Positions 1-64,000 of a DNA stretch of 64,000 nucleotides are shown here, in pieces. Source of the DNA: Microbacterium wangchenii (lineage in GTDB: Bacteria; Actinomycetota; Actinomycetes; Actinomycetales; Microbacteriaceae); contig NZ_CP038266.1 of NCBI RefSeq assembly GCF_004564355.1, forward strand, positions 3,162,001 through 3,226,000, in the 5' to 3' direction. Position 1 is the stretch's first letter, and the number at the start of each line of letters is the position of its first letter. A program made the position numbers and the translations under genes. The notes beneath the pieces were generated by a model. It did no database searches, had not been told where the DNA came from, and saw nothing but the letters and a program-made list of their open reading frames with translations.

Positions 1-1
1 G

Positions 2-706
2 TCCGCGTCGGCCGAGGGCGCAGCCAGCTACGCAGACGTGCCGGTGGACCGGATGCGGCGCGCCATCGCCCGCCGGCTCACCGAGAGCACGTCCACCGTG
101 CCGCATTTCTACCTCGTGGCCGACTGCCGCGTGGACGCGCTCCTGGATCTCCGCACGCAGGTCAACGAGTCGGCGCCGCGCAAGATCTCGGTCAACGACT
201 TCGTGCTGAAGGCCGTCGCGGGAGCTCTCGTCGATGTCCCCGCCGCCAACGCGATCTGGCTGGGCGACAGCATCCGCCGCTTCGACGGCGTGGACCTCGC
301 CGTCGCCGTCGCCACCGACGGCGGACTGCTGACGCCGGTCGTGCGGGGCGTCGACCGCCTGCCGCTGTCGCAGATCAGCGCGGCCGTCGCCGACCTCGCC
401 GACCGCGCCCGCGCCGGGCGGCTCCGCCAGCACGAACTGGAGGGCGGGAGCTTCTCGGTGTCGAACCTCGGCATGTACGGGACGACGCAGTTCAGCGCCA
501 TCCTGAACCCGCCGCAGTCCGGCATCCTGGCCGTGGGCGCCGCGCGCCCCATGCCGCTCGTCGGCACTGAGGGCGAGCTGACCGTGGGTTCGGTCATGAC
601 CGTCACGCTGTCGGCCGATCACCGCGTGCTCGACGGCGCCATCGCGGCCGAGTGGCTCGCCGCGTTCCAGCGGCGCATCGAGAACCCCCTGAGCATCCTC
701 ATCTGA
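2..706 (+). CDS. 2-oxoacid dehydrogenase E2 (dihydrolipoamide acyltransferase), C-terminal part
   Basis: The frame is open from the left edge, so the lipoyl and E1/E3-binding domains lie outside the window and only the catalytic acyltransferase domain is seen. It begins within the conserved helix that reads RMRRAIARRLTES and ends with the active-site signature DHRVLDG, whose His and Asp transfer the acyl group from lipoyl-lysine to CoA. E2 forms the core of pyruvate or branched-chain 2-oxoacid dehydrogenase complexes in the cytosol. Which complex cannot be decided without the upstream E1 genes. The stop codon lies inside an 11-bp-arm hairpin shared with the convergent SDR gene. Confidence 0.93.
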   Translation, partial: SASAEGAASYADVPVDRMRRAIARRLTESTSTVPHFYLVADCRVDALLDLRTQVNESAPRKISVNDFVLKAVAGALVDVPAANAIWLGDSIRRFDGVDLAVAVATDGGLLTPVVRGVDRLPLSQISAAVADLADRARAGRLRQHELEGGSFSVSNLGMYGTTQFSAILNPPQSGILAVGAARPMPLVGTEGELTVGSVMTVTLSADHRVLDGAIAAEWLAAFQRRIENPLSILI

Positions 707-714
707 GGATGCTC
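691..714. terminator. Hairpin spanning the E2 stop codon
   Basis: Perfect inverted repeat with 11-base arms (GAGCATCCTCA and its complement) and a 2-base centre. The TGA stop at 704-706 is in the right arm. It lies between convergent genes, so it may end transcription from both sides. No T-run follows on either strand, so an intrinsic terminator is only a possibility. Confidence 0.5.
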
Positions 715-722
715 AAGGGTGG

Positions 723-1430
723 TCAGGCGATGCGCCAGCCCCGGTCGACGTACAGGGTGTGGGCGCTAACACCGCGGTTGAAGAGCAGGAATTTCGTCGC
801 ATCCACGACGTCCGCCATCGTGGCGAGCTCGCCGCCGGGTGTGCGCTCGCGGTAGCCGTCGAGCACCCCCTCGGGTTTGCCCGCCCAGAAGGGGCTGTTC
901 CCGATGATCCCCGGATGCAGCGAGTTGACGCGGATGGGGGCGAGCTCCCAGGCCAGCGTGGTCATGAGCCCTTCCACGCCACCGTTGATCGTCGAGACCG
1001 TCGTCGAACCCGGGTAGGGCGCATCCTTCGCGCGACCACCGAAGAGGACGATGCCCGTGTCGACGGACGGCGCCAGCCGGTCCAGGAGCGTGTGGACCGT
1101 CTCGGTGTAGCCCACGAGCTTGAGGGTCACGAGCCGGCGCGCACGGGCGATGTCGTAATCACGGATGGTGTTCGCGTCACGCTCGATCGCCATCAGCACG
1201 AGCCCGTCCAGGCCCGGCACGTCGCGCAGCTGCGCAGCGATGCCCTCCGGCTCTGACAGATCCAACGCGATCCCGGTCGCCTGCGGGCCGAGGCCGGCCG
1301 CCACCTCCTGCGCCCGTTCGAGGCTGCGGCTGGTGAGGACGACCGAATCGCCACCGGCGATCAGGTCGCCGGCGAGCTCCAGGCCGATGCCGGACGATCC
1401 GCCGGCGACGAGGATCGTGCGTCCACTCAT
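723..1430 (-). CDS. SDR-fold protein lacking the Tyr-Lys catalytic pair
   Basis: 235 residues. The N-terminus has the Rossmann signature AGGSSGIG of short-chain dehydrogenases (about residues 9-16), and the C-terminal ELAPIRVNSLHPG segment is typical of the classical family. Where the YxxxK active site should be, about residues 145-149, the sequence reads VSTIN, so both Tyr and Lys are absent. The protein may bind NAD(P) without normal dehydrogenase chemistry, or use a different mechanism. I chose the ATG at 1430 because a GAAGGGGAGA ribosome site precedes it and the fold starts at once. The gene stands alone with its own candidate promoter. Substrate unknown. Confidence 0.85.
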   Translation of the reverse strand: MSGRTILVAGGSSGIGLELAGDLIAGGDSVVLTSRSLERAQEVAAGLGPQATGIALDLSEPEGIAAQLRDVPGLDGLVLMAIERDANTIRDYDIARARRLVTLKLVGYTETVHTLLDRLAPSVDTGIVLFGGRAKDAPYPGSTTVSTINGGVEGLMTTLAWELAPIRVNSLHPGIIGNSPFWAGKPEGVLDGYRERTPGGELATMADVVDATKFLLFNRGVSAHTLYVDRGWRIA

Positions 1431-1489
1431 GGCTCGGTCTCCCCTTCTCACACAGGTGATCCGCACGCATGTGAAGTGACACTGCACTC

Positions 1490-1518
1490 ATGTAAACGCT
1501 GACGCGTTCCACTGTCAA
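1490..1518 (-). promoter_or_regulatory. Candidate promoter of the SDR gene
   Basis: On the minus strand a perfect -35 box TTGACA (1513-1518) is separated by 17 bases from TTACAT (1490-1495), a weak -10. The SDR start codon is about 60 bases downstream. Confidence 0.45.
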
Positions 1519-1538
1519 GCAGTGGCGGTGATCAGCGG

Positions 1539-2033
1539 TCAGAGCTCGACGAGTCGCACGTCGCGGAGGACCCCGGCGTCGGCCACCGCGGTGAGGTAGG
1601 TATGCCGGGGCTGGCGGCGCCGGTCGGTCGGCGACCCCGGATTGAGCAGCCGCAGGCCCCGAGGTGTGGTCGTGTCCCACGGGATGTGGCTGTGGCCGAA
1701 GACGAGCACGTCCGTGTCGGGGAACGCGGCATCCATGCGCACCTCCCGCCCCTTCGCCTGCCCGGTCTCGTGGACCACCGCGAGCCGGACACCGTCCACC
1801 TCGCGCCGCGCGATCTCGGGCAGCCGTCCACGCAGGTCGGGGCCGTCGTTGTTGCCCCACACCCCCAGGACGTCGCCGTGCTGCTCCAGCTCGTCCAGCA
1901 CGGATGCGACGATCCAGTCACCGGCATGCACGATCAGGTCCGCGGCATCCGCTTCGCGCAGCACCGTCGGCGGGATCGTGCGCGCGCGGGCGGGCACGTG
2001 CGTGTCGGAGATGATCAGCAGACGCGTGGCCAT
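1539..2033 (-). CDS. Metallophosphoesterase, YfcE/MJ0936 type
   Basis: 164 residues, typical of the small YfcE-like phosphodiesterases. The dinuclear-metal ligands are in order: SDTH near residue 9, HAGD, GNND, and GHSH towards the C-terminus, which together hold two metal ions that hydrolyse phosphodiester bonds. The start at 2033 gives the expected MATRLLIISDTH opening and has a GGAGAGGAG ribosome site lying inside the end of the gluconokinase gene, 5 bases upstream. It is the last gene of a TetR-gluconokinase-phosphoesterase operon. The physiological substrate cannot be told from sequence. Confidence 0.9.
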   Translation of the reverse strand: MATRLLIISDTHVPARARTIPPTVLREADAADLIVHAGDWIVASVLDELEQHGDVLGVWGNNDGPDLRGRLPEIARREVDGVRLAVVHETGQAKGREVRMDAAFPDTDVLVFGHSHIPWDTTTPRGLRLLNPGSPTDRRRQPRHTYLTAVADAGVLRDVRLVEL

Positions 2034-2038
2034 CGGGT

Positions 2039-2548
2039 TCAGCTCCTCTCCGACAGCGCACGGACGGCCTGCTCGGCGACGTCGGCGACGGGTGGGGTGA
2101 CGTCCACCACGACGCCGCTCTCGTCCGGGCCGAGAGGCTCGAGGATCGCCAGCTGGGATGCCAGCAGCGTCGCCGGCATGAAGTGCCCGGTGCGGGCGGC
2201 GGCCCGCGCCGCGAGGACTTCCTCGGGCGCGCTCAAGTGCACGAACACCGCGTCCGGGGCGAAGCGGCGGATGCGGTCGCGGTAGGTGCGACGCAGAGCC
2301 GAGCAGGCGACGATCATGCCGCCGCTCGCCGCACCGTCGGCGAGCGTCTGCCCGACCACATCCAGCCACGGCCAGCGGTCGTCGTCGCCGAGCGGCTGCC
2401 CCGCGGCCATCTTCGCCACGTTGTCAGCCGAGTGCAGGCCGTCGGCATCCGCCCACGGGACGCCCAGACGCTCCGCGAGCGCGGCGGCGACGCTGGATTT
2501 ACCCGCCGCCGACACCCCCATCACGACGATCGCGGCGGGCGGGGTCAT
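2039..2548 (-). CDS. gntK: Gluconokinase, GntK type
   Basis: 169 residues, the usual length of small bacterial gluconokinases. The P-loop GVSAAGKSS is at about residues 11-19, followed by the family signature DADGLHSADNVAKMAAGQPL (gluconate-binding region) and GHFMPATLLASQ, also characteristic. The enzyme phosphorylates D-gluconate with ATP to 6-phosphogluconate, feeding the pentose phosphate pathway. The ATG at 2548 overlaps the TetR stop codon as ATGA, so it is translationally coupled to the regulator, an unusual pairing. No gluconate permease is next to it. Confidence 0.92.
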   Translation of the reverse strand: MTPPAAIVVMGVSAAGKSSVAAALAERLGVPWADADGLHSADNVAKMAAGQPLGDDDRWPWLDVVGQTLADGAASGGMIVACSALRRTYRDRIRRFAPDAVFVHLSAPEEVLAARAAARTGHFMPATLLASQLAILEPLGPDESGVVVDVTPPVADVAEQAVRALSERS

Positions 2549-3174
2549 GAGCGCACCTCCGCACCGAGCGCGCCGGCGAGGACGGCGAGCCGCGCCCGGC
2601 ACTCGCCGTAGATGTCCGCGGGGTCGGCGGAGACCCCTTCCCGCGCCAGTTCACCCCAGCGCTCCCACGTGACGCGCCACACGGCGACCGTCGTCTCGGC
2701 GATGAGGTGAGCCGAGAGCGGATCGAGCTCGGGGGCGAGGACGGCCATCCGCTCCCGCAGGCTCACCGCCAGGTCGTGCTCCTGCGCGGAGGCCGCGGCC
2801 CGCAGCAGCGGTTCGGTGGCCAGGAGCGCCGCCACCCGGCGATGTTCGTCGAGCTCGGGATCGTCGCTGCGCCCGATCGCGGCGGATCCGGCGTCCGCGA
2901 CCGTGCGCGCGATCGCCGCGGCGGAGTGATCGGTCACCCGCAGCGCGGCGATGGCGGCGAGCAGGCGCCGCTGGCCGGGGAGCCCTGCCAGCTCCTTCGT
3001 GGGGAAATAGCGGAAGAACGTCCGGCGGGACACTCCCGCCCGCTCGGCGATCTGGGCGACGGTGGTGTCGCGGACGCCCTGCTCCTCGAAGAGGTCGAGC
3101 GCGGCGCGGTGGATGTCGCGCGCGGTGTCGAGTTTCCGCCGCATCAGCAGGCCGACGGGCGGGGCGGAGGTCAT
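2545..3174 (-). CDS. TetR-family regulator
   Basis: 209 residues. The helix-turn-helix is in residues about 17-60, with the recognition part RAGVSRRTFFRYFPTKEL typical of TetR proteins; the C-terminal ligand domain is variable. The start at 3174 follows a strong GGAAGGAG site. It is divergent from an EmrB/QacA-type exporter gene with a 126-base gap between starts, the usual arrangement for a repressor of efflux, and a palindrome lies in that gap. It also heads the operon with gluconokinase and the phosphoesterase. Ligand unknown. Confidence 0.9.
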   Translation of the reverse strand: MTSAPPVGLLMRRKLDTARDIHRAALDLFEEQGVRDTTVAQIAERAGVSRRTFFRYFPTKELAGLPGQRRLLAAIAALRVTDHSAAAIARTVADAGSAAIGRSDDPELDEHRRVAALLATEPLLRAAASAQEHDLAVSLRERMAVLAPELDPLSAHLIAETTVAVWRVTWERWGELAREGVSADPADIYGECRARLAVLAGALGAEVRS

Positions 3175-3228
3175 GTGCTCCTTCCTAACACGATCGGCCT
3201 TCGATGGAAACGGCACGTTACGCCGCTC

Positions 3229-3247
3229 TGGCACTGCGTGCCATAAT
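3229..3247 (+). promoter_or_regulatory. Candidate TetR operator overlapping the MFS -10 box
   Basis: TGGCAC-TGC-GTGCCA (3229-3243) is a perfect 6-base inverted repeat with a 3-base centre. Its last bases overlap CATAAT (3242-3247), a good -10 for the downstream MFS gene at 3301. The position suits steric repression by the divergent TetR protein. No strong -35 was found. Confidence 0.45.
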
Positions 3248-3300
3248 GGACGGTCGGCTGTCGCCGCGTCCCCCCGCCTCTCCGCACCCGAAAGGGCTTC

Positions 3301-4770
3301 ATGTCGCACGCCCCCACCCCGACCGCTCCGACCCCCACCTCCTCGAGGCGCGGACCAGACACCCCCACCGGACGTGTCGGTCCCGTCATCGCCGTGCTCG
3401 TCATCGCGGCCTTCGTCATGATCCTCAACGAGACGGTCCTGAGCGTCGCGCTGCCCCCGCTCATGCAGGAGTTCTCGGTGCCGGCGACGACGGCGCAATG
3501 GCTGACCACCGGTTTCATGCTGACGATGGCCGTCGTCATCCCCACCACCGGCTTTCTCATCCGCCGCTTCAGCACTCGCGGCCTGTTCGTGACCGCGCTG
3601 GCGCTCTTCCTCGTCGGCACGGTGGTCGCAGCCCTCGCCCCCAGCTTCGCACTGGTGCTCCTCGCGCGTGTGGTGCAGGCCGGCGGCACCGCGATCATCC
3701 TCCCGCTGCTCATGACCACGACCCTCACCTCGGTCGCCCCTCAGCACCGCGGGACGATCATGGGCCTGAACTCGATCGTCATCTCCGTGGGCCCCGCAGT
3801 GGGCCCGACGCTCTCGGGCATCGTCGTCGACCTCGCAGGGTGGCGCAGCATCTTCTGGGTCATGCTGCCCATCGCGGCGCTGACGCTCGTCGCCGGAGCC
3901 CTCACCCTCCGCGCGAACGGGGAGACCGCCCGCGCGCGGATGGATGTCTGGTCGGTGGCTCTGTCGGCTGTCGCCTTCGGCGGGATCGTCTACGCGCTCG
4001 CATCCATCGGCGCCGTCCTCGAGGGCGCATGGATCCCGCTCGCCGCCGCCGTCATCGGCGTGGCAGCCCTCGTGATGTTCGCCCGGCGCCAGGGCGCGCT
4101 GTCGCGCAGCGCGCGTGAGCCGCTGCTGAGCCTGCGCCCCTTCGCCGTCCCGACCTTCCGCACGGCGGTGCTGGTGGTCATGATGTGCATGGCCACGATG
4201 CTGGGCGCCGTGATCGTCCTGCCCATCTACCTGCAGGACGCCCGCGGGGTGAGCGTCCTGGCGACAGGCCTTCTGCTGCTGCCCGGCGGCCTCATCCAGG
4301 GCATCATCTCCCCCATCGCCGGACGTCTGTACGACCGCATCGGCGCAGCCCCCGTCCTGATCCCCGGTGCCGTGCTGCTGGCCGGCGGGCAGTGGATGCT
4401 GGCGACGATCGGCGCCGACACACCCCTGTGGCTCGTGGTCGTGCTGCACGTGGTCTTCTGCGCCGGGATGGCGGCGCTCATGCCCGTGCTCATGACGATG
4501 TCGCTCAGCTCGCTGCCGCGCGAGCAGTACCCCTACGGAAGCGCGATCGTGAACACGCTGCAGCAGCTCGCCGGCGCCGCCGGCACTGCGCTGTTCGTGG
4601 CGGCGCTCACGATCGGGGCCGCACTGGCGGCCGACGGCGGCACCGGCGCGAGCGATGCGCTCGTGGCGGGCACCCGCGGGTCGTTCGTCGTGGGCGGGAT
4701 CCTCGGACTGGTCGCTTTCGTCGCGGTGTGCTTCCTCCGCCCGCGGCGGGAGGCTCCGGCCACGCACTGA
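3301..4770 (+). CDS. MFS drug-efflux-type transporter, DHA2 (EmrB/QacA) family
   Basis: 489 residues with about 14 hydrophobic segments, the size and topology of the drug:H+ antiporter-2 family. A soluble Pro/Thr-rich N-terminus precedes the first membrane segment. TM1 and TM2 flank the typical LPPLMQEFSVPATTAQWLTT stretch, and TM4-5 carry the GPAVGPTLSG antiporter motif C, which marks exporters. A GAAAGGG ribosome site precedes the ATG. The divergent TetR gene and a palindrome over the -10 suggest substrate-inducible expression. It likely exports a hydrophobic or cationic toxic compound by proton exchange; the substrate cannot be assigned. Confidence 0.9.
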   Translation: MSHAPTPTAPTPTSSRRGPDTPTGRVGPVIAVLVIAAFVMILNETVLSVALPPLMQEFSVPATTAQWLTTGFMLTMAVVIPTTGFLIRRFSTRGLFVTALALFLVGTVVAALAPSFALVLLARVVQAGGTAIILPLLMTTTLTSVAPQHRGTIMGLNSIVISVGPAVGPTLSGIVVDLAGWRSIFWVMLPIAALTLVAGALTLRANGETARARMDVWSVALSAVAFGGIVYALASIGAVLEGAWIPLAAAVIGVAALVMFARRQGALSRSAREPLLSLRPFAVPTFRTAVLVVMMCMATMLGAVIVLPIYLQDARGVSVLATGLLLLPGGLIQGIISPIAGRLYDRIGAAPVLIPGAVLLAGGQWMLATIGADTPLWLVVVLHVVFCAGMAALMPVLMTMSLSSLPREQYPYGSAIVNTLQQLAGAAGTALFVAALTIGAALAADGGTGASDALVAGTRGSFVVGGILGLVAFVAVCFLRPRREAPATH

Positions 4771-4800
4771 CCTGACGGCGGCCGCCGCGAGAGACCGGGC

Positions 4801-5586
4801 TCAGAGCAATCTGATGTCCGCGTCGATCGCGGCGGTCGCTGCCAGCAGCGCCGGAAGGCATGCGTCGCGCAGATGCTCGACGGTGTGGCCGGTGGCGCTG
4901 GCGGAGACGTTGACCGCGGCCACGACCGCGCCGTTCCGCCCGTGCACGGGCGCGGCGATCGAGCGCAGCCCCGGCTCCAGTTCGCCGTCCACGAGCGCCC
5001 ACCCCTGCGCCCGCACCCGCTCCAGCTCGGCCCGCAGGGCCGCCGCATCCGTGCGCGTGCGCGGCGTGAGGGGCTCCGGGTGCGCCGCGGCGATGAGGTC
5101 GGCCGCCTGCTCCTCGGGAAGCGCGGCCAGCAGCACGCGCCCCATGCTCGTGGCATAGGCCGGGAAGCGGGTGCCGATCGTGATCCGCACGCTCATGATC
5201 CGGCGGGTCGGCACGCGCGCGACGTACACGATGTCGGGGCCGTCGAGCACGGCCGCCGAGACGCTCTCGTCGACCTCGCGCGAGAGGCGCTCGAGGTGCG
5301 GCTGGGCGATCTCGGGGAGAGACAGTGCCGAGAGGTAGCTGAAGCCCAGCTCGAGCACGCGCGGCGTGAGGGAGAACGTGCGGGCATCCGATCGCACGTA
5401 GCCCAGCGTCTCGAGGGTGTGCAGGAACCGTCGCGCGGCCGCGCGCGGAAGCCCGGCGCGCCGGGCCGCGTCACTCAGGGTCAGCGCGGGATGCTCCGCG
5501 TCGAACGCGCGGATGACGGCCAGGCCGCGCGCGAGCGACTGGACGAAATCCGCCGACGCGGGGGCGGGTGCGGTCTCGTCGGTCAC
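4801..5586 (-). CDS. IclR-family regulator, PcaR/PcaU/PobR type
   Basis: 261 residues with an N-terminal winged helix (LTLSDAARRAGLPRAAARRF, about 35-55) and a C-terminal effector domain (residues about 90-255). The FVQSLARGLAVIRAFD opening is typical of the PcaR/PcaU branch, whose effectors are beta-ketoadipate or protocatechuate. The GTG start at 5586 has a GGGTGAGG site. It is the last gene of the pcaI-pcaJ-pcaF operon, 21 bases after pcaF, so it most likely controls that operon. A matching candidate operator lies ahead of pcaI. Confidence 0.88.
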   Translation of the reverse strand: MTDETAPAPASADFVQSLARGLAVIRAFDAEHPALTLSDAARRAGLPRAAARRFLHTLETLGYVRSDARTFSLTPRVLELGFSYLSALSLPEIAQPHLERLSREVDESVSAAVLDGPDIVYVARVPTRRIMSVRITIGTRFPAYATSMGRVLLAALPEEQAADLIAAAHPEPLTPRTRTDAAALRAELERVRAQGWALVDGELEPGLRSIAAPVHGRNGAVVAAVNVSASATGHTVEHLRDACLPALLAATAAIDADIRLL

Positions 5587-5607
5587 CGCCTCACCCTACC
5601 CACGGCC

Positions 5608-6773
<1,166 letters not shown>

Positions 6774-6777
<4 letters not shown>

Positions 6778-7454
6778 GACTGGGTCCCTTCTGCGGATGC
6801 CGCGGCATCCGCCGTCGCGTCGATCAGGTCGAGTCCGGTCAGTGACCGGAGCTCGTCGACGGTGTTGTCGCCGAACAGCTCCCGCACGGCGAAGCCCTCC
6901 GCCGTGACGTCGAAGACGGCGTGGTCGGTGTACACGCGCGAGACGCACCCGACACCGGTGAGTGGATACGTGCAGGAGGCGACGAGCTTGGAGCCGCCGT
7001 CCTTGGTCAGGAGATCGGTCATGACGTAGACGTCCTTCGCCCCGATCGCCAGGTCCATCGCCCCGCCCACGGCCGGGATCGCGCCCGGCGCGCCCGTGGA
7101 CCAGTTGGCGAGGTCGCCGGTCTGAGACACCTGGAAGGCGCCCAGCACGCACACATCGAGGTGGCCGCCGCGCATCATCGCGAACGAATCGGCGTGGTGG
7201 AAGTACGCAGCTCCCGCCAGGGCGGTCACGGCCTGCTTGCCGGCGTTGATGAGGTCGGGGTCCACCCGCCCCGGCTCGGGCGCGGGTCCCATGCCGAGCA
7301 GCCCGTTCTCGGTGTGGAGGATGATCTCCTCGTCGGCGGGCAGGAAGTTGGCCACCAGGGTCGGGGCGCCGATGCCGAGGTTGACGTACGCGCCCTCGGG
7401 GATGTCGGCCGCGATGCGGCGGGCCAGGTCGTCGCGGGACAGACGCGTGGTCAT
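6774..7454 (-). CDS. pcaJ: 3-oxoadipate CoA-transferase subunit B
   Basis: 226 residues, the beta subunit of a type I CoA-transferase. The catalytic glutamate is in the conserved ENGLLGMG motif (Glu49), which forms the glutamyl-CoA intermediate. With PcaI it moves CoA from succinyl-CoA to 3-oxoadipate, giving 3-oxoadipyl-CoA for PcaF. The ATG at 7454 overlaps the pcaI stop, and the pcaF start overlaps its own stop, so the three genes are one translationally coupled unit. An acetoacetate CoA-transferase (ScoB) is the main alternative, made less likely by the thiolase and IclR neighbours. Confidence 0.92.
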
Positions 7455-8200
7455 CGCTCTCCTCCTGTCGCAGCCTCCAGCGGCCGCCCTTCCAGGTCCA
7501 CGCCGCCGACGAACTCGCCCTCACGCAGCCAGCGGCGCTCCCCCACGGCGACGACGCGGTCCACGAACAGGCCGGGCGTCACGACGGCCTCGGGGTCCAG
7601 CGCACCCAGCGGCACGATCTCGTCCACCTGCACGATCGTGGTGGCGGCGGCCGTGGCCATGATCGGACCGAAGTTGCGCGCGGTCTCGCGGTAGACGAGG
7701 TTGCCCCACCGGTCGGCGCGGTAGGCGCTGATGAGGGCGACGTCGCCGCGGATCGGGTACTCCAGCACATATGTGCGCCCGTCGATCTCGCGGGTCTCCT
7801 TGCCTTCGGCCAGCTGCGTGCCGACGCCCGTCGGTGAGAAGAACGCGCCGACGCCGGCGCCGGCGGCCCGGATGCGTTCGGCGAGGTTGCCCTGCGGCAC
7901 GAGCTCCAGCTCGATGTCGCCCGCGCGGTAGAGCCCGTCGAAGACCCACGAGTCGCTCTGCCGCGGGAAGGAGCACACGATCTTGCGCACGCGGCGCGCC
8001 GCCAGGAGCGCCGCCAAGCCGGTGTCGCCGTTGCCGGCGTTGTTGTTGACGATCGTCAGCTCGCTCGCGCCGTGGGCGATGAGCGCATCGATGAGCTCGA
8101 CGGGCTGGCCGGCGCGTCCGAATCCGCCGATGAGGACGGTCGCGCCGTCCTGGATGCCCGCGATCGCCGTTTCGACGTCTGGCACGGTCTTGTCGATCAC
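7451..8200 (-). CDS. pcaI: 3-oxoadipate CoA-transferase subunit A
   Basis: 249 residues, the alpha subunit of the CoA-transferase. The opening MIDKTVPDVETAI and the glycine-rich VLIGGFGRAGQP (about residues 21-32) that binds the CoA portion are diagnostic. It pairs with PcaJ. The start is GTG at 8200 with AGGGAG about 7 bases upstream. It is the first gene of pcaIJF-IclR, and its leader contains an inverted repeat resembling known PcaR/PcaU sites. The earlier protocatechuate genes (pcaGHBDC) are not in this window. Confidence 0.92.
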   Translation of the reverse strand: MIDKTVPDVETAIAGIQDGATVLIGGFGRAGQPVELIDALIAHGASELTIVNNNAGNGDTGLAALLAARRVRKIVCSFPRQSDSWVFDGLYRAGDIELELVPQGNLAERIRAAGAGVGAFFSPTGVGTQLAEGKETREIDGRTYVLEYPIRGDVALISAYRADRWGNLVYRETARNFGPIMATAAATTIVQVDEIVPLGALDPEAVVTPGLFVDRVVAVGERRWLREGEFVGGVDLEGRPLEAATGGER

Positions 8201-8215
8201 TCCGGCTCCCTATCC

Positions 8216-8255
8216 GTTCGCACAGCGAACACATGTCCGTATATCGCCCATTCTA
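8216..8255 (-). promoter_or_regulatory. pcaI promoter region with PcaR-like operator
   Basis: GTTCGC-ACA-GCGAAC (8216-8230) is a perfect 6-base inverted repeat with a 3-base centre, followed by a related half-site (GTCCGT, 8236-8241). A minus-strand -10 TAGAAT is at 8250-8255. The repeat has the GTTCG-N5-CG-N-AC layout I recall for IclR-type PcaR/PcaU sites. Binding by the IclR protein of this operon is an inference. Confidence 0.5.
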
Positions 8256-8314
8256 CGCCGCACCGGCCTCGCGCGCCAGGCCTCGTCGCGGCCGATCCGA
8301 CCCGCCCCATCCGC

Positions 8315-8379
8315 GAGACTGCACCCCACCGGCGAGACAGCGGCATTATGTCGGGGTCTCGCCGGTGGCGTGCAGTCTC
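8315..8379. repeat. GAGAC-box palindromic element, copy A
   Basis: Two 27-base arms (8312-8338 and 8356-8382), complementary at all but one position, enclose a 17-base loop. Within them, GAGAC boxes start at 8315 and 8334 and GTCTC boxes at 8356 and 8375, offsets of 0, 19, 41 and 60. Copies B (51554) and C (52510) have the same offsets with different spacers. It lies downstream of the IclR gene at 8422 and upstream of pcaI. There is no T-run, so it does not look like a plain intrinsic terminator. Confidence 0.8.
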
Positions 8380-8421
8380 GCGGGCAGCGGGTCGCGGGGC
8401 GCGGGCGCGGGGCGCGGGGGG

Positions 8422-9192
8422 TCAGCGGGCGTCGCGGAGGGCAGCGTGCAGGTCGCGCGCGGTCTGGACGACGAGGGGGCCGAGGCGGCGCTCGTCCGCA
8501 CGGTCCAGGTGCACCACGAGGCCGATCGCGACCGGCGGAAGCCCCTCGACGCGCGGCAGCGCCGCCGCGACGGAGACGTTGCCGAGGGTCATCTCCTCGC
8601 GCGTCGTCGCGAAACCGCGGGCGCGAGCGCGGTCGATGTCGGCGCGCAGCGCCTCCTCGGCGACGACGGAGTGCTGCGTCTCGAGCTCGCGCGGGGCGCG
8701 CAGATACCGCCGCAGCCACGGCTCGTCGCGGGTCGCGAGCAGCGCTTTGCCCACGCCCGTGGTGTGCAGCGGCCCGCGACCGCCGGCGCGGCTGACCACC
8801 GGGATGGAGTTGAGGCCCGTCACGCGCCCCACGAACAGCACGGCGGAGGTCTCCGGCGATGCGCCGTCGAGCACGCCCAGGTGGACGTTCTCGCCGGTGG
8901 CCTCGTACAGCCGGGCCAGATGCGGCAGCGCCGTCTCGCGCAGCCGCAGCGACAGGGGCGAGAGCTCGCCCAGCTCCCACAGACGCGAGCCGATCGCGTA
9001 GGTGGCACCCGGGCCCCGGGCGAGCAGGCCTTCACGGGCGAGGAGGGCGACCCAGCGGTGCAGCGAGGACAGCGGGATGCCGGTGCGGCGGGCCATCTCG
9101 GCGACGGTCAGCGCCGGCTCGTCCTCATCGAAGCACTCCAGCACCTGCAGCATCCGCCCGAGCGCGCCCCGCTCGTCCGGCCTGGACCCCAT
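8422..9192 (-). CDS. IclR-family regulator next to an MFS transporter
   Basis: 256 residues: N-terminal winged helix (LTVAEMARRTGIPLSSLHRW, about 28-47) and C-terminal IclR effector domain. It starts 9 bases after the stop of the MFS gene on the same strand, so the two form a transporter-regulator operon. It is one of three IclR genes within about 7 kb, each tied to a different aromatic-acid gene set, which suggests it senses the transported compound. The ligand is unknown. The ATG at 9192 has a GGTGAAGG site. Confidence 0.88.
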   Translation of the reverse strand: MGSRPDERGALGRMLQVLECFDEDEPALTVAEMARRTGIPLSSLHRWVALLAREGLLARGPGATYAIGSRLWELGELSPLSLRLRETALPHLARLYEATGENVHLGVLDGASPETSAVLFVGRVTGLNSIPVVSRAGGRGPLHTTGVGKALLATRDEPWLRRYLRAPRELETQHSVVAEEALRADIDRARARGFATTREEMTLGNVSVAAALPRVEGLPPVAIGLVVHLDRADERRLGPLVVQTARDLHAALRDAR

Positions 9193-9201
9193 GCCTTCAC
9201 C

Positions 9202-10722
9202 CTAGCGCCGGGATGGCCCCTCCTCCCGGCCGCGGGAGGCCTGCGCCTGCCCGCCGTCGTCGTCGGGCGTGACCTTCCCGTCGGCGCCGGCGACCAGCGA
9301 CAGCGGGTCGGCGATGTCTTCGAGCGACTTGCCGGCCGCGCTGACGCCGAACACCCCCGAGATGACACCGCCGACGATCATCACGACCGATCCGAGCACG
9401 TATCCCCAGAACAGCGGCACGCGGTCGGTGCCGTCGCCGATGAGGGCGCCGTACAGCGCGGGCGCGATGGAGCCGACCAGCTGCCCGATCGAGAACACGT
9501 AGGAGATCACCTGGCTGCGCAGCTCGAGCGGGAAGATCTCGCTGACGGTCAGGTACGCCGCCGACGCGCCCGCGGAGGCGAAGAAGAACGAGGCGCACCA
9601 GAACGCGGTGTGGGTGCCGGCGTTAAGGACGCCCGCGTTGAACAGGAAGGCGCTGACCAGGAGGATCAGCCCCGCCAGCACGTAGGTGCCGAACAGCATC
9701 CGCCGCCGTCCCCACGTGTCGAAGAAGTGGCCCAGGATCAGTGCGCCGGCGAGGTTCCCGACGGCGAAGATGATGAAGTACTGCCCCGCGGAGGCCGGCG
9801 GGGTGTCGTAGAAGTTCTGCAGCACGAGTGCGTACGTGAAGAAGATCGCGTTGTAGAGGAACGACTGGGTGACCATCATCGTCACGCCCACGAGCGTGCG
9901 CCGGGGGTACTTCCGGAACAGCACCTTCGCGATCACCAGGAAGGGCACCTGGCCGTACTCCTTCACGGTGATCGCCTTGGAGTCGTCCACGGGGCTGATG
10001 GTCTTGCCCTCGTTGCGGATGCGCTCCTCGATCCCGTCGACGTTGCGCTCGGCCTCCTCCTCCCGGCCGTGCGTCATCTGCCACCGCGGGCTCTCCGGGA
10101 TGTGGCGGCGCAGCCAGATGATCAGCAGGCCCAGGACCGGGCCGAGGAAGAAGCTGAGACGCCAGCCCACGTCCTGCGGGAGCAGGTCGGTGTTGAGGAA
10201 GAAGATGTTCGCCACGGCGCCGAGGGCCGCCCCGCCCCAGTAGGTGCCGTTGATGGCGATGTCGACGCGACCGCGGTACTTCGAGGGGATGATCTCGTCG
10301 ATCGCGGAGTTGATCGCGGCATACTCGCCGCCGATCCCCGCGCCGGCGACGAACCGCCAGACGTAGAAGAACCACGGGGCGAACGCCAGGCCCGCGATCG
10401 CGCTGCCGGCGAGGTAGACCACGAGGGACAGGATGAACAGCTTCTTGCGGCCGAGCCGGTCGGTCAGCCGCCCGAACACGAGAGCGCCCGTGACCTGCCC
10501 GAGCAGATAGAAGGTGCCGGCCAGACCGACCTCGAAGGCGTCCATCCCCAGCGTCTGGGCGTAGCCGTTCGCCGCGACGATCTGGACCTCCAGGCCGTCC
10601 AGGATCCAGGAGAAGCCCAGGCCCACCACGATCATCCAGTGGAATCGCGACCACGGCAGGCGGTCCATGCGCGCCGGCACGAGCGACCTGACTTCCTTGA
10701 CCTGCACCTTGGACGAGGACAT
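9202..10722 (-). CDS. MFS transporter, SP/MHS-like (putative aromatic-acid uptake)
   Basis: 506 residues with 12 predicted membrane segments. The loop 2-3 motif GRLTDRLGRKK and the PESPRW motif after TM6 place it among sugar-porter or metabolite:H+ symporter-like carriers. An acidic residue in TM1 (LDGLEVQ) is seen in many organic-acid symporters. The charged C-terminus after the last segment is long. The start at 10722 follows AGGAAGGAA. It is co-transcribed with an IclR regulator and lies between pcaIJF and pobA, so uptake of 4-hydroxybenzoate, protocatechuate or a related acid is a reasonable guess from context. Confidence 0.85.
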   Translation of the reverse strand: MSSSKVQVKEVRSLVPARMDRLPWSRFHWMIVVGLGFSWILDGLEVQIVAANGYAQTLGMDAFEVGLAGTFYLLGQVTGALVFGRLTDRLGRKKLFILSLVVYLAGSAIAGLAFAPWFFYVWRFVAGAGIGGEYAAINSAIDEIIPSKYRGRVDIAINGTYWGGAALGAVANIFFLNTDLLPQDVGWRLSFFLGPVLGLLIIWLRRHIPESPRWQMTHGREEEAERNVDGIEERIRNEGKTISPVDDSKAITVKEYGQVPFLVIAKVLFRKYPRRTLVGVTMMVTQSFLYNAIFFTYALVLQNFYDTPPASAGQYFIIFAVGNLAGALILGHFFDTWGRRRMLFGTYVLAGLILLVSAFLFNAGVLNAGTHTAFWCASFFFASAGASAAYLTVSEIFPLELRSQVISYVFSIGQLVGSIAPALYGALIGDGTDRVPLFWGYVLGSVVMIVGGVISGVFGVSAAGKSLEDIADPLSLVAGADGKVTPDDDGGQAQASRGREEGPSRR

Positions 10723-10797
10723 CCGCGTTCCTTCCTGCGGCGGCGGCACCGCCTCCGGGCAACAGTTCTACTCCCGCGGGGGATTCCGCGCTCCGTA

Positions 10798-10827
10798 TTG
10801 ACCTCGGCCGGGGCGGCACGGTAAAAA
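10798..10827 (+). promoter_or_regulatory. Candidate promoter of the IclR gene upstream of pobA
   Basis: TTGACC (10798-10803), 18 bases, then TAAAAA (10822-10827). The GTG start is about 40 bases further on. It sits in the 146-base divergent gap with the MFS gene. Confidence 0.45.
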
Positions 10828-10868
10828 CGCGGCGCGAGCCGCAGCGGGGCGCGTGGCAGGCTGGGCGT

Positions 10869-11654
10869 GTGGCGAACTCCCCCTCGGGCGACTCGATGAC
10901 CGACCGGCTGGTGCGGATCCTCGAGACCTTCACACCCACCCGGACGGTGCAGACCGCCGCGGAGATCGCGCGGCGGGCCGGCCTGCCCGATTCCACCGCC
11001 CACCGCATCGTCGGGGAGCTCGTGGCCACGGGGCTGCTCGAGCGCGACGATGACCGGCGCGTGCGGGTGGGGATGCGCCTGTGGGAACTGGCGACCCGCT
11101 CCTCCCGCGCCCTCCGGCTGCGTCAGGTCGCCCTGCCCTACATGGAGCGCGTCCAGGCCCGCGTCCGCGAGCACACGCAGCTGGCCATCCGGGAGCAGGA
11201 TGAAGCGCTGTTCCTGGAGCGGCTGAGCGACCCCGCCTCCGGCGCGAACGTCACGCGCATCGCCGGACGCCTGCCGCTGCACGCGTCATCGTCAGGGCTC
11301 GTCCTGCTCGCCCACGCCGAGACGGACGTGCAGGAGCGCGTCCTGTCCGCGCCGCTGCGGGCGATGTCACCGCACACCCTCGTCGATCCGGCGACACTGC
11401 GGCGGAAGCTCGCGGAAGTGCGGCGGCTCGGGCATGCCGCCGCACCCGGGTACATCGAGAGCGTGTCCACCGGGGTGGCGGTGCCCATCCGTGAGCGCAC
11501 CGGCGAGGTCGTCGCGGCCCTGTCGGTCGTGCTCCCCCGCGACGCGCCGATCGAGCAGCCGCTCGCCGAGCTGCGCCGCGCGGCTGTGGACATCGAAGTC
11601 GCGCTCGATCCGCCTCCCATTGAACGGGTCTCCGTCCCCGCTGAGCGGCGCTGA
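10869..11654 (+). CDS. IclR-family regulator, likely PobR
   Basis: 261 residues with the IclR winged helix (QTAAEIARRAGLPDSTAHRI, about 30-49) and effector domain. It lies 40 bases upstream of pobA on the same strand and divergent from an MFS carrier. In known systems PobR, an IclR protein, activates pobA in response to 4-hydroxybenzoate; this role is inferred from position. The start is the GTG at 10869. A short GATCCT-CC-AGGATC palindrome (11653-11666) overlaps the stop and precedes pobA. Confidence 0.86.
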   Translation: MANSPSGDSMTDRLVRILETFTPTRTVQTAAEIARRAGLPDSTAHRIVGELVATGLLERDDDRRVRVGMRLWELATRSSRALRLRQVALPYMERVQARVREHTQLAIREQDEALFLERLSDPASGANVTRIAGRLPLHASSSGLVLLAHAETDVQERVLSAPLRAMSPHTLVDPATLRRKLAEVRRLGHAAAPGYIESVSTGVAVPIRERTGEVVAALSVVLPRDAPIEQPLAELRRAAVDIEVALDPPPIERVSVPAERR

Positions 11655-11694
11655 TCCTCCAGGATCGGGGAGTACGTCCGTCGAAGGAGACCCC

Positions 11695-12870
11695 ATGACC
11701 ACCTCCGTCCGCACCCGTGTGGCCATCATCGGCGCCGGCCCCGCCGGGCTGCTGCTCTCGCACCTGCTGGCAGACGCCGGCATCGATTCGGTCGTGATCG
11801 ATTCGCGCACCCGCGCGGAGATCGAGACGACGATCCGTGCCGGGATCCTCGAGCAGGGCACCGTCGAGGTGCTGGAGGCCACCGGCGCCTCCGAGCGCGT
11901 CCGCAGCGCGGGCAACCGCCATGACGGCATCGAGCTGCGCTTCGCCGGCGAGGGGCACCGGATCGACTTCGCCGGCCTGGTCGGGCGAGGGGTGTGGCTG
12001 TACCCGCAGCACGAGGTGCTCAAGGACCTCATCGCGGCGCGTCTGGCGGGCGGGCAGGATCTGCGCTTCGGCGTGAGCGCGCAGCGCGTCGAGGGCGCCG
12101 ACACCGACCGTCCCCGGGTCATCGCGACCGACGCGGATGGCGCGCCGCTGGAGATCGAGGCCGACTTCGTCGTCGGCGCCGACGGCTCACGCAGCGTCGC
12201 CCGCGAGGCGGTCACGGGCTCGAGCACCGGCGGATACTTCCGCGAGTACCCGTTCGCGTGGTTCGGCATCCTGTGCGAGGCCCCGCCCAGCGCCGAGGAG
12301 CTCATCTACAGCAACTCCCCCGACGGTTTCGCGCTCATCAGCCAGCGGAGCGCGACGATCCAGCGCATGTACTTCCAGTGCGATCCGGAGACCGACCCCA
12401 CCGCCTTCAGCGAGGCGGAGCTGTGGGATGCGCTGCAGACCCGGGTTCCGGGCACGACCCTGCGGGAGGGCCCCATCTTCCAGCGCGACGTGCTGCGGTT
12501 CCGCAGCTTCGTGGCGCACGAACTGCGCCGGGGCAGGGTGGCCCTCGTCGGAGACGCCGCGCACACCGTCCCCCCGACCGGCGCGAAGGGCATGAACCTC
12601 GCCGTCGCGGACGTGCTGGTCCTCGAGCGCGCGCTGCGCGCGCTGCTCCAGGAGGGCGACGAGCGGCTCGTTGACGCGTACGCCCAGACGGCCCTCCGGC
12701 GCATCTGGAAGGCGCAGCACTTCTCGTGGTGGATGACCAACATGCTGCACGTCGCCCCCGACGCATCCGAGTTCGATCGACTGCGCCAGGTGGGCGAGCT
12801 GCGCAGCGTCGTCGAGTCCGAGCACGGGCGGGCGTATCTGGCTGAGGCCTACACCGGCTGGCCGCTCTGA
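11695..12870 (+). CDS. pobA: 4-hydroxybenzoate 3-monooxygenase
   Basis: 391 residues, matching PobA (about 394). A Rossmann FAD motif IIGAGPAGLL (about residues 11-20) opens the protein and the second FAD motif GDAAHTVPPTGAKGMN lies near residue 286. The group A flavoprotein uses NAD(P)H and O2 to convert 4-hydroxybenzoate to protocatechuate, the entry to the beta-ketoadipate pathway whose last steps (pcaIJF) are 4 kb away. The ATG at 11695 has a GAAGGAGA site. Regulation by the adjacent upstream IclR protein is likely. Confidence 0.95.
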   Translation: MTTSVRTRVAIIGAGPAGLLLSHLLADAGIDSVVIDSRTRAEIETTIRAGILEQGTVEVLEATGASERVRSAGNRHDGIELRFAGEGHRIDFAGLVGRGVWLYPQHEVLKDLIAARLAGGQDLRFGVSAQRVEGADTDRPRVIATDADGAPLEIEADFVVGADGSRSVAREAVTGSSTGGYFREYPFAWFGILCEAPPSAEELIYSNSPDGFALISQRSATIQRMYFQCDPETDPTAFSEAELWDALQTRVPGTTLREGPIFQRDVLRFRSFVAHELRRGRVALVGDAAHTVPPTGAKGMNLAVADVLVLERALRALLQEGDERLVDAYAQTALRRIWKAQHFSWWMTNMLHVAPDASEFDRLRQVGELRSVVESEHGRAYLAEAYTGWPL

Positions 12871-12938
12871 CGCGCGCGCGGGGCCGGCGGTGATCGGCAG
12901 CCACGGCGCGGCGACTTGCATCATGACGGCGGAGCGAC

Positions 12939-12952
12939 TGCAATATATTGCA
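12939..12952. promoter_or_regulatory. 14-bp palindrome at the GntR start codon
   Basis: TGCAATATATTGCA is a perfect palindrome whose last base is the A of the GntR ATG at 12952. An upstream TTGCAT (12916-12921) could be the -35 and the AT-rich palindrome the -10 region, which would give a leaderless or near-leaderless transcript. Autoregulation by the GntR protein is inferred. Confidence 0.55.
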
Positions 12953-13617
12953 TGCCGATTCCCCCTGACGTCCCCGCGCTCGACCGCATGCTCCTCCGGG
13001 ACGACGTCTACGGACGGCTGCGCGACGCCATCGTCGACGGCACGTTCGCGCCGGGCGAGCAGCTGAAGGACGGGGAGCTCGCGGCATGGCTGGGCGTGAG
13101 CCGCACCCCCGTGCGGGAGGCTTTGCTGCGTCTGGCGGCCAGTGGTCTCGTGGTGACGCAGCCGGGGCGTTCCACGACGGTCAGCACCATCGACGACGAC
13201 ACCGTCCGCGAGGCGCGCGATGTCGTCGCCGCGATGCACGAGCTCTCCGTCCGCGAGGGCGTGTCACAGCTGGAGGCGGACGACATCGAGCGGATGCGCG
13301 CGGCGAACCGGCGCTTCGCGGAAGCACTGGAAGCCGGCGACACCGACGCAGCGCTGCGCGCCGACGACGAGCTGCACGCCGTCGTGATCGCCGCGGCGCA
13401 CAATCGGGCGCTGGCCGCCGTGCTGGAGCTGTTCCACCCCGTCGTCCGGCGAGCCGAGCGACTGCGGTTCGGCTCGGACGACGGGCACGCGTCGATCGAG
13501 CGGCACGAACGCTTCATCGCCCTGTGCGCCGCCGGCGACACCGAAGCCGCCGCCCGGCTGACGTACGAGACGTGGCACAGCCTCGCCGCGGCGGCCGCCT
13601 CCGGCTCCGCCGCCTGA
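12952..13617 (+). CDS. GntR-family regulator, FCD (FadR) subfamily
   Basis: 221 residues from the ATG at 12952. The winged helix carries the hallmark LGVSRTPVREALLRLAASGL (about 45-64), followed by an all-helical FCD effector domain with metal-ligand-like residues (DDELH, about 139-143, and two later His). No ribosome site precedes the ATG; a perfect palindrome overlaps it instead. It follows pobA with an 81-base gap and converges on a MarR gene. The target is not evident; FCD proteins usually sense organic acids. Confidence 0.87.
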   Translation: MPIPPDVPALDRMLLRDDVYGRLRDAIVDGTFAPGEQLKDGELAAWLGVSRTPVREALLRLAASGLVVTQPGRSTTVSTIDDDTVREARDVVAAMHELSVREGVSQLEADDIERMRAANRRFAEALEAGDTDAALRADDELHAVVIAAAHNRALAAVLELFHPVVRRAERLRFGSDDGHASIERHERFIALCAAGDTEAAARLTYETWHSLAAAAASGSAA

Positions 13618-13633
13618 AGCGGCAGGCCGCCGG

Positions 13634-14083
13634 TCAGGACTCGGCGCGCAGGATCCGGTTCAGCGCCTGCAGGGCGTCCAGGGCGTTGTCGAGCATGTCC
13701 TGATGCTCCGGGGTGAGCCGGTCGAACGCGGCGGCGAGCCCCTCGGTCCAGGCATCGGTGATCGCCCGATGCTCGGATGCGCCGCGGTCGGTGGCGAAGA
13801 TGCGGACGATGCGGCCGTCGGAGGGGTCGGTCTCTTTCACCACGAAGCCGCGCTGCTGGAGGAGGCGGACCGCCGTGCTGACATTGGGCTGCTGCAGCCC
13901 GAGCGCGGCGGCCAGTTCGCCGATCGTCGCCCCCGGGCCATCCAGCACCTGCTTGAGCAGCGCGATCTCGCTCGTGGGCAGCGGACCGACCCCCGCCCGG
14001 CCCGGGGCGCGACGGTGGATCGTCCACGCGAGCTCCCGCAGCGTGACCCTGAGCTGCGCGCGCGGGGTGAGCGACTCCGGCAT
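13634..14083 (-). CDS. MarR-family regulator
   Basis: 149 residues with the MarR winged helix: ATIGELAAALGLQQPNVSTAV (helix-turn-helix, about 52-72) and the wing PSDGRIVRIFATDRG. MarR dimers commonly respond to phenolic or CoA-linked aromatics, which fits a gene just beyond paaG. The ATG at 14083 has no clear ribosome site, but TACTGT (14090-14095) lies 6 bases before it, the TANNNT-N6-ATG layout of leaderless actinobacterial mRNAs. It is separated from paaG by 53 bases. Its targets are unknown. Confidence 0.86.
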   Translation of the reverse strand: MPESLTPRAQLRVTLRELAWTIHRRAPGRAGVGPLPTSEIALLKQVLDGPGATIGELAAALGLQQPNVSTAVRLLQQRGFVVKETDPSDGRIVRIFATDRGASEHRAITDAWTEGLAAAFDRLTPEHQDMLDNALDALQALNRILRAES

Positions 14084-14136
14084 GCATCGACAGTAGTCCC
14101 TGCCCACCCCCATGCGGCGCTCCGGCATGTGCTCGC

Positions 14137-14907
14137 TCACCGCCCGGTGAAATCCGGTCGCCTCTTCTCCTGGAACGCGGCGAAGCCCTCCCGGTAGTCG
14201 GCGGTGTCGCGCAGAGCCTCCTGCGCGAGGTTCTCCGCCGCCACGGTCTCCCACAGCCCCGCCCGGTCTTCGCGGAGGAGCGCGATGATGCGCTTGCTCT
14301 CCACGAACGCGGCGGTGGGGCCGGATGCGGCGGCCAACGCGGCCGCGGAGACGGCTTCGTGCACCTCGGCGGCCGGCACGCTGCGCGAGAACAGACCGAG
14401 CCGGACCGCCTCCTCGCCGGAGAGCAGGCCGCCCGAGTAGATGAGGTCGAGCGTGCGGTGTGCCCCGAGCCGCTCGTAGAACAGCGCGTGGCCGCCGGAG
14501 TCGAGCGTCGCACCCAGAGCCGCGAACGGCGATCCGACTTTGGCGGTGTCGGCGACATAGACCACGTCGGTGGCGATGAGCAGGCCCAGGCCCACCCCGA
14601 GGCACGCCCCGTGGGCGGCGGCGAACGTGGGCGCGGGAAAGCGGGCCATCCGTTTCAGCAGCGGCGTGAGAAGCCCCGCGAGGTAGCCGCGCACGTCGTC
14701 GGTGGCCGGGTCGACGCCGGAGATGTCCCGTCCGGCGCAGAACGCCCGCCCCTCCCCGCGCAGCACGAGCGCACGCACACCGGCCGCCTCGGCGTCGGCG
14801 TACGCGGTGTCGAGGCTGCGCAGGGCCGCCTCGTCGAGCGCGTTGAGCTTGGCCGGATTGTTCAGCACCACGTGCGCGACATCACCGTCGATGCGCAGTT
14901 CGATCAT
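14137..14907 (-). CDS. paaG: 2-(1,2-epoxy-1,2-dihydrophenyl)acetyl-CoA isomerase
   Basis: 256 residues, crotonase fold. The oxyanion-hole segments are FCAGRDISG and ACLGVGLGL. A catalytic Asp lies in LDSGG, aligning with the PaaG Asp in PDCGG, and the C-terminus ADYREGFAAFQEKRRPDFTGR closely follows PaaG rather than PaaF. PaaG isomerises the ring epoxide to the oxepin and also acts in later double-bond shifts. It follows paaABCDE by 8 bases on the same strand. A general enoyl-CoA hydratase is the alternative. Confidence 0.83.
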   Translation of the reverse strand: MIELRIDGDVAHVVLNNPAKLNALDEAALRSLDTAYADAEAAGVRALVLRGEGRAFCAGRDISGVDPATDDVRGYLAGLLTPLLKRMARFPAPTFAAAHGACLGVGLGLLIATDVVYVADTAKVGSPFAALGATLDSGGHALFYERLGAHRTLDLIYSGGLLSGEEAVRLGLFSRSVPAAEVHEAVSAAALAAASGPTAAFVESKRIIALLREDRAGLWETVAAENLAQEALRDTADYREGFAAFQEKRRPDFTGR

Positions 14908-14915
14908 CGTCGGCC

Positions 14916-16085
14916 TCAGTTGTCGTAGTCGACCGCGACGCGGTCGGTGGTGGGATGCGACTGGCACGTGAGCACGTAGCCGCGCTCGATCTCGTCGGGC
15001 TCGAGGGCGTAGTTCTCCGTCATCGCGACCGAACCGGTCACGACGCGGGCCCGGCACGTCCCGCACACCCCGCCCGCGCACGCGAAGGGCGTGTCGGGGC
15101 GCACGCGCAGCGCCGCATCCAGGATCGATTCGCGGGCGCTCACGGGCGACTGGACGCTCGCCGATTGACCGTCCAGCGTGAATTCGATCGTGCGCACCGG
15201 TTCGTCCGCGCGCACCTGCACCGGTCGCCGCGGACCCGCGGGCGCGCCCCCCTCCCCTGTCGTGAACAGCTCGTATCGCACGTGCGCCCGATCCACGCCG
15301 ACGGCGGCGAGGGTGTCACGGCACAGCTGAACGAGCTCGAACGGTCCGCACAGGAACCACTCGTCGATCGTCTGCGGCGGGATGAGGCCGTCGAGGATGC
15401 GGCGGAGCCGCTCTTCGTCGAGGCGCCCCGACAGCACGGGGGCCGCGCGCTGCTCGCGCGAGAGGACGTGGTGCAGCGCGAACCGGGTCGGATAGCGGTC
15501 CTTCAGGTCCGCCAGCTCGTCGAGGAACATGACATCCAGGGTCGAGCGGTTGGTGTAGACCAGCGTGAAGCGTGAGGTTCCCGAGCGGGCGAGCACGGTG
15601 GTCGCCAGCGCCATGACCGGGGTGATGCCCGAGCCCGCGGCGACGCCGGCGACGTGGGCGCCGTCCAGGTCGGCGAGCGTCGTGGTGAACGTCCCCTGCG
15701 GGCTCATGACGTCGATCTCGTCGCCGGGATGCAGCCCGGTCTGCGCCCACGCGGAGAACCAGCCCCCGGAGTTGCGTTTGATCGCCACGCTCACCGAGCC
15801 CGGCGCGGGTGGCCGGCACAGCGAGTACGAGCGGCGCACCTCGTGTCCGTCCAGCCGTGCCCGCAGGGCGACGTACTGTCCGGGAAGGTAGTCGTACTCC
15901 GCGGCCAGGTCGTCGGGGACGGTGAAGGTGACCTCGACGGAGTCCGCCGTCAGCGCGCGCACTTCCGCGACGCGCAGCGGGTGGAAGCGCGCACGGGGAC
16001 GCCCGCGGTCGGCACCGCCCACGGCGGTGTGGAGGAGGGCGTCGGCGACCGCCTCGGTGCGGGCGACGGGAGGCGGGGGGGCCAT
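14916..16085 (-). CDS. paaE: Phenylacetyl-CoA epoxidase reductase
   Basis: 389 residues with three modules in order: ferredoxin-reductase FAD domain (RRSYSLCRPP, about residue 105), NAD(P)H-binding domain (GSGITPVMAL), and a C-terminal plant-type 2Fe-2S ferredoxin with CAGGVCGTC and a distal Cys in LTCQS. It passes electrons from NADPH to the PaaABC(D) diiron monooxygenase. The ATG at 16085 overlaps the paaD stop by one base (TGATG). The first 35 residues are a low-complexity extension. Confidence 0.94.
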   Translation of the reverse strand: MAPPPPVARTEAVADALLHTAVGGADRGRPRARFHPLRVAEVRALTADSVEVTFTVPDDLAAEYDYLPGQYVALRARLDGHEVRRSYSLCRPPAPGSVSVAIKRNSGGWFSAWAQTGLHPGDEIDVMSPQGTFTTTLADLDGAHVAGVAAGSGITPVMALATTVLARSGTSRFTLVYTNRSTLDVMFLDELADLKDRYPTRFALHHVLSREQRAAPVLSGRLDEERLRRILDGLIPPQTIDEWFLCGPFELVQLCRDTLAAVGVDRAHVRYELFTTGEGGAPAGPRRPVQVRADEPVRTIEFTLDGQSASVQSPVSARESILDAALRVRPDTPFACAGGVCGTCRARVVTGSVAMTENYALEPDEIERGYVLTCQSHPTTDRVAVDYDN

Positions 16086-16570
16086 CAGTGCACCTTGAAG
16101 AAGTCGAAGGGCTCCAGGCACGCCCGGCATTCGTAGAGGGCCTTGCACGAGGTGGAGCCGAAGCGCGTGACCTCGCGCGTGTTCAGCGAACCGCAGCGCG
16201 GGCACTTCACGCCCAGCTGCAGCCGCACCGGCCCCCGGGCGGCGGCACGCCCGGTGGGCGGGGCGATGCCGTACTCGGTGAGCTTCCGCTTGCCAGCATC
16301 GCTCATCCAGTCCGTCGTCCACGCCGGCGCCAGCACGAGGTCGACCTCGACCCGGTCGTACCCTTCGGCCGAGAAGGCGAGGGCGAGGTCCTGCCGGATC
16401 GTGTCCATCGCGGGGCATCCCGAATACGTGGGGGTGATCGTCACCACGACGCCGTCGTCCCGCTCGCGCACGTCGCGCAGGATGCCGAGGTCTTCGATCG
16501 TGAGCACCGGCACCTCCGGGTCGCACACCCGGGCGGCGATGTCCCAGGCCCGGCTGCGCGCGGTCACCAT
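16085..16570 (-). CDS. paaD: Phenylacetyl-CoA epoxidase assembly subunit PaaD
   Basis: 161 residues. The N-terminal half is a MIP18/DUF59 domain with the TYSGCPAMD motif; the C-terminal half has paired cysteines CPRCGS and CRAC that would bind zinc. PaaD is needed for activity of the epoxidase, probably in Fe or Fe-S maturation. The start at 16570 overlaps the end of paaC by 7 bases, so the two are coupled. Confidence 0.93.
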   Translation of the reverse strand: MVTARSRAWDIAARVCDPEVPVLTIEDLGILRDVRERDDGVVVTITPTYSGCPAMDTIRQDLALAFSAEGYDRVEVDLVLAPAWTTDWMSDAGKRKLTEYGIAPPTGRAAARGPVRLQLGVKCPRCGSLNTREVTRFGSTSCKALYECRACLEPFDFFKVH

Positions 16571-17415
16571 GTCGCCCCCGGATGCTGACGGGCGAGCACC
16601 TGCATCTCGGCGAGCAGGGGACCCAGCGTGGCGAAGTGCGCGCCGTCGCGCCCGCCGGCCCTCGACGGCTGCACCGACGGCACGTCGAGTCCGGCCTCCG
16701 CGAGGACGGCGGCGATGACGTCGTCGAACCCCGGACGCAGCGCGGAGGGCCGCGGCGCGACGCCCTCGAGCCGCTCGAGGAGGTCGTCGTCACGGAAGAG
16801 CTCGTCCACGTAGGGCCACATGTCGGTCAGCGCCGCGATCATGCGTCGCCGCGATTCGTCGGTTCCGCCGGCCAGCCGCAGCGTCCACGTCACGGCATGG
16901 TCGCGGTGGTAGTCGACCTCCTTGACGGCCTTCGCCGCGATCGCGGCGAGCGACGGGTCCGCCGACCCGCTGAGGGCCGTGTAGAGCTCGAACATGTAAC
17001 CGGCGGCGACCAACTGGCGCGCGATCGTGTGCGCGAAGTCCCCGTTGGGCTGCTCCACGAGCCACGAACTGCGGAACTCCGGCTCGTCGCGCCAGTACGC
17101 CAGGTCGTCCTCGGAGCGGCCGTCCGCGGTGCCGGCGTAGCGCAGCAGCGAGCGGGCGTGCCCGAGCAGGTCGAGGGCGATGTTCGCCAGCGCGACGTCC
17201 TCCTCCAGCTCGGGGGCATGGGCGACCCAGGCGCTGAGCTGCTGAGAGAGGATGAGGGCGTCATCGCCGAGGCGGAGGGCGTACTCGGCCACGTCCGCCG
17301 ACGCGGCGCGGCCATCTTCCCCGGCCAGTTCGGCCGAGAGCTCGATCTCGTCGACGGTGACCTCGCCGTGCACGTCGGCCTCGACCGGATGCTGCGGCTG
17401 TCCGGGGGCGCTCAC
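16564..17415 (-). CDS. paaC: Phenylacetyl-CoA epoxidase structural subunit PaaC
   Basis: 283 residues, ferritin-like helical protein. The segments DDALILSQQLSAWVAHAPE, and KEVDYHRDHAVTW are typical of PaaC, which resembles PaaA but does not hold the active diiron site; it forms the heterodimer core with PaaA. The start is GTG at 17415, overlapping the paaB stop as GTGA. The acidic N-terminal 30 residues are longer than in E. coli PaaC. Confidence 0.93.
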   Translation of the reverse strand: MSAPGQPQHPVEADVHGEVTVDEIELSAELAGEDGRAASADVAEYALRLGDDALILSQQLSAWVAHAPELEEDVALANIALDLLGHARSLLRYAGTADGRSEDDLAYWRDEPEFRSSWLVEQPNGDFAHTIARQLVAAGYMFELYTALSGSADPSLAAIAAKAVKEVDYHRDHAVTWTLRLAGGTDESRRRMIAALTDMWPYVDELFRDDDLLERLEGVAPRPSALRPGFDDVIAAVLAEAGLDVPSVQPSRAGGRDGAHFATLGPLLAEMQVLARQHPGATW

Positions 17416-17717
17416 AGGTGCGGCACCCCCTCGGACGCGGTGTAGTACGACGCGTGCCGGTAGTTCTTGCCGGCCGGGCTCTCGAAGAACGCGCCCTTCG
17501 CGTCGGGATCGCTCGTGGTGATCGCGTCGGCGGGCACGACCCAGATCGACACGCCCTCATTCCGCCGCGTGTACAGGTCGCGCGCGTTGCGCACGGCGAG
17601 CACCGCGTCGGGGGCGTGCAGCGAGCCGACGTGGACGTGACTCAGTCCCCGCTTGGCGCGGACGAACACCTCCCACAGGGGCCACTGCTCGGCAGGCGAT
17701 GCACCCGGCGCCGACAT
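17412..17717 (-). CDS. paaB: Phenylacetyl-CoA epoxidase subunit PaaB
   Basis: 101 residues, the full length of PaaB. It opens with PLWEVFVRAKRGLSHVHVGS and contains the RRNEGVSIWVV segment conserved in the family. PaaB bridges PaaAC dimers. Two starts are possible: ATG at 17717, sharing one base with the paaA stop, or GTG at 17720, giving a GTGA overlap and one extra residue. Confidence 0.93.
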   Translation of the reverse strand: MSAPGASPAEQWPLWEVFVRAKRGLSHVHVGSLHAPDAVLAVRNARDLYTRRNEGVSIWVVPADAITTSDPDAKGAFFESPAGKNYRHASYYTASEGVPHL

Positions 17718-18694
17718 CACGCCACCTGCCGCCCGTCAGCGCGGGCGGCCTGCGTGCGCGCGTACGCGGCGGCCGCCTCCCGCACCCACGCGCCGCTCTC
17801 ATGCGCGTCCCGGCGGTTCTGCAGTCGCACGGCGTTCATGGGTCCGCGACCGGCGAGCACTTCGGCGAACTCGGTCCAGTCGATCTCGCTCGTGTGCCAC
17901 CGCTCGTTCTCGGCGTCCCAGCGCAGCTCGGGGTCCGGCAGCGTCACCCCGAGCGCCTCCGCCTGGGGGACGAGCATCCCGATGAAGCGCTGACGCAGGT
18001 CGTCATTGGAGAACCGCTTGATCTTCCACGCCGTGGACCGCGCCGAGTTCGGCGACTCGTCGTCGGGGGGCCCGAACATCATCAGGCTCGGCCAGTACCA
18101 GCGGTTCACCGCATCCTGCGCCATCCGCTGCTGCGCCTCGGTGCCGCGCATGAGGGTGAGGAGGATCTCGAACCCCTGCCGCTGGTGGAAGGACTCCTCC
18201 TTGCAGATGCGCACCATGGCCCGCCCGTACGGCCCGTACGACGCACGGCACAGCGGCACCTGGTTGCAGATCGCCGCGCCGTCCACGAGCCATCCGATCG
18301 CGCCCATGTCGGCCCACGTGGGCGTCGGGTAGTTGAAGATCGAGGAGTACTTCGCCTTGCCGTCGATGAGCTGCTGCGTCATCTCCTCGCGTGTGATGCC
18401 GAGCGTCTGGGCCGCGGAGTACAGGTACAGTCCGTGCCCGGCCTCGTCCTGCACCTTGGCCAGGAGGATCGCCTTGCGCTTGAGGCTCGGCGCACGCGTG
18501 ATCCAGTTGCCCTCGGGCTGCATGCCGATGATCTCGGAGTGCGCGTGCTGCGAGATCTGCCGGATGAGGGTCTTCCGATACGCCTCGGGCATCCAATCCC
18601 GCGGCTCGATACGGGAGTCGGCGGCGATGATCTCGTCGAAGCGGGCCTGCGCCTCGTCTTCGGCGGCCAGGACGGCCGCGTCGGATGCTGTCAT
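17717..18694 (-). CDS. paaA: Phenylacetyl-CoA epoxidase catalytic subunit PaaA
   Basis: 325 residues. The diiron ligands are visible: Glu54, the E84-A-G-H87 pair and the E167-S-F-H170 pair, all in the expected helices. PaaA epoxidises phenylacetyl-CoA at the 1,2-position using O2 and electrons from PaaE. It is first in paaABCDE-paaG. The ATG at 18694 has an AAGGAG site, and a TTGCTC-N17-TAGACT promoter with a palindromic operator between -10 and the ribosome site lies just upstream. Confidence 0.96.
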
Positions 18695-18707
18695 CTTCGA
18701 CTCCTTA

Positions 18708-18725
18708 ACAGAACGATCGTTCAGT
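18708..18725. promoter_or_regulatory. PaaR-type operator at the paaA promoter (site 1)
   Basis: The core GAACGATCGTTC (18711-18722) is a perfect 12-base palindrome, with flanks ACA and AGT also partly symmetric. It lies just downstream of the -10 box, over the likely transcription start. The strand reading GAACGATCGTTCAGT differs from site 2 (24282-24296) by one base in fifteen and from site 3 (24811-24825) by four. The TetR gene at 26191-26811 is the likely binder. Confidence 0.75.
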
Positions 18726-18726
18726 T

Positions 18727-18755
18727 AGTCTAACCGCGGGTTCACCGTCGAGCAA
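18727..18755 (-). promoter_or_regulatory. paaA promoter
   Basis: Minus strand: TTGCTC (18750-18755), 17 bases, TAGACT (18727-18732). The spacing is ideal and the start codon is 33 bases downstream of the -10. The adjacent palindrome would block RNA polymerase when occupied. Confidence 0.6.
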
Positions 18756-18762
18756 CCGCGGG

Positions 18763-20082
18763 TCATCGGTTGTCATAGACGCGCTTGTACTTGCCTTCGC
18801 TGCGCGGGAGCGTGCCGGGCTCCTCCACCACGACGTCCACCGACGTGCCGATGTGCACCTTGATGCGCTGGGCGAGCACCTCGGCCGCCGCCTCGCATGT
18901 CTCCCGGTCGAGGTCGGGGTGCCGCTCGATCCGAACGGCCATGACGTCCATGCGCCCGGCCCGGCTCAGCTCGAGGATGAAGTGCGGGGTCAGCGTCTCG
19001 ATCCCCATCACGAGCTCCTCGATCTGGGTGGGGAAGAGGTTCACGCCGCGCAGGATGATCATGTCGTCGTTGCGGCCGGTGATCTTCTCGATGCGGCGCA
19101 TCGCCGGGTACGCGGTGCCCGGGAGCAGCCGGGTGAGGTCGCGCGTCCGGTAGCGGATGACGGGGAAGGCCTCCTTCGTGAGCGACGTGAACACGAGCTC
19201 CCCGAGGTCTCCGTCCGGTACCGGTTCCCCGCTCTCGCCGTCGATCGTCTCGGGCAGGAAGTGGTCCTCCCACACGTGCGGGCCGTCCTTGGTCAGCACG
19301 CTCTCGCTGGCCACCCCCGGCCCCATGACTTCGCTGAGCCCGTAGATGTCGACGGCGTCGATGTCCAGGCGCCGCTGGATCTCTGCACGCATCTCGTTGG
19401 TCCACGGCTCCGCGCCCAGGACGGCCACCTTGAGAGACGTGGTGGTCGGATCGATGCCGGCCTGCTGCATCGCGTCGGCGATCGTGAGCAGATAGCTCGG
19501 CGTGCACAGGATCGCGTCCGGCTCGAAGTCGCGGATGAGCTGCACCTGCCGCGCGGTCTGACCGCCCGACATCGGGATGACCGTCGCGCCGAGCTTCTCG
19601 ATCCCCCCGTGCGCGCCGAGGCCACCGGTGAACAGCCCGTATCCGTACGCGTTGTGCACCTTCATCCCCGGCGCGATACCGGCTGCCCGCAGAGATCGCG
19701 CGACGCAATCGGCCCACCGGTCGAGGTCGCCCTCGGTGTACCCCACGACGGTCGGCCGCCCGGTGGTGCCGGAGGAGGCGTGGATGCGGCGCACGTGCGT
19801 CATCGGGACGGCGAACATCCCGAACGGGTAGGTCTCGCGCAGGTCCTCCTTCGTCGTGAACGGCAGCCGACGGACATCGGCGAGTGACCGGATGTCGTCG
19901 GGCGTGACGTCGGCCTCGTGGAACTTGCGGCGGTACAGCGGCACGTTCTCGTACGCGTGCCGCACCGTCCACTGCAGGCGCTCCAGCTGCAGCGCCTCGA
20001 GCTCCGGGCGCGTGAGGACCTCGGCGGCCGTGTCGCGGAACGCCGCCGCGGAGCGCGTGTCGGGTGTCGTCGTCTTGGGCAT
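18763..20082 (-). CDS. paaK: Phenylacetate-CoA ligase
   Basis: 439 residues, the usual PaaK size. The AMP-binding loop is SSGTTGRPTVVGYT (about 98-111), followed by YGLFTGGLG and YGLSEVMGPG, both typical of PaaK; the C-terminal lysine in RSEGKYKRV is the adenylation catalyst. It makes phenylacetyl-CoA from phenylacetate, ATP and CoA, the first step of the pathway. The start at 20082 follows AGGGAG. It lies 19 bases after paaI on the same strand, so the paaF-H-Z-I-K genes are probably one transcript. Confidence 0.95.
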   Translation of the reverse strand: MPKTTTPDTRSAAAFRDTAAEVLTRPELEALQLERLQWTVRHAYENVPLYRRKFHEADVTPDDIRSLADVRRLPFTTKEDLRETYPFGMFAVPMTHVRRIHASSGTTGRPTVVGYTEGDLDRWADCVARSLRAAGIAPGMKVHNAYGYGLFTGGLGAHGGIEKLGATVIPMSGGQTARQVQLIRDFEPDAILCTPSYLLTIADAMQQAGIDPTTTSLKVAVLGAEPWTNEMRAEIQRRLDIDAVDIYGLSEVMGPGVASESVLTKDGPHVWEDHFLPETIDGESGEPVPDGDLGELVFTSLTKEAFPVIRYRTRDLTRLLPGTAYPAMRRIEKITGRNDDMIILRGVNLFPTQIEELVMGIETLTPHFILELSRAGRMDVMAVRIERHPDLDRETCEAAAEVLAQRIKVHIGTSVDVVVEEPGTLPRSEGKYKRVYDNR

Positions 20083-20101
20083 GGGGGCTCCCTGGGGGGG
20101 G

Positions 20102-20503
20102 TCACACGGGTCGGTTGGTGGTGAGGGAGCGGCCACGGAACTCCGCGACGGTGTCGCCGGCCTCATCCGCGACCGTGACGTCATAGATGCCGGTGCGGCC
20201 GCTGACCGTGCGCCGCACGGCGGTGGCGGTGAGGGTCTGACCGGCGGTGGTGGACTTCAGGAACGTGATGTCGGCGCCGGCGGCGACGGTCACCCGCTCG
20301 TCCTCGTTGCACGCGATGGCGAAGGCCGTGTCGGCGAGGGCGAACACGAACCCGCCGTGGGTGATCGCGAAGCCGTTGGTCATGTCCTCGCGCACCCGCA
20401 TGCTCACCACCGCGACGCCCGGTTCATCGCGTTCGACGACCATCCCCAGCGACGCCGAGGCGCGGTCGTTCTGCATCATGGCGCGCAGTGCCGTGTCGCT
20501 CAT
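20102..20503 (-). CDS. paaI: PaaI-type hydroxyphenylacetyl-CoA thioesterase
   Basis: 133 residues, hotdog fold. The motif NGFAITHGGFVFALADTAFA includes the conserved Asn, HGG and Asp of PaaI thioesterases, and SGRTGIYDVTV is also typical. It hydrolyses stalled CoA thioesters and frees CoA. The ATG at 20503 overlaps the paaZ stop as ATGA. Confidence 0.93.
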   Translation of the reverse strand: MSDTALRAMMQNDRASASLGMVVERDEPGVAVVSMRVREDMTNGFAITHGGFVFALADTAFAIACNEDERVTVAAGADITFLKSTTAGQTLTATAVRRTVSGRTGIYDVTVADEAGDTVAEFRGRSLTTNRPV

Positions 20504-22608
20504 CGGGCGCCGACCTCCTCGCGCACGGCGCCGGTGTCGACGCGTTCGCCCTCGGTCTTGGCCACGAGGGTCAGGACGTCGTACGAGGCCACCAGCTCGT
20601 CGTTCTGGTTGAGGATGACCGCATCCCAGCGCACCTCGCCGTAGTCGTCGGTCTCGCGAGGGGTGATCTGCTTGGCCGTGAGCACGACCCGGATCTCATC
20701 GCCGGGCGAGACCGGCGTGACGAAGCGGAGGTTCTCCAGGCCGTAGTTGGCGAGCACGGGACCGGGTTCGGGATCGACGAACAGCCCGGCCGCCCATGAC
20801 ACCAGCAGGTAGCCGTGGGCCACGCGCCCGGGGAAGAACGGATTGGCCGCGGCTGAGGCCTCGTCCATGTGCGCGTAGAAGGTGTCGCCGGTGAAGCGGG
20901 CGAAGGTCTCGATGTCGTCCAGGGTCACCGCACGCGAGGCCGACGCCACCTGGTCGCCGATGCGCAGCTCGCTAAGCGCCTTGCGGAAGGGGTGGCGGCC
21001 GCCGGCGGCGGATGCGGCGCCGGCGTGCCACACGCCGGTGAGCGCCGTCAGGGTCTCGGGGGAACCCTGGAGGGCGGTGCGCTGCATGTGGTGCAGCACG
21101 GCGCGGATGCCGCCGAGCTCCTCCCCGCCGCCGGCGCGCCCCGGCCCGCCGTGGACGAGGTGCGGCACGGGCGATCCGTGGCCGGTGGAGGTGCGCGCAT
21201 TGTCGCGACTGAGGAAGAGGACCCGGCCGTTGTACGCGCCGATCCGGGTCATCAGCTCCCGCGCGACCTCGTCGTCGTGGGTCGCGACGCTCGTGACGAG
21301 AGACCCGCCACCCCGCGTGACGAGCTCGGCGGCCTCGGCCACCGTGCGGTAGGGCAGCACCGTGGCCACCGGCCCGAACGCCTCGATCTCATGCGCGGCG
21401 GGGGTCGCGGCATCGGCGAAGCCGATGACCATGGGCGAGAGGAACGCACCCTCCTCCGCGTGACCGACCGTGCCGTCGGCGCGCACGACCTCCGGCGCCT
21501 CCGTCGAACCCAGCAGGAGTTCTCCGCCGGCGTCGCGGAGGACCTCCACCTGACGCAGCACCTCGTCGCGCTGAGCGCGGGAGACCACCGGTCCCATCGT
21601 GACCGATTCGGCGTGCGGGTCGCCGATCACGACGCGCTCGTCGATCTTCGCCTTGAGCGCCCCGACGACGTCGGTCACCGCATCCGCCGGCACGATCGCC
21701 CGGCGGATCGCGGTGCACTTCTGTCCCGCCTTGGTCGTCAGCTCCACCAGCAGCTGCTTGACGTACGCATCGAATTCGGGCGTGCCCGCGGTGGCATCGG
21801 GACCCAGCACCGACGCGTTGATGGAGTCGGTCTCGCTCGTGAATCGCACGCGGCCCGACTGCACGTTGTCGTGGCGGCGCAGCCGGTCGGCGGTGGAGGC
21901 GCTGCCGGTGAACCCCACGATGTCGCCGAGTTCGAGGCGGTCCAGGAGGTCGGGCACGCTGCCGCTGACCAGCTGCAGCGACCCGGCCGGGAGGAGACCG
22001 GTGTCGACGAGGATGCGCACCCACGCCTCGGCCACGTAGGCCGTCGGCGTCGCGGGCTTGATCACGGAGGGCATTCCGGCGAGGAATGCGGGGGCGAACT
22101 TCTCCAGCGCCCCCCATGTGGGGAAGTTGAAGGCGTTGATCTGCACGGCCGCACCGGGAAGACGCGTGTACACGTGCCGGCCGAGGAAGGAGCCGTCCTT
22201 CGACAGCGACTCGACCGGGCCGTCGAGGTAGACCTTCGCGTTGGGCAGTTCGCGCCGCGCCTTGGAGGAGTACGTGAAGAGCACCCCGATCCCGCCGTCG
22301 ATGTCGCTCAGCGAGTCGCGCACGGTGGAGCCGGAGTGGCGGGACAGCTCGTAGAGCTCCTCTTTGCGCTCCCCCAGCGCCAGCGCGAACTGCTTGAGCA
22401 GCATCGCGCGCTGATGGAAGGTCAGTTCGCCGAGGCTCGCCTGCCCCACGGTGCGCGCGTGGCCGAGCACCGCGTCCAGGTCGACGCCGCGCGCGCTGAC
22501 GGTGGCGACCGCTTCACCCGTGGAGGCGTCGTGCACCGTCGTGGCGCCGGAGGCGTCGTCGGGGGTCCACCAGGCGTCGCGCAGATAGCTGGGCAGGATG
22601 GTGCTCAT
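20500..22608 (-). CDS. paaZ: Bifunctional oxepin-CoA hydrolase / 3-oxo-5,6-dehydrosuberyl-CoA semialdehyde dehydrogenase
   Basis: 702 residues, two modules: an aldehyde dehydrogenase (about 1-520) with the nucleophilic Cys in AGQKCTAIRR near residue 297, and a C-terminal MaoC-type (R)-hydratase (about 545-690) with FTGDTFYAHMDE. The hydratase opens the oxepin-CoA ring and the dehydrogenase oxidises the unstable aldehyde. Both active sites look intact. The start overlaps the paaH stop as ATGA. Confidence 0.96.
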   Translation of the reverse strand: MSTILPSYLRDAWWTPDDASGATTVHDASTGEAVATVSARGVDLDAVLGHARTVGQASLGELTFHQRAMLLKQFALALGERKEELYELSRHSGSTVRDSLSDIDGGIGVLFTYSSKARRELPNAKVYLDGPVESLSKDGSFLGRHVYTRLPGAAVQINAFNFPTWGALEKFAPAFLAGMPSVIKPATPTAYVAEAWVRILVDTGLLPAGSLQLVSGSVPDLLDRLELGDIVGFTGSASTADRLRRHDNVQSGRVRFTSETDSINASVLGPDATAGTPEFDAYVKQLLVELTTKAGQKCTAIRRAIVPADAVTDVVGALKAKIDERVVIGDPHAESVTMGPVVSRAQRDEVLRQVEVLRDAGGELLLGSTEAPEVVRADGTVGHAEEGAFLSPMVIGFADAATPAAHEIEAFGPVATVLPYRTVAEAAELVTRGGGSLVTSVATHDDEVARELMTRIGAYNGRVLFLSRDNARTSTGHGSPVPHLVHGGPGRAGGGEELGGIRAVLHHMQRTALQGSPETLTALTGVWHAGAASAAGGRHPFRKALSELRIGDQVASASRAVTLDDIETFARFTGDTFYAHMDEASAAANPFFPGRVAHGYLLVSWAAGLFVDPEPGPVLANYGLENLRFVTPVSPGDEIRVVLTAKQITPRETDDYGEVRWDAVILNQNDELVASYDVLTLVAKTEGERVDTGAVREEVGAR

Positions 22609-23465
22609 CGATCACTCCATTCGTAGAAGCCGCGGCCGCTCTTGCGGCCCAGATGTCCCCCCGCGACGAGGTCGCGCAGCAGCCGGGGCGGCGTGAACCG
22701 GTCGCCCAGCTGCGCGGAGAGCTCCTCCGCGATCCCCAGGCGCACGTCCAGGCCCACGAGATCCGTCGTGCGCAGCGGGCCGACCGGATGCCGGTAGCCC
22801 AGCTCCATCGCCGCGTCGATGTCGGCCGCCGAGGCGACGCCCTCCTCGAGCATCCGGATCGCTTCGAGGGCGAGGGCCACGCCCAGGCGGCTGGAGGCGA
22901 AGCCGGGCGAATCGCGGACCACGACGGCGCGCTTGCCGAGGGCGTCGACCCAGTCCACGGCGGCCGCGCCCACGGCCGGGTCGGTCGCGGCACCGAGGAC
23001 GACCTCGACGAGGCCGGACGCGGGAACGGGGTTGAAGAAGTGGAGCCCGAGGAAGCGGCCCGGCCGCTCCAGCGACGCGGCGAGCCCGTCGATGGAGATC
23101 GACGACGTGTTCGAGGCGAGCACGCCCTCGGGCGGCAGTGCGGACTCGGCCCGCCGCAGGGCGTCGAGCTTGAGTGCGCTGTCCTCCGGCACCGCCTCGA
23201 CCACCAGCCCGGCACCGGTGAAGGCGGCGAGGTCGGTGCCGGAGAAGATCAGGGCCTCGAGCTCGGCGAGGCCGCGGGAGGTGGCTCCGCGCTCGACCGA
23301 CGTGCGCAGGCTCTCGCGGATGCGCCGGGTCGCCGCATCCGCCGACGGCTCGTCGCGTTCGACCACGGCCACGTGGGCGCCGGCCAGCGCGAACGCGTGG
23401 GCGATACCCGCCCCCATGCGGCCTCCGCCCAGCACCCCGACGTGTGAGGGGATCGGCGCGGTCAT
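22605..23465 (-). CDS. paaH: 3-hydroxyadipyl-CoA dehydrogenase
   Basis: 286 residues, the short monofunctional 3-hydroxyacyl-CoA dehydrogenase. The NAD motif VGVLGGGRMGAGIA is at about residues 9-22, the catalytic His is in LHFFNPVP, and KSGRGFYEW closes the protein. In this operon it oxidises 3-hydroxyadipyl-CoA to 3-oxoadipyl-CoA. The start at 23465 overlaps the upstream enoyl-CoA hydratase stop as ATGA. Confidence 0.94.
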   Translation of the reverse strand: MTAPIPSHVGVLGGGRMGAGIAHAFALAGAHVAVVERDEPSADAATRRIRESLRTSVERGATSRGLAELEALIFSGTDLAAFTGAGLVVEAVPEDSALKLDALRRAESALPPEGVLASNTSSISIDGLAASLERPGRFLGLHFFNPVPASGLVEVVLGAATDPAVGAAAVDWVDALGKRAVVVRDSPGFASSRLGVALALEAIRMLEEGVASAADIDAAMELGYRHPVGPLRTTDLVGLDVRLGIAEELSAQLGDRFTPPRLLRDLVAGGHLGRKSGRGFYEWSDR

Positions 23466-24199
23466 GCCCTGCCCCGTTCCAGGAACGCCGTCATGCGCCG
23501 CTCCTTCTCCGGGCTTTCGAACAGCTCGGCCTGCAGGTCGAGCTCGATCGCGGGGTGGGCCTCGCGCGGTGCGAGGAGGGCCCGCTTGGTGGAGCGGGTG
23601 GCGAGGGGATCGTTCGCAGCGATGCGGTCGGCGATCGCGTGCGCGGCCGGCAGGAGGGATTCGGCGGGATGAACGGCGTTCAGCAGTCCCCACAAGAGCG
23701 CCTCTTCGGCGTCGAGGATGCGTCCGGTCAGCAGCAGCTCCGTGGCTCTGGCCTCCCCCACGATCTGCGGCAGCCGCCACGTCGCCCCCGCGGCGGCGAT
23801 GATACCCAGCCCCGTCTCGGGGTTGCCGATGCGTGCGGCGGGGCTCCCGAGACGGAGGTCGGCGGCGTAGGCCAGTTCCGCACCCCCGCCCAGCGCGTAG
23901 CCGTCGATCGCGGCGATCACCGGCATCGGCAGGTCGCGGATGCGCCGGAAGGCGAGCGTGTTGATTCCCGCTCGCGCGTCGTCGGCGCGCCGCGCACGGA
24001 GCTGGGCGATGTCGGCCCCCGAGGCGAAGACGCCGTCGGCGCCGGTGAGGATGAGCACGCGGGGCGCGGCCTCCAGCTCGGCGCACAGGACGTGCAGCCG
24101 GTCGATCATCGCCTGGTCGATCGCGTTGCGGACCTCCGGGCGGTTCAGCGTCGCCACGACGCGGTCGTCATGCCGCTCGATGAGGAGGGAGTCAGCCAT
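23462..24199 (-). CDS. paaF: 2,3-dehydroadipyl-CoA hydratase
   Basis: 245 residues, crotonase fold with FASGADIAQL and GYALGGGAELA oxyanion-hole segments and the catalytic Glu in NPETGLGI. It hydrates 2,3-dehydroadipyl-CoA to 3-hydroxyadipyl-CoA, the substrate of PaaH next to it. It is first in paaF-H-Z-I-K. The ATG at 24199 was chosen over an ATG 15 bases upstream because the family starts there; its ribosome site is weak. Site 2 of the shared operator lies 83 bases upstream. Confidence 0.88.
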   Translation of the reverse strand: MADSLLIERHDDRVVATLNRPEVRNAIDQAMIDRLHVLCAELEAAPRVLILTGADGVFASGADIAQLRARRADDARAGINTLAFRRIRDLPMPVIAAIDGYALGGGAELAYAADLRLGSPAARIGNPETGLGIIAAAGATWRLPQIVGEARATELLLTGRILDAEEALLWGLLNAVHPAESLLPAAHAIADRIAANDPLATRSTKRALLAPREAHPAIELDLQAELFESPEKERRMTAFLERGRA

Positions 24200-24281
24200 C
24201 GATGCGCTCCACACCGCCGACGAGGAATCCCTCGGACATCGTCATCCTCTCGTGCGCCGTCGCAAGATCCACATCTTTGCA

Positions 24282-24296
24282 GACCGATCGTTCAGT
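24282..24296. promoter_or_regulatory. PaaR-type operator between paaF and the thioesterase (site 2)
   Basis: GACCGATCGTTCAGT, one base different from site 1 (18711-18725). It lies in the 153-base divergent gap and could control both directions. On the minus strand a CACTAT or TATTAC -10-like box is directly next to it, matching the layout at paaA. Confidence 0.7.
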
Positions 24297-24352
24297 AATA
24301 GTGTCAGAGGGCAGCCGGTTGGGCAAGGCGCCGACGGCGGAGAGAGGCAGCG

Positions 24353-24751
24353 ATGACCGGCATACCCTGGCGGATCACCCCGGGCGACCTCGACGTCAAG
24401 CTCGGCATCGAGGTGCGCGAGCAGTCGCCCGAGCGCGTCGTGGCGACCATGCCGGTGGCGGGCAACACGCAGTCGCTCGGGCGCCTCCACGGCGGCGCCA
24501 CGGCGGCCCTGGCCGAAGCCATCGGATCGTGGGCCGCGATGATACACGCCAGCACGCTGGGCAAGGTGTGCGTCGGAGTGGACCTCAACATCACGCACCA
24601 CCGGGGCGCCCGCTCGGGCGTCGTCACCGGCACCGCGACGGCACTGCATCGCGGCCGGCGGATGGCCACGTACGACATCCGAGTGACCGGGGAGGATGGC
24701 GCACTCCTGGCCACCGCCCGGATCAGCAACCTCCTCGTCGACCCCGACTGA
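24353..24751 (+). CDS. Hotdog-fold thioesterase, PaaI/4HBT type
   Basis: 132 residues. The LGRLHGGATAALAEAIGSWA segment has the catalytic HGG and acidic residue of 1,4-dihydroxynaphthoyl-CoA/PaaI-type thioesterases, and VGVDLNITHHRGAR is a common second motif. It is divergent from paaF and followed by the MHS transporter gene. An AGAGAGG site precedes the ATG. A second acyl-CoA thioesterase in a paa locus may release trapped CoA from phenylacetyl-type intermediates; the exact substrate is not clear. Confidence 0.88.
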   Translation: MTGIPWRITPGDLDVKLGIEVREQSPERVVATMPVAGNTQSLGRLHGGATAALAEAIGSWAAMIHASTLGKVCVGVDLNITHHRGARSGVVTGTATALHRGRRMATYDIRVTGEDGALLATARISNLLVDPD

Positions 24752-24810
24752 CCCCCCATCGCCGGGACACTTCCCGCGCCGCGGTCACCTCCGCTATGTT
24801 GTGCTTTACT

Positions 24811-24825
24811 CACCGATCGGTCAGG
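24811..24825. promoter_or_regulatory. PaaR-type operator at the MHS transporter promoter (site 3)
   Basis: CACCGATCGGTCAGG, with the perfect 10-base palindrome ACCGATCGGT (24812-24821). It sits 10 bases after a TATGTT -10 box (24795-24800) whose -35 could be TTCCCG (24771-24776, 18-base spacer). The transporter ATG is at 24867. Confidence 0.7.
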
Positions 24826-24866
24826 AATCCCGCTCGGCCGGCCCCACCCGAACAATGGAGTTCACC

Positions 24867-26186
24867 ATGGCGTCAACGACGCAAGACCGCACGCCCTCGG
24901 CTGCGGTGACCCGCGAGGAGCGCAAGGTCCTGGCCGGCACCCTCGTGGGCACATCCATCGAGTGGTACGACTTCTTCATCTACGCGCAGGCGGCAGGGCT
25001 CGTCCTCGCGCCACTGTTCCTCGCGCCGCTGGCCGCCTCGAATCCGGGGCTGGCGCAGGTGCTCTCGTTCGCCACGATCGGGATCTCCTTCCTCTTCCGC
25101 CCCCTGGGCGCCGTCGTCGCCGGACACCTCGGCGACCGCCTCGGCCGCAAGAAGATGCTCGTGCTCACGCTCATCATGATGGGCGCCTCGACCGCGCTGA
25201 TCGGCGTGCTCCCCACGTATGCCGCGGCGGGCATCGTCGCCCCGATCCTGCTCATTCTGCTGCGCATCCTGCAGGGCTTCTCCGCCGGCGGCGAGTGGGG
25301 CGGCGCAGCTCTGCTGTCCGTCGAGCACGCGCCGGCCGGGCGGCGCGGATTCTTCGGCGCGTTCCCGCAGATCGGCGTGCCGATCGGCATGATCCTCGCG
25401 ACCGCCACCCTGTGGATCCTGACCTCGTCGATGTCGGCGGAGGCGTTCCTGGAGTGGGGCTGGCGCATCCCGTTCCTCTTCTCGATCGTGCTCATCGCGA
25501 TCGGCTACGTCATCCGGCGCGCGGTGGAGGAGAGCCCCGTCTTCGAGGACCTCATGCGCCGCCGCAAGGAGTCCTCGGCCCCGCTCGGGCAGCTGTTCCG
25601 CAAGAACTGGCGCGAGGTCGTCCTGACGGCCGTGGTCTTCATCGGCAACAACGCCGCGGGCTACCTGCTCATCGCCTTCTTCGCGACGTACGCCGTCGGC
25701 GTGCTGGGGATGGACCGCCCCACGGTGCTGCTGGCGACCACGCTGGCCTCCTTCGGCTGGCTCGGGTTCACGCTGTGGGGCGGGCGGGTCTCCGATCGCC
25801 TCGGACGCGTCCGCACGTTCCAGATCGGCTACCTCTTCCTCGCCCTGTGGGCGATACCGATGTGGTTCCTCATCGACACCGCGAACATCGTCTGGTACTT
25901 CGTCGCGCTGTTCGTGATGACGTTCGGCCTCGGCCTGTCCTACGGGCCGCAGGCGGCGCTGTACGCCGAGATGTTCCCGGCCAACGTCCGCTACTCCGGC
26001 GTCTCGATCGGCTACGCGCTCGGCGCCATCCTCGGCGGGGCGTTCGCGCCGATGATCGCCGAGGCGCTGTTCGGGGCGACGGGGATGTCGTGGACGATCG
26101 GCGCCTACATCGCCCTGGCCGCCGTCATCTCCCTCGTCGGGGTGTCGCTCATCAAGGAGCCGAAGGACATCGACCTGCACGCGTGA
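24867..26186 (+). CDS. MFS transporter, metabolite:H+ symporter (MHS) family
   Basis: 439 residues, 12 membrane segments. The opening GTSIEWYDFFIYAQAAGLVLA and GHLGDRLGRKKM loop are diagnostic of MHS carriers such as shikimate or ketoglutarate permeases. The ATG at 24867 with TGGAG 5 bases upstream was preferred over the ATG 12 bases earlier. A PaaR-type operator sits at its promoter, so phenylacetate or a related aromatic acid is the likely substrate; this is inferred from regulation and location. Confidence 0.9.
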   Translation: MASTTQDRTPSAAVTREERKVLAGTLVGTSIEWYDFFIYAQAAGLVLAPLFLAPLAASNPGLAQVLSFATIGISFLFRPLGAVVAGHLGDRLGRKKMLVLTLIMMGASTALIGVLPTYAAAGIVAPILLILLRILQGFSAGGEWGGAALLSVEHAPAGRRGFFGAFPQIGVPIGMILATATLWILTSSMSAEAFLEWGWRIPFLFSIVLIAIGYVIRRAVEESPVFEDLMRRRKESSAPLGQLFRKNWREVVLTAVVFIGNNAAGYLLIAFFATYAVGVLGMDRPTVLLATTLASFGWLGFTLWGGRVSDRLGRVRTFQIGYLFLALWAIPMWFLIDTANIVWYFVALFVMTFGLGLSYGPQAALYAEMFPANVRYSGVSIGYALGAILGGAFAPMIAEALFGATGMSWTIGAYIALAAVISLVGVSLIKEPKDIDLHA

Positions 26187-26190
26187 CGCG

Positions 26191-26811
26191 TCAGTGGGGC
26201 GATTGGAGCCCGTCCAGCGCGACCGTCATGATGTCGTGCCCGAGGCGGTCTCCGTCGACCGGCCCGCCCGGGCGGTACCACTCCACGACGGAGTTGATCA
26301 TGCCGAAGATGAGGCGGGCCACCACGGCCGCGTCGACGTCCGTCCGCACGTCGCCCTCGCGCTGGGCATCCGCGACCAGGCGCGTCACACGGTGGTCGAA
26401 CAGACGCCGGCGCTCGAGCGCACTCTGCTCCACGGGGCTGTTGCCGCGCACCCGCAGCAGCAGGGTCACCGACGGCAACTGAGCCACCAGCACGTCGGTG
26501 GCGCTGCGGATCACATGGCGCAGCCGATCCGATGCCGGTCCCTCATGCGCACGCGGGTCGTCGAGCACCGCCTCGAGGCTGCTGAGGGCCCGGTCCAGCG
26601 CGACGGCGAGGAGCTCCTCCTTCGACGCGAAGTGGTGGTAGAGCGCGGATTTGGTCAGCCCCAGCCGCTGGGCCAGGTCGGCGACGGAGGTGGCGTCGTA
26701 CCCCTGCTCGTTGAACAGCTGCACGGCGATCTCGAGCACGCGGTCGCGGTCGTATCCCGGCCGACCTCGCCGCGCGGGCACCGTCACGGCCGCGTCGGTG
26801 TCGGAGGTCAT
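26191..26811 (-). CDS. TetR-family regulator, candidate PaaR
   Basis: 206 residues. The N-terminal helix-turn-helix LAQRLGLTKSALYHHFASKEE (about 45-65) is canonical; the C-terminal domain resembles the TetR_C_33 class found in actinobacterial CoA-linked regulators. It converges with the MHS transporter gene (4-base gap) at the end of the paa locus. Three related palindromes in the locus have the length expected for a TetR dimer. TetR-type PaaR proteins controlling paa genes are known in Actinobacteria, with phenylacetyl-CoA as inducer. No copy of the operator is visible at its own promoter. Confidence 0.87.
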   Translation of the reverse strand: MTSDTDAAVTVPARRGRPGYDRDRVLEIAVQLFNEQGYDATSVADLAQRLGLTKSALYHHFASKEELLAVALDRALSSLEAVLDDPRAHEGPASDRLRHVIRSATDVLVAQLPSVTLLLRVRGNSPVEQSALERRRLFDHRVTRLVADAQREGDVRTDVDAAVVARLIFGMINSVVEWYRPGGPVDGDRLGHDIMTVALDGLQSPH

Positions 26812-26848
26812 GCCGACAAGTCTCGCACTCCGAGCCGGCGGCGCGGCG

Positions 26849-27727
26849 TCAGGCCCGGCCGCGCACGGACGTGCGGATCGAGTAGAGGCTCGTGGTCGCC
26901 GTCAGGTACAGGACGTTGCGCTGTCGTCCCCCGAACTCCAGATTGGCGACCGGCTCGGGGACGGCGAGCTTCCACATCTCCACACCGTCGGTGTCGAAGC
27001 AGCTCACCCCGTCGGAGGTCGCCGCCCAGATGCGCCCGTGCACGTCGACGCGGATGCCGTCGAAGCCGAAGCTCCCCTCCACGACGGTGCGCCGCGACGA
27101 CACGCCCGCCTCGTCGATCGAGAACGCGGCGATGCTCCCCTGTTCGCTGTCCACGACATACAGGGTGGATTCGTCGGGCGAGAACGCGAGCCCGTTGGGC
27201 TGCGTGAAATCGCCGGCGACCAGCTCGGGCTCGGGCATCCCCTCCGACCAGCGGTACAGACCGCGCACGTCGAGCTCGGGTTCGGCCGCGTGACCCTCGT
27301 ACTCGTTGAGGCCGTAGGTGGGATCGGTGAACCAGATCTCCCCTGAGGAGGACGCGACGACGTCGTTGGGGCTGTTGAGCCGGCGCCCGGCGATGTGCGA
27401 GGCGATGACGGTCTCACGTCCGTCGTGCTCGCGGCGGACCACGGCGCGCTCGCCCTGCAGGCACGTGATGAGGCGGCCGATCCCGTCGTGCGTGCGGCCG
27501 TTGGCGAAGCGTGACGGCTGATCGAACACCGACACGTCCCCGGTCATCTCGTCCAGCCGCAGCGTCCGGTCGTTGGGGATGTCGCTGAAGAGCACGTATC
27601 TGCCCTGCACCGAATGGGATGGGCCCTCCAGCCACTTGCCGTCGGAGAAGTGCAGCGTGAGCGTCGTGTCGGTCTTGGTCTCCGCCATCCGTTCGTCCAG
27701 GACCGTGATCTCCGCCGGAACCGCCAT
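26849..27727 (-). CDS. SMP-30/gluconolactonase family protein
   Basis: 292 residues, six-bladed beta-propeller. The metal-binding residues are in WLEGPSH (Glu), LNSPNDVV (Asn) and VVDSEQG (Asp), all present, so it should be an active calcium- or zinc-dependent lactonase. Such enzymes open sugar-acid lactones. The ATG at 27727 follows GGGAGGACAGG. It lies alone 37 bases after the start of the TetR gene region, and no sugar genes are adjacent, so the substrate is unknown. Confidence 0.88.
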   Translation of the reverse strand: MAVPAEITVLDERMAETKTDTTLTLHFSDGKWLEGPSHSVQGRYVLFSDIPNDRTLRLDEMTGDVSVFDQPSRFANGRTHDGIGRLITCLQGERAVVRREHDGRETVIASHIAGRRLNSPNDVVASSSGEIWFTDPTYGLNEYEGHAAEPELDVRGLYRWSEGMPEPELVAGDFTQPNGLAFSPDESTLYVVDSEQGSIAAFSIDEAGVSSRRTVVEGSFGFDGIRVDVHGRIWAATSDGVSCFDTDGVEMWKLAVPEPVANLEFGGRQRNVLYLTATTSLYSIRTSVRGRA

Positions 27728-27943
27728 TCCTGTCCTCCCGTTTCCCTGCCGCCCAGTGCGCGCTGCCGCGAGCCTAGTAGAGGGGTGGGGCGCGCAGGCC
27801 GCAGGCGGTCGACGTGCTCCATGGTGGGCGGCGATTGGACGCTCCGGTCCTCCCCACGGTGTCCGCGATTCGACTTATCCACCGGTTCTGCCGGTGCTCG
27901 TCGGGGCGGGCTCCATGTCGGTGGCCCTCGCTAGTTTGAGGGT

Positions 27944-29392
27944 ATGGAAATCAGCTCCTGGCCTGGGGAAACCACCACGGCGGACGCCACCCGCATGCGG
28001 ACGGGTCTCGCCGGGCTGCAGGACGCTGACGCGGCCGTCGCGAAGGCGCAGGCGCAGCGGATCCGTTCCCTTGCCGCCCTCGCCGAGGTGGCCACCGGGC
28101 AGGTCGCGCGGCTCTCGTCGCGGGACTCCCGGGAGCGGGAGATGCCGATGCGGTCCGTCGCTGCGGAGGTGGCGTTCGCCACGCAGGTGCATGACATGAC
28201 CGCGCAACGAGAACTCGGCGACGCCCACACCCTCGTCACCCAGTTCGCCGCGACCGTCACCGCGCTGGAGGACGCCCGGATCTCCAAGAGACACGTCGAC
28301 GTGATCCTGGAAGCCGGGCTGCCGATCGCCGATGACCAGGTCCGCGCGGCGTGGGAGGAAACCGTCCTGGAGTACGCCGCACGACAGGCGCCGGGACGGA
28401 CGAAGGCCTACGCCCGGCAGCTGGCCGAGGCGGTCAACCCGGAGGGGATGACCGTCCGGCACGCGCGAGCGGCCGAGACCCGGGGCGTGTCGATCATCGA
28501 CCTCGACGACGGGATGGCGCTGCTGCAGCTGCGGCTGCCCGCGGCGGTGGCGTACGGGATCCGCGACCGGCTCCGCCGGCAAGCCCGCGCCATCCGCGAT
28601 GCCGCGAACACCGAACGCGCCCGCCGAGCCCACGAAGCCGCCGCCATGGACGGCGCCACCGAGTCAGGCAATGGTGCGCCGTCGCCCACGGATGGAAGCG
28701 AGCAGCTCACGGGTCAGACGCTCGACATCACGGTCGAGGGCACGGCGCCGGGCACCGAAGACGAGCCGGTCGTCGACGACACGCGCACCCTGGTCCAGAT
28801 CGGCGCGGATGTCGCCGCCGACATGCTGCTCACCGGCGCCCCCGCGATCGACCCCACCACCGGAGAACACCTCCCCGGCGGGCTCGGCGCCATCCACGCC
28901 CAGATCCAGGTCGTCGTCCCCGTGCTCACCCTTCTCGGAAAGACGGATGCCGGTGCCAGCCTGCACGGGCAGATCCCCATCGACCCCGACACCGCCCGGC
29001 ACCTCGCCGGCACCACACCCGGATGGGACCGGGTGTTGTGTCACCCGATCACCGGGACCGTGCTCGAAGTCGACCGATACACCCCCGGCACCGACCAACG
29101 CCGCTACCTGCAAGCCCGAGACCAGCACTGCCGCGGATTCGGATGCCGACAACCCGCGCACCGATGTCAGATCGACCACAACCACGAACACCACGACGGC
29201 GGACCCACCGCACTCAGCAACCTCGCCCACTTCTGCACCCGACACCACACGCTGAAAACCGAAACCGAATGGACCGTGCGGCAGTTACCGGATGGAACGG
29301 TGGAGTTCACCAGTCCCCTCGGCAACACCTACACCGACGAACCCCCACCACGGGTCATGTTCATCCCCGACGGAGACCCACCACCGTTCTGA
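27944..29392 (+). CDS. DUF222 and HNH endonuclease domain protein
   Basis: 482 residues. The N-terminal two thirds is the helical DUF222 domain; the C-terminal HNH nuclease has CRGFGCRQPAHRCQIDHNHE with the DH pair and a final CTRHHTLKTE. The metal and zinc ligands look intact. Proteins of this 13E12-like group occur in many copies in Microbacteriaceae and mycobacteria; the role is not settled. A linker of about 90 residues (about 220-300) is Thr/Glu/Asp-rich. TAGTTT lies 6 bases before the ATG, so the mRNA may be leaderless, although GAGGGT could also serve as ribosome site. Confidence 0.9.
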   Translation: MEISSWPGETTTADATRMRTGLAGLQDADAAVAKAQAQRIRSLAALAEVATGQVARLSSRDSREREMPMRSVAAEVAFATQVHDMTAQRELGDAHTLVTQFAATVTALEDARISKRHVDVILEAGLPIADDQVRAAWEETVLEYAARQAPGRTKAYARQLAEAVNPEGMTVRHARAAETRGVSIIDLDDGMALLQLRLPAAVAYGIRDRLRRQARAIRDAANTERARRAHEAAAMDGATESGNGAPSPTDGSEQLTGQTLDITVEGTAPGTEDEPVVDDTRTLVQIGADVAADMLLTGAPAIDPTTGEHLPGGLGAIHAQIQVVVPVLTLLGKTDAGASLHGQIPIDPDTARHLAGTTPGWDRVLCHPITGTVLEVDRYTPGTDQRRYLQARDQHCRGFGCRQPAHRCQIDHNHEHHDGGPTALSNLAHFCTRHHTLKTETEWTVRQLPDGTVEFTSPLGNTYTDEPPPRVMFIPDGDPPPF

Positions 29393-29417
29393 GCCGGCCT
29401 CGCCACGGGCGCAGAAA

Positions 29418-29448
29418 GGGGATGCGGCGGTGCGCCCGCCGCATCCCC
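29418..29448. terminator. Terminator hairpin between convergent genes
   Basis: Perfect 13-base arms (GGGGATGCGGCGG and complement) with a 5-base loop. On the minus strand the stem is followed by TTTCTGCG, so it would serve best for the DUF3618 operon, and also for the HNH gene from the other side. Confidence 0.7.
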
Positions 29449-29460
29449 TGGCCGATCAGA

Positions 29461-30039
29461 TCAGCTTCCGTCGCGGACGGTGTCCCGGGCCTCGCGGGCG
29501 CGCTCGGTGACGGTGTCAGCGGAGGAGGTCGCCTCCTCCTTGACCGTCGAGGCGGCTGACGTCGCAGAGTCCTTCACGGCGGCGGCGGCCTCCTGAGCGG
29601 GCTCCTTCAGGTGCTCGCCCATCTCCTTCACGGCGCCCGACGCCTGATCCACGAGCGGCTGCGCCTGCTCCTTGATCGTTCCGGCTGCGTCCTTCTCCCT
29701 CTGCGAAGCAGGGATGAGGGATGCCGCAACCAGGCCCACGCCGAAGGCGACCAGCCCGACGGCGAGGGGGTTGCCCTGCGCCTTGGACACCACGGTCTGG
29801 CCCGCGTCGGACACACTCGACATCGCGCTGGAGCCCGCACCCTGCACAGAGGAGCCGGCGTCGTCGGCTGCACCCATCACGCGGTCCCGCAACGATCCGA
29901 ACCTTCCCTTGATCTTGTCGGTCTGCCGCTGGGCGATCTTGGACGGGGTGACCTTGTCGGCGAGAGCGTCGACGTCAAGGCCCAGCTCCTCACGCGTGCG
30001 GTCGATGTTGGCGCGGATTGCTTCCGGTGAATCACTCAT
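29461..30039 (-). CDS. DUF3618 membrane protein with 11-residue repeats
   Basis: 192 residues. The N-terminal SPEAIRANIDRTREELG is the DUF3618 motif. One membrane segment (about 90-110) follows. The tail consists of tandem 11-residue units at 151-161, 162-172, 173-183 and a partial fourth, each with the pattern A-x-x-T/A-V-K/T-x-x-A-x-S, rich in Ala, Lys and Glu, which would form a long amphipathic helix. It is last of three coupled genes with a holin-X protein and another 11-mer repeat protein. Envelope or desiccation protection is a guess; no function is established. Confidence 0.85.
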   Translation of the reverse strand: MSDSPEAIRANIDRTREELGLDVDALADKVTPSKIAQRQTDKIKGRFGSLRDRVMGAADDAGSSVQGAGSSAMSSVSDAGQTVVSKAQGNPLAVGLVAFGVGLVAASLIPASQREKDAAGTIKEQAQPLVDQASGAVKEMGEHLKEPAQEAAAAVKDSATSAASTVKEEATSSADTVTERAREARDTVRDGS

Positions 30040-30449
30040 CGGTTCTCCTCATTTCTCTTCACGGCGTCAGGGATGCGCTTGAGCGTGTCCACGGTTTGCG
30101 GCGCACCCTCGGCCTTCTTCAGTTGAGAGCGTCCGCTCAGGTACAGCACGAGGCCGATGACGCCCCACAGAACCGCGACGATCACGGCCGACCAGCCGAA
30201 TCCCACCAGGTAGGCCAGCGCCCACCACAGTGCGACCGACAGGAAGAAGATCGCCATCATGGCTGCGTAGGCTGCGCCCCCGAGCATCCCGGCGCCCTTC
30301 CCGGCGCGGGTCGCGGACTGCCGGAGCTCGGCCTTCGCCAGCTCGAGCTCCTGACGCATGAGCGTCGACAGGTCGCTCGTGACCTCCCCGAGCAGTTCGC
30401 CGAGCGAGGTGGTCGCGGCCTTCTGCTCAGAGGGTGTCGGATCGGACAT
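30036..30449 (-). CDS. Holin-X superfamily (Phage_holin_3_6) membrane protein
   Basis: 137 residues. A helical cytosolic N-terminus (LGELLGEVTSDLSTLMRQEL, LAKAELRQ) is followed by two membrane segments (about 52-75 and 80-103) and a basic tail. The DLSTLMRQELELAKAEL stretch is the marker of the actinobacterial holin-X family, which is chromosomal and usually beside DUF3618 genes; despite the name there is no sign of a prophage here. Its start lies 23 bases inside the upstream gene, and its stop overlaps the DUF3618 start as ATGA. Confidence 0.85.
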   Translation of the reverse strand: MSDPTPSEQKAATTSLGELLGEVTSDLSTLMRQELELAKAELRQSATRAGKGAGMLGGAAYAAMMAIFFLSVALWWALAYLVGFGWSAVIVAVLWGVIGLVLYLSGRSQLKKAEGAPQTVDTLKRIPDAVKRNEENR

Positions 30450-31176
30450 CCGTGCTCCCTCCGCCGTCACCGGGACCGTCGCCGGCTGCGCGGACCTGGT
30501 CATAGACCGGGGTTCCGGCGGGGACGCCCGCGCCGGGAGTGGCTCCGCCGATGACCGGCGGGACGGTGGTGACGTTCTCCGCTCCGATGGTCGCGGCCGG
30601 TGCCGCGTCCACCCGGGCCCCCTGAGACTGGGGCTGCTGCGGGGCGCTGCTCTTCTCATCCGAGGCCTGGTCGGCGAGCGCACGCGTGAGGCGTCCCGCG
30701 GCCAGACCTGCGAGGGCGGCGACGGCGATGAAGGTACCGGGCTTGCGGCGCGCGTAGCTCTTCACCTCGTCCAGCAGCGAGCCTGGGTCACGATCCGCGA
30801 TCCAGGATGCGACGCCGTCGAGGCGCGTGGAGACCTGCGACACGATGTCGGTGGCGACGCCCGGGTTCTCGGAACGCTGCGCCATCGCACCCAGTTCGTC
30901 ACCCACTGACCGCAGCCCCTCGGCCACGCGCTGCTGCTGCGTGGCAGCCTGGTCCCTCAGCTCGCGCTGGGTCTGCGCATACAGGTCCTTGACCTGGGTC
31001 TTCGCCTCGCCGGCGACGGACGCCGCCTCCGACTTGGCCGTCTCGACGACGTGACCGGCTTCTGCCTTGGCCGACCCGGCGACCTCGCCCGCTTCGCTCT
31101 TGGCCGTGTCCACCTTGCCCGACTGAGGCTCGGCGGTCGACGTGACGGCAGGCTCTCCTCCATACATATTCGACAT
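30427..31176 (-). CDS. LEA-like 11-residue repeat protein with one membrane segment
   Basis: 249 residues, no named family recognised. Residues 24-67 are four tandem 11-mers (TAKSEAGEVAG and variants), the periodicity of group 3 LEA proteins and other surface-binding amphipathic helices. A helical region (68-145) and a membrane segment near 146-164 (FIAVAALAGLAAGRL) follow, then a Pro/Gly/Ala-rich tail. A GAGAGGAAGAC site precedes the ATG at 31176. It heads the operon with holin-X and DUF3618 genes, in the usual place of small envelope or stress proteins. Confidence 0.82.
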   Translation of the reverse strand: MSNMYGGEPAVTSTAEPQSGKVDTAKSEAGEVAGSAKAEAGHVVETAKSEAASVAGEAKTQVKDLYAQTQRELRDQAATQQQRVAEGLRSVGDELGAMAQRSENPGVATDIVSQVSTRLDGVASWIADRDPGSLLDEVKSYARRKPGTFIAVAALAGLAAGRLTRALADQASDEKSSAPQQPQSQGARVDAAPAATIGAENVTTVPPVIGGATPGAGVPAGTPVYDQVRAAGDGPGDGGGSTDVRSDTL

Positions 31177-31312
31177 GTCTTCCTCTCACTTCCGATCGGG
31201 GGATCGGGCTGGCTTACCGGTCTACGGGGGAAGCACTCTCTTGTCGCGCGGGTTGACGTGGCCTCTCCGGCGTGCATACAGCGAACGGGGCGCAAGCCTC
31301 CGACGCACGACG

Positions 31313-31351
31313 AGCGCCCCGGCGGCCGGAGAGTGCCGGCGCCGGGGCGCT
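31313..31351 (-). terminator. Hairpin downstream of the CsbD gene
   Basis: Perfect 12-base arms (AGCGCCCCGGCG and complement) with a 15-base loop, 36 bases after the CsbD stop codon. No U-run follows, so rho-independent action is uncertain. Confidence 0.5.
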
Positions 31352-31386
31352 GTACGACCGGATCACATCCCGGTCGGCGTGACGAT

Positions 31387-31557
31387 TTACTTGAAGGCGT
31401 CCTTGACGTTCTCGCCGGCCTTCTTCAGGCTCGCGCGAGTCTGATCGCCCTTGCCCTCCGCTTCCAGCTTCTCGTCGTCGGTCGCCTTCCCGGTGCCCTC
31501 CTTGGCCTTACCGGAGAGGTCTTCGGCAGCATTCTTGATCTTGTCGTCGAGTCCCAT
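31387..31557 (-). CDS. CsbD-family stress protein
   Basis: 56 residues, the normal size. The MGLDDKIKNAAEDLSGKAKE opening and the KLEAEGKGDQTRASLKKAGENV segment define the CsbD family of small, highly charged, mostly helical general-stress proteins. An AAGGAG site lies 7 bases before the ATG, and a TATTCT -10-like box is at 31606-31611 on the minus strand. It neighbours the LEA-like, holin-X and DUF3618 genes, all on the same strand but with a 210-base gap. The molecular function of the family is unknown. Confidence 0.92.
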   Translation of the reverse strand: MGLDDKIKNAAEDLSGKAKEGTGKATDDEKLEAEGKGDQTRASLKKAGENVKDAFK

Positions 31558-31682
31558 GGTGGGCTCCTTCCATCTCGATCGTCGAGGCCGTGGCCTCCTG
31601 CCGCGAGAATACGGCGCGCTCCTGCGTGCGGAGGGGGGCTGGAATTCTCGCGCGAATGGGGTTATCGGGCGCTGCCCACCCC

Positions 31683-32603
31683 TCATCCGAGGCCGTCTCC
31701 GCGCGCCCAGGAAGCGACCTCGGCGATGGCAGCGGCGAACGGCCGCGGAGCCTCCTGCGGCACGTTGTGCCCCACGCCCGGGAGCATCCGGTGCCGGTAC
31801 GCGCCGGTGAAACGGTCGGCGTAGGCCCGCCCGTCGGCGGCAGCACCGTCGAAGTCGCTGCTGATCGTGATCGCCGGCACGGGGATCTGCGGCCGGGCGG
31901 ACAGCCTCGCCTCCACCGCGTCGTACTGTGCTTCCCCCTGCGCCAAGCCCAGACGCCACCGGTAGTTGTGGATGACGATGTCGACGTGATCCGGATTCTC
32001 GAACGAAGCGGCCGTGCGGGCGAACGTGTCGTCGTCGAAGGCCCACAACGGGGACGCTTGCCGCCAGATCAGTCGCGCGAACTCCCGGCGGTGCCGTTCG
32101 TACCCGCGCCTCCCGCGTTCGGTGGCGAAGTAGTACTGGTACCACCATCCGAGCTCGGCCTGCGGGGGGAGCGGCTGCTGATTGGCTTCGAGGTCGACCA
32201 CGATGTAGCCGCTGACGGACACCAGTCCGGCACACCGCTCGGGCCACAGCGCGGCGAGGATCACCGCGGTGCGCGCCCCCCAGTCGAAGCCCGCCACGAT
32301 GGCCGTGTCGATCCCGAGAGCATCCAGCAGACCGATCGCGTCGAGGGCGACGACCGACTGCTGACCGTTGCGGACGGTCTCCTCCGAACGAAACCGCGTG
32401 CCGCCGAACCCGCGCAGGAACGGGACGACGACGCGGTGACCCGCCGCGGCCAGCTGCGGGGCCACCTCGGCGAAGCTGTGAATGTCGTACGGCCATCCGT
32501 GCAGCAGGAGCACCGCCGGGCCGCTCGCGGGGCCGGCCTCGACGAATTCGATGCGCAGCGGACCGGCATCGACATGACGCAAGCGGCCCCAATCGACGTC
32601 CAT
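31683..32603 (-). CDS. Alpha/beta hydrolase, epoxide hydrolase / haloalkane dehalogenase-like
   Basis: 306 residues. The oxyanion-hole motif HGWPYD is near residue 35, the nucleophile elbow GFDWGA near 107 carries Asp rather than Ser, and the base His is in GVGHNVPQEAP near the end. An Asp nucleophile is typical of epoxide hydrolases and dehalogenases. The HGWP motif favours epoxide hydrolase. It stands alone with no obvious operon partner. The substrate is unknown. Confidence 0.85.
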   Translation of the reverse strand: MDVDWGRLRHVDAGPLRIEFVEAGPASGPAVLLLHGWPYDIHSFAEVAPQLAAAGHRVVVPFLRGFGGTRFRSEETVRNGQQSVVALDAIGLLDALGIDTAIVAGFDWGARTAVILAALWPERCAGLVSVSGYIVVDLEANQQPLPPQAELGWWYQYYFATERGRRGYERHRREFARLIWRQASPLWAFDDDTFARTAASFENPDHVDIVIHNYRWRLGLAQGEAQYDAVEARLSARPQIPVPAITISSDFDGAAADGRAYADRFTGAYRHRMLPGVGHNVPQEAPRPFAAAIAEVASWARGDGLG

Positions 32604-32801
32604 GGTCGGCTCCCGTCATCAGGGCGGGCGCCCTTGCGGCATCCGCTGACACCCACCGTGCGCGGTGCGGAAGCCGATGGCGTCGGTGGAAACGCCCAAC
32701 TCCCCCGCGCGGTGGCGGGCGGATGCGGACAATCCCCCAACTGCGCGCTCCACCGTTGACATCCCGCATCCACGCGCCGACATTCGATGCAGGAGGCCAC
32801 G

Positions 32802-33812
32802 ATGTCCACTCGCGCGAGCGCACCACCACCGGAGCAGGCGCCACCACCGGATCAGGGTCCAGCACGGTTGCCCTCGTTCGAGCGCGGCACCGGCTGGCTC
32901 GGCTCCGGCCCGTTGTCTCCTGCCACCCTGCAGGGGCGGGTGGTCCTGGTGGACTTCTGGACGTTCACGTGCGTGAACTGGCTCCGCACCTTCCCGTACC
33001 TGCGCGCATGGGAGGAGAAGTACCGCGACGCGGGTCTCACAGTGGTCGGCGTTCACACGCCGGAGTTCGACTTCGAGCACGACCCTGGCAACGTCGCGGC
33101 CGAATGCCGGCGTCTGGGCGTCGAGTATCCGGTACTGCTGGACGCGCGCTACGGGGTCTGGGAGGAGTTCGCCAACCACTACTGGCCCGCCGTCTACGTC
33201 GCCGACGCCACCGGACGCATCCGGTACCACCGCTTCGGAGAAGGCGAGTACGCAGCCACGGAGATGGTGATTCAGCGACTCCTGACCGATGCGGGAGGGG
33301 AGATCGGCGCCGACCTGGTGGAGGTGGCGCCGCAAGGGCTCGAAGTCGCCGCTGACTGGCGGACACTGCGGTCGCCGGAGACCTACCTCGGCTTCGACCG
33401 CAGCACCGGTTTCGTCTCGGAGGGGGTGGCCTCCTTCGGTCGGACCGGCCGCTTCGAGATCCCCGACCGCCTTCCCCTGAACGCGTGGGGACTCGACGGA
33501 GACTGGACGGTGTCGGCCGAGTGGGTGCGGCTGGATGGGCGGGCCGGCCGCCTGGCGATGCGCTTCGGCGCCCGTGACGTGAACCTGGTGATGCGCGCGG
33601 GCGGCGACGGGCCGATCCCGTTCCGGGTTCTGCTGGACGGCAGAGCCCCCGGCGAGGATGCCGGCACCGATCTCGGTCCGGACGGCCGGGGCGAGCTGGC
33701 CCGGCCGGGTACCTATCAACTGATCCGCAGGGCGGATACTCGCGGAGACGGCCTCTTCGAGATCGAGTTCTCCGCGCCCAGCGCCTACGGTTACTGCGTC
33801 ACATTCGGGTGA
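32802..33812 (+). CDS. Thioredoxin-fold (redoxin/TlpA-like) protein lacking the second redox Cys
   Basis: 336 residues. Residues about 25-190 form a TlpA/redoxin domain (VVLVDFWTFTCVNWLRTFPY); the rest is the beta-rich C-terminal domain found in DipZ-like proteins. The redox motif reads C57-V-N-W60, so the resolving Cys of the usual CxxC is Trp. No signal peptide or DsbD membrane part is present, so it is probably cytosolic. The start at 32802 was preferred because the AGGAGG site lies after the earlier in-frame ATG at 32787. Peroxidase or chaperone-like action are possible; thiol-disulfide exchange by CxxC is not. Confidence 0.85.
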   Translation: MSTRASAPPPEQAPPPDQGPARLPSFERGTGWLGSGPLSPATLQGRVVLVDFWTFTCVNWLRTFPYLRAWEEKYRDAGLTVVGVHTPEFDFEHDPGNVAAECRRLGVEYPVLLDARYGVWEEFANHYWPAVYVADATGRIRYHRFGEGEYAATEMVIQRLLTDAGGEIGADLVEVAPQGLEVAADWRTLRSPETYLGFDRSTGFVSEGVASFGRTGRFEIPDRLPLNAWGLDGDWTVSAEWVRLDGRAGRLAMRFGARDVNLVMRAGGDGPIPFRVLLDGRAPGEDAGTDLGPDGRGELARPGTYQLIRRADTRGDGLFEIEFSAPSAYGYCVTFG

Positions 33813-34004
33813 GCGCTCCCGCTTCCCCGCATCGGGATCGCGGCCGCCCGGGGCGGCGGCAGACGCCGTTGTGCCGGGCGGAGGCGTGCGTTACTGTCCC
33901 GACAGCGGACCACGTTCTCGCCCGGACCTCCGTCCCGCAGGAGTGTTCGACCCGGCGCGAGGCTCCTCCCCATCACGGGTCCACCACGGCGGATCGAGCG
34001 ATCG

Positions 34005-34637
34005 ATGAACACACCCCCCAGCGGCGACGCGCCGCCCGTCACCTTCGCCGGCGGAGTGCTGGACAGATACCGGCACGTCTGCGCCTTCATCAACTCCGAG
34101 GACGAGGAGAGTGTCGTGCTCGACCCGTTCCTCGCCCAGAGCGTGGAGGCGGACGACCGGCTGCTCTTCCTCGTGGACGCCACTCGGGCAGGCGAGCCCA
34201 TCAGGCGTCTGCGCCACCTCGGCTTCGACACCGCCGACCTGCTCGCCCGCCATCGATGCGAGGTGCGGACCTGGGCGGAGACCTACCTCCGCGGAGGCCG
34301 ATTCGACCAGCAGGCGACGCTCGAACTGCTCCGCAGGCTCCTCGCCGGGACACCATCCCCACCGGTGCGGATGTGGGCAGACATGGGGTGGGCGGTCGGT
34401 CGGCCCGACATCGCCGAAAGCCTCATCGAGTTCGAGGCCAAAGCCAATTTCATCCACGCCCACCATCGCAACGTCGTCATCTGCACGTACGACACCGCGA
34501 AGTTCGACGGCGCCTTCATCGTGGACATCCTGCGGACGCACCCCATGGTGCTCCTGGCCGGCGTCCTGCAGGAGAACCCGTACTTCGTCGCGCCCTCGGA
34601 GTTCCTGCAGGAACGAGGCGCGCGTGCCGACCGCTGA
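34005..34637 (+). CDS. MEDS-domain sensor protein (DcmR-like)
   Basis: 210 residues, almost all one MEDS domain: HVCAFINSEDEE (about 25-36), the RMWADMGWAV strand-helix, and VVICTYDTAKFDG. MEDS domains sense small hydrophobic or halogenated compounds in DcmR and occur in RecA-like superfamily relatives. There is no DNA-binding domain. The next gene, overlapping by 14 bases, is a GAF-LuxR regulator, so the two probably form a split sensor-regulator pair. The ligand is unknown. Confidence 0.85.
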   Translation: MNTPPSGDAPPVTFAGGVLDRYRHVCAFINSEDEESVVLDPFLAQSVEADDRLLFLVDATRAGEPIRRLRHLGFDTADLLARHRCEVRTWAETYLRGGRFDQQATLELLRRLLAGTPSPPVRMWADMGWAVGRPDIAESLIEFEAKANFIHAHHRNVVICTYDTAKFDGAFIVDILRTHPMVLLAGVLQENPYFVAPSEFLQERGARADR

Positions 34638-35574
34638 GGCGACCGGACGCGGAGGCGCCGGGTCCCCGGACGGCCGCGACTCGCGCAGATGGCTGCGCGA
34701 TATGGCGGCACTGTTCGCGCTTCCCGCGATGTGGATGGACCAGACGCCCGCCGAGATCGGCGCCGGTCTGCTGAGCGTTCTCACCGGCATGCTGGACGTG
34801 CGCGCAGCCTTCGTGCGGTTCGACGGAGCGGGAGCGGACGCGCCCGTCATCGCCTGGCGCCCTGAGGACCCGCAGATCGCGCCCGAGCTCACCGCCGCGC
34901 ACGAATCTCAGGCGGCAGCGGCAGCGGGAATCACGACGACGGCCGTCGAGGTGCGCGGCGCGATCCTCCGCGTCACGCGAGTGCCCCTCACGCTGCCCTG
35001 GGAGAGCGCGGTCGTCCTGGTCTCCTCCGATCGACCCGATTTCCCCACGCCCGCCGAAACGCACGTGCTGCGGGTGGCGGTCGGACAGGCCGTGATCGCC
35101 TTCCACACCGCCCGGCGACTCGCACTCGAACAGCGCGCCCGGCGTGCCGCGGAGACGGCGCTTCAGCGCCGGGACGCGCTCGTGCACTCACTGACCCACG
35201 ACATCGAACCCGCCCTGGCGTCTCTGTCGCACCGGATGCGGGACGCGCTGCACGAACTCTCGCGGACGGAGTCCACGCCACCTCGCAAGACCGCCGACAT
35301 CACGGCGGAGGAGGTCGCCGCGGACCGGAACGCCGCGATCGTGCAGCCGCCGGCCGCGCTCACCCGGCGCGAGGCGGAGGTGCTCGGCCTGCTCGCGCAG
35401 GGCCTGAGCAACAAGGAGATCGCGGGTGTGCTGTGGCTGAGCGATCGCACCGTGGAGCGGCACATCACGAGCCTCTACCGGAAGATCGGGGTCGCCAGGC
35501 GCAGCGAGGCGACGGCGTTCGCCCTGCGCCATCCCGCTCCCCCGTCGGCGGAGGGGGACGCCGCCCACGGTTGA
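34624..35574 (+). CDS. GAF-like / LuxR-type transcription regulator
   Basis: 316 residues from the GTG at 34624. An N-terminal GAF-like region (about 35-170) is followed by a helical linker with RRDALVHSLTHDIEPALASL, which resembles a histidine kinase dimerisation helix, and then a C-terminal LuxR/NarL helix-turn-helix (LTRREAEVLGLLAQGLSNKE, KIGVARRSEATAF). It starts within the MEDS gene, so the two are translationally coupled. The start is not certain: a downstream ATG near 34704 is possible. Likely targets are the epoxide hydrolase gene that follows. Confidence 0.84.
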   Translation: MPTAEATGRGGAGSPDGRDSRRWLRDMAALFALPAMWMDQTPAEIGAGLLSVLTGMLDVRAAFVRFDGAGADAPVIAWRPEDPQIAPELTAAHESQAAAAAGITTTAVEVRGAILRVTRVPLTLPWESAVVLVSSDRPDFPTPAETHVLRVAVGQAVIAFHTARRLALEQRARRAAETALQRRDALVHSLTHDIEPALASLSHRMRDALHELSRTESTPPRKTADITAEEVAADRNAAIVQPPAALTRREAEVLGLLAQGLSNKEIAGVLWLSDRTVERHITSLYRKIGVARRSEATAFALRHPAPPSAEGDAAHG

Positions 35575-35580
35575 GGGGTT

Positions 35581-35619
35581 CTCCCCAACACCGCCGGAGC
35601 GGCCCCACAGGTTGGGGAG
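35581..35619. promoter_or_regulatory. Inverted repeat between the LuxR gene and the epoxide hydrolase
   Basis: CTCCCCAAC and GTTGGGGAG are perfect 9-base arms with a 21-base spacer. It lies 7 bases after the LuxR stop and 86 bases before the hydrolase start. It may be the terminator of the regulator or its operator; with a long spacer and no T-run the operator reading is attractive but unproven. Confidence 0.4.
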
Positions 35620-35704
35620 TCCTCCGGACGAGGTACGGCCGACGGTGCGGAATCGTCGATCACGACGTCATCCACGACGCCGCAGCATCGAAAGGACCCG
35701 TCCC

Positions 35705-36925
35705 ATGACCATGACAGAAGCCGCATCCGCGGTCGAGACCACCGGTGAGAACCACGCCATCCGTCCCTTCCGGTTCGACGCGCCCCGTCGAGAACTGCAC
35801 AACCTGCGCCGCCGCATCCATGACACGCGATGGCCCGAGCGCGAGACCGTGGTCGACGCCTCGCAGGGCGTGCAGTTGGACGTCGTGAAAGCGCTCGCGG
35901 AGTACTGGGAGGACGAGCACGACTGGCGTGACGTGCAAGCGCGCCTGAATGCGCTGCCGCAGTTCACCACGAGCATCGACGGTCTGGACATCCACTTCAT
36001 CCACGTGCGATCGTCCTCGCCCGGCGCGCTCCCGATGATCGTCACGCACGGGTGGCCGGGCTCCATCATCGAGCAGATGAAGATCATCGGCCCGCTCACC
36101 GATCCGACGGCGCACGAGGCGGCGGCATCCGACGCCTTCGACCTGGTCATCCCGTCGCTGCCCGGACACGGGTTCTCCGGCAAGCCGCGGGAGACCGGTT
36201 GGGACCCCATCCGCATCGCGCGGGCATGGATCGAACTCATGCGACGTCTGGGCTATGACCGATATGTCGCGCAGGGGGGCGACTGGGGCAATGCCGTCAC
36301 GGAGCAGATGGCGCTTCTGCAGCCCGAGGGGCTGATCGGGATCCACACGAACATGCCCGCCACGATCCCCGCCGCCATCGCCGACGCCCTCGCGAGCGGA
36401 GCGGACATGCCCGCGGGACTGTCGGAGGACGAGCGGACCGCCTGGGATCAGCTGTCGTTCTTCTACGCACACGGCCTCGGCTACGCGCAGGAGATGGCCA
36501 ACCGGCCGCAGACGCTGTACGGGATCGCCGACTCGCCCGTGGGCCTTGCCGCATGGATGCTCGATCACGACGCTCGCAGCTACGACCTGATCGCGCGGGT
36601 CTTCGCCGGCCAGTCCGAGGGCCTGACCCGCGACGACGTCCTGGACAACATCACGCTCTACTGGCTCACCGAGACCGCCGTGTCATCCGCACGGCTGTAC
36701 TGGGAGAGCAAGCTGGCGTTCTTCGCTCCCAAGGGCGTCACACTGCCGGTCGCGGTGAGCGTGTTCCCGGATGAGATCTATGCCGCCCCGCGCAGCTGGA
36801 CCGAACAGGCGTATCCGAACCTCATCCACTACAACCGGCTGGATCGCGGAGGGCACTTCGCGGCATGGGAGCAGCCCGCGCTGTTCGCCCAGGAGATGCG
36901 TGACGCGTTCAGATCACTGCGCTGA
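35705..36925 (+). CDS. Epoxide hydrolase, EHN-domain family
   Basis: 406 residues, the usual size of microsomal-type epoxide hydrolases. An N-terminal EHN domain (RPFRFDAPRRELHNLRRRI and DWRDVQARLNALPQF) precedes the alpha/beta fold with HGWPGS (oxyanion hole), GGDWGN (Asp nucleophile) and GGHFAAWEQP (catalytic His). It hydrolyses epoxides to diols. A second ATG six bases downstream is an alternative start. It ends at a strong hairpin and is preceded by a MEDS/LuxR pair that may control it. Confidence 0.92.
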   Translation: MTMTEAASAVETTGENHAIRPFRFDAPRRELHNLRRRIHDTRWPERETVVDASQGVQLDVVKALAEYWEDEHDWRDVQARLNALPQFTTSIDGLDIHFIHVRSSSPGALPMIVTHGWPGSIIEQMKIIGPLTDPTAHEAAASDAFDLVIPSLPGHGFSGKPRETGWDPIRIARAWIELMRRLGYDRYVAQGGDWGNAVTEQMALLQPEGLIGIHTNMPATIPAAIADALASGADMPAGLSEDERTAWDQLSFFYAHGLGYAQEMANRPQTLYGIADSPVGLAAWMLDHDARSYDLIARVFAGQSEGLTRDDVLDNITLYWLTETAVSSARLYWESKLAFFAPKGVTLPVAVSVFPDEIYAAPRSWTEQAYPNLIHYNRLDRGGHFAAWEQPALFAQEMRDAFRSLR

Positions 36926-36953
36926 GCCGCCGCGTGTGGACGCGGCGGCTCAG
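36922..36953. terminator. Terminator hairpin after the epoxide hydrolase
   Basis: Perfect 14-base arms (CTGAGCCGCCGCGT and complement) with a 4-base loop; the epoxide hydrolase stop codon lies within the left arm. It separates convergent genes and could act for both. Confidence 0.65.
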
Positions 36954-36966
36954 GAATCGGTGACGA

Positions 36967-37656
36967 CTAGCCGGCCGTGACAGGCACGCCGAGCCGCCCG
37001 TCCACCATCTCCAGCACGCGGTCGCAGTGCTCCAGAACGTCGCGGTCGTGCGTGACCATGACGACGGCGACATCGGAGGCGTGCGCGCGGTCGGCCAGCA
37101 GCTCGACCACTTCGTGGCTGCGGCGGCGGTCGAGCGCCGCCGTGGGCTCGTCGACGAGGAGCAGCGAGGGGTCGTTCACCAGAGCCCGGGCGATGCCCAC
37201 GCGCTGACGCTCGCCACCGGAGAGCTGACCGGGACGATGCCCGGCGCGGTGCGCCATCCCCACCGAGGAAAGCAGCCCGGCCGGATCGACCTTCCGGTTG
37301 CCGGCGAGCCGCCCGGCGAGGCGCAGCTGGTCGGCTGCCGTGAGGGAGGGCAGGAGGTTCCCCGACTGGAAGACGAAGCCGATGTTGCGAAGGCGGAAGC
37401 GGGTGGCGGCGCTCTTGGAGAGAGTCCCGAGCTCGGTGCCGTGCACTCGGACGACACCCCGGTCGGGACGTGCCAGCGCGCCGGCGACGGCGAGCAGGGA
37501 CGACTTGCCCGACCCGGAGGGACCGACGATGGCGACGAACTCGCCGGGCATGACGGTGAACGACACGTCGTCCAAGGCGCGCACGCGGGAATCGCCGTCG
37601 CCGAGTTCGAGGACTGCGCCCGAGACATCCAGGGCGGGTGTGGTTGCGGAATTCAT
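36967..37656 (-). CDS. ABC transporter ATP-binding protein, MacB/LolD type
   Basis: 229 residues, one nucleotide-binding domain: Walker A GPSGSGKSS (about 45-53), Q-loop FVFQSGNLLP, signature LSGGERQR, Walker B LLLVDEPTAALD and VTHDRD. The short length and the LLPSLTAADQL segment fit ATPases paired with FtsX-like permeases. Its start overlaps the permease stop as ATGA. It powers export or signal-linked release of an unknown substrate. Confidence 0.92.
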   Translation of the reverse strand: MNSATTPALDVSGAVLELGDGDSRVRALDDVSFTVMPGEFVAIVGPSGSGKSSLLAVAGALARPDRGVVRVHGTELGTLSKSAATRFRLRNIGFVFQSGNLLPSLTAADQLRLAGRLAGNRKVDPAGLLSSVGMAHRAGHRPGQLSGGERQRVGIARALVNDPSLLLVDEPTAALDRRRSHEVVELLADRAHASDVAVVMVTHDRDVLEHCDRVLEMVDGRLGVPVTAG

Positions 37657-38795
37657 CGCTGACCTCCCAGGGCGCGAAGCGGGTCGATTCGGGTGATGCG
37701 GAGCACGGCGATCGCCGCGCCCGACAGGCCCAGGCCGATGGTGAGTGCGGAGGCGACGGCGATGGGTGCGAGCTCGAGGTCGAACGGCATGGCATCCGGC
37801 ATCGCCGCGCCCATCCCGACGCCCGCCGCGACCCCCAGCGCCGTGAAGCCGACCAGGAGGATGGCGGCCTGCACGAGGCTGTCGCGCAGCAGATAGCCGC
37901 TGGATGCTCCGGTGGCCCGCAGCACGGCGAGGTCGTGGCTGCGCTGGATGGTCCAGACCGTGAAGAACGCACCGACGACCAGGGCGCAGATCGCGTAGAG
38001 GAAGACCTGGATCATGCTCAGCGTGAGCGTCTCGGCTTCGTACCCCGGCGACGCGTTGAACGACTCCGTCAGGGTCATCGTCGTGGTGGCGGCCGTCTCA
38101 TCGATGCCGGCGAAATCGGGCGCGACATCGTGCTGGGCGAGGAGGGCCACGACACTGGCGAACGGGAAGTCGAGCGCGTCGAGCTGCGCAGCGGTCGGGG
38201 CGCCGGGCTCCGCCATCCCCGCGGCCATGAGGCGCCACGTGTCGATCGGCAGGTAGGCGACGTCCACGTGACCGAAGGTCGCCTGCCCCTCGGTGAAACC
38301 GACGACGGTCAGTTCGACGTCCAGCCGGTCCAGGGTGACCACGGTCCCGATGTCGATGCCCTCCTCACGGAGGGGCTCCGACACGATGATGCCGTCCACC
38401 CGGCCGAGTGGATCGCCGGCCGAGACCGGCGGAGACAGGAAGCCCCGCGGTTCGACACCGAAGAGGGTGAGGTCGATCTGGGTGTCGTCGTCGGTCACGC
38501 CGTTGACGATGTTGACGCCCATCGGCTCCGCCTCGGCGATGCCGTCCGCGTCCTGCCAGACCGACAGCTGCTCGTCGTCGACGACCGATCGACTGAACGC
38601 GTTGTCTTTCATGGTGCCCTCATCGAAGGCGAAAGCAGTGGCGGGCATGGCCTTCAGGCCGGAGACGCCGTCGTTCACAAGCCCCGAGGAGAGTCCGGAC
38701 AGGAGGACGACGAGAACGGAGATGAGAGCGATCACGATGCCCATGAGGGCGAAGCGACCGCGAGCGAACCGCAGTTCGCGCAGAGCGAGGAACAT
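37653..38795 (-). CDS. ABC transporter permease, FtsX/MacB-like
   Basis: 380 residues with one N-terminal membrane segment (about 18-40), a large extracytoplasmic domain, and three C-terminal segments (about 258-375), the layout of FtsX-like permeases of the DevC type. The final RITRIDPLRALGG motif is common in the group. It is upstream of its ATPase gene and downstream of a candidate operator recognised by the neighbouring TetR protein. Confidence 0.9.
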   Translation of the reverse strand: MFLALRELRFARGRFALMGIVIALISVLVVLLSGLSSGLVNDGVSGLKAMPATAFAFDEGTMKDNAFSRSVVDDEQLSVWQDADGIAEAEPMGVNIVNGVTDDDTQIDLTLFGVEPRGFLSPPVSAGDPLGRVDGIIVSEPLREEGIDIGTVVTLDRLDVELTVVGFTEGQATFGHVDVAYLPIDTWRLMAAGMAEPGAPTAAQLDALDFPFASVVALLAQHDVAPDFAGIDETAATTTMTLTESFNASPGYEAETLTLSMIQVFLYAICALVVGAFFTVWTIQRSHDLAVLRATGASSGYLLRDSLVQAAILLVGFTALGVAAGVGMGAAMPDAMPFDLELAPIAVASALTIGLGLSGAAIAVLRITRIDPLRALGGQR

Positions 38796-38819
38796 GAGAT
38801 CTTTTCCGTCAAAGGTTTA

Positions 38820-38841
38820 CCGACAGACTGTCGGAATCATA
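38820..38841. promoter_or_regulatory. TetR operator over the ABC operon promoter
   Basis: CCGACAG-A-CTGTCGG (38820-38834) is a perfect 15-base palindrome. A minus-strand -10 TATGAT (38836-38841) directly abuts it, and a second degenerate copy (CCGGCAG-T-CTGTCAC, 38842-38856) follows. The same CCGACA-N3-TGTCGG occurs at 39866-39880. Confidence 0.75.
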
Positions 38842-38891
38842 CCGGCAGTCTGTCACCAAAACCTCCCACGGCAAAATCGCCGGACGCCGGG

Positions 38892-39467
38892 TCAGCCGGT
38901 GAGACCTCGCGTGAGGAGCCCGAAGACGTCGCGTGCCACCTCACGGTGATCGGTCCCATGCGAGATCAACTGGATCCCCGCACCGAGCACTCCCTGGGCG
39001 AGCACGGCCGCAGAAGGCGGGTTCGGCACATCGAGATGGTCCAGCACGCGGACCAGCGGTCGCATGAGGGCATCATGCAGGGCCATGAGATCGTCGAACC
39101 GGCTCGGGCTGAGATTCGCATCCCGCAGCGCGCCCGCGATGGCGTGCTTGCCATCCGCGGTCATGGCCATCGTGGCGTCCACGAAAGCGCGGAGTTCGTC
39201 GAGGCCCGGCTCGACCCCGGCCAGCGCGTCGTCGATCTCCGCATCCCACCGCTCGATCGCGTCGATCGCGATCGCGACGAGCAGGTCATCGAGCGAGGGG
39301 AAGTAGTCGTAGAAGCTCGACCGCGACATCCCCGCACGCTCGCACACACTGCGCGGCGATACACCAGCGAGCCCGGACTCGGCCAGGAGGGCCTCCCCGG
39401 CACGGACGAGGGCCGCGCGCTGCGCTGCCCGGTGCTCGGCGACGGTGGGTGCGGAGATCTTCGGCAT
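38892..39467 (-). CDS. TetR-family regulator of the adjacent ABC operon
   Basis: 191 residues. The helix-turn-helix SVCERAGMSRSSFYDYFPSLDD (about 40-61) is typical; the ligand domain is short. The ATG at 39467 has no ribosome site, but CATAAT lies 6 bases upstream (39474-39479), suggesting a leaderless mRNA. It is between the ABC operon and a small membrane protein gene, and a common palindrome lies at both promoters, so it probably represses both. Confidence 0.87.
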   Translation of the reverse strand: MPKISAPTVAEHRAAQRAALVRAGEALLAESGLAGVSPRSVCERAGMSRSSFYDYFPSLDDLLVAIAIDAIERWDAEIDDALAGVEPGLDELRAFVDATMAMTADGKHAIAGALRDANLSPSRFDDLMALHDALMRPLVRVLDHLDVPNPPSAAVLAQGVLGAGIQLISHGTDHREVARDVFGLLTRGLTG

Positions 39468-39498
39468 CTCGCAATTATGCTCGCCGCGCGCGCATGGT

Positions 39499-39852
39499 CT
39501 ACTTCCAGACGGTCGCGAGAACGACGTTGAGCACGGTGAGCCCACCGATCGCCGGCAGCACCCACGTCGCGACGGCCTCGCGCTTGCGGTGGATCAGAGC
39601 GATCACGATGATCGCCACGAGGACAGCGAGCTTCACGCTGATCTTGACGTTGTTCACCTCGTTGCCCAGCGGATACTGGAGCCCCACCAGCACAACGCCG
39701 GTGACGAGCATGGTCCACGCGCCGTGCATCATCGCGGGCAGCACGCGGGCCTTGCCCTGGCGCATCGCGGCGATCTGGTACAGCACACCGCCGAGCAGAG
39801 CGGCGACACCGATGATGTGCAGGGCCAGGACGACGTTCTTGAGGATCTCCAT
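39499..39852 (-). CDS. Small four-helix membrane protein, function unknown
   Basis: 117 residues, with four hydrophobic segments (about 6-27, 41-62, 72-88, 95-115) and short loops; I do not recognise the family. Its promoter region contains CCGACA-TCC-TGTCGG (39866-39880), the operator also present at the ABC operon, which ties it to the TetR regulator 32 bases downstream. It may be an accessory or small efflux-related protein. No signal peptide or catalytic motif is visible. Confidence 0.8.
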   Translation of the reverse strand: MEILKNVVLALHIIGVAALLGGVLYQIAAMRQGKARVLPAMMHGAWTMLVTGVVLVGLQYPLGNEVNNVKISVKLAVLVAIIVIALIHRKREAVATWVLPAIGGLTVLNVVLATVWK

Positions 39853-39865
39853 ACGTTCCAGCTTA

Positions 39866-39880
39866 CCGACATCCTGTCGG
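39866..39880. promoter_or_regulatory. TetR operator at the small membrane protein gene
   Basis: CCGACA-TCC-TGTCGG, 6-base arms plus 3-base centre, preceded by TTA as at 38817-38834 (TTACCGACA shared). It lies 13 bases upstream of the start codon. Confidence 0.75.
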
Positions 39881-40026
39881 CTAATTTGCCGAGCGGCGGA
39901 TCGCGACGCGGTTCCGTTCGGCACCGTCGCGACGCAGGATGGCAGTCCGTAGGGGGTGCGGCGGAGCAAACCGTCGGCTACGGTCGCGGCATCCGAAAGC
40001 ACACCCGTGCGCGAGAGGAGACCCGG

Positions 40027-41544
40027 ATGGATCCGGAGGTCTTGGTCGTGGGCGCCGGCCCCACGGGACTCACGACCGCCCTGGAACTGGCACGCCGCGG
40101 CATCGGCGTCCGGATCATCGACCGGGCGGCGACTCCCAACACCCAGACACGAGCGCTGGGGGTGCAGGCCCGCACGCTGGAGCTGTTCGCCCGGACCGGC
40201 GTCACGGACGAGCTCCTCGCACGTGGGCTCCGGGCCGACCGGTTCAACGTCTTCAGCGAGGGCCGCCGCATCCTCCGTGCGGATTTCAGCGGACTGCCGA
40301 CGGAGTACCCCTTCCTGTTGATGGTGCCGCAGAACGAGGTCGAAGACGTCCTCATGGCCGACCTCGCGCGGTTCGGGGTGACGGTCGAGCGCGAGGTGGA
40401 GCTCACCGCTCTCACCCCGAGCATCGATGGCGTCACCGCCACGGTGACCTACGGCGAGCGCCCCGCCGACGCGCGGACCTACCCGTGGATCATCGGCGCC
40501 GACGGCGCGCACAGCACCGTCCGCTCGCTGCTGGGCGTCGGATTCCTCGGCAGCGCGTTCGACGAGCACTTCGCCGTCGCCGATCTCCGTGTGGACTGGG
40601 ACCGGCCGCCGACGGAGTTCTTCGCCTTCCTGAACCGGGGACGGTTCGCCGCGTTCTTCCCCATGCTCGGCGGCTGGCACCGCGTCGCGATCGCCCGGCC
40701 CGCCGGCGAGGAGGGATGGGAGCGCGGCAGCGTCCCCACCGAGGATCTGCAGGCCGCCGTGGACACGATCGTGCCGGGTCGCCCGCAGATCCTGGAGGTG
40801 CGCGAGTCCGGGCGGTTCCGCATCAATCAGCGCCGTGCCGCCGCGCACCGCTCCGGCCGCGTGTTCCTCGCGGGCGACGCGGCGCACATCCATTCCGTGA
40901 TCGGCGCGCAGGGCATGAACACCGGCATCCAGGACGCGTTCAACCTCGCGTGGAAGCTCGCCGACGTCATCCACGGGGACGCGCACGCCGGGCTGCTGGA
41001 CAGCTACGAGGCCGAACGCGCCCCCGTCGCGGCCCGACTGGTGAAGGGCACGCGGGCCGTGACGCGGATGACGCTGCTGCGCAATCCGATCGCGCTGGCC
41101 GCCCGGCGCACCGTCGCGCCCAGGATCCTCGGCCGTCCGCATACGCAGCGCGCCCTCACGCGTGCCGTCTCCCAGCTCGACGTCTCCTACCACGACGCCC
41201 GGGGCGCCGCACCGGCCGGCCGCGCGGCCGTCGGAGATCGCGCACCGGATGCGGAAGCGGGCGGTCGCCGCCTCCACGAGCTGCTGGACCCGGTCGGCTT
41301 CACGCTGCTGGAGTTCGGGACCGACACGGCAGCCACGACCGACCTCGCCCTCCCCGGCTCCGCGGCGATCGTGCGGGTGCCGGATGCATCGGCGGCCTCC
41401 GCGGCGTACGGCATCACCGGCCCCACCCTCGTGCTCGTGCGCCCCGACGGATACATCGCCGCGCGCGGCGGGGCGGAGGAGATCCGCCGGTATGCGACAT
41501 CGCCCGCCCGGATCGTCGACGCGAGCAGCCGGGGCATGCAGTGA
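40027..41544 (+). CDS. FAD-dependent aromatic monooxygenase, PheA/TfdB-like
   Basis: 505 residues. FAD motifs are VVGAGPTGLTTALELARRG (near residue 6), the DG motif GADGAHSTVRSLLG, and GDAAHIHSVIGAQGMNTG near 286-302. A C-terminal thioredoxin-like part is typical of phenol hydroxylases, here 380-505. Group A monooxygenases hydroxylate phenolic rings or polyketides, and some modify antibiotics. An AGGAGA site precedes the ATG at 40027. It is next to a second FAD monooxygenase 42 bases downstream, so the pair may form an operon. The substrate is unknown. Confidence 0.9.
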   Translation: MDPEVLVVGAGPTGLTTALELARRGIGVRIIDRAATPNTQTRALGVQARTLELFARTGVTDELLARGLRADRFNVFSEGRRILRADFSGLPTEYPFLLMVPQNEVEDVLMADLARFGVTVEREVELTALTPSIDGVTATVTYGERPADARTYPWIIGADGAHSTVRSLLGVGFLGSAFDEHFAVADLRVDWDRPPTEFFAFLNRGRFAAFFPMLGGWHRVAIARPAGEEGWERGSVPTEDLQAAVDTIVPGRPQILEVRESGRFRINQRRAAAHRSGRVFLAGDAAHIHSVIGAQGMNTGIQDAFNLAWKLADVIHGDAHAGLLDSYEAERAPVAARLVKGTRAVTRMTLLRNPIALAARRTVAPRILGRPHTQRALTRAVSQLDVSYHDARGAAPAGRAAVGDRAPDAEAGGRRLHELLDPVGFTLLEFGTDTAATTDLALPGSAAIVRVPDASAASAAYGITGPTLVLVRPDGYIAARGGAEEIRRYATSPARIVDASSRGMQ

Positions 41545-41586
41545 AGAACGTCCCCTCGGCGGAACCGATGCGAAAGGAGCATGCCC

Positions 41587-42822
41587 ATGCCCGGTGACAC
41601 GACCGTGCTGATCTCGGGAGCGGGGGTGGCCGGACCGGTGCTGGCCTACTGGCTCGCCCACCACGGGTTCGCCCCCACCGTGGTCGAACGGTCGACGTCG
41701 ATCCGCCGGTCCGGCGGGCACGCGGTCGACCTGTGGGGCTCGGCGGTGGACGTCGTGGAGCGGATGGGGATCCTGCCCAGCATCGAGGCGGCACGGACCG
41801 GCAACACAGCCGCGTCGCTGATCCGCCCGGGCAAGCCGCCCGTGCACATGCAGGTCGGAGACCTCACCACGCCCCTCACGGAGCGATCGGTGGAGATCCC
41901 GCGCGATGACCTGACGTGGCTGCTCAACGACGCGGCCGGCCGGAACGCCGAGTACATCCTCGGCGACTCGATCGCCGCGATCGAGGAAGACCCCGACGGC
42001 GTCACCGCGACTTTCGAGTCCGGGTCGCAACGCCGGTTCGACCTGGTGGTCGGCGCCGACGGCCTGCACTCGCGCGTGCGGCGACTGGCATTCGGGGACG
42101 AATCGCAGTTCCGCCGCTACCTCGGCGGGTACATCGCCATCTGCTCCGTCCCCGATTTCCTCGGTCTGGAGGACCGCATCTTCAACTACCGCGATGTGGA
42201 CCGCACCGTCGTGATGTACCCGGTGCGACAGACCGGCGACGCGCGCGCCGTCTTCATGTTCCGCCGCGCGGAGGAGTTCGAGTACGACCACCGGGACATG
42301 AGCCGGCAGAAGCGCCTGCTGCGCGCGGCCTACGCCACGAGCGGGTGGGAGGTGCCGAGACTGCTCGACTACGTCAGTCGCAGCGACACCCTCTACTTCG
42401 ACTCGATCAGCCAGATCCGGATGGATGCGTACACGCGGGGCCGCATCGCACTCGTCGGCGACGCCGGCTATGCGCCCGGCTCCGGCGTCGGCGGTGGGAC
42501 CACCCTGGCCACCACGGCCGCCTACATCCTCGCCCGGGAGCTCGCGGCGGCCGACGGCGACCACCGCGTCGCGTACGAGCGGTACGCCCGGGCACTGCGC
42601 GATGTCATCCCGAAGACGCGCGCCATCGGGCCGGCGCTGGTGGCCTCGCTCATCCCCCGCTCGCGTCTCGAGCTCGCCCTGGGGACGCAGGTCGCCCGCC
42701 TGCTCCCCCGCCTCCCCCGGCGCCTCCGGCAGGCGGTCCCCCTGCTTCCCCGGCCCGCGGCCGAGGGTCTTCGGGCGATGGCGGCGCTCCCCCTGGCGGA
42801 CGAGATGCCGCAGAAGACCTGA
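41587..42822 (+). CDS. FAD-dependent monooxygenase, TetX-like clade
   Basis: 411 residues. The N-terminal ISGAGVAGPVLAYWLAHHGF (about 8-27) is the Rossmann FAD motif, GADGLHSRVRRLAFG the DG motif, and GDAGYAPGSGVGGGTTLA the second FAD site. The RSGGHAVDLWGSA segment is usual in the clade that includes TetX and other antibiotic-modifying flavoproteins, but many members have unknown substrates. The ATG at 41587 was chosen as AAGGAG lies 7 bases before it; the ATG at 41581 is too close. Confidence 0.87.
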   Translation: MPGDTTVLISGAGVAGPVLAYWLAHHGFAPTVVERSTSIRRSGGHAVDLWGSAVDVVERMGILPSIEAARTGNTAASLIRPGKPPVHMQVGDLTTPLTERSVEIPRDDLTWLLNDAAGRNAEYILGDSIAAIEEDPDGVTATFESGSQRRFDLVVGADGLHSRVRRLAFGDESQFRRYLGGYIAICSVPDFLGLEDRIFNYRDVDRTVVMYPVRQTGDARAVFMFRRAEEFEYDHRDMSRQKRLLRAAYATSGWEVPRLLDYVSRSDTLYFDSISQIRMDAYTRGRIALVGDAGYAPGSGVGGGTTLATTAAYILARELAAADGDHRVAYERYARALRDVIPKTRAIGPALVASLIPRSRLELALGTQVARLLPRLPRRLRQAVPLLPRPAAEGLRAMAALPLADEMPQKT

Positions 42823-42936
42823 CCGGGATTGCACGGCGCCGGCGGATGCGGGCGTCAGCCTCCAGGATGACCCCCGGCGGCAGACCTCATTCCTGCGAGC
42901 GACGACGCGGGCGCCACCGCTGACGAGGCTGTAAGC

Positions 42937-43632
42937 ATGACCTCCTCAGTGCTACAGGCCACCCGACTCGTCAAGACCTTCGGATCCACCACCGCCCTGG
43001 CCGGAGTCGACCTCACCATCCGCCGCGGAGAATCCGTCGCCGTGATGGGAGCGTCCGGCTCGGGCAAGACCACCCTTCTGCACGTCCTCGCCGGCATCAC
43101 CACCCCGGATCAGGGCGAGGTGACGTTCACCCCCGCAACCGGCGAGGCCGTGCAGGTCACCACCCTCGGCGAGACCGGACGCTCGAAGCTGCGCCGTGAC
43201 AACTTCGGCTTCGTCTTCCAGCAGGGGCTGCTGATGCCCGAACTCACCGCGGTGGAGAACGTCGCGCTGGCTCTCATGATCACCGGGGTCGGGCGGGCCG
43301 AATCGACCGAGCGCGCCGCATCCTGGCTCGCCGCCCTGGGCCTGGGCGGCATGGAGGACCGGCGCATCGGCGAGCTCTCCGGCGGACAGGCGCAGCGGGT
43401 CGCCATCGCCCGCGCCCAGGTGACCGGCGCAGAGGTCGTGTTCGCCGACGAGCCCACGGGGGCGCTGGATTCGCGCACGTCTGGTGAGGTCATGGACGCG
43501 CTGCTGTGGGCGACGACGCAGCAGGGGCGCACGCTCGTGGTCGTGACGCATGATGCCGACGTGGCCGCCCGGTGCGCGCGCACGATCTCCGTGCGCGACG
43601 GCCGCCTCATCACGGCGGGGGCGTCGGCATGA
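42937..43632 (+). CDS. ABC transporter ATP-binding protein, MacB/BceA-like
   Basis: 231 residues. Walker A GASGSGKTTLL (about 38-48), Q-loop FVFQQGLL, signature LSGGQAQR, Walker B VVFADEPTGALD and VTHDADVAARC are all intact. The MPELTAVENVALALMI segment resembles bacitracin-type BceA ATPases. It is followed, with an ATGA overlap, by an FtsX-like permease gene. The 114-base gap from the monooxygenase gene leaves co-transcription open. Confidence 0.92.
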   Translation: MTSSVLQATRLVKTFGSTTALAGVDLTIRRGESVAVMGASGSGKTTLLHVLAGITTPDQGEVTFTPATGEAVQVTTLGETGRSKLRRDNFGFVFQQGLLMPELTAVENVALALMITGVGRAESTERAASWLAALGLGGMEDRRIGELSGGQAQRVAIARAQVTGAEVVFADEPTGALDSRTSGEVMDALLWATTQQGRTLVVVTHDADVAARCARTISVRDGRLITAGASA

Positions 43633-44945
43633 ACCCGCGCGTCCTGGCCCTGTTGATGCGGCCGACACCCGGGCAGAACGATGTGCTGGTCCTCCCGCTC
43701 ATCGCGTTCGCCACCGTGAGCGCACTCGTGCTCACCGTCATCGGCGGCGCACAGTCGTTCTGGGGGTGGGATGACCCGGAGGCGCCGATCTACCACGCCC
43801 TCGCCGCCATCGCGCTGGTCCTGCTGGTCGTGCCGCTCCTGACCCTCGGGGGTGCCGCCGCGCGACTCTCGGCCCGTCGTCGGGACGAGCGCCTGTCCAC
43901 TCTCCGTCTCCTGGGAGTGACCCCCGCCGGCGTCGTCCTGGCGACGGTGGTCGAGTCCGCCCTCCTCGCCGCCGTCGGCGCCCTGGCCGGGCTCGTGCTC
44001 CACATCCTCCTCGTGCCACTGGTGGGCCTCATCCCCTTCCGAGGCGCCGCCCTGGGCGCGGGAGCGGTCTTCGTACCCGTGCCCACGACCCTCGCGATCC
44101 TCGTCGGCATCGTGCTCCTGGCCGCGGGCAGCGCGGCCATCGGCCTGCGCAAGGTCGTCATCTCCCCGCTCGGCGTGCGCACGCGCACGGTCGTCACGAA
44201 GCCGCACTGGATGCGCGCGGTTATCACGGTGGCCGCCCTCGTCGCGGCGTTCGTGCTGATCTCGCTCGTGCCCTCGGCCGCCAGCATGCTGCCGACCATC
44301 ATCGTGCTCACCGCCGTCTTCGCGATCGCGTTCGCCGTGCTCAACGTCATCGGTCCGTGGGTGCTCGGAATCCAGGCGCGCCGGCGGCTTCGCCGCGCGG
44401 ATCGCCCGGATCAGCTGCTGTCCGCACGCACGGTGCTCGAGTCGCCCAAGGCGGCCTGGCGGCAGGTGAGCGGGATCGCGATGGCGAGTTTCATCGCCGT
44501 CTTCGCCGGCAGCGCCGTGGCGGCCCTGGAGGTCATGGGCAGCGGATCGCGCGAGGACATCCAGCTCGCCGCTGACATCCGCACGGGCGTGATCATCACC
44601 CTGGTCGCCTCGTTCCTCATGGTGGCGGCATCCGTCGGTGTGAACCAGGCCGCCGAGATCCTGGACCGGCAGGAGCTGCACCGCAGCCTCCACCGCCTGG
44701 GCATGCCGGTCGAGACGGTCGAGCACGCCCGCCGCGGGGCGATCATGAGTCCCCTCCTCATCACCGCCATCGGCTCGGCCGTGTGCGCGGGCGTGCTGAT
44801 CTTCCCGCTGCTGGGCATCGCGCTCATCACGGCCCCCGCGTCGCTCATCACGATCGCGACCGTCATCACCGCCGGCATCGTCGTGGTGTGGCTGAGCACG
44901 CGGGCAACGGCGCCGGTCCTGCGCCGCGCCTTCGCCGCCGGCTGA
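43629..44945 (+). CDS. ABC transporter permease, FtsX-like (two-repeat)
   Basis: 438 residues, eight hydrophobic segments in two groups of four (about 20-230 and 280-435), as in FtsX-like permeases of lipoprotein or antimicrobial peptide exporters. Basic loops RLSARRRDERLSTLRLLG follow the coupling-helix pattern. It starts at the ATG overlapping the ATPase stop. A BceAB- or LolCDE-like function is suggested by the fold, but the large extracellular domain of BceB is absent. Tandem hairpins end the gene. Confidence 0.88.
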   Translation: MNPRVLALLMRPTPGQNDVLVLPLIAFATVSALVLTVIGGAQSFWGWDDPEAPIYHALAAIALVLLVVPLLTLGGAAARLSARRRDERLSTLRLLGVTPAGVVLATVVESALLAAVGALAGLVLHILLVPLVGLIPFRGAALGAGAVFVPVPTTLAILVGIVLLAAGSAAIGLRKVVISPLGVRTRTVVTKPHWMRAVITVAALVAAFVLISLVPSAASMLPTIIVLTAVFAIAFAVLNVIGPWVLGIQARRRLRRADRPDQLLSARTVLESPKAAWRQVSGIAMASFIAVFAGSAVAALEVMGSGSREDIQLAADIRTGVIITLVASFLMVAASVGVNQAAEILDRQELHRSLHRLGMPVETVEHARRGAIMSPLLITAIGSAVCAGVLIFPLLGIALITAPASLITIATVITAGIVVVWLSTRATAPVLRRAFAAG

Positions 44946-44951
44946 ACCGCC

Positions 44952-45013
44952 GCCCGCGCTGCGCGGGCTCAGCGGTGTGCGGCGTTCCGGGTCAGTTCGG
45001 CCCGGAACGCCGC
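44952..45013. terminator. Tandem hairpins between convergent ABC permease and UbiB-type kinase genes
   Basis: A 7-base-arm GCCCGCG-CTG-CGCGGGC hairpin (44952-44968) is followed by a 13-base-arm perfect hairpin (arms 44979-44991 and 45001-45013) whose loop holds the stop codon of the UbiB-type gene. Together they form a likely bidirectional terminator. Confidence 0.65.
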
Positions 45014-46644
45014 CGCGCGGTCCACAGCAGGTACCCGCTCAGCGTCGTGACCACGGTCACGCCCGCGCTCACGAGCGCACTCTGCCGTGACTTCCACCGG
45101 CTGTCACGCGCGATGAACTGACCCACGGCGTTGATCAGAGCTGCCGTGATGACGCCGGCGACCAGCCGGTTCCCGATCCGCTCGGCCCGGCCGACCAGCG
45201 GCTCCAGCTCCGCCGCCCGCAGGTGCACCTCGAGCCCGTTGCGGTCCACCGCGGCGATCGCGCGCCGCAGGCGCGTGGGCAGCTCCAGGGCGAGGGTGCC
45301 GGCGTCGGCGGAGGCACGCGCCAGCCGGGTGGCGATGGCCGCCGGGGCGAACCGTTCGCGCACGAGGCGCCGGGCATACGGGGTGAGCACGGCGGTCAGA
45401 TCGAACTGCGGATCGAGCTGGACCCCGATGCCCTCGATCATCATGAGGACCTTGAAGATCAGCGCCACTTCGCGCGGCAGCTGCAGCCGCTGCTCCCGGA
45501 GGAGCGCGAGCATCTCGCCGGCCAGGCGGGCGAACCCCACCTCGGCGAGGGAACGGTCGGAGTACAGCGCCACGAACGAGCGCAGCGCCTCCCGGAATTC
45601 GTAGCGATCCACATTCCCCCGGGTCACCGAGACGCCCTCCAGCGCGTCGGCCAGGGCGTCGGGGTTGCGGAGGGTGAAGGCGATGAGGAAATCCGCGAAC
45701 CGATCGCGCAGCTCCTCATCGATCTCGCCGACCATGCCGAAATCGATGAGGGCGATGCGGCCGTCGGGGTGCACGAAGAGATTGCCCGGATGCGGATCGG
45801 CGTGGAAGAAGCGGTGCTCGAAGACCATGCTCAGCACGATGTCGGCACCGGTGCGCGCAAGCGCACGCCGGTCGACGCCCGCGGCGTCGAGGGCAGCGAG
45901 ATCGTTGATCTTGATGCCCGTCATCCGCTCCAGCGTGAGCACGCGCGAGGTGGTCCGCTCCCAGAAGACGCGCGGGATGAGGACCTCGGGCCGGTCGGCG
46001 AACTGCGCGGCGAAGCGCTCGGCGTTGTGAGCCTCGCGGCTGTAGTCCAACTCGGCGCGGAGGGTCCGGGAGAATTCGCGGACGATGCCCCGGACGTCGT
46101 ATTCCCGCGCCGGCGCCCACGCGCGGTCCACGCGCGTGGCGAGGCCGTTGAGGATCTCCAGATCCTCCTGCACCTGCCGCACCGCGTCGGGGCGGCGCAC
46201 TTTCACCACGACCGAGGTGCCGTCCTCCAGCTTCGCGGCATGCACCTGACCGATCGACGCGGACGCGAGCGGCGTCCACTCGAACTCCGCGAACAGCTCC
46301 TCCGGCTCGGCTCCGAGCTCGCGCTGGATGGCGTCGCGGATGTCGGCCGCAGGCACCGGGGGCGCCGCATCCTGCAGCTTCGACAGTTCGATGATGTAGG
46401 CCGGCGGCAGGAGGTCGGGCCGGGTGGAGAGCAGCTGGCCGAGTTTCACGAAGGTCGGGCCGAGCTCCTCCAGCGCGACGCGCACCCGCTGCGGCACCGT
46501 GTACGACCGGGTCTGCGCGTGGGTCGCGTCGCCGCGACGGACCGGCACCCACTTGGCGAGACCCGTCGCACCGGCGAGGAAACCGAGGCCGTGACGCGTC
46601 AGCGTGTCGGCGATCTCCTGATACCTGCTGAAGTGGGCCCTCAC
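44992..46644 (-). CDS. ABC1/UbiB-type atypical kinase
   Basis: 550 residues. The family motif KxGQ is seen in FVKLGQLLSTRPDLLP (about 65-80), the alanine-rich nucleotide loop in SASIGQVHAAKLEDG, the catalytic HADPHPGNL at about 280-288 and the metal-binding DFGM. Two hydrophobic segments at the C-terminus anchor it in the membrane. UbiB/COQ8 proteins act as ATPases in quinone or lipid biosynthesis. The start is GTG at 46644, with a weak site. It is divergent from oleA; a link to olefin synthesis is unproven. Confidence 0.92.
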   Translation of the reverse strand: MRAHFSRYQEIADTLTRHGLGFLAGATGLAKWVPVRRGDATHAQTRSYTVPQRVRVALEELGPTFVKLGQLLSTRPDLLPPAYIIELSKLQDAAPPVPAADIRDAIQRELGAEPEELFAEFEWTPLASASIGQVHAAKLEDGTSVVVKVRRPDAVRQVQEDLEILNGLATRVDRAWAPAREYDVRGIVREFSRTLRAELDYSREAHNAERFAAQFADRPEVLIPRVFWERTTSRVLTLERMTGIKINDLAALDAAGVDRRALARTGADIVLSMVFEHRFFHADPHPGNLFVHPDGRIALIDFGMVGEIDEELRDRFADFLIAFTLRNPDALADALEGVSVTRGNVDRYEFREALRSFVALYSDRSLAEVGFARLAGEMLALLREQRLQLPREVALIFKVLMMIEGIGVQLDPQFDLTAVLTPYARRLVRERFAPAAIATRLARASADAGTLALELPTRLRRAIAAVDRNGLEVHLRAAELEPLVGRAERIGNRLVAGVITAALINAVGQFIARDSRWKSRQSALVSAGVTVVTTLSGYLLWTARRRSGPN

Positions 46645-46854
46645 CGGCGGTCTGACCCGGTGCCGGAGGAGGACGGGATGCAGGGGGGAGTCACCCTCGT
46701 TTGCGCCATCGTCTCATTGTCGCCGAGCCCATGTGCGCGGGCAAGGATACCCTGTGTGCCGCGTCCGCGCTGGCTGGGCTGGACGCAGATGTGCGGAGCG
46801 TAAAGTTGCTCTCTTGATGGACCGAGCCAGATGGGCGCGTTCGACGGAGGTTCT

Positions 46855-47877
46855 GTGGCCGGAAATGCGACCACTCGCTTTGACAATGTCTCGCTGCTGT
46901 CGGTGGCGAGCACATTGCCTGGACGAGTGACGACATCCGAGGAGATCGAGGATCGTCTCTCGTCGGCACTGCGGCGGCTGAAGCTGCCGGGGGGCCTGCT
47001 CGAGCGCGTCGCCGGGGTCCGCGAGCGCCGCAACTGGGCGCCCGGGGAATCCTCCGACGACGCCACGGTCGCGGCGGGACGGCGAGCCCTGGCAGAGGTC
47101 GGCGTCGACCCCTCGGACGTCGGTCTTCTGATCAACACCTCCGTCTCGCGCAAGCACCTGGAGCCGTCCGTGGCCGTGCGTCTGCACCACGGGCTCGGGC
47201 TGCCCAGTTCCGCCATCAACTTCGACGTCGCCAACGCGTGCCTCGGTTTCGTCAGCGGCATGAGCCTCGCGGCGAACATGATCCAGTCGGGTCAGATCCG
47301 CTACGCCATCGTCGTCAACGGCGAGGACGCCGACGAGATCCAGACCAACACGATCCGCCGCCTGTCGGGTACCGACATCGGCCGATCGAGCTTCATGAGC
47401 GAATTCGCCTCACTCACCCTCGGCTCCGGGGCAGCCGCCGCGGTCCTCGGGCGCACGGACGAGCATCCCGACGGCCACCGGATCCTGGGCGGGGTCACCC
47501 GCGCGGCGACGCAGTTCCACGACCTGTGCGTCGGCAGCGTCGACGGCATGTTCACCGATGCGAAAGCGCTCCTCAAGGGCGGCCTCGACCTCGTGGTCTC
47601 CGCCTGGAAGGAAGCGTCCGGCCCGTGGAACTGGTCGTCGATGGACCGGTACATCACCCACCAGGTCTCCTCCGTGCACACGAATGCGATCGTGAAGGCG
47701 GCGAAGCTGGACCGCGCCCGCCTGCCCGTGACCTTCCCGAAGTACGGGAACGTCGGACCGGCGTCGATCCCCATCACCCTCGCCGAGGAGCAGGCGACGC
47801 TGAACCGGGGCGACCGCGTGCTCCTCATGGGCGTCGGATCGGGCCTGAACACCGCGATGATGGAACTGGCCTGGTGA
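46855..47877 (+). CDS. oleA: OleA, 3-oxoacyl-synthase-III-like acyl-CoA condensing enzyme
   Basis: 340 residues, thiolase superfamily. The catalytic Cys129 is in NACLGF; Glu103 lies in HLEPSVAV as in OleA, and the His and Asn are in THQVSSV and PKYGNVGP. OleA joins two fatty acyl-CoAs head to head by Claisen condensation to a 2-alkyl-3-keto acid. The GTG at 46855 was chosen because GGAGG (46846-46850) sits 4 bases upstream; a start at the ATG at 46831 is possible but has no site. It is followed by the oleBC fusion and oleD. Confidence 0.94.
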   Translation: MAGNATTRFDNVSLLSVASTLPGRVTTSEEIEDRLSSALRRLKLPGGLLERVAGVRERRNWAPGESSDDATVAAGRRALAEVGVDPSDVGLLINTSVSRKHLEPSVAVRLHHGLGLPSSAINFDVANACLGFVSGMSLAANMIQSGQIRYAIVVNGEDADEIQTNTIRRLSGTDIGRSSFMSEFASLTLGSGAAAAVLGRTDEHPDGHRILGGVTRAATQFHDLCVGSVDGMFTDAKALLKGGLDLVVSAWKEASGPWNWSSMDRYITHQVSSVHTNAIVKAAKLDRARLPVTFPKYGNVGPASIPITLAEEQATLNRGDRVLLMGVGSGLNTAMMELAW

Positions 47878-50549
47878 GCGCCGGCGCGACGACGCCGCCG
47901 CCGGGTCTCCCTGGTCTCGAGCCGGGGTTCAGCCGGATCGTGGCGGTCCCCGGCGTCGGTGTGGATTCCGGCGCCGTGCGGGAATGGCACTGTCTCGACA
48001 CCGGCCCGGAGCTGGCACGCCTGGGCGTCCCGGTGGTGGGCACCATCCTCGCGGTGCACGGCAACCCGACCTGGTCCTACCTGTGGCGTGCGCTCGTGAC
48101 GCAGTCGGTGCGCGCGGCCGAGCGCGGCGACCCGGCATGGCGCGTCGTGGCGGTCGACCAGCTCGACATGGGCTTCTCCGAGCGCACGGACGTGGATCGG
48201 CCGCTCGCGCAGCGCGTCGCCGACCTCGGCGCCTTCACGGCGGCGCTCGGTCTGGACGCGCCGGTGGTCACGCTCGGCCACGACTGGGGCGGGGTGGTGT
48301 CCGCCGGCTGGGCGGTCGATCATCCGGAATCCCTCAGGGGCGTCATGCTGCTGAACACGGCGGTCCACCACCCGGAGGGCGTCCCCATCCCCGCACCCCT
48401 GCGGCTCGCCGGTGCCCGCGGAGTCCTCGCCGCCTCGACGGTGGCCACCACCGCGTTCCTGGACACCACGCTCGCCCTCGCCACCCCCGGAGTGGATGCG
48501 GCGACCCGCCGGGCCTACCGGACTCCCTACGGCTCGGCCGCCCGGCGTCGCGCGATCGGCGGCTTCGTGGCCGACATCCCCGCCGACCGCCGGCACCCCA
48601 GCCACTCCGAGCTGGAGCGCATCGCCGCGGGCGTCGCCGAGCTCGAGGTGCCGGCGCTCCTGCTGTGGGGCCCGGAAGACCCCATCTTCAGCGACCGCTA
48701 CCTCGACGATCTCCTGGACCGCCTGCCGCACGCCGACGTGCACCGGTTCGAAGGCGCGAGCCACCTCGTCGCCGAAGACCGCCCGTACGCGGAGGCGGTG
48801 CTGGCCTGGCTCCGCGAGCACTGTGATCGGCTGGCCGCCCCCGGCACGACCTCGCCGGCGCATCCGGGACCGGATGCCGACGACTCGGTGTTCACCCCCA
48901 TCTGGCACGGGCTGGAGGAACGTCGCGCCGACGACGAGACCGCCATCGTGGACATGTCCCCCACGCGCACCGGCGCCATCCGCCGAGTGAGCTGGCGGCA
49001 GCTGGACGATCGCGTCCGGCGCCTGGCCGCGGGCCTCTCCCGCATCGGCGTCCGCAAGGGCGACCGGGTGTCGCTCCTCGTGCCCCCCGGCCCGACGCTC
49101 TCCGCCGTCGTCTACGCGTGCCTGCGGATCGGGGCGGTCATCGTCGTCGCCGACGCCGGCCTCGGCATCCGGGGCCTGACGCGCGCCGTCCGCGGGTCGT
49201 GGCCCGACTTCATCATCGGCGAGACCCTCGGACTCACCGCCGCGCGCGCCCTGGGCTGGCCGGGGGTGCGGATCTCGGCCGCGCGGCTGCCGAAGGCGGC
49301 ATCCGTGGCGCTCGGCGTCTCCTGCAGCCTCAGCGACATCCTCGCCACCGGCACCGGCCAGCCGCTCCCCGAGCCGCCCGGGCCCGGCGACGACGCCGCC
49401 ATCCTCTTCACGTCGGGGTCCACCGGCCCGGCGAAGGGGGTCGCCTACACGCACGGCCAGCTCGCGGCGCTCCGCGACGTGCTCGCCGATCATTTCGGGG
49501 TGACGCAGGAGACGGGCCTGGTGACGGGGTTCGCGCCGTTCGCGCTGCTGGGCCCCGCCCTGGGAACGCGCTCGGTCACGCCCCGGATGGACGTGTCGTC
49601 GCCGCGGACGCTCACCGCGACGGCGGTGGCCGCCGCCGTGCGCGAGTCGGGTGCGGGCATCGTGTTCCTCTCCCCCGCCGCCGTCCTCAACGTGGTGGCG
49701 ACGGTGGATGCCCTCACGGCCGAAGACCGCGCCGCGCTCGCCGGCGTCCACACGTTCCTCTCCACCGGCGCCCCCATCAGCGCTCGCCTGCTCGAGTCGG
49801 CCGCCGAGATCATGCCGAACGCGACCCCGCACACGCCCTACGGGATGACGGAGTGCCTTCTGGTCACCGATGTGACCCTCGACGGGGTGCACGACGCCGC
49901 GCAGGCTCCGGATGCGGGCGTGTGCGTGGGCATGCCGATCGGGGCCAACCGCGTGCTGGTGAGCGCGCTGGACGCGGACGGCCGCGCGACGGGCACGCCG
50001 ACGGCGGAGCCGGGGGTCCTCGGCGAGATCGTCGTCTCCGCCCCCCACCTCAAAGACCACTACGACCGCCTGTGGCTCACCGACCGGGAATCCGCCCGGG
50101 GCACCGAGGGGCTCGATCCCTTCGAGCCCGGCGCGCGCTGGCACCGGACCGGCGACGTGGGGCACCTGGACGAGCACGGCCGCCTGTGGGTGGAGGGGCG
50201 CATGCCGCACGTCCTGGTGACCGCGGACGGCCCCCTCGCCCCCGTCGGGCCGGAGCAGGAGGTCGAACGCGTCGAGGCGGTGCGCCGGGCGGCCGTCGTG
50301 GGGGTCGGACCCCACGGGCTGCGCCAAGCGGTCGCGGTCGTCGAGACCATCCCGCCGACCAAGCGGCCGGCCCTAGCCGAGCCGGGCCTCGCCGCCGCCG
50401 TGCGGGAAAGCACCCGCACCCCGCTCGTCGCCGTCCTGGCCGTGCCGCACCTGCCCACCGACATCCGGCACAACTCCAAGATCGACCGGTCCCGGCTCTC
50501 CCGGTGGGCCGAGGGGATCCTCGCCGGCGGAAGGCCGACAGCGCCGTGA
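47874..50549 (+). CDS. oleBC: OleBC fusion: beta-lactone decarboxylase and beta-lactone synthetase
   Basis: 891 residues. OleB (about 1-318) has alpha/beta-hydrolase fold with HGNPTWSY, Asp nucleophile D137 in LGHDWGG, and SHLVAEDRP. After a linker, OleC (about 340-891) is an AMP-ligase fold: LFTSGSTGPAKGV, TPYGMTE, WHRTGDVGHLDEHGR and the terminal catalytic Lys in HNSKIDRSRL. OleC closes the beta-hydroxy acid to a beta-lactone; OleB removes CO2 to leave the cis-olefin. The GTG start at 47874 overlaps the oleA stop as GTGA, and no stop or ribosome site separates the two domains. This fusion is known from actinobacteria such as Micrococcus. Confidence 0.95.
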   Translation: MSAGATTPPPGLPGLEPGFSRIVAVPGVGVDSGAVREWHCLDTGPELARLGVPVVGTILAVHGNPTWSYLWRALVTQSVRAAERGDPAWRVVAVDQLDMGFSERTDVDRPLAQRVADLGAFTAALGLDAPVVTLGHDWGGVVSAGWAVDHPESLRGVMLLNTAVHHPEGVPIPAPLRLAGARGVLAASTVATTAFLDTTLALATPGVDAATRRAYRTPYGSAARRRAIGGFVADIPADRRHPSHSELERIAAGVAELEVPALLLWGPEDPIFSDRYLDDLLDRLPHADVHRFEGASHLVAEDRPYAEAVLAWLREHCDRLAAPGTTSPAHPGPDADDSVFTPIWHGLEERRADDETAIVDMSPTRTGAIRRVSWRQLDDRVRRLAAGLSRIGVRKGDRVSLLVPPGPTLSAVVYACLRIGAVIVVADAGLGIRGLTRAVRGSWPDFIIGETLGLTAARALGWPGVRISAARLPKAASVALGVSCSLSDILATGTGQPLPEPPGPGDDAAILFTSGSTGPAKGVAYTHGQLAALRDVLADHFGVTQETGLVTGFAPFALLGPALGTRSVTPRMDVSSPRTLTATAVAAAVRESGAGIVFLSPAAVLNVVATVDALTAEDRAALAGVHTFLSTGAPISARLLESAAEIMPNATPHTPYGMTECLLVTDVTLDGVHDAAQAPDAGVCVGMPIGANRVLVSALDADGRATGTPTAEPGVLGEIVVSAPHLKDHYDRLWLTDRESARGTEGLDPFEPGARWHRTGDVGHLDEHGRLWVEGRMPHVLVTADGPLAPVGPEQEVERVEAVRRAAVVGVGPHGLRQAVAVVETIPPTKRPALAEPGLAAAVRESTRTPLVAVLAVPHLPTDIRHNSKIDRSRLSRWAEGILAGGRPTAP

Positions 50550-51514
50550 TCGTCCTCGTCACCGGAGCCTCGGGCTTCCTCGGACGCGCGGTCGCCGCGC
50601 AGCTCATCGCCGACGGCCATCGCGTGCGCACCCTGCAACGACGTCCCTCCGGTGTGGCGGGAGCCGCCGACGTCCTCGGCTCGATCACGTCGCCCGCCGA
50701 CGTCGAGCGCGCCGTCGAGGGAACCGAAGCGGTCGTGCATCTCGCCGCGAAGGTGTCGCTGGCGGGCGCCGCATCCGAATTCCGCGATGTCAACGTGGGT
50801 GGGACGCGAGCCCTTCTCGACGCGGCCGAACGGGCCGGAGCATCCCGCTTCGTGCAGGTCTCCTCCCCCTCGGTCGCGTATGCCGGCGCGGCGCTGGCGG
50901 GCGTCGGGGCAGAACCGGCCGATCCCGCCAGGGCGCGCGGGGACTATGCGCGTACGAAGGCGGAGGCGGAGCTCATCGCACTGGGACGCCATTCGCCGTC
51001 GATGCACGTCGTGGCGGTACGTCCGCACCTCGTGTGGGGTCCGGGCGACACGCAGCTGATCGAACGGATCGTGGCGCGGGCGCGAGCGGGGCGGCTGCCC
51101 CTCCTCAACGGCGGAACGGCTCTCATCGACACGACCTACATCGACAACGCCGCCACCGGCATCTGCGCCGCGGTGGAGCGGGCCGAACAGGCCGGCGGCC
51201 GCGCCTACGTCCTCACCAACGGCGAGCCCCGGCCCGTGGGCGACCTGCTCGCGGGCATCTGCCGTGCGGTCGGTGTGCGGCCCCCGCGGGTGAGCATCCC
51301 GGCGTGGGTCGGGCGCACCGCGGGCTCGGTCATCGAGCGGGCATGGGCGATCAAGCCCGGTGTCGACGAGCCTCCGATGACCCGGTTCCTCGCCGAGCAG
51401 CTCTCGACCGCGCACTGGTTCGATCAGCGCGACACCCGCCGGGCACTGGAGTGGTCGCCGGCGGTGTCGATCGACGAGGGCCTGCGCCGCCTCGCCCTCG
51501 CCTACGCACCCTGA
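50546..51514 (+). CDS. oleD: OleD, NADPH-dependent 2-alkyl-3-ketoacid reductase
   Basis: 322 residues, extended SDR. VTGASGFLGRAV at the N-terminus binds NADPH; the catalytic Tyr and Lys are in YARTKAEAE, and TTYIDNAATG is a usual downstream motif. It reduces the OleA product to the beta-hydroxy acid used by OleC. The start is GTG at 50546 overlapping the oleBC stop. It completes a coupled oleA-oleBC-oleD operon. Similar to 3-beta-hydroxysteroid dehydrogenase-type proteins, but the operon settles the role. Confidence 0.93.
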   Translation: MIVLVTGASGFLGRAVAAQLIADGHRVRTLQRRPSGVAGAADVLGSITSPADVERAVEGTEAVVHLAAKVSLAGAASEFRDVNVGGTRALLDAAERAGASRFVQVSSPSVAYAGAALAGVGAEPADPARARGDYARTKAEAELIALGRHSPSMHVVAVRPHLVWGPGDTQLIERIVARARAGRLPLLNGGTALIDTTYIDNAATGICAAVERAEQAGGRAYVLTNGEPRPVGDLLAGICRAVGVRPPRVSIPAWVGRTAGSVIERAWAIKPGVDEPPMTRFLAEQLSTAHWFDQRDTRRALEWSPAVSIDEGLRRLALAYAP

Positions 51515-51516
51515 CG

Positions 51517-51543
51517 CCCCCTCCCCCTCCCCCTCCCCCTCCC
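51517..51543. repeat. (CCCCCT)n tandem repeat
   Basis: About four and a half copies of CCCCCT just after the oleD stop codon. A homopurine-homopyrimidine repeat could vary in length by slippage. No gene crosses it. Confidence 0.6.
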
Positions 51544-51553
51544 GCCCCCAGCC

Positions 51554-51618
51554 GAGACACCACATTCCGGCTGAGACACCGTGCGTTGCGCGGTGTCTCA
51601 GCCGTTTTCGCGTGTTTC
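51554..51618 (+). repeat. GAGAC-box palindromic element, copy B
   Basis: GAGAC at 51554 and 51573, GTCTC at 51595 and GTTTC at 51614: offsets 0, 19, 41 and 60, as in copies A and C. The inner 14-base arms (51568-51581, 51591-51604) are perfect. Flanks CAGCCGAGACACCA and CGTTTTCGCGTGTTTC match copy C. It follows oleD and is followed by TTTT, so it may also act as terminator. Confidence 0.8.
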
Positions 51619-51692
51619 GTGGTGCGCTCGCCTGGCGGCCGCTAGTGTCGGGCCGCAACGCAGGGGCGGATAATCCACCACGAGGAGGCGCC

Positions 51693-52487
51693 ATGCTGCT
51701 GGCAGGAAAGACGGCCGTGATCTATGGCGGAGGCGGCTCCATCGGCTCGGCCGCCGGCGAGGTGTTCGCCCGGGAAGGGGCGCACGTCGTCCTGGCGGGA
51801 CGCACCCTCGATTCCCTCGAGCGCACCCGGGACACGATCCGCGCACAGGGCGGCCGGGCGGATGCGGACGTGGTCGATGCGCTCGACGAAGACGCGGTGG
51901 CCCGCCACCTCGCCGACGTCGCGCGGACCCAGGGGCGCGTGGACGTCGTGCTCAACGCCATCGGCGCCGACCACGTGCAGGGCCATCCGATCGGCGAGAC
52001 GTCGCTGGAGCAGTTCCTCGACCCCGTCGTGACCTACCTCAGCGCGGCGTTCGTCACCGCGAAAGCGGCTGCCGCAGTCATGACCGTGCAAGGATCCGGC
52101 GTCATCCAGAACATCTCGACACCCGGTGCCCGGCTGGGCGGCGTCGGGATCATCGGCAACGCCGCCCAGAGCGCCGGGCTCGAGGGGTTCTCGCGCGCGC
52201 TCGCCGCCGAGCTCGGACCGGCCGGGGTGCGGGTCCTGTGCGTGCGGCCGCACGCGCTGGCCACCGGAGCATCCGGTTCGTACACGCGCCGGATGTTCGG
52301 CCGCATCGCCGCGCGCGCGGGGATGTCGACGGACGAGTGGCTCTCGGGCGCCGCGGCTGGATCGGCGCTCGGCCGCCTGCCCGGGGCGCGGGATGTCGCG
52401 GAGTATCTCGCCTTCGCCGCATCCGATCGTGCCGCGGCGATGACGGGCGTCGTGGGCAATCTCACCGCCGGAGCCATCCTCGACTGA
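51693..52487 (+). CDS. SDR-fold protein lacking the Tyr-Lys catalytic pair
   Basis: 264 residues. The dinucleotide-binding region GGGGSIGSAAG (about 12-22) is a variant of TGxxxGIG, NAIG is in place of NNAG, and a Ser is in ISTPG. At the YxxxK site (about 156-160) the sequence reads NAAQS, so both Tyr and Lys are missing. It resembles the group with the NADP-binding region but may not be an ordinary dehydrogenase. The ATG at 51693 follows GAGGAGG. It stands between copies B and C of the GAGAC element. Role unknown. Confidence 0.87.
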   Translation: MLLAGKTAVIYGGGGSIGSAAGEVFAREGAHVVLAGRTLDSLERTRDTIRAQGGRADADVVDALDEDAVARHLADVARTQGRVDVVLNAIGADHVQGHPIGETSLEQFLDPVVTYLSAAFVTAKAAAAVMTVQGSGVIQNISTPGARLGGVGIIGNAAQSAGLEGFSRALAAELGPAGVRVLCVRPHALATGASGSYTRRMFGRIAARAGMSTDEWLSGAAAGSALGRLPGARDVAEYLAFAASDRAAAMTGVVGNLTAGAILD

Positions 52488-52509
52488 CCCTAGGCCGCCC
52501 GTCCCAGCC

Positions 52510-52574
52510 GAGACACCAGAAAACGACTGAGACACCGCGCGTCGCGCGGTGTCTCAGTCGTTTTCGCGTGTTTC
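52510..52574 (+). repeat. GAGAC-box palindromic element, copy C
   Basis: GAGAC at 52510 and 52529, GTCTC at 52551, GTTTC at 52570 (offsets 0, 19, 41, 60). The inner palindrome has perfect 23-base arms (52519-52541 and 52543-52565) with a one-base centre. It lies between the convergent SDR and ABC permease genes, and T-rich ends (TTTTC) on both strands are compatible with a bidirectional terminator. Confidence 0.82.
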
Positions 52575-52615
52575 AGCGTGCCCGGGTGCTCACCCAGGCC
52601 CCGGGCGCGAGCCGC

Positions 52616-53437
52616 TCAGAGGTCGCGTCGGCGGATCGCCACGGTCGCGGCGGCGAGGATGAGGGCGACCCATCCGGCCAGCCCGGCCAGCGCGACCAGT
52701 GAGGGGATCTCCGACGGCGTGCTCCCGATGGCGGCCTGGCTGAGCGTGAGCGGCAGCGCCTGCCCCCACAGCGGCCACGCACCGGTGGCGAGCACGGCGA
52801 CGCCCTGCGTCATGAGCTCCAGCACGACGGCGCCGAGCATGATCAGCACGCCGGCGAGCTGGCTGCGCGCCAGGACGCCGATGCCGAGGCCCAGGAGCGC
52901 GAGCAGCGCCACCACACCCGTTCCGCGCGCCATCACGGCGGCGATGTCGGGGATCCCGATCTCCAGCGTCGTGCCGGTCGCGGGCAGCGACACCAGCAGT
53001 GCGACGAGGCTCACGATCGCATACGCAGCACCCAGGACGAGCCCGGTCACCGCCGTGGCGCCGACCTTCGCCGCCAGGATCCGTCCGCGCCGCGGTTCTG
53101 CCAGCGCGGTGGGCACGATGCCCCCGAACCGGTAGTCCGTGGTGCCGGCGAGCACACCGAGCACGAGGACGGCGAGCGCCGCGATGCTGAGCGATCCGCC
53201 GCCGCCACTCGCGCCGAGGGGGCTCAACGACGCCAGCTGGGCGGATGCTGTCGCCACACCGGATGCGGGCAGGTCGTCGCCGAGGGCGTCGGCGCCGGGG
53301 CCGATGGTGCCGCTGGCGAGGGCGGGCAGCAGGACGACGAGCACGAGCTGGGTGGCGACCAGGCCGAGCACGCCGACGGCGAGGGCGACCTTCGTCGCAG
53401 CCGTGGTGGTCAGCTTCAGGAGTTCTCCGCGGAACAT
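52616..53437 (-). CDS. ABC-2 type transporter permease
   Basis: 273 residues, six membrane segments (about 15-37, 80-100, 115-140, 160-185, 190-210, 240-262), all hydrophobic and Ala/Val/Leu-rich. The layout fits ABC-2 permeases. It starts one base inside the ATPase gene (TGATG), so the two form a pair. Polysaccharide, drug or peptide export are all possible. Confidence 0.88.
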   Translation of the reverse strand: MFRGELLKLTTTAATKVALAVGVLGLVATQLVLVVLLPALASGTIGPGADALGDDLPASGVATASAQLASLSPLGASGGGGSLSIAALAVLVLGVLAGTTDYRFGGIVPTALAEPRRGRILAAKVGATAVTGLVLGAAYAIVSLVALLVSLPATGTTLEIGIPDIAAVMARGTGVVALLALLGLGIGVLARSQLAGVLIMLGAVVLELMTQGVAVLATGAWPLWGQALPLTLSQAAIGSTPSEIPSLVALAGLAGWVALILAAATVAIRRRDL

Positions 53438-54174
53438 CAGCGCACCCCCGCCCGGCTCGCGGTGACGTCGAGATAGAACCGCTCCAGATCCCCGCCGTGG
53501 GCGGAGACGAGGGAGGCCATGTCACCCGCGGCGACGACGCGCCCGTGCGCGATCACCACCACATCGTCGGCGACGAGGGCCACCTCGGAGAGCACATGGG
53601 ACGAGAGCAGCACCGCGCCGCCCGCATCCGCGAAGGCCCGGATGCGCTCGCGCAGCCAGTGCATGCCCTCGGGGTCGAGGCCGTTGGCGGGTTCGTCGAG
53701 CACCAGCACCGTGGGCTCGCCCAGGAGTGCGGCGGCGATCGCGGTGCGCTGGCGCATGCCGAGGGAGTACCCCGCCACGCGACGGCGGGCGGCGGCCGTC
53801 AGCCCCACTTCCTCGAGCACGGCGTCGACCCGTTCGGATGCGGCGCCGATCTGGGCGGCGACGATGCGAAGGTGATCGCGGCCGCTCCGGCCGGGGTGCA
53901 GTCCCCCGCCGTCGAGGACGGCGCCGACGGTCCGGGCCGGATGGGGAAGCTCCGCGTACGGGCGACCGTGGATGTCGGCGACGCCGGCGTCGGGGGACGC
54001 CAGGCCCAGGAGCATGCGGATGGTGGTGGTCTTGCCGGCCCCGTTGGGTCCGAGCAGGGCCGTGACGCGCCCGCCGCGGGCGTCGAATCCGACGTCGTCC
54101 ACGGCGGTGTGCGCACCGAAGCGCTTGGTCAGCCCGCGCGCGGCGAGGGCTGGTGTGTGGTTGTTTTCTTCCAT
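53437..54174 (-). CDS. ABC transporter ATP-binding protein, DRA/CcmA type
   Basis: 245 residues. Walker A GPNGAGKTTT (about 42-51), signature YSLGMRQR, Walker B VLVLDEPANGLDP, and SSHVLSE are intact. The ARRRVAGYSLGMRQRTAIA stretch is usual for ABC-2 export ATPases. It is first in a two-gene operon; its ribosome site is weak and the ATG at 54174 was taken because the fold begins there. Confidence 0.92.
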   Translation of the reverse strand: MEENNHTPALAARGLTKRFGAHTAVDDVGFDARGGRVTALLGPNGAGKTTTIRMLLGLASPDAGVADIHGRPYAELPHPARTVGAVLDGGGLHPGRSGRDHLRIVAAQIGAASERVDAVLEEVGLTAAARRRVAGYSLGMRQRTAIAAALLGEPTVLVLDEPANGLDPEGMHWLRERIRAFADAGGAVLLSSHVLSEVALVADDVVVIAHGRVVAAGDMASLVSAHGGDLERFYLDVTASRAGVR

Positions 54175-54273
54175 ACCGCCAGCGTCGCCCTGGCGGCGGA
54201 CGAGCACCCCGTCCGCGAGGACAGTCGGCCCTGGCCGCCCGAACAGAACGCTCGGCCGGCGAGGGCTCCGCCG

Positions 54274-54786
54274 TCACGCGCCGGCGCGGACGGTCAGCCG
54301 AGTGACCGGCAGACGCGCCGCGGCATACCTCAGCACCCGCGGGGCGAAGAAGCGATGGAGATGCGAGATGACCGCCCACATGCGCCTGCCGGACGGGGTG
54401 GCCCGGTGCACCGCCGTCACCAGCGACACGGAGTCCCCCGCCACCACGACGACGACCTGATCCGCGGAGCGCGGAGACTCCACCCTGCCCCGCAGGACGC
54501 CGAGCTCCGACACGGCGATGGTGTAGTCGCCGATCCGGTCCGGCGATCCCGGCCGACTCAGCATGACGCCGAGCAGCCCGCGCGTGACCGCCCGGAGGAG
54601 CAGCGGACGGTCGTCGATGAACATGGCTCGCGCCCACTGCTCGGCCGACCAGCGGTCGGCTTCCGGGAACTCCAGCGTGAAGGCATCGAGGTAGTCGTAG
54701 CGGGGCAGGGTCACCAGCTGCGCGAAACGCGGCGGCACGCGGCCGACCCCCACCACGGACCGAACAGACCACCGCGAATGGCTCAT
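54274..54786 (-). CDS. DUF2867-like protein, function unknown
   Basis: 170 residues. The pattern of WARAMF...LLRAVTRGLLGV...VVVVVAGDSVSLVTAVHRATPSGRRMWAVISHLHR is close to DUF2867 proteins, but I am not certain. No membrane segment, signal peptide or cofactor motif is present. The ATG at 54786 follows GAGGAGGGA. It is in a same-strand gap of 99 bases from the ABC ATPase gene and is divergent from the quinone oxidoreductase gene. Confidence 0.72.
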   Translation of the reverse strand: MSHSRWSVRSVVGVGRVPPRFAQLVTLPRYDYLDAFTLEFPEADRWSAEQWARAMFIDDRPLLLRAVTRGLLGVMLSRPGSPDRIGDYTIAVSELGVLRGRVESPRSADQVVVVVAGDSVSLVTAVHRATPSGRRMWAVISHLHRFFAPRVLRYAAARLPVTRLTVRAGA

Positions 54787-54956
54787 GTGAATCCCTCCTC
54801 GTCTCCGCCAGCCTCCGCCGCGGAGCCCGCCGGCGCCCTCCCGCGACCGCCACGGTGCGTCGCGATACTGCCGTGTCACGGCGACCGCGGTCATGCGGAT
54901 ACCGGCCGCGGGTCAAGCCCACCGCGATGGGGGCGGAGTGCCGGTACCGTGCTGGC

Positions 54957-55970
54957 ATGAAGGCCATCGTGTACTCCTCCCCCGGCGACTCCTCCGTCCT
55001 CTCCCTCGTCGACCGCGATCCGGCGGAACCGGGCCAGGGCGAAGTACGCGTGCGCGTCGAGGTGTCCGGCGTGAACCCCACCGATTGGAAGGCGCGGGTG
55101 GGAACCACCCGCCGCGACGACTTCGCCGAGATCGTCCCGAATCAGGATGGCGCGGGGGTGGTGGATGCGGTCGGCGACGGTGTCACGGATCTCCGGGTCG
55201 GCGACCGGGTGTGGCTGCACCTCGCGCAGCACGGGCGCCCCACCGGCACCGCGCAGGAGCAGGTGGTGGTGCCCGCCGCGCGCGCGGTCAGGCTGCCCGA
55301 GGGCGTCGACATGGCGGTCGGGGCTTCTCTCGGCGTGCCCGCCATGACCGCGCACCGCGCGCTCACCGTGCACGAGCACGGCCCGGCACGACTGCATCCC
55401 GGCGCCCTGGAGGGTCGCACGGTCCTGGTGGCCGGCGGCGCGGGTGCGGTGGGGCACGCCGCCATCCAGCTCGCCCGATGGGCCGGGGCCACCGTGATCG
55501 CGACGATCTCGTCGCCCGCCAAGGCGACGCTGGCCCGTGCCGCCGGCGCCGACCACACGGTCGACTACACCTCCGAGGATGTCGCCGCCCGCGTGCGCGA
55601 ACTCGCGCCGGACGGCGTCGATCACATCGTGGAGGTCTCGATCGCCGCCAACGCGGAGGTGGATGCCGCCATCGCCGCCGATCACGGGTCGATCGCGTAC
55701 TACGCCGACGACGGCGGCGAGACGTTCGCGATGCCCATCCGCCCGAGCTTCGCGAAGAACCTCCGCATACAGGGGGTCCTCCTGTACACCGTGGGTGCCG
55801 AGGCGTGGGAGGCCGCGGCAGCCGACATCACGGCGGCGCTGGAGGACGGCGCGCTCCCCGTGGGAGAAGAGGCGGGTCTGCCCCTCACGTGGTTCTCGCT
55901 GGCCGAGACGGCGGCGGCGCATGACGCCGTCGAACAGGGGACGGTGGGCAAGGTCCTCATCCGGGTGTGA
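54957..55970 (+). CDS. NADPH:quinone oxidoreductase, MDR family
   Basis: 337 residues, medium-chain dehydrogenase/reductase without zinc ligands. GVNPTDWKARVG, the PNQDGAGVVDAVGDGV loop and the NADPH motif VAGGAGAVGHAAIQLARWAG (about 155-175) are typical of QOR proteins. It probably reduces quinones or other alpha,beta-unsaturated carbonyls. The ATG at 54957 has only a weak ribosome site. It converges with the pentapeptide-repeat gene. Confidence 0.9.
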   Translation: MKAIVYSSPGDSSVLSLVDRDPAEPGQGEVRVRVEVSGVNPTDWKARVGTTRRDDFAEIVPNQDGAGVVDAVGDGVTDLRVGDRVWLHLAQHGRPTGTAQEQVVVPAARAVRLPEGVDMAVGASLGVPAMTAHRALTVHEHGPARLHPGALEGRTVLVAGGAGAVGHAAIQLARWAGATVIATISSPAKATLARAAGADHTVDYTSEDVAARVRELAPDGVDHIVEVSIAANAEVDAAIAADHGSIAYYADDGGETFAMPIRPSFAKNLRIQGVLLYTVGAEAWEAAAADITAALEDGALPVGEEAGLPLTWFSLAETAAAHDAVEQGTVGKVLIRV

Positions 55971-55982
55971 GCCCCGCAGCGC

Positions 55983-56645
55983 TCAGCCGCGCACGTGGAC
56001 GCCCAGGTGCGCGGCGAACATCTCCGCCATCATGGCGAGCTGGTCGTGGTCGATCGTGGCTCCGGCCAGGCCCGCCGGCCCGTCCACGGCGTCGAACCGC
56101 AGCCCCCGCAGGTCCACGTGTTGGAGCCGGCTGGCCGCCAGGTCGAGACGGCCCGCCGTGCAGCCCTCGAACGCCACGCGGTTCAGCCGCGCACCGCTCA
56201 GGTCGATCTCGTCGAACCGGCAGTTGCGGAAGACCACGTCGCGAAGCTCGCCGGCGCGCAGGTTGATCCAGCCGATCTTCGAATCGGCGACGACGACGTC
56301 CGAGAGCGCTGCGTCGTACAGCTCGACGGAGCCCAATCGCGACGCGAGGATCTCGACCTCGCGCAGGCGCGTCCGCCCGGCGCGCAGGGTGGGCGCGTTG
56401 AGGCGGTCGATGCGCACCTGCGAGAACTCCGCGGCCTGCAGCACCGCGTCGTGAGCCGACCACTCGGAGAGCTCGCATTCCAGGAACCGCGCGCCGGAGA
56501 GGTCCCTTCCGGCCACATCCGCGCCGGTGAACCGGGATGCCTCGTAGGAGCCGCCCGCGCGCAGATCGCGTGCGTCGGCATCGGCCAGAGCCGGAAGGTT
56601 CGGGGATTGGATGCGGGGCTGCTGCAGCGGGGTGGGTCGGGTCAC
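55983..56645 (-). CDS. Pentapeptide-repeat protein
   Basis: 220 residues from the GTG at 56645. Residues about 30-200 have repeated A/S-D/R-L-x-x units (DVAGRDLSGARFLECELSEW and further), which fold into a right-handed quadrilateral beta helix. Some pentapeptide proteins mimic DNA and protect gyrase (Qnr, MfpA), but this is shorter in perfect repeats and a role cannot be assigned. The start is not certain: a GTG at 56696 would add 17 residues. It lies just below the DeoD-type gene. Confidence 0.8.
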   Translation of the reverse strand: MTRPTPLQQPRIQSPNLPALADADARDLRAGGSYEASRFTGADVAGRDLSGARFLECELSEWSAHDAVLQAAEFSQVRIDRLNAPTLRAGRTRLREVEILASRLGSVELYDAALSDVVVADSKIGWINLRAGELRDVVFRNCRFDEIDLSGARLNRVAFEGCTAGRLDLAASRLQHVDLRGLRFDAVDGPAGLAGATIDHDQLAMMAEMFAAHLGVHVRG

Positions 56646-56707
56646 ATCATCCAGTCTGCGCCCCGCCACCACGCCGCTCGTCCCTCCCCGGCACACACCG
56701 CCGACGA

Positions 56708-57421
56708 TCAGACGGCGAAGCCCAAGGAGCCGAGGGCCACCGTGACCATGTCGACGAAGGTCGTCTCGCGCTGCTGCGCGGTCATCTCCTCCTCGCGCAG
56801 CAGATGGTCGCTGATGGTGCCGACCATGAGCGTCTCGATGCCCTCCGCCGCACCGACGGCGTAGAGGCCGGCGGCCTCCATCTCCACGGCCAGGACGCCG
56901 TGCGCGGTGAGGCCGGCCGTGGTCTCCGGGCGGACGCCGTAGAAGCTGTCGCTCGTGAACACGGCGCCCACGTGAGTGCGCAGGCCCCTGTCCGTGGCGA
57001 CGGCGACGGCGTCGCGCAACAGCGCGAACGAGGGGGCATGACTGAAGTGCACACCGGGGATGCGCAGCTCACTCATGGCCGAATCCGTGTGCGCCGCGGA
57101 GGCGATGACGACATCGCCGATCGCGACGTCCTCCTGCATGGCACCGAGCGTCCCGGTGCGCACGATGCGGGTGACGCCGAAGGCCCGCGCGAGCTCGGTG
57201 GCGTAGATCGACACCGACGGCATACCCATCCCCGATGCCAGTACCGAGATCGGGCGGCCGCCGATGGATCCGGTGAACCCCAGGATGCCGCGCACGTCGG
57301 TGACCAGCCGCGGCTCGTCGAAGAACGTCTCCGCGATGCGGCGCGCGCGGCGGGGGTCGCCGGGCAGGAGGACGTCGGAAGCGAAGTCGCCGGGGGCGGC
57401 GGCGATGTGAGCAGTGGTCAT
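56708..57421 (-). CDS. deoD: Purine-nucleoside phosphorylase, DeoD type
   Basis: 237 residues, hexameric PNP family. The phosphate-binding GDPRRA is near residue 21, TGTLGAMQ and the nucleoside-binding VEMEAAGLYAVG (about 177-188) and GTISDHLL with the catalytic Asp are present. It splits purine nucleosides with phosphate to base and ribose 1-phosphate. The start at 57421 follows GAAAGGTCG. An inverted repeat lies upstream. No salvage gene is adjacent. Confidence 0.9.
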   Translation of the reverse strand: MTTAHIAAAPGDFASDVLLPGDPRRARRIAETFFDEPRLVTDVRGILGFTGSIGGRPISVLASGMGMPSVSIYATELARAFGVTRIVRTGTLGAMQEDVAIGDVVIASAAHTDSAMSELRIPGVHFSHAPSFALLRDAVAVATDRGLRTHVGAVFTSDSFYGVRPETTAGLTAHGVLAVEMEAAGLYAVGAAEGIETLMVGTISDHLLREEEMTAQQRETTFVDMVTVALGSLGFAV

Positions 57422-57537
57422 GGCGACCTTTCGGGTGGGGACGGGGCTCGTCAAGGCGACGGCTCGAAGACCAGGGTGACAGCAATGGCACCCATCGGCT
57501 CGCCCGCGGGCGCTCTCTGTGCAGCCTCCGCGCTGCT

Positions 57538-57615
57538 CGAACTCCTCAATTCCGCCGCCGTAGGCGCTGGTTGGGACGGTTTCGACCGCACTCACTCACG
57601 GTTTTGAGGAGTTCG
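57538..57615. repeat. Long-loop inverted repeat
   Basis: CGAACTCCTCAA (57538-57549) and TTGAGGAGTTCG (57604-57615) are perfect 12-base arms separated by 54 bases. Between them, GGTTTCGACC forms a smaller hairpin. It starts 14 bases after the stop of the large oxidoreductase and ends before the DeoD-type gene. It may be a terminator or an interspersed repeat unlike the GAGAC family. Confidence 0.6.
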
Positions 57616-57628
57616 GAACTGCGCGGGC

Positions 57629-60466
57629 TCAGGGCAGGCCGGGGAGGGTGTCGGCGAGGACCTCGAGCACGTGCCGGTAGGCGTGCCCGGTCGCCCGCGT
57701 CATGCCGAGCTCGCACGTGCGGTTGAGCGAGGCGTGCGCCACCGACCCGCCGGCTGCGACCTCGGCGGCCTCCGGCGCGGTGGCCGAAGCGGTGAGTTCG
57801 GGATGCAGCATCCCGCGATCTCCGGCGAAGGCGCAGCATCCCCAGTCGTCGGGGACGTGCACCTCGTCCGCGGCGGCGGCAGCCACTCGGGCGAGGGCGG
57901 GGTTGATGCCCATGCGGGTCGACGAGCACGTCGGGTGGATCGTGAGCGAGGCGACGCGATCCCCGGCCGGAAGACGCTCGAGCACCACCTCGTCGACGAA
58001 CTGGACGGCGTCGAGAACGCGGATGCCCGCGTCGCCCGCCGCCTCCAGCAGCACTTCCAGGCCCTCCGTGCAGGACGAGGCGTCGCACACGACGGGCAGC
58101 CGGCCTTCGCGCGTGGCCGCCCGCAGGGATGCGGCGACACGGTCCTTCATCGCCGCGTACCCGTCGGTCAGTCCCTTCGACTTCCACGGCGTCCCGCAGC
58201 ACAGCGACGGGATGTCGGCCGGCGTCGCCAGCGGCACGTCCGCTCGCGCGCACAGCTCGCGGAACGATTCGGATGCGCCGCGCGCACCGGGTTCGGCGGG
58301 GCCGAACATCGTCGTGGTGCAGCTGGGGAAGTACACCGCGACGGCGCCCGGTTCGGTGAACGGCCGGCGCTTCGCACCCCCCGCGGGCAGGTCTCCGCTG
58401 TACTTCGGAACCACGTCATCCCCGAGCACGGCCCGCGCGACCGTCGTGGCCGCCGCCGGCAGTGCCCCCGGAACGGCATCCGCCACCGACAGCGCCATCC
58501 CGCCGACGCGACTGACCGTGCCCCACTGCTTCGCTGCGAGCGTCCACCCGGCCTGTGCGAGCGCGTTCTGGTTCTCCGCGCGCAGACGCCGCACGAGGTC
58601 ACCGGTGTTGATGAGCACGGGGCACGCGGTCTGGCACATGCCGTCCACGGCGCACGTCTGCACGCCGTCGTAGTCGTACTCCGACCGCAGCTGCTCGGCG
58701 AGCGCGGTGTCGCCGGCAGCTTCGGCCCGCGCCATCTCCCGCCGCAGGACGATGCGCTCACGGGGCGTGAGGGTCAGGTCCTTGCTGGGGCACACCGGCT
58801 CGCAGTAACCGCACTCCACGCACCGGTCGACCTCCTCCTCCACGGTGTGGACGATCTTCAGGTCGCGCACGTGGGCGCTCGGGTCCTCGGCGAGGAGCAC
58901 CCCCGGGTTCAGGAGCCCCTCCGGGTCGACGAGCGCCTTCAGCTCGCGCATCACGTCGTACAGCTCGTCGCCATACTGGCGGCGCACGAACGGCGCCATG
59001 ATGCGGCCGGTGCCGTGCTCGGCCTTGAGCGTGCCGCCCTGGGAGAGGACGAGTTCGACCATCTCCTCCGTGAAGGCCTCGTAGCGCAGCAGCGACCGGG
59101 GGTCGTCGAAGCGTTCGTTGAGAAGGAAGTGGATGTTGCCGTCCTTGGCGTGCCCGAAGATCACGCTGTCCTCGTAGCCGTGCCGGTCGAACAGCTCGAT
59201 GAGGCTCGTGCACGTGTCGAGCAGTCGCTCCACGGGGACCGCGATGTCTTCCAGGAGCGCGGTCGTCCCGGAGGGACGTGCCCCCGCCACCGCGGTGAAC
59301 AGTCCCTTGCGGATATGCCACAGCTGCGCGCGGATCGCCGGGTCGGTCGTGAGCACGGCCGGCACGGCCAGCTCCAGCGCCGACAGCAGCGGACCAGACG
59401 CCGACACGAGCTCGTCCAGCCCGCCGGCCGTCTCGGCCTGGTGCTCGACGAGCAGCGCCGCGTGTCCGGCGACCTCGAGCCCCCGCAGCTCGGCCGTGGC
59501 GTCGGGGTCGCGTTGCGCGACGCGCAGGCTCGTGGCATCCATCAGCTCGATCGCGGCGAATCCCGCTGCCACGAGGGCCGGAAGGGCCGCGGTGGCCGCA
59601 TCCAGCGTCGGGAACACCAGGAGCCCCGTCGCGACGTGGGTGGGCATCGGCACGGTGCGGAAGGTGGCCTCGGCCACGAACGCCAAGGTGCCCTCGCTGC
59701 CGATGACCAGGTGCTCGAGGATGTCGATCGCGCGATCGTGGTCGACGAACGAGTTGAGGCCGTAGCCCATCGTGTTCTTGATGGCGTAGAGCTTCTCGAT
59801 CGTGCGCAGCGAGGCGGGGTCGGCCCGAACGCGGTCGCGCAGGGCGAGGAGTCCCGTGTGGATGCGCGGCTCCCGGGCCCGGAGGATCTCGTCCGCATCC
59901 GGCGACGACGTATCGATGACGGTGCCGGAGGGCAGGACGAGGACCGCGGAGTCCAGCGTGCGGTACGTGTTGGCGTGGGTGCCGCAGCACATGCCGCTGG
60001 AGTTGTTGGCGACCACGCCCCCGATCGTGCAGGCGATCTCGCTCGCCGGGTCGGGCCCGATCTTGCGCCCGTGCCGCGCGAGGCGGAGGTTGACCGCCCG
60101 CACCGTGGCGCCCGGGCCGGTCTGCACGCGGGCGCCGTCGTCGAGCACCGTGATGCCGCGGAAGTGCGTGCGCGTGTCGATGAGCACACCGCCGGTTCCG
60201 GCCTGACCGGACAGGCTCGTCCCGCCCGAGCGGAAGGTGACGGGGACGCCGGACTCGTGCGCGGCGCGCATGGTCGCCGCCACGTCGGAGGCGTCCTTCG
60301 CCTTCACGACGGCCTGGGGGGTCAGGAGGTAATGGGATCCGTCATGGGCGGCCGCGAGCCGGTCGGTCGCGCGGGTGCGCACGTCGACACCGGCCGTGCC
60401 GAGGTTGCGCAGCAGCTCTGCGGCGGGCGCGGGCAGCGTCGCCGTACCCGTGGGGTCCATTGCCAT
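57629..60466 (-). CDS. FAD-linked oxidase / Fe-S fusion (lactate or 2-hydroxyacid dehydrogenase, Dld/GlcD-GlcF type)
   Basis: 945 residues: N-terminal PCMH FAD domain (RSGGTSLSGQAG, about 79-90), FAD-oxidase C-terminal domain (about 270-530), two 4Fe-4S motifs (CVECGYCEPVCPS near 549, CAVDGMCQTACPV near 614) and CCG domains (LCCGTPWKS, GCCAFAGD) at the end. It combines GlcD and GlcF in one chain, as in actinobacterial D-lactate or 2-hydroxyglutarate dehydrogenases, and passes electrons to the quinone pool. It lies 47 bases after a possible sugar-acid operon that yields lactate. The start is ATG at 60466; a second ATG lies 6 bases inside. Confidence 0.92.
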   Translation of the reverse strand: MAMDPTGTATLPAPAAELLRNLGTAGVDVRTRATDRLAAAHDGSHYLLTPQAVVKAKDASDVAATMRAAHESGVPVTFRSGGTSLSGQAGTGGVLIDTRTHFRGITVLDDGARVQTGPGATVRAVNLRLARHGRKIGPDPASEIACTIGGVVANNSSGMCCGTHANTYRTLDSAVLVLPSGTVIDTSSPDADEILRAREPRIHTGLLALRDRVRADPASLRTIEKLYAIKNTMGYGLNSFVDHDRAIDILEHLVIGSEGTLAFVAEATFRTVPMPTHVATGLLVFPTLDAATAALPALVAAGFAAIELMDATSLRVAQRDPDATAELRGLEVAGHAALLVEHQAETAGGLDELVSASGPLLSALELAVPAVLTTDPAIRAQLWHIRKGLFTAVAGARPSGTTALLEDIAVPVERLLDTCTSLIELFDRHGYEDSVIFGHAKDGNIHFLLNERFDDPRSLLRYEAFTEEMVELVLSQGGTLKAEHGTGRIMAPFVRRQYGDELYDVMRELKALVDPEGLLNPGVLLAEDPSAHVRDLKIVHTVEEEVDRCVECGYCEPVCPSKDLTLTPRERIVLRREMARAEAAGDTALAEQLRSEYDYDGVQTCAVDGMCQTACPVLINTGDLVRRLRAENQNALAQAGWTLAAKQWGTVSRVGGMALSVADAVPGALPAAATTVARAVLGDDVVPKYSGDLPAGGAKRRPFTEPGAVAVYFPSCTTTMFGPAEPGARGASESFRELCARADVPLATPADIPSLCCGTPWKSKGLTDGYAAMKDRVAASLRAATREGRLPVVCDASSCTEGLEVLLEAAGDAGIRVLDAVQFVDEVVLERLPAGDRVASLTIHPTCSSTRMGINPALARVAAAAADEVHVPDDWGCCAFAGDRGMLHPELTASATAPEAAEVAAGGSVAHASLNRTCELGMTRATGHAYRHVLEVLADTLPGLP

Positions 60467-60513
60467 CGTGCATCACCCTTCGCAGTGATCGACCGGGGAA
60501 CGTCGGGAACGCG

Positions 60514-61257
60514 TCAGGCCATGATCCATCCGCCGTCGACGCCGAGGGTCTGTCCGGTGATGAATGACGCGTCGTCTCCCGCCAGGAACGATACCGCCGC
60601 AGCGATGTCGGCCGGCATGCCGCGGCGCGGGAGAGCCTGAACCTCCGCCTGCGCGGCGGCGATGGCGTCCTGATCGGGGAAGTTGGCGATGTCGGCCTCG
60701 GTCTGGATGGATCCCGGCGAGACGGCGTTGACGGTGATGAAGTCCTGCCCCACCTCCCGCGCGAAGGCGCGCGTGAAACCGACGACGCCTCCCTTCGAGG
60801 CGACGTAGTCGACGAGGTTCCGCATCCCGAGCGCGAACGTCACCGACGAGATGTTCACGATCCGCCCCCATCGGCGTTCGCGCATGTCGCGCGCAGCGGC
60901 CCGCGAGCACAGGAACACCGAGCGGAGGTTCACGGCCATGAGCTCGTCCCAGTCGGCGACCGAGACGCTCTCCCACGGCCGGTGCACGCCGGTGAGCGCG
61001 GCGTTGTTCACGAGCACGTCCACCCGCCCCTCCTGCTCGAGGATCGACGCGAAGGCCCCGTCGACGGCGGCCTCATCGGAGACGTCGGCCACGATGCCGC
61101 GCCACCCGGCCGACCGGGCGACCTCCTCGACGGCGGCATCGACGTCGATCACGACCACGCGATGCCCGTCCGCGGCCAAGCGCTCGGCGATCGCACGGCC
61201 GATGCCGCGGCTTCCTCCGGTGACGACGGCCACCCGTCCTGTTGCGCCCTCAGTCAT
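60514..61257 (-). CDS. SDR dehydrogenase
   Basis: 247 residues, classical SDR: TGGSRGIG, NNAAL, the Ser in NISSV and the active-site YVASK are all present. The VVIDVDA end of strand 2 carries an Asp, favouring NAD over NADP. It overlaps the SMP-30 gene by 8 bases and follows it in an operon with a FAH-family hydrolase. In the non-phosphorylative L-fucose/L-rhamnose pathways an SDR oxidises the 2-keto-3-deoxy acid. Alternatives are simple sugar or alcohol dehydrogenases. Confidence 0.9.
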   Translation of the reverse strand: MTEGATGRVAVVTGGSRGIGRAIAERLAADGHRVVVIDVDAAVEEVARSAGWRGIVADVSDEAAVDGAFASILEQEGRVDVLVNNAALTGVHRPWESVSVADWDELMAVNLRSVFLCSRAAARDMRERRWGRIVNISSVTFALGMRNLVDYVASKGGVVGFTRAFAREVGQDFITVNAVSPGSIQTEADIANFPDQDAIAAAQAEVQALPRRGMPADIAAAVSFLAGDDASFITGQTLGVDGGWIMA

Positions 61258-62107
61258 GGCTCGCACCCGCCTCCTGTTCCGGTGTCCATCTGGATTCGGC
61301 TTTTCCCGCGACATCGACACGCGCACGGAACACCGCACCGGCGTGCGGCTCGTCGACATCCTCGGCGGCCGTGGTGAGGAGCACTTCGTCCAGCTGCGGG
61401 CCGCCGAAGCACAGCGACGTCACCTGCGACGCGCCGGGGGTGCGGATGACGTGCGTGCGCCGGCCGTCACTGTCATACCTCTCCGCGCGGCCCCCGCCCC
61501 ACAGGGCGATCCACAACCCGCCGCCGGCGTCGAGGCACAGCCCGTCGGGGAGCCCGTCGACGCGCACGGCCTCCTCGACCTGCGCGATACCGCCGTCCGG
61601 ATCGAGGCGGTAGCGGTACACCACGCGATCGAACGTGTCGGCGTGGTATGCGGTGCCGTCGGCGTCGAAGTCCAGCCCGTTCGACAGCGTGAGTCCGGAG
61701 CGCACGACGGTGGGCGCGGCCGCGTCGAGGCGCCACAGCACCGCGGCGCGGGCGTCTGCTCCTCGTCCCACCGTGCCGACCCACAGCCGCCCCCGCGGAT
61801 CGACCCGCGCGTCGTTGGTGCGCCCGTGCCGGTCGGCGAGGTCGGGGAGAGGGTGCTCCCGCTCGATCCGCCCTTCCCGCAGCACGAGGATGCGGTCGCC
61901 GGCGACGACGCCCTCACATCCGTCGCCCGCGTCGAAAACGGCCGAGACCGTTCCCCCGAGTTCGGTGCGCTCGAGAGGTCCGTCGGATCGGGCGCGCAGC
62001 ACCGATCCGGTCTCGATGTCCACCCAGTGGTAGGCACCGCCGAACCAGCGCGCGGACTCCCCGAGTCCGTGCCCCGTGGCCCACCAGAGTTCTGCGTCTA
62101 CGTCCAT
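61250..62107 (-). CDS. SMP-30/gluconolactonase family lactonase
   Basis: 285 residues, six-bladed propeller. The metal ligands are in GLGESARW (Glu), GRTNDARVDPRGRLWVGT (Asn, Asp) and YHADTFDRV (Asp), and match the regucalcin layout. It would hydrolyse an aldono-lactone. The ATG at 62107 has an AAGGAC site. Its SDR and FAH-family neighbours suggest the lactone of a deoxy-sugar. A GDPD gene lies immediately upstream, with an 18-base gap. Confidence 0.9.
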   Translation of the reverse strand: MDVDAELWWATGHGLGESARWFGGAYHWVDIETGSVLRARSDGPLERTELGGTVSAVFDAGDGCEGVVAGDRILVLREGRIEREHPLPDLADRHGRTNDARVDPRGRLWVGTVGRGADARAAVLWRLDAAAPTVVRSGLTLSNGLDFDADGTAYHADTFDRVVYRYRLDPDGGIAQVEEAVRVDGLPDGLCLDAGGGLWIALWGGGRAERYDSDGRRTHVIRTPGASQVTSLCFGGPQLDEVLLTTAAEDVDEPHAGAVFRARVDVAGKAESRWTPEQEAGASHD

Positions 62108-62125
62108 GTCCTTGCGCCTTCCGGT

Positions 62126-63112
62126 TCAGCCCGCGGTGGCCGTGGGAGTGAGTGCACGGATGAAGAGATCCGGGTGGTCGACGAACACGCCGTCCACCCC
62201 CGCCTCGAGGAGCTCGCGCCACTCACCGACGTAGTCCCCGTGGGCGGCCGGGTCGTCCCCCCGCCGGTAGCGGGGTGCGAGGAACGTGTTCTCGGGGCGC
62301 AGCGTCCACACGAGAGGCCGCCATCCCTCGCCCCGGATCGCGCGGACCGCCGCCGCGGCGCCCTCCGGATGCTGCAGGACGAGGTCCTTGTCGATGCTGA
62401 GGTAGGCGGGGCCATCCCCGTCGCGCCCTGCGGGACCGAATGCGGCCTCGGCCTGCTCGAGCACCTGGGCGAGTGAGCCGCCCTCCCGCAGGAGGGCGCT
62501 GTCGCCGCGAAATCCGGCTGCGCGCATGCGCCGGAGCGCCTCCGGCTCGAAGCTCTCCACCAGAACGGTGCGCGTGCGGCCGTCCGGCCGCGGGGAGGCG
62601 GCGAGCACGTCGATCACCGCACGCTCGAGATCCAGCCCGTGCGCGCGCAGGTGGTCCGAGTGCTTCAGCTCGATGACCAGCGCGCACTCGCCCCCGGCGG
62701 TGTCGTCCACGAGACCGATGAGCTCGGCGAGCGTCAGGACGGCGCCGCCCTCGCTCGCCGCGCTGCCGGGGCGCAGGTGCGGCCAGCGCTCGTGCCGGCG
62801 CAGCCCCTGCAATTCGACGCTCGTGAAGTCCTCCGCGAACCACCCGTCGCGCGAGGATCCGTCGACGACCTTGACGGTGCGGCGCTCGGCGAACTCCGGC
62901 CTGCGGGCGACATCGGTCGTGGCCGACAGCTCCGTCTCGTGCAGCACCATCGGCACGCCGTCGGCCGAAAGCACGACGTCGGGTTCGACGGCATCCACGC
63001 CGAGCCGGATCGCCGTCTCATACGATGCGCGGGAGTGCTCGGGGCGATGTCCCGGTGCCCCGCGGTGGCCGATCACCCACGGTGTGCGGAGACGGCTTCC
63101 TCGTTCAGTCAT
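62126..63112 (-). CDS. Glycerophosphodiester phosphodiesterase
   Basis: 328 residues, GDPD TIM-barrel. The catalytic pair H16-R17 and E43-x-D45 with His58 are intact, as is IELKHSD. It hydrolyses glycerophosphodiesters to glycerol 3-phosphate and an alcohol. There is no signal peptide, so it is cytosolic. The ATG at 63112 overlaps the FAH-family stop by 8 bases. In a sugar-acid gene set it is unexpected; it may be a bystander in the operon. Confidence 0.92.
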   Translation of the reverse strand: MTERGSRLRTPWVIGHRGAPGHRPEHSRASYETAIRLGVDAVEPDVVLSADGVPMVLHETELSATTDVARRPEFAERRTVKVVDGSSRDGWFAEDFTSVELQGLRRHERWPHLRPGSAASEGGAVLTLAELIGLVDDTAGGECALVIELKHSDHLRAHGLDLERAVIDVLAASPRPDGRTRTVLVESFEPEALRRMRAAGFRGDSALLREGGSLAQVLEQAEAAFGPAGRDGDGPAYLSIDKDLVLQHPEGAAAAVRAIRGEGWRPLVWTLRPENTFLAPRYRRGDDPAAHGDYVGEWRELLEAGVDGVFVDHPDLFIRALTPTATAG

Positions 63113-63965
63113 CCGCGCCGGCCACGACGCGCCGCGACTGCGCGCCGAGCCCGTCGATCTCCACCTCGACACGGTCGCCGTCGGCGAGGTACGGGAACCG
63201 TCCGGACAGCGCGACACCCTCGGGCGTGCCCGTCAGCACCAGATCGCCAGCCTCCAGCCGCACGTACTGGCTGAGGTGCCACACCAGGAACTCGACGGGG
63301 AAGATGAGATCGGCGGTCGTGGAGTCCTGCCGGACCTCTCCGTTGACGCGGCTGCGGATACCGAGGTTGCCCGGGTCGATCTCGTCGGCGGTGACCAGGA
63401 AGGGGCCGGCGGGCGTGAATCCGGGCGAGATCTTGCCCTTGGACCACTGTCCGCCGGGACGTTCGAGCTGGTACTCGCGCTCCGAGACGTCGTCGGCGAG
63501 GACGTATCCCGCGATGTGCGCCCACGCGTCCGACGGGTCCTTCAGCCGGTACGCCGGCGTGCCGATGACAACGCCGAGCTCGACCTCCCAGTCGGTCTTG
63601 CGGCTTCCCGGAGGGAGCACCAGGTCATCGTCGGGACCGCACAGGGTGTTGGGGGTCTTGAGGAACAGGATGGGCTCGGTCGGAGCGGCAGCGCCGGACT
63701 CGGCGGCGTGGGCTGCATAATTCAGCCCGATGCACAGCAGAGCGTGGGGCCGCGCGATCGGCGGTCCGAAGCGGCGAGCTTCGTCGGCGGGCAGCTGCGG
63801 GAGGCTCCCGTCCTCCAGCGCGACGGCCACGCGCGCGCGGGCGGTGGGGTCGGCGAGGAAAGCACCGTCGATATCGGCCGTGATCGGCGTGAGGTCGAAC
63901 AGGGCGTCGCCGCGCGCCACGACCGGTTGCTCGGCCCCGGGTCGGCCTACTCGCGCGAATCTCAT
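63105..63965 (-). CDS. Fumarylacetoacetate hydrolase family protein
   Basis: 286 residues. The FAH core includes LCIGLNYAAHAAESG (near 84), KTPNTLCGPDDDLVLPPGS and metal ligands in DWEVELGVVIG, with YVLADDVSERE. Such proteins cleave 2,4-diketo acids, for example 2,4-diketo-3-deoxy-L-fuconate to pyruvate and L-lactate. The ATG at 63965 has an AGGAGG site. It is first of four overlapping or close genes and the operon may begin beyond the right edge. Which substrate it takes is not determined. Confidence 0.88.
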   Translation of the reverse strand: MRFARVGRPGAEQPVVARGDALFDLTPITADIDGAFLADPTARARVAVALEDGSLPQLPADEARRFGPPIARPHALLCIGLNYAAHAAESGAAAPTEPILFLKTPNTLCGPDDDLVLPPGSRKTDWEVELGVVIGTPAYRLKDPSDAWAHIAGYVLADDVSEREYQLERPGGQWSKGKISPGFTPAGPFLVTADEIDPGNLGIRSRVNGEVRQDSTTADLIFPVEFLVWHLSQYVRLEAGDLVLTGTPEGVALSGRFPYLADGDRVEVEIDGLGAQSRRVVAGADD

Positions 63966-64000
63966 CCGTTCCTCCTGTTTCGGCATGCGGGTGTTACAGT

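Follow-up and report, generated by a model that had tools for sequence, protein, structure and literature searches.

Dispersed four-box palindromes of Microbacterium as probable recognition sites of resident, predicted AbiEi–Vsr-like nucleases

Palindromic elements in the window

Three palindromic elements, A, B and C, lie in the window, which is the whole 64,000 bp stretch of the Microbacterium wangchenii chromosome analysed here (Table 1). Each carries the boxes GAGAC, GAGAC, GTCTC and GTYTC at offsets of 0/19/41/60, and re-reading of the sequence returned the coordinates and offsets of the first-pass annotation exactly. That annotation had also noted that the spacers of A are unlike those of B and C, which holds, and the three elements it had treated as a single class form two: A is of class I (GAGACTGCA-type), and B and C are of class II (GAGACACCA-type). 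The CCGC/GCGG extension is kept on either side of element A, which then spans approximately 8311–8383. Predicted single-strand folding is strong for all three (z of −9.5, −7.0 and −9.9), and in B and C the inner stem is followed by a short T run. A terminator scan of positions 51000–53000, under a rule that demands at least five T, found none, and an Rfam search of the window returned no family at gathering thresholds.

Table 1. Coordinates of the palindromic elements in the window and of their flanking genes
Feature	Coordinates	Strand	Description
Gene flanking A	7451–8200	−	
Element A	8315–8379	.	Class I four-box palindrome; boxes at 8315, 8334, 8356, 8375
Gene flanking A	8422–9153	−	
Gene flanking B	50546–51514	+	
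Element B	51554–51618	.	Class II four-box palindrome; boxes at 51554, 51573, 51595, 51614 (GTTTC)
Gene flanking B and C	51693–52487	+	Short-chain dehydrogenase
Element C	52510–52574	.	Class II four-box palindrome between convergent genes; boxes at 52510, 52529, 52551, 52570 (GTTTC)
Gene flanking C	52616–53437	−	

Copy number and distribution

Scanning of the whole genome (3,828,279 bases) with the exact four-box pattern gives 20 matches per strand, corresponding to 22 distinct places, and allowing up to three mismatches gives 47 copies; the reversed-pattern control yields none at either setting, nor did the window contain a match with up to three mismatches in 100 dinucleotide-preserving shuffles. 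Exact sites are present in 105 of 247 Microbacterium genomes, with as many as 49 in one genome and none in the control for each, so copy number is above chance in related genomes; among the genomes listed with sites, the spacers vary from one to another. The 0/19/41/60 spacing recurs in further copies, including those with boxes other than GAGAC. Across the Microbacteriaceae, exact sites occur in 6 of 299 genomes (2 of 85 genera), and class-wide in 3 of 197, all three of them Microbacterium. Among the matches listed from a public genome collection (at least 80 loci), the titles name Microbacterium in 60, Humibacter in 3 and 'Microbacteriaceae bacterium' in 3, with 10 Actinomycetota MAGs and one match each in Planococcus, Stenotrophomonas, Rothia and Sinomonas (these last four possibly mislabelled). 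Viral contigs searched for exact four-box sites gave no such stretch.

The elements had been described as intergenic, and by our own gene calls this is correct for 44 of the 47 copies in this genome, located between convergent (22), tandem (18) or divergent (4) genes, the other three being within called genes. Identical 65-mers are present at 737729 and 1292979 in unrelated flanks. The copies also tend to be close to one another, with 11 neighbor gaps of less than 3.5 kb compared with 1.93 expected and a maximum of 8 in 10,000 random draws. Tighter groups are seen elsewhere: Microbacterium sp. USTB-Y has four similar copies within 540 bp (L137:3418-3953), and other groups (L095, L096 and L177) are spaced at about 126–150 bp.

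Anatomy of the palindrome

The consensus, drawn from 190 distinct exact sites, is a 65 bp four-box dyad in which the exterior of the outer box reads CCGY, followed by GAGAC. There are three features of note. First, pairing is uneven, at 79–89% for the four bases after the box and 53–59% in the middle of the 14-base spacer. Second, the bases that extend the outer and inner boxes agree within an element: for the first base after GAGAC the agreement is 0.67, as against 0.27 between sites, and over all four bases it is 2.35, as against 1.45 between different sites (148 groups, each a genome or a single locus). These extensions are repeated directly, something that hairpin formation alone would not call for, so the unit resembles a protein-read half-site repeated on a dyad. 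Third, compensatory changes give modest support for pairing, with 16 paired-to-paired double changes, where shuffles gave 10.2 ± 2.4 and at most 21; half of the 16 fall at positions 17/47, where eight copies show a change of G-C to A-T in the comparison with the sister genome G378.

Six-box (3+3) and five-box (2+3) versions are present at L177:6465-6706 with the 19 bp step unchanged. GAGAC was also considered as an avoided restriction site, and this was rejected (observed/expected 1.03, rank 622 of 1024, in the window and the element loci of this genome).

The first-pass annotation had read the elements as a mobile or protein-bound repeat family, or as a folded architecture, and this is supported, to a degree that differs among its parts. 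The 47 copies, with identical 65-mers in unrelated surroundings, do constitute a repeat family. Protein binding, which we infer, is strongly suggested by the agreement of the box extensions and by the class-matched nuclease gene that the palindromes bracket (see below). A folded architecture accords with the strong predicted fold but less well with the limited pairing in mid-spacer. No description of a four-box family was found in open PMC papers.

A predicted nuclease gene bracketed by palindromes

Clustering of the 1025 called proteins encoded near elements identified one family whose genes adjoin an element at 8 of 8 loci and have elements to either side; this genome contributes two of the eight. 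The protein, of about 330 aa, is predicted to have a DNA-binding part resembling AbiEi, followed by a fused PD-(D/E)XK-like nuclease domain of the Vsr/I-Bth0305I type. AbiEi profile matches were obtained, and a structure prediction built on five aligned sequences gives the nuclease domain a Vsr-like PD-(D/E)XK fold with conserved acidic residues; the predicted catalytic residues are invariant. Foldseek by itself returned nothing at E ≤ 0.001 for the nuclease structure. The two members first scanned had no Pfam match at 1e-5, a search of PDB sequences gave two chance-level matches to alpha-synuclein only, and Pfam, NCBIfam and PDB sequence searches did not lead from this nuclease to the Vsr and I-Bth0305I families. 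The prediction offers a candidate function for a protein family in which six members tested gave nothing above the Pfam or NCBIfam cut-offs.

A profile of eight nuclease proteins has matches in 222 of 247 Microbacterium genomes at E ≤ 1e-15, and in 153 at E ≤ 1e-80. With the latter taken as a strong match (a line set after the table had been seen), the strong nuclease is present in 93 of 105 carriers of exact sites vs 60 of 142 non-carriers (odds ratio 10.6, p 2e-14 ignoring relatedness); 12 of the 105 carriers have no strong match. Across a sample of 259 from the family, only Microbacterium and the genus of G057 and G179 have matches exceeding 300 bits, and these are the same two genera that have exact elements.

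Bracketing was examined in 30 loci returned by the search and 40 that were fetched (20 from genomes without exact GAGAC sites and 20 from genomes with them). Scanned for GAGAC boxes with up to four mismatches, the non-carrier loci in which a gene was called (18) have palindromes on both flanks in 6, one flank in 1 and neither in 11, and 43 other loci (among which some genes recur) have them on both in 27, one in 9 and neither in 7. Many non-carrier loci have the 0/19/41/60 geometry with other boxes, among them GAGAA, GAGAG, GAGAT and GAGAATC, and the boxes of paralogues include GAGCC and GAACC; about four non-carrier nuclease loci have no recognizable palindrome. With up to six mismatches, the upstream palindrome precedes the nuclease start by a median of 115 bp (n = 62), and the 3′ palindrome overlaps the nuclease stop codon in 37 of 58 loci.

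A box-free test, which scores only dyad symmetry and repetition at +19, gives a similar arrangement. Among 90 distinct nuclease genes, many of them from related species and so not independent (the count excludes seven loci recognized as duplicates and two whose open frames were overlong), 56 pass on both flanks, 22 on one and 12 on neither. None of 120 random window pairs passes, and among 26 other genes from these loci there is no two-sided pass and a single one-sided one, where the feature is a GAGAC element. Two of 30 nuclease-free windows (L365 and L366) reach the thresholds with hairpins resembling plain terminators, so single-flank passes can arise by chance. Weaker paralogues from other genera pass in 1 of 25 cases; in this one (L404), which comes from a different genus of the family, palindromes with other boxes stand to either side of the gene, and related systems may exist elsewhere.

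Class match between genes and repeats

There are two nuclease genes in this genome, gene I at C1:2415428-2416375 and gene II at 584161-585135, and each is bracketed by its own class of palindrome. All 43 of the other copies could be assigned to one or the other, 25 to gene I and 18 to gene II, with a smallest margin of 0.31. Element A goes with gene I (non-box identity of 0.89 to the gene I palindromes and 0.38 to those of gene II), and B and C with gene II (0.69 for B and 0.58 for C to the nuclease II flanks, 0.31 and 0.27 respectively to the nuclease I flanks). In seven genomes with two testable genes, the two flanks of a gene resemble one another (mean 0.78) more than they do those of the paralogue (mean 0.40) at 14 of 14 loci. 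Both flanks were of sufficient quality for such a comparison in 23 of the 35 loci inspected, and gene conversion between the two flanks could account for part of the match. Protein distance correlates with box distance (r of 0.54 for the middle part, 0.31 for the wHTH and 0.30 for the nuclease), a relationship confounded by ancestry. A third palindrome class (GAGACCAGGGATTC-type) is seen in G378 (C1:1238382-1238446 and 2646801-2646865), unpaired with a gene of its own here.

Gene positions and turnover of sites

The 92 distinct nuclease loci occupy a few syntenic positions (55, 27, 3, 3, 2, 1 and 1 loci), and a freely mobile nuclease unit was rejected on that ground. The box class varies widely at a single chromosomal nuclease position. 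Position I is neighbored in several loci by genes for proteins of 961 aa and 272 aa; all 30 genomes examined that lack a strong nuclease have the 961-aa neighbor, and in 9 of them the 272-aa neighbor was seen beside it. Seven of these nine empty positions contain no palindrome, L366 has a hairpin at threshold without GA-type boxes, and at L384 there is a degenerate copy, shorter by one base. The L384 interval between the 272-aa and 961-aa genes, which has no nuclease match, retains this single palindrome with GAAAC boxes as if left by gene loss.

In comparison with G378, whose flanking DNA is 83–98% identical, 39 of the 47 copies, element B included, are in the same place, as are three more (L071 twice, and L091). 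The remaining cases are L090/L311, with one copy vs two, L061/L426, with a single defective copy vs two, and element C, which is absent from the equivalent place, where there is about 650 bp of other sequence; the counterpart of copy L078 was not located. G378 in turn carries copies not seen here. Differences between shared copies number 26 in 780 box positions and 223 in 1755 others, the box rate being biased downwards because the copies were found through their boxes. Since most elements are in the same place in the sister genomes, recent movement is rare. Of 142 copies in more distant species, only 16 have both neighbors in common with a copy here (11 of these at nuclease loci and one in G378), and the sites are thus stable over short periods and turn over slowly.

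Clean insertions with a target duplication were sought and none was found; the sole near-empty site (L329/L425) has about 113 bp of extra DNA with no evident duplication. In two comparisons, a pair of palindromes with one or two genes between them corresponds to a single copy, a possible cassette loss or gain: L311:2744-6041 has two same-class palindromes and genes (3.2 kb) vs a single palindrome in the other genome of the sister pair (L090:2894-2958), and L061:3421-4785 has a pair (1.3 kb) vs a copy short of one base in a box (L426:9397-9464). The idea that pairs 0.9–3 kb apart carry cargo was rejected, in that the genes between them are mostly ordinary, except for the nuclease itself.

A proposed role for the nucleases

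The architecture of the element, its association with the nuclease gene, the class match, the fixed gene positions, the invariant predicted catalytic residues and the copies at unrelated loci are all computed directly. We propose that the elements are probably recognition sites, dispersed over the genome, for a small group of resident nucleases, each of which both spreads and maintains palindromes of its own class. The nuclease gene is placed between two palindromes of its own class, the upstream copy about 115 bp away and the other at or overlapping the stop codon. Its product would most likely bind four half-sites, the first two in forward and the last two in reverse orientation, with 19-22-19 bp spacing; in the GAGAC classes the half-site reads YGAGACNNCR. 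Nicking or cleavage of the palindrome could then lead to copies being written to new intergenic sites and to old copies being corrected to the current sequence. The gene would be inherited vertically at a few fixed positions, with its palindrome class drifting in step and differing between paralogues. Binding and cleavage by the enzyme, the step that makes copies, and whatever the host may gain are what we infer from these arrangements.

Three other explanations were weighed. The protein might be a nuclease-fused autoregulator or toxin-antitoxin relative, with the upstream palindrome as its operator and the scattered copies as immobile decoys, insulators or regulated sites. The AbiEi profile matches, the distance of the upstream palindrome from the start and the stability of most sites between sister species agree with this, and AbiEi antitoxins are described, in PMC7319586, as binding two 23 bp inverted repeats in their own promoters, and Rv2827c four. 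Nonetheless, we consider it unlikely: a further copy located at the stop codon or across it is not an operator, the dispersed copies favor gene 3′ ends over promoters, and there are identical copies at unrelated places and turnover of sites at the genus scale.

Somewhat less probable again is that the elements are mainly bidirectional terminators or RNA-stabilizing hairpins at gene ends, one of which the nuclease merely borrows. Their location at 3′ ends, strong predicted hairpins, and the T run of B and C are as expected of terminators, but the boxes and the 19 bp step stay constant while spacers change, the box extensions are repeated directly, and the classes match a nuclease gene that has palindromes at either end, one of them ahead of its start; moreover, the distribution among genomes is patchy, and the scan around B and C found no terminator under its five-T rule. 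Finally, that these are integron-like recombination sites between which genes are gained or lost is very improbable, for the excess of short neighbor gaps is accompanied by only the two clear cases above, both accounted for by ordinary recombination between repeats of about 70 bp, and of 10 proteins encoded between pairs six match ordinary regulator or metabolic families and the four without matches include nucleases I and II.

Recognition by the resident nucleases is thus the reading we favor, and terminator or operator roles may exist alongside it. The bracketing of a gene for a nuclease of about 330 aa by class-matched palindromes is new here, and points to an enzyme-repeat partnership for which no earlier description was found in open PMC papers. 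A stronger form of the proposal, which we put forward as possible rather than probable, is that this is a new self-perpetuating DNA system, in which an AbiEi-Vsr nuclease reads a palindrome of four half-sites, changeable in sequence, at a fixed 19-22-19 spacing, cuts or nicks it, and copies and homogenizes it genome-wide. If so, the pairs of nuclease and target specificity would form a naturally occurring series (GAGAC, GAGAA, GAGAG, GAGAT, GAGCC, GAACC and others).

Comparison with known systems

Integron attC sites and MITEs are palindromic sites with paired boxes and dispersed copies, and the elements resemble them in these respects. Unlike attC sites, the copies are scattered and form no array with an integrase. 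A target-site duplication, as sought for a MITE of a DDE transposon, was not evident at the single near-empty site (L329 vs L425). Vsr and the homing endonuclease I-Bth0305I belong to the EDxHD group, from which the nuclease here differs in its fusion to an AbiEi-like part and its link to dispersed, class-matched palindromes. It differs from the type IV antitoxins AbiEi and Rv2827c in the attached nuclease domain and in having sites genome-wide.

To our knowledge, REP/RAYT is the best-known repeat family tied to a resident enzyme. RAYTs (TnpA-REP) are HUH/Y1 transposases (PF01797), whereas the enzyme here is predicted to be AbiEi-like and Vsr-like; PF01797 was found in none of 12 carrier genomes and in 5 of 14 control genomes, E. 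coli among them. The organization is otherwise alike. As described in PMC2817692 and PMC3116915, a RAYT gene is flanked by two REPs and each enzyme has its own group of repeats, and orthologous RAYT genes hold their position while their REPs change yet stay palindromic. Likewise, the palindromes here are intergenic, flank the enzyme gene as a pair and fall into a group for each enzyme, and the nuclease genes hold their positions while the palindrome sequence changes. The DNA itself differs: a REP has a GTAG/GT(A/G)G head next to a 20–40 bp palindrome (as given in PMC2817692 and PMC3733652), and the element here is a 65 bp four-box dyad with 19-22-19 spacing and no GT(A/G)G head, CCGY being followed by GAGAC. 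Given the RAYT-like organization together with a different enzyme and different DNA, we conclude that this is, by analogy, a REP-like system built on an AbiEi-Vsr nuclease. The paralogue-specific box classes on one geometry are a data set for how nuclease specificity might shift together with dozens of sites, and the nuclease-palindrome pair would give a clean system in which to ask why genomes keep such partnerships. If the stronger form of the proposal is correct, evolution would have arrived at a counterpart to REP/RAYT by convergence, starting from an enzyme akin to homing endonucleases. With two unrelated kinds of enzyme organized in this way, partnerships between repeats and resident enzymes would be seen to have originated more than once.
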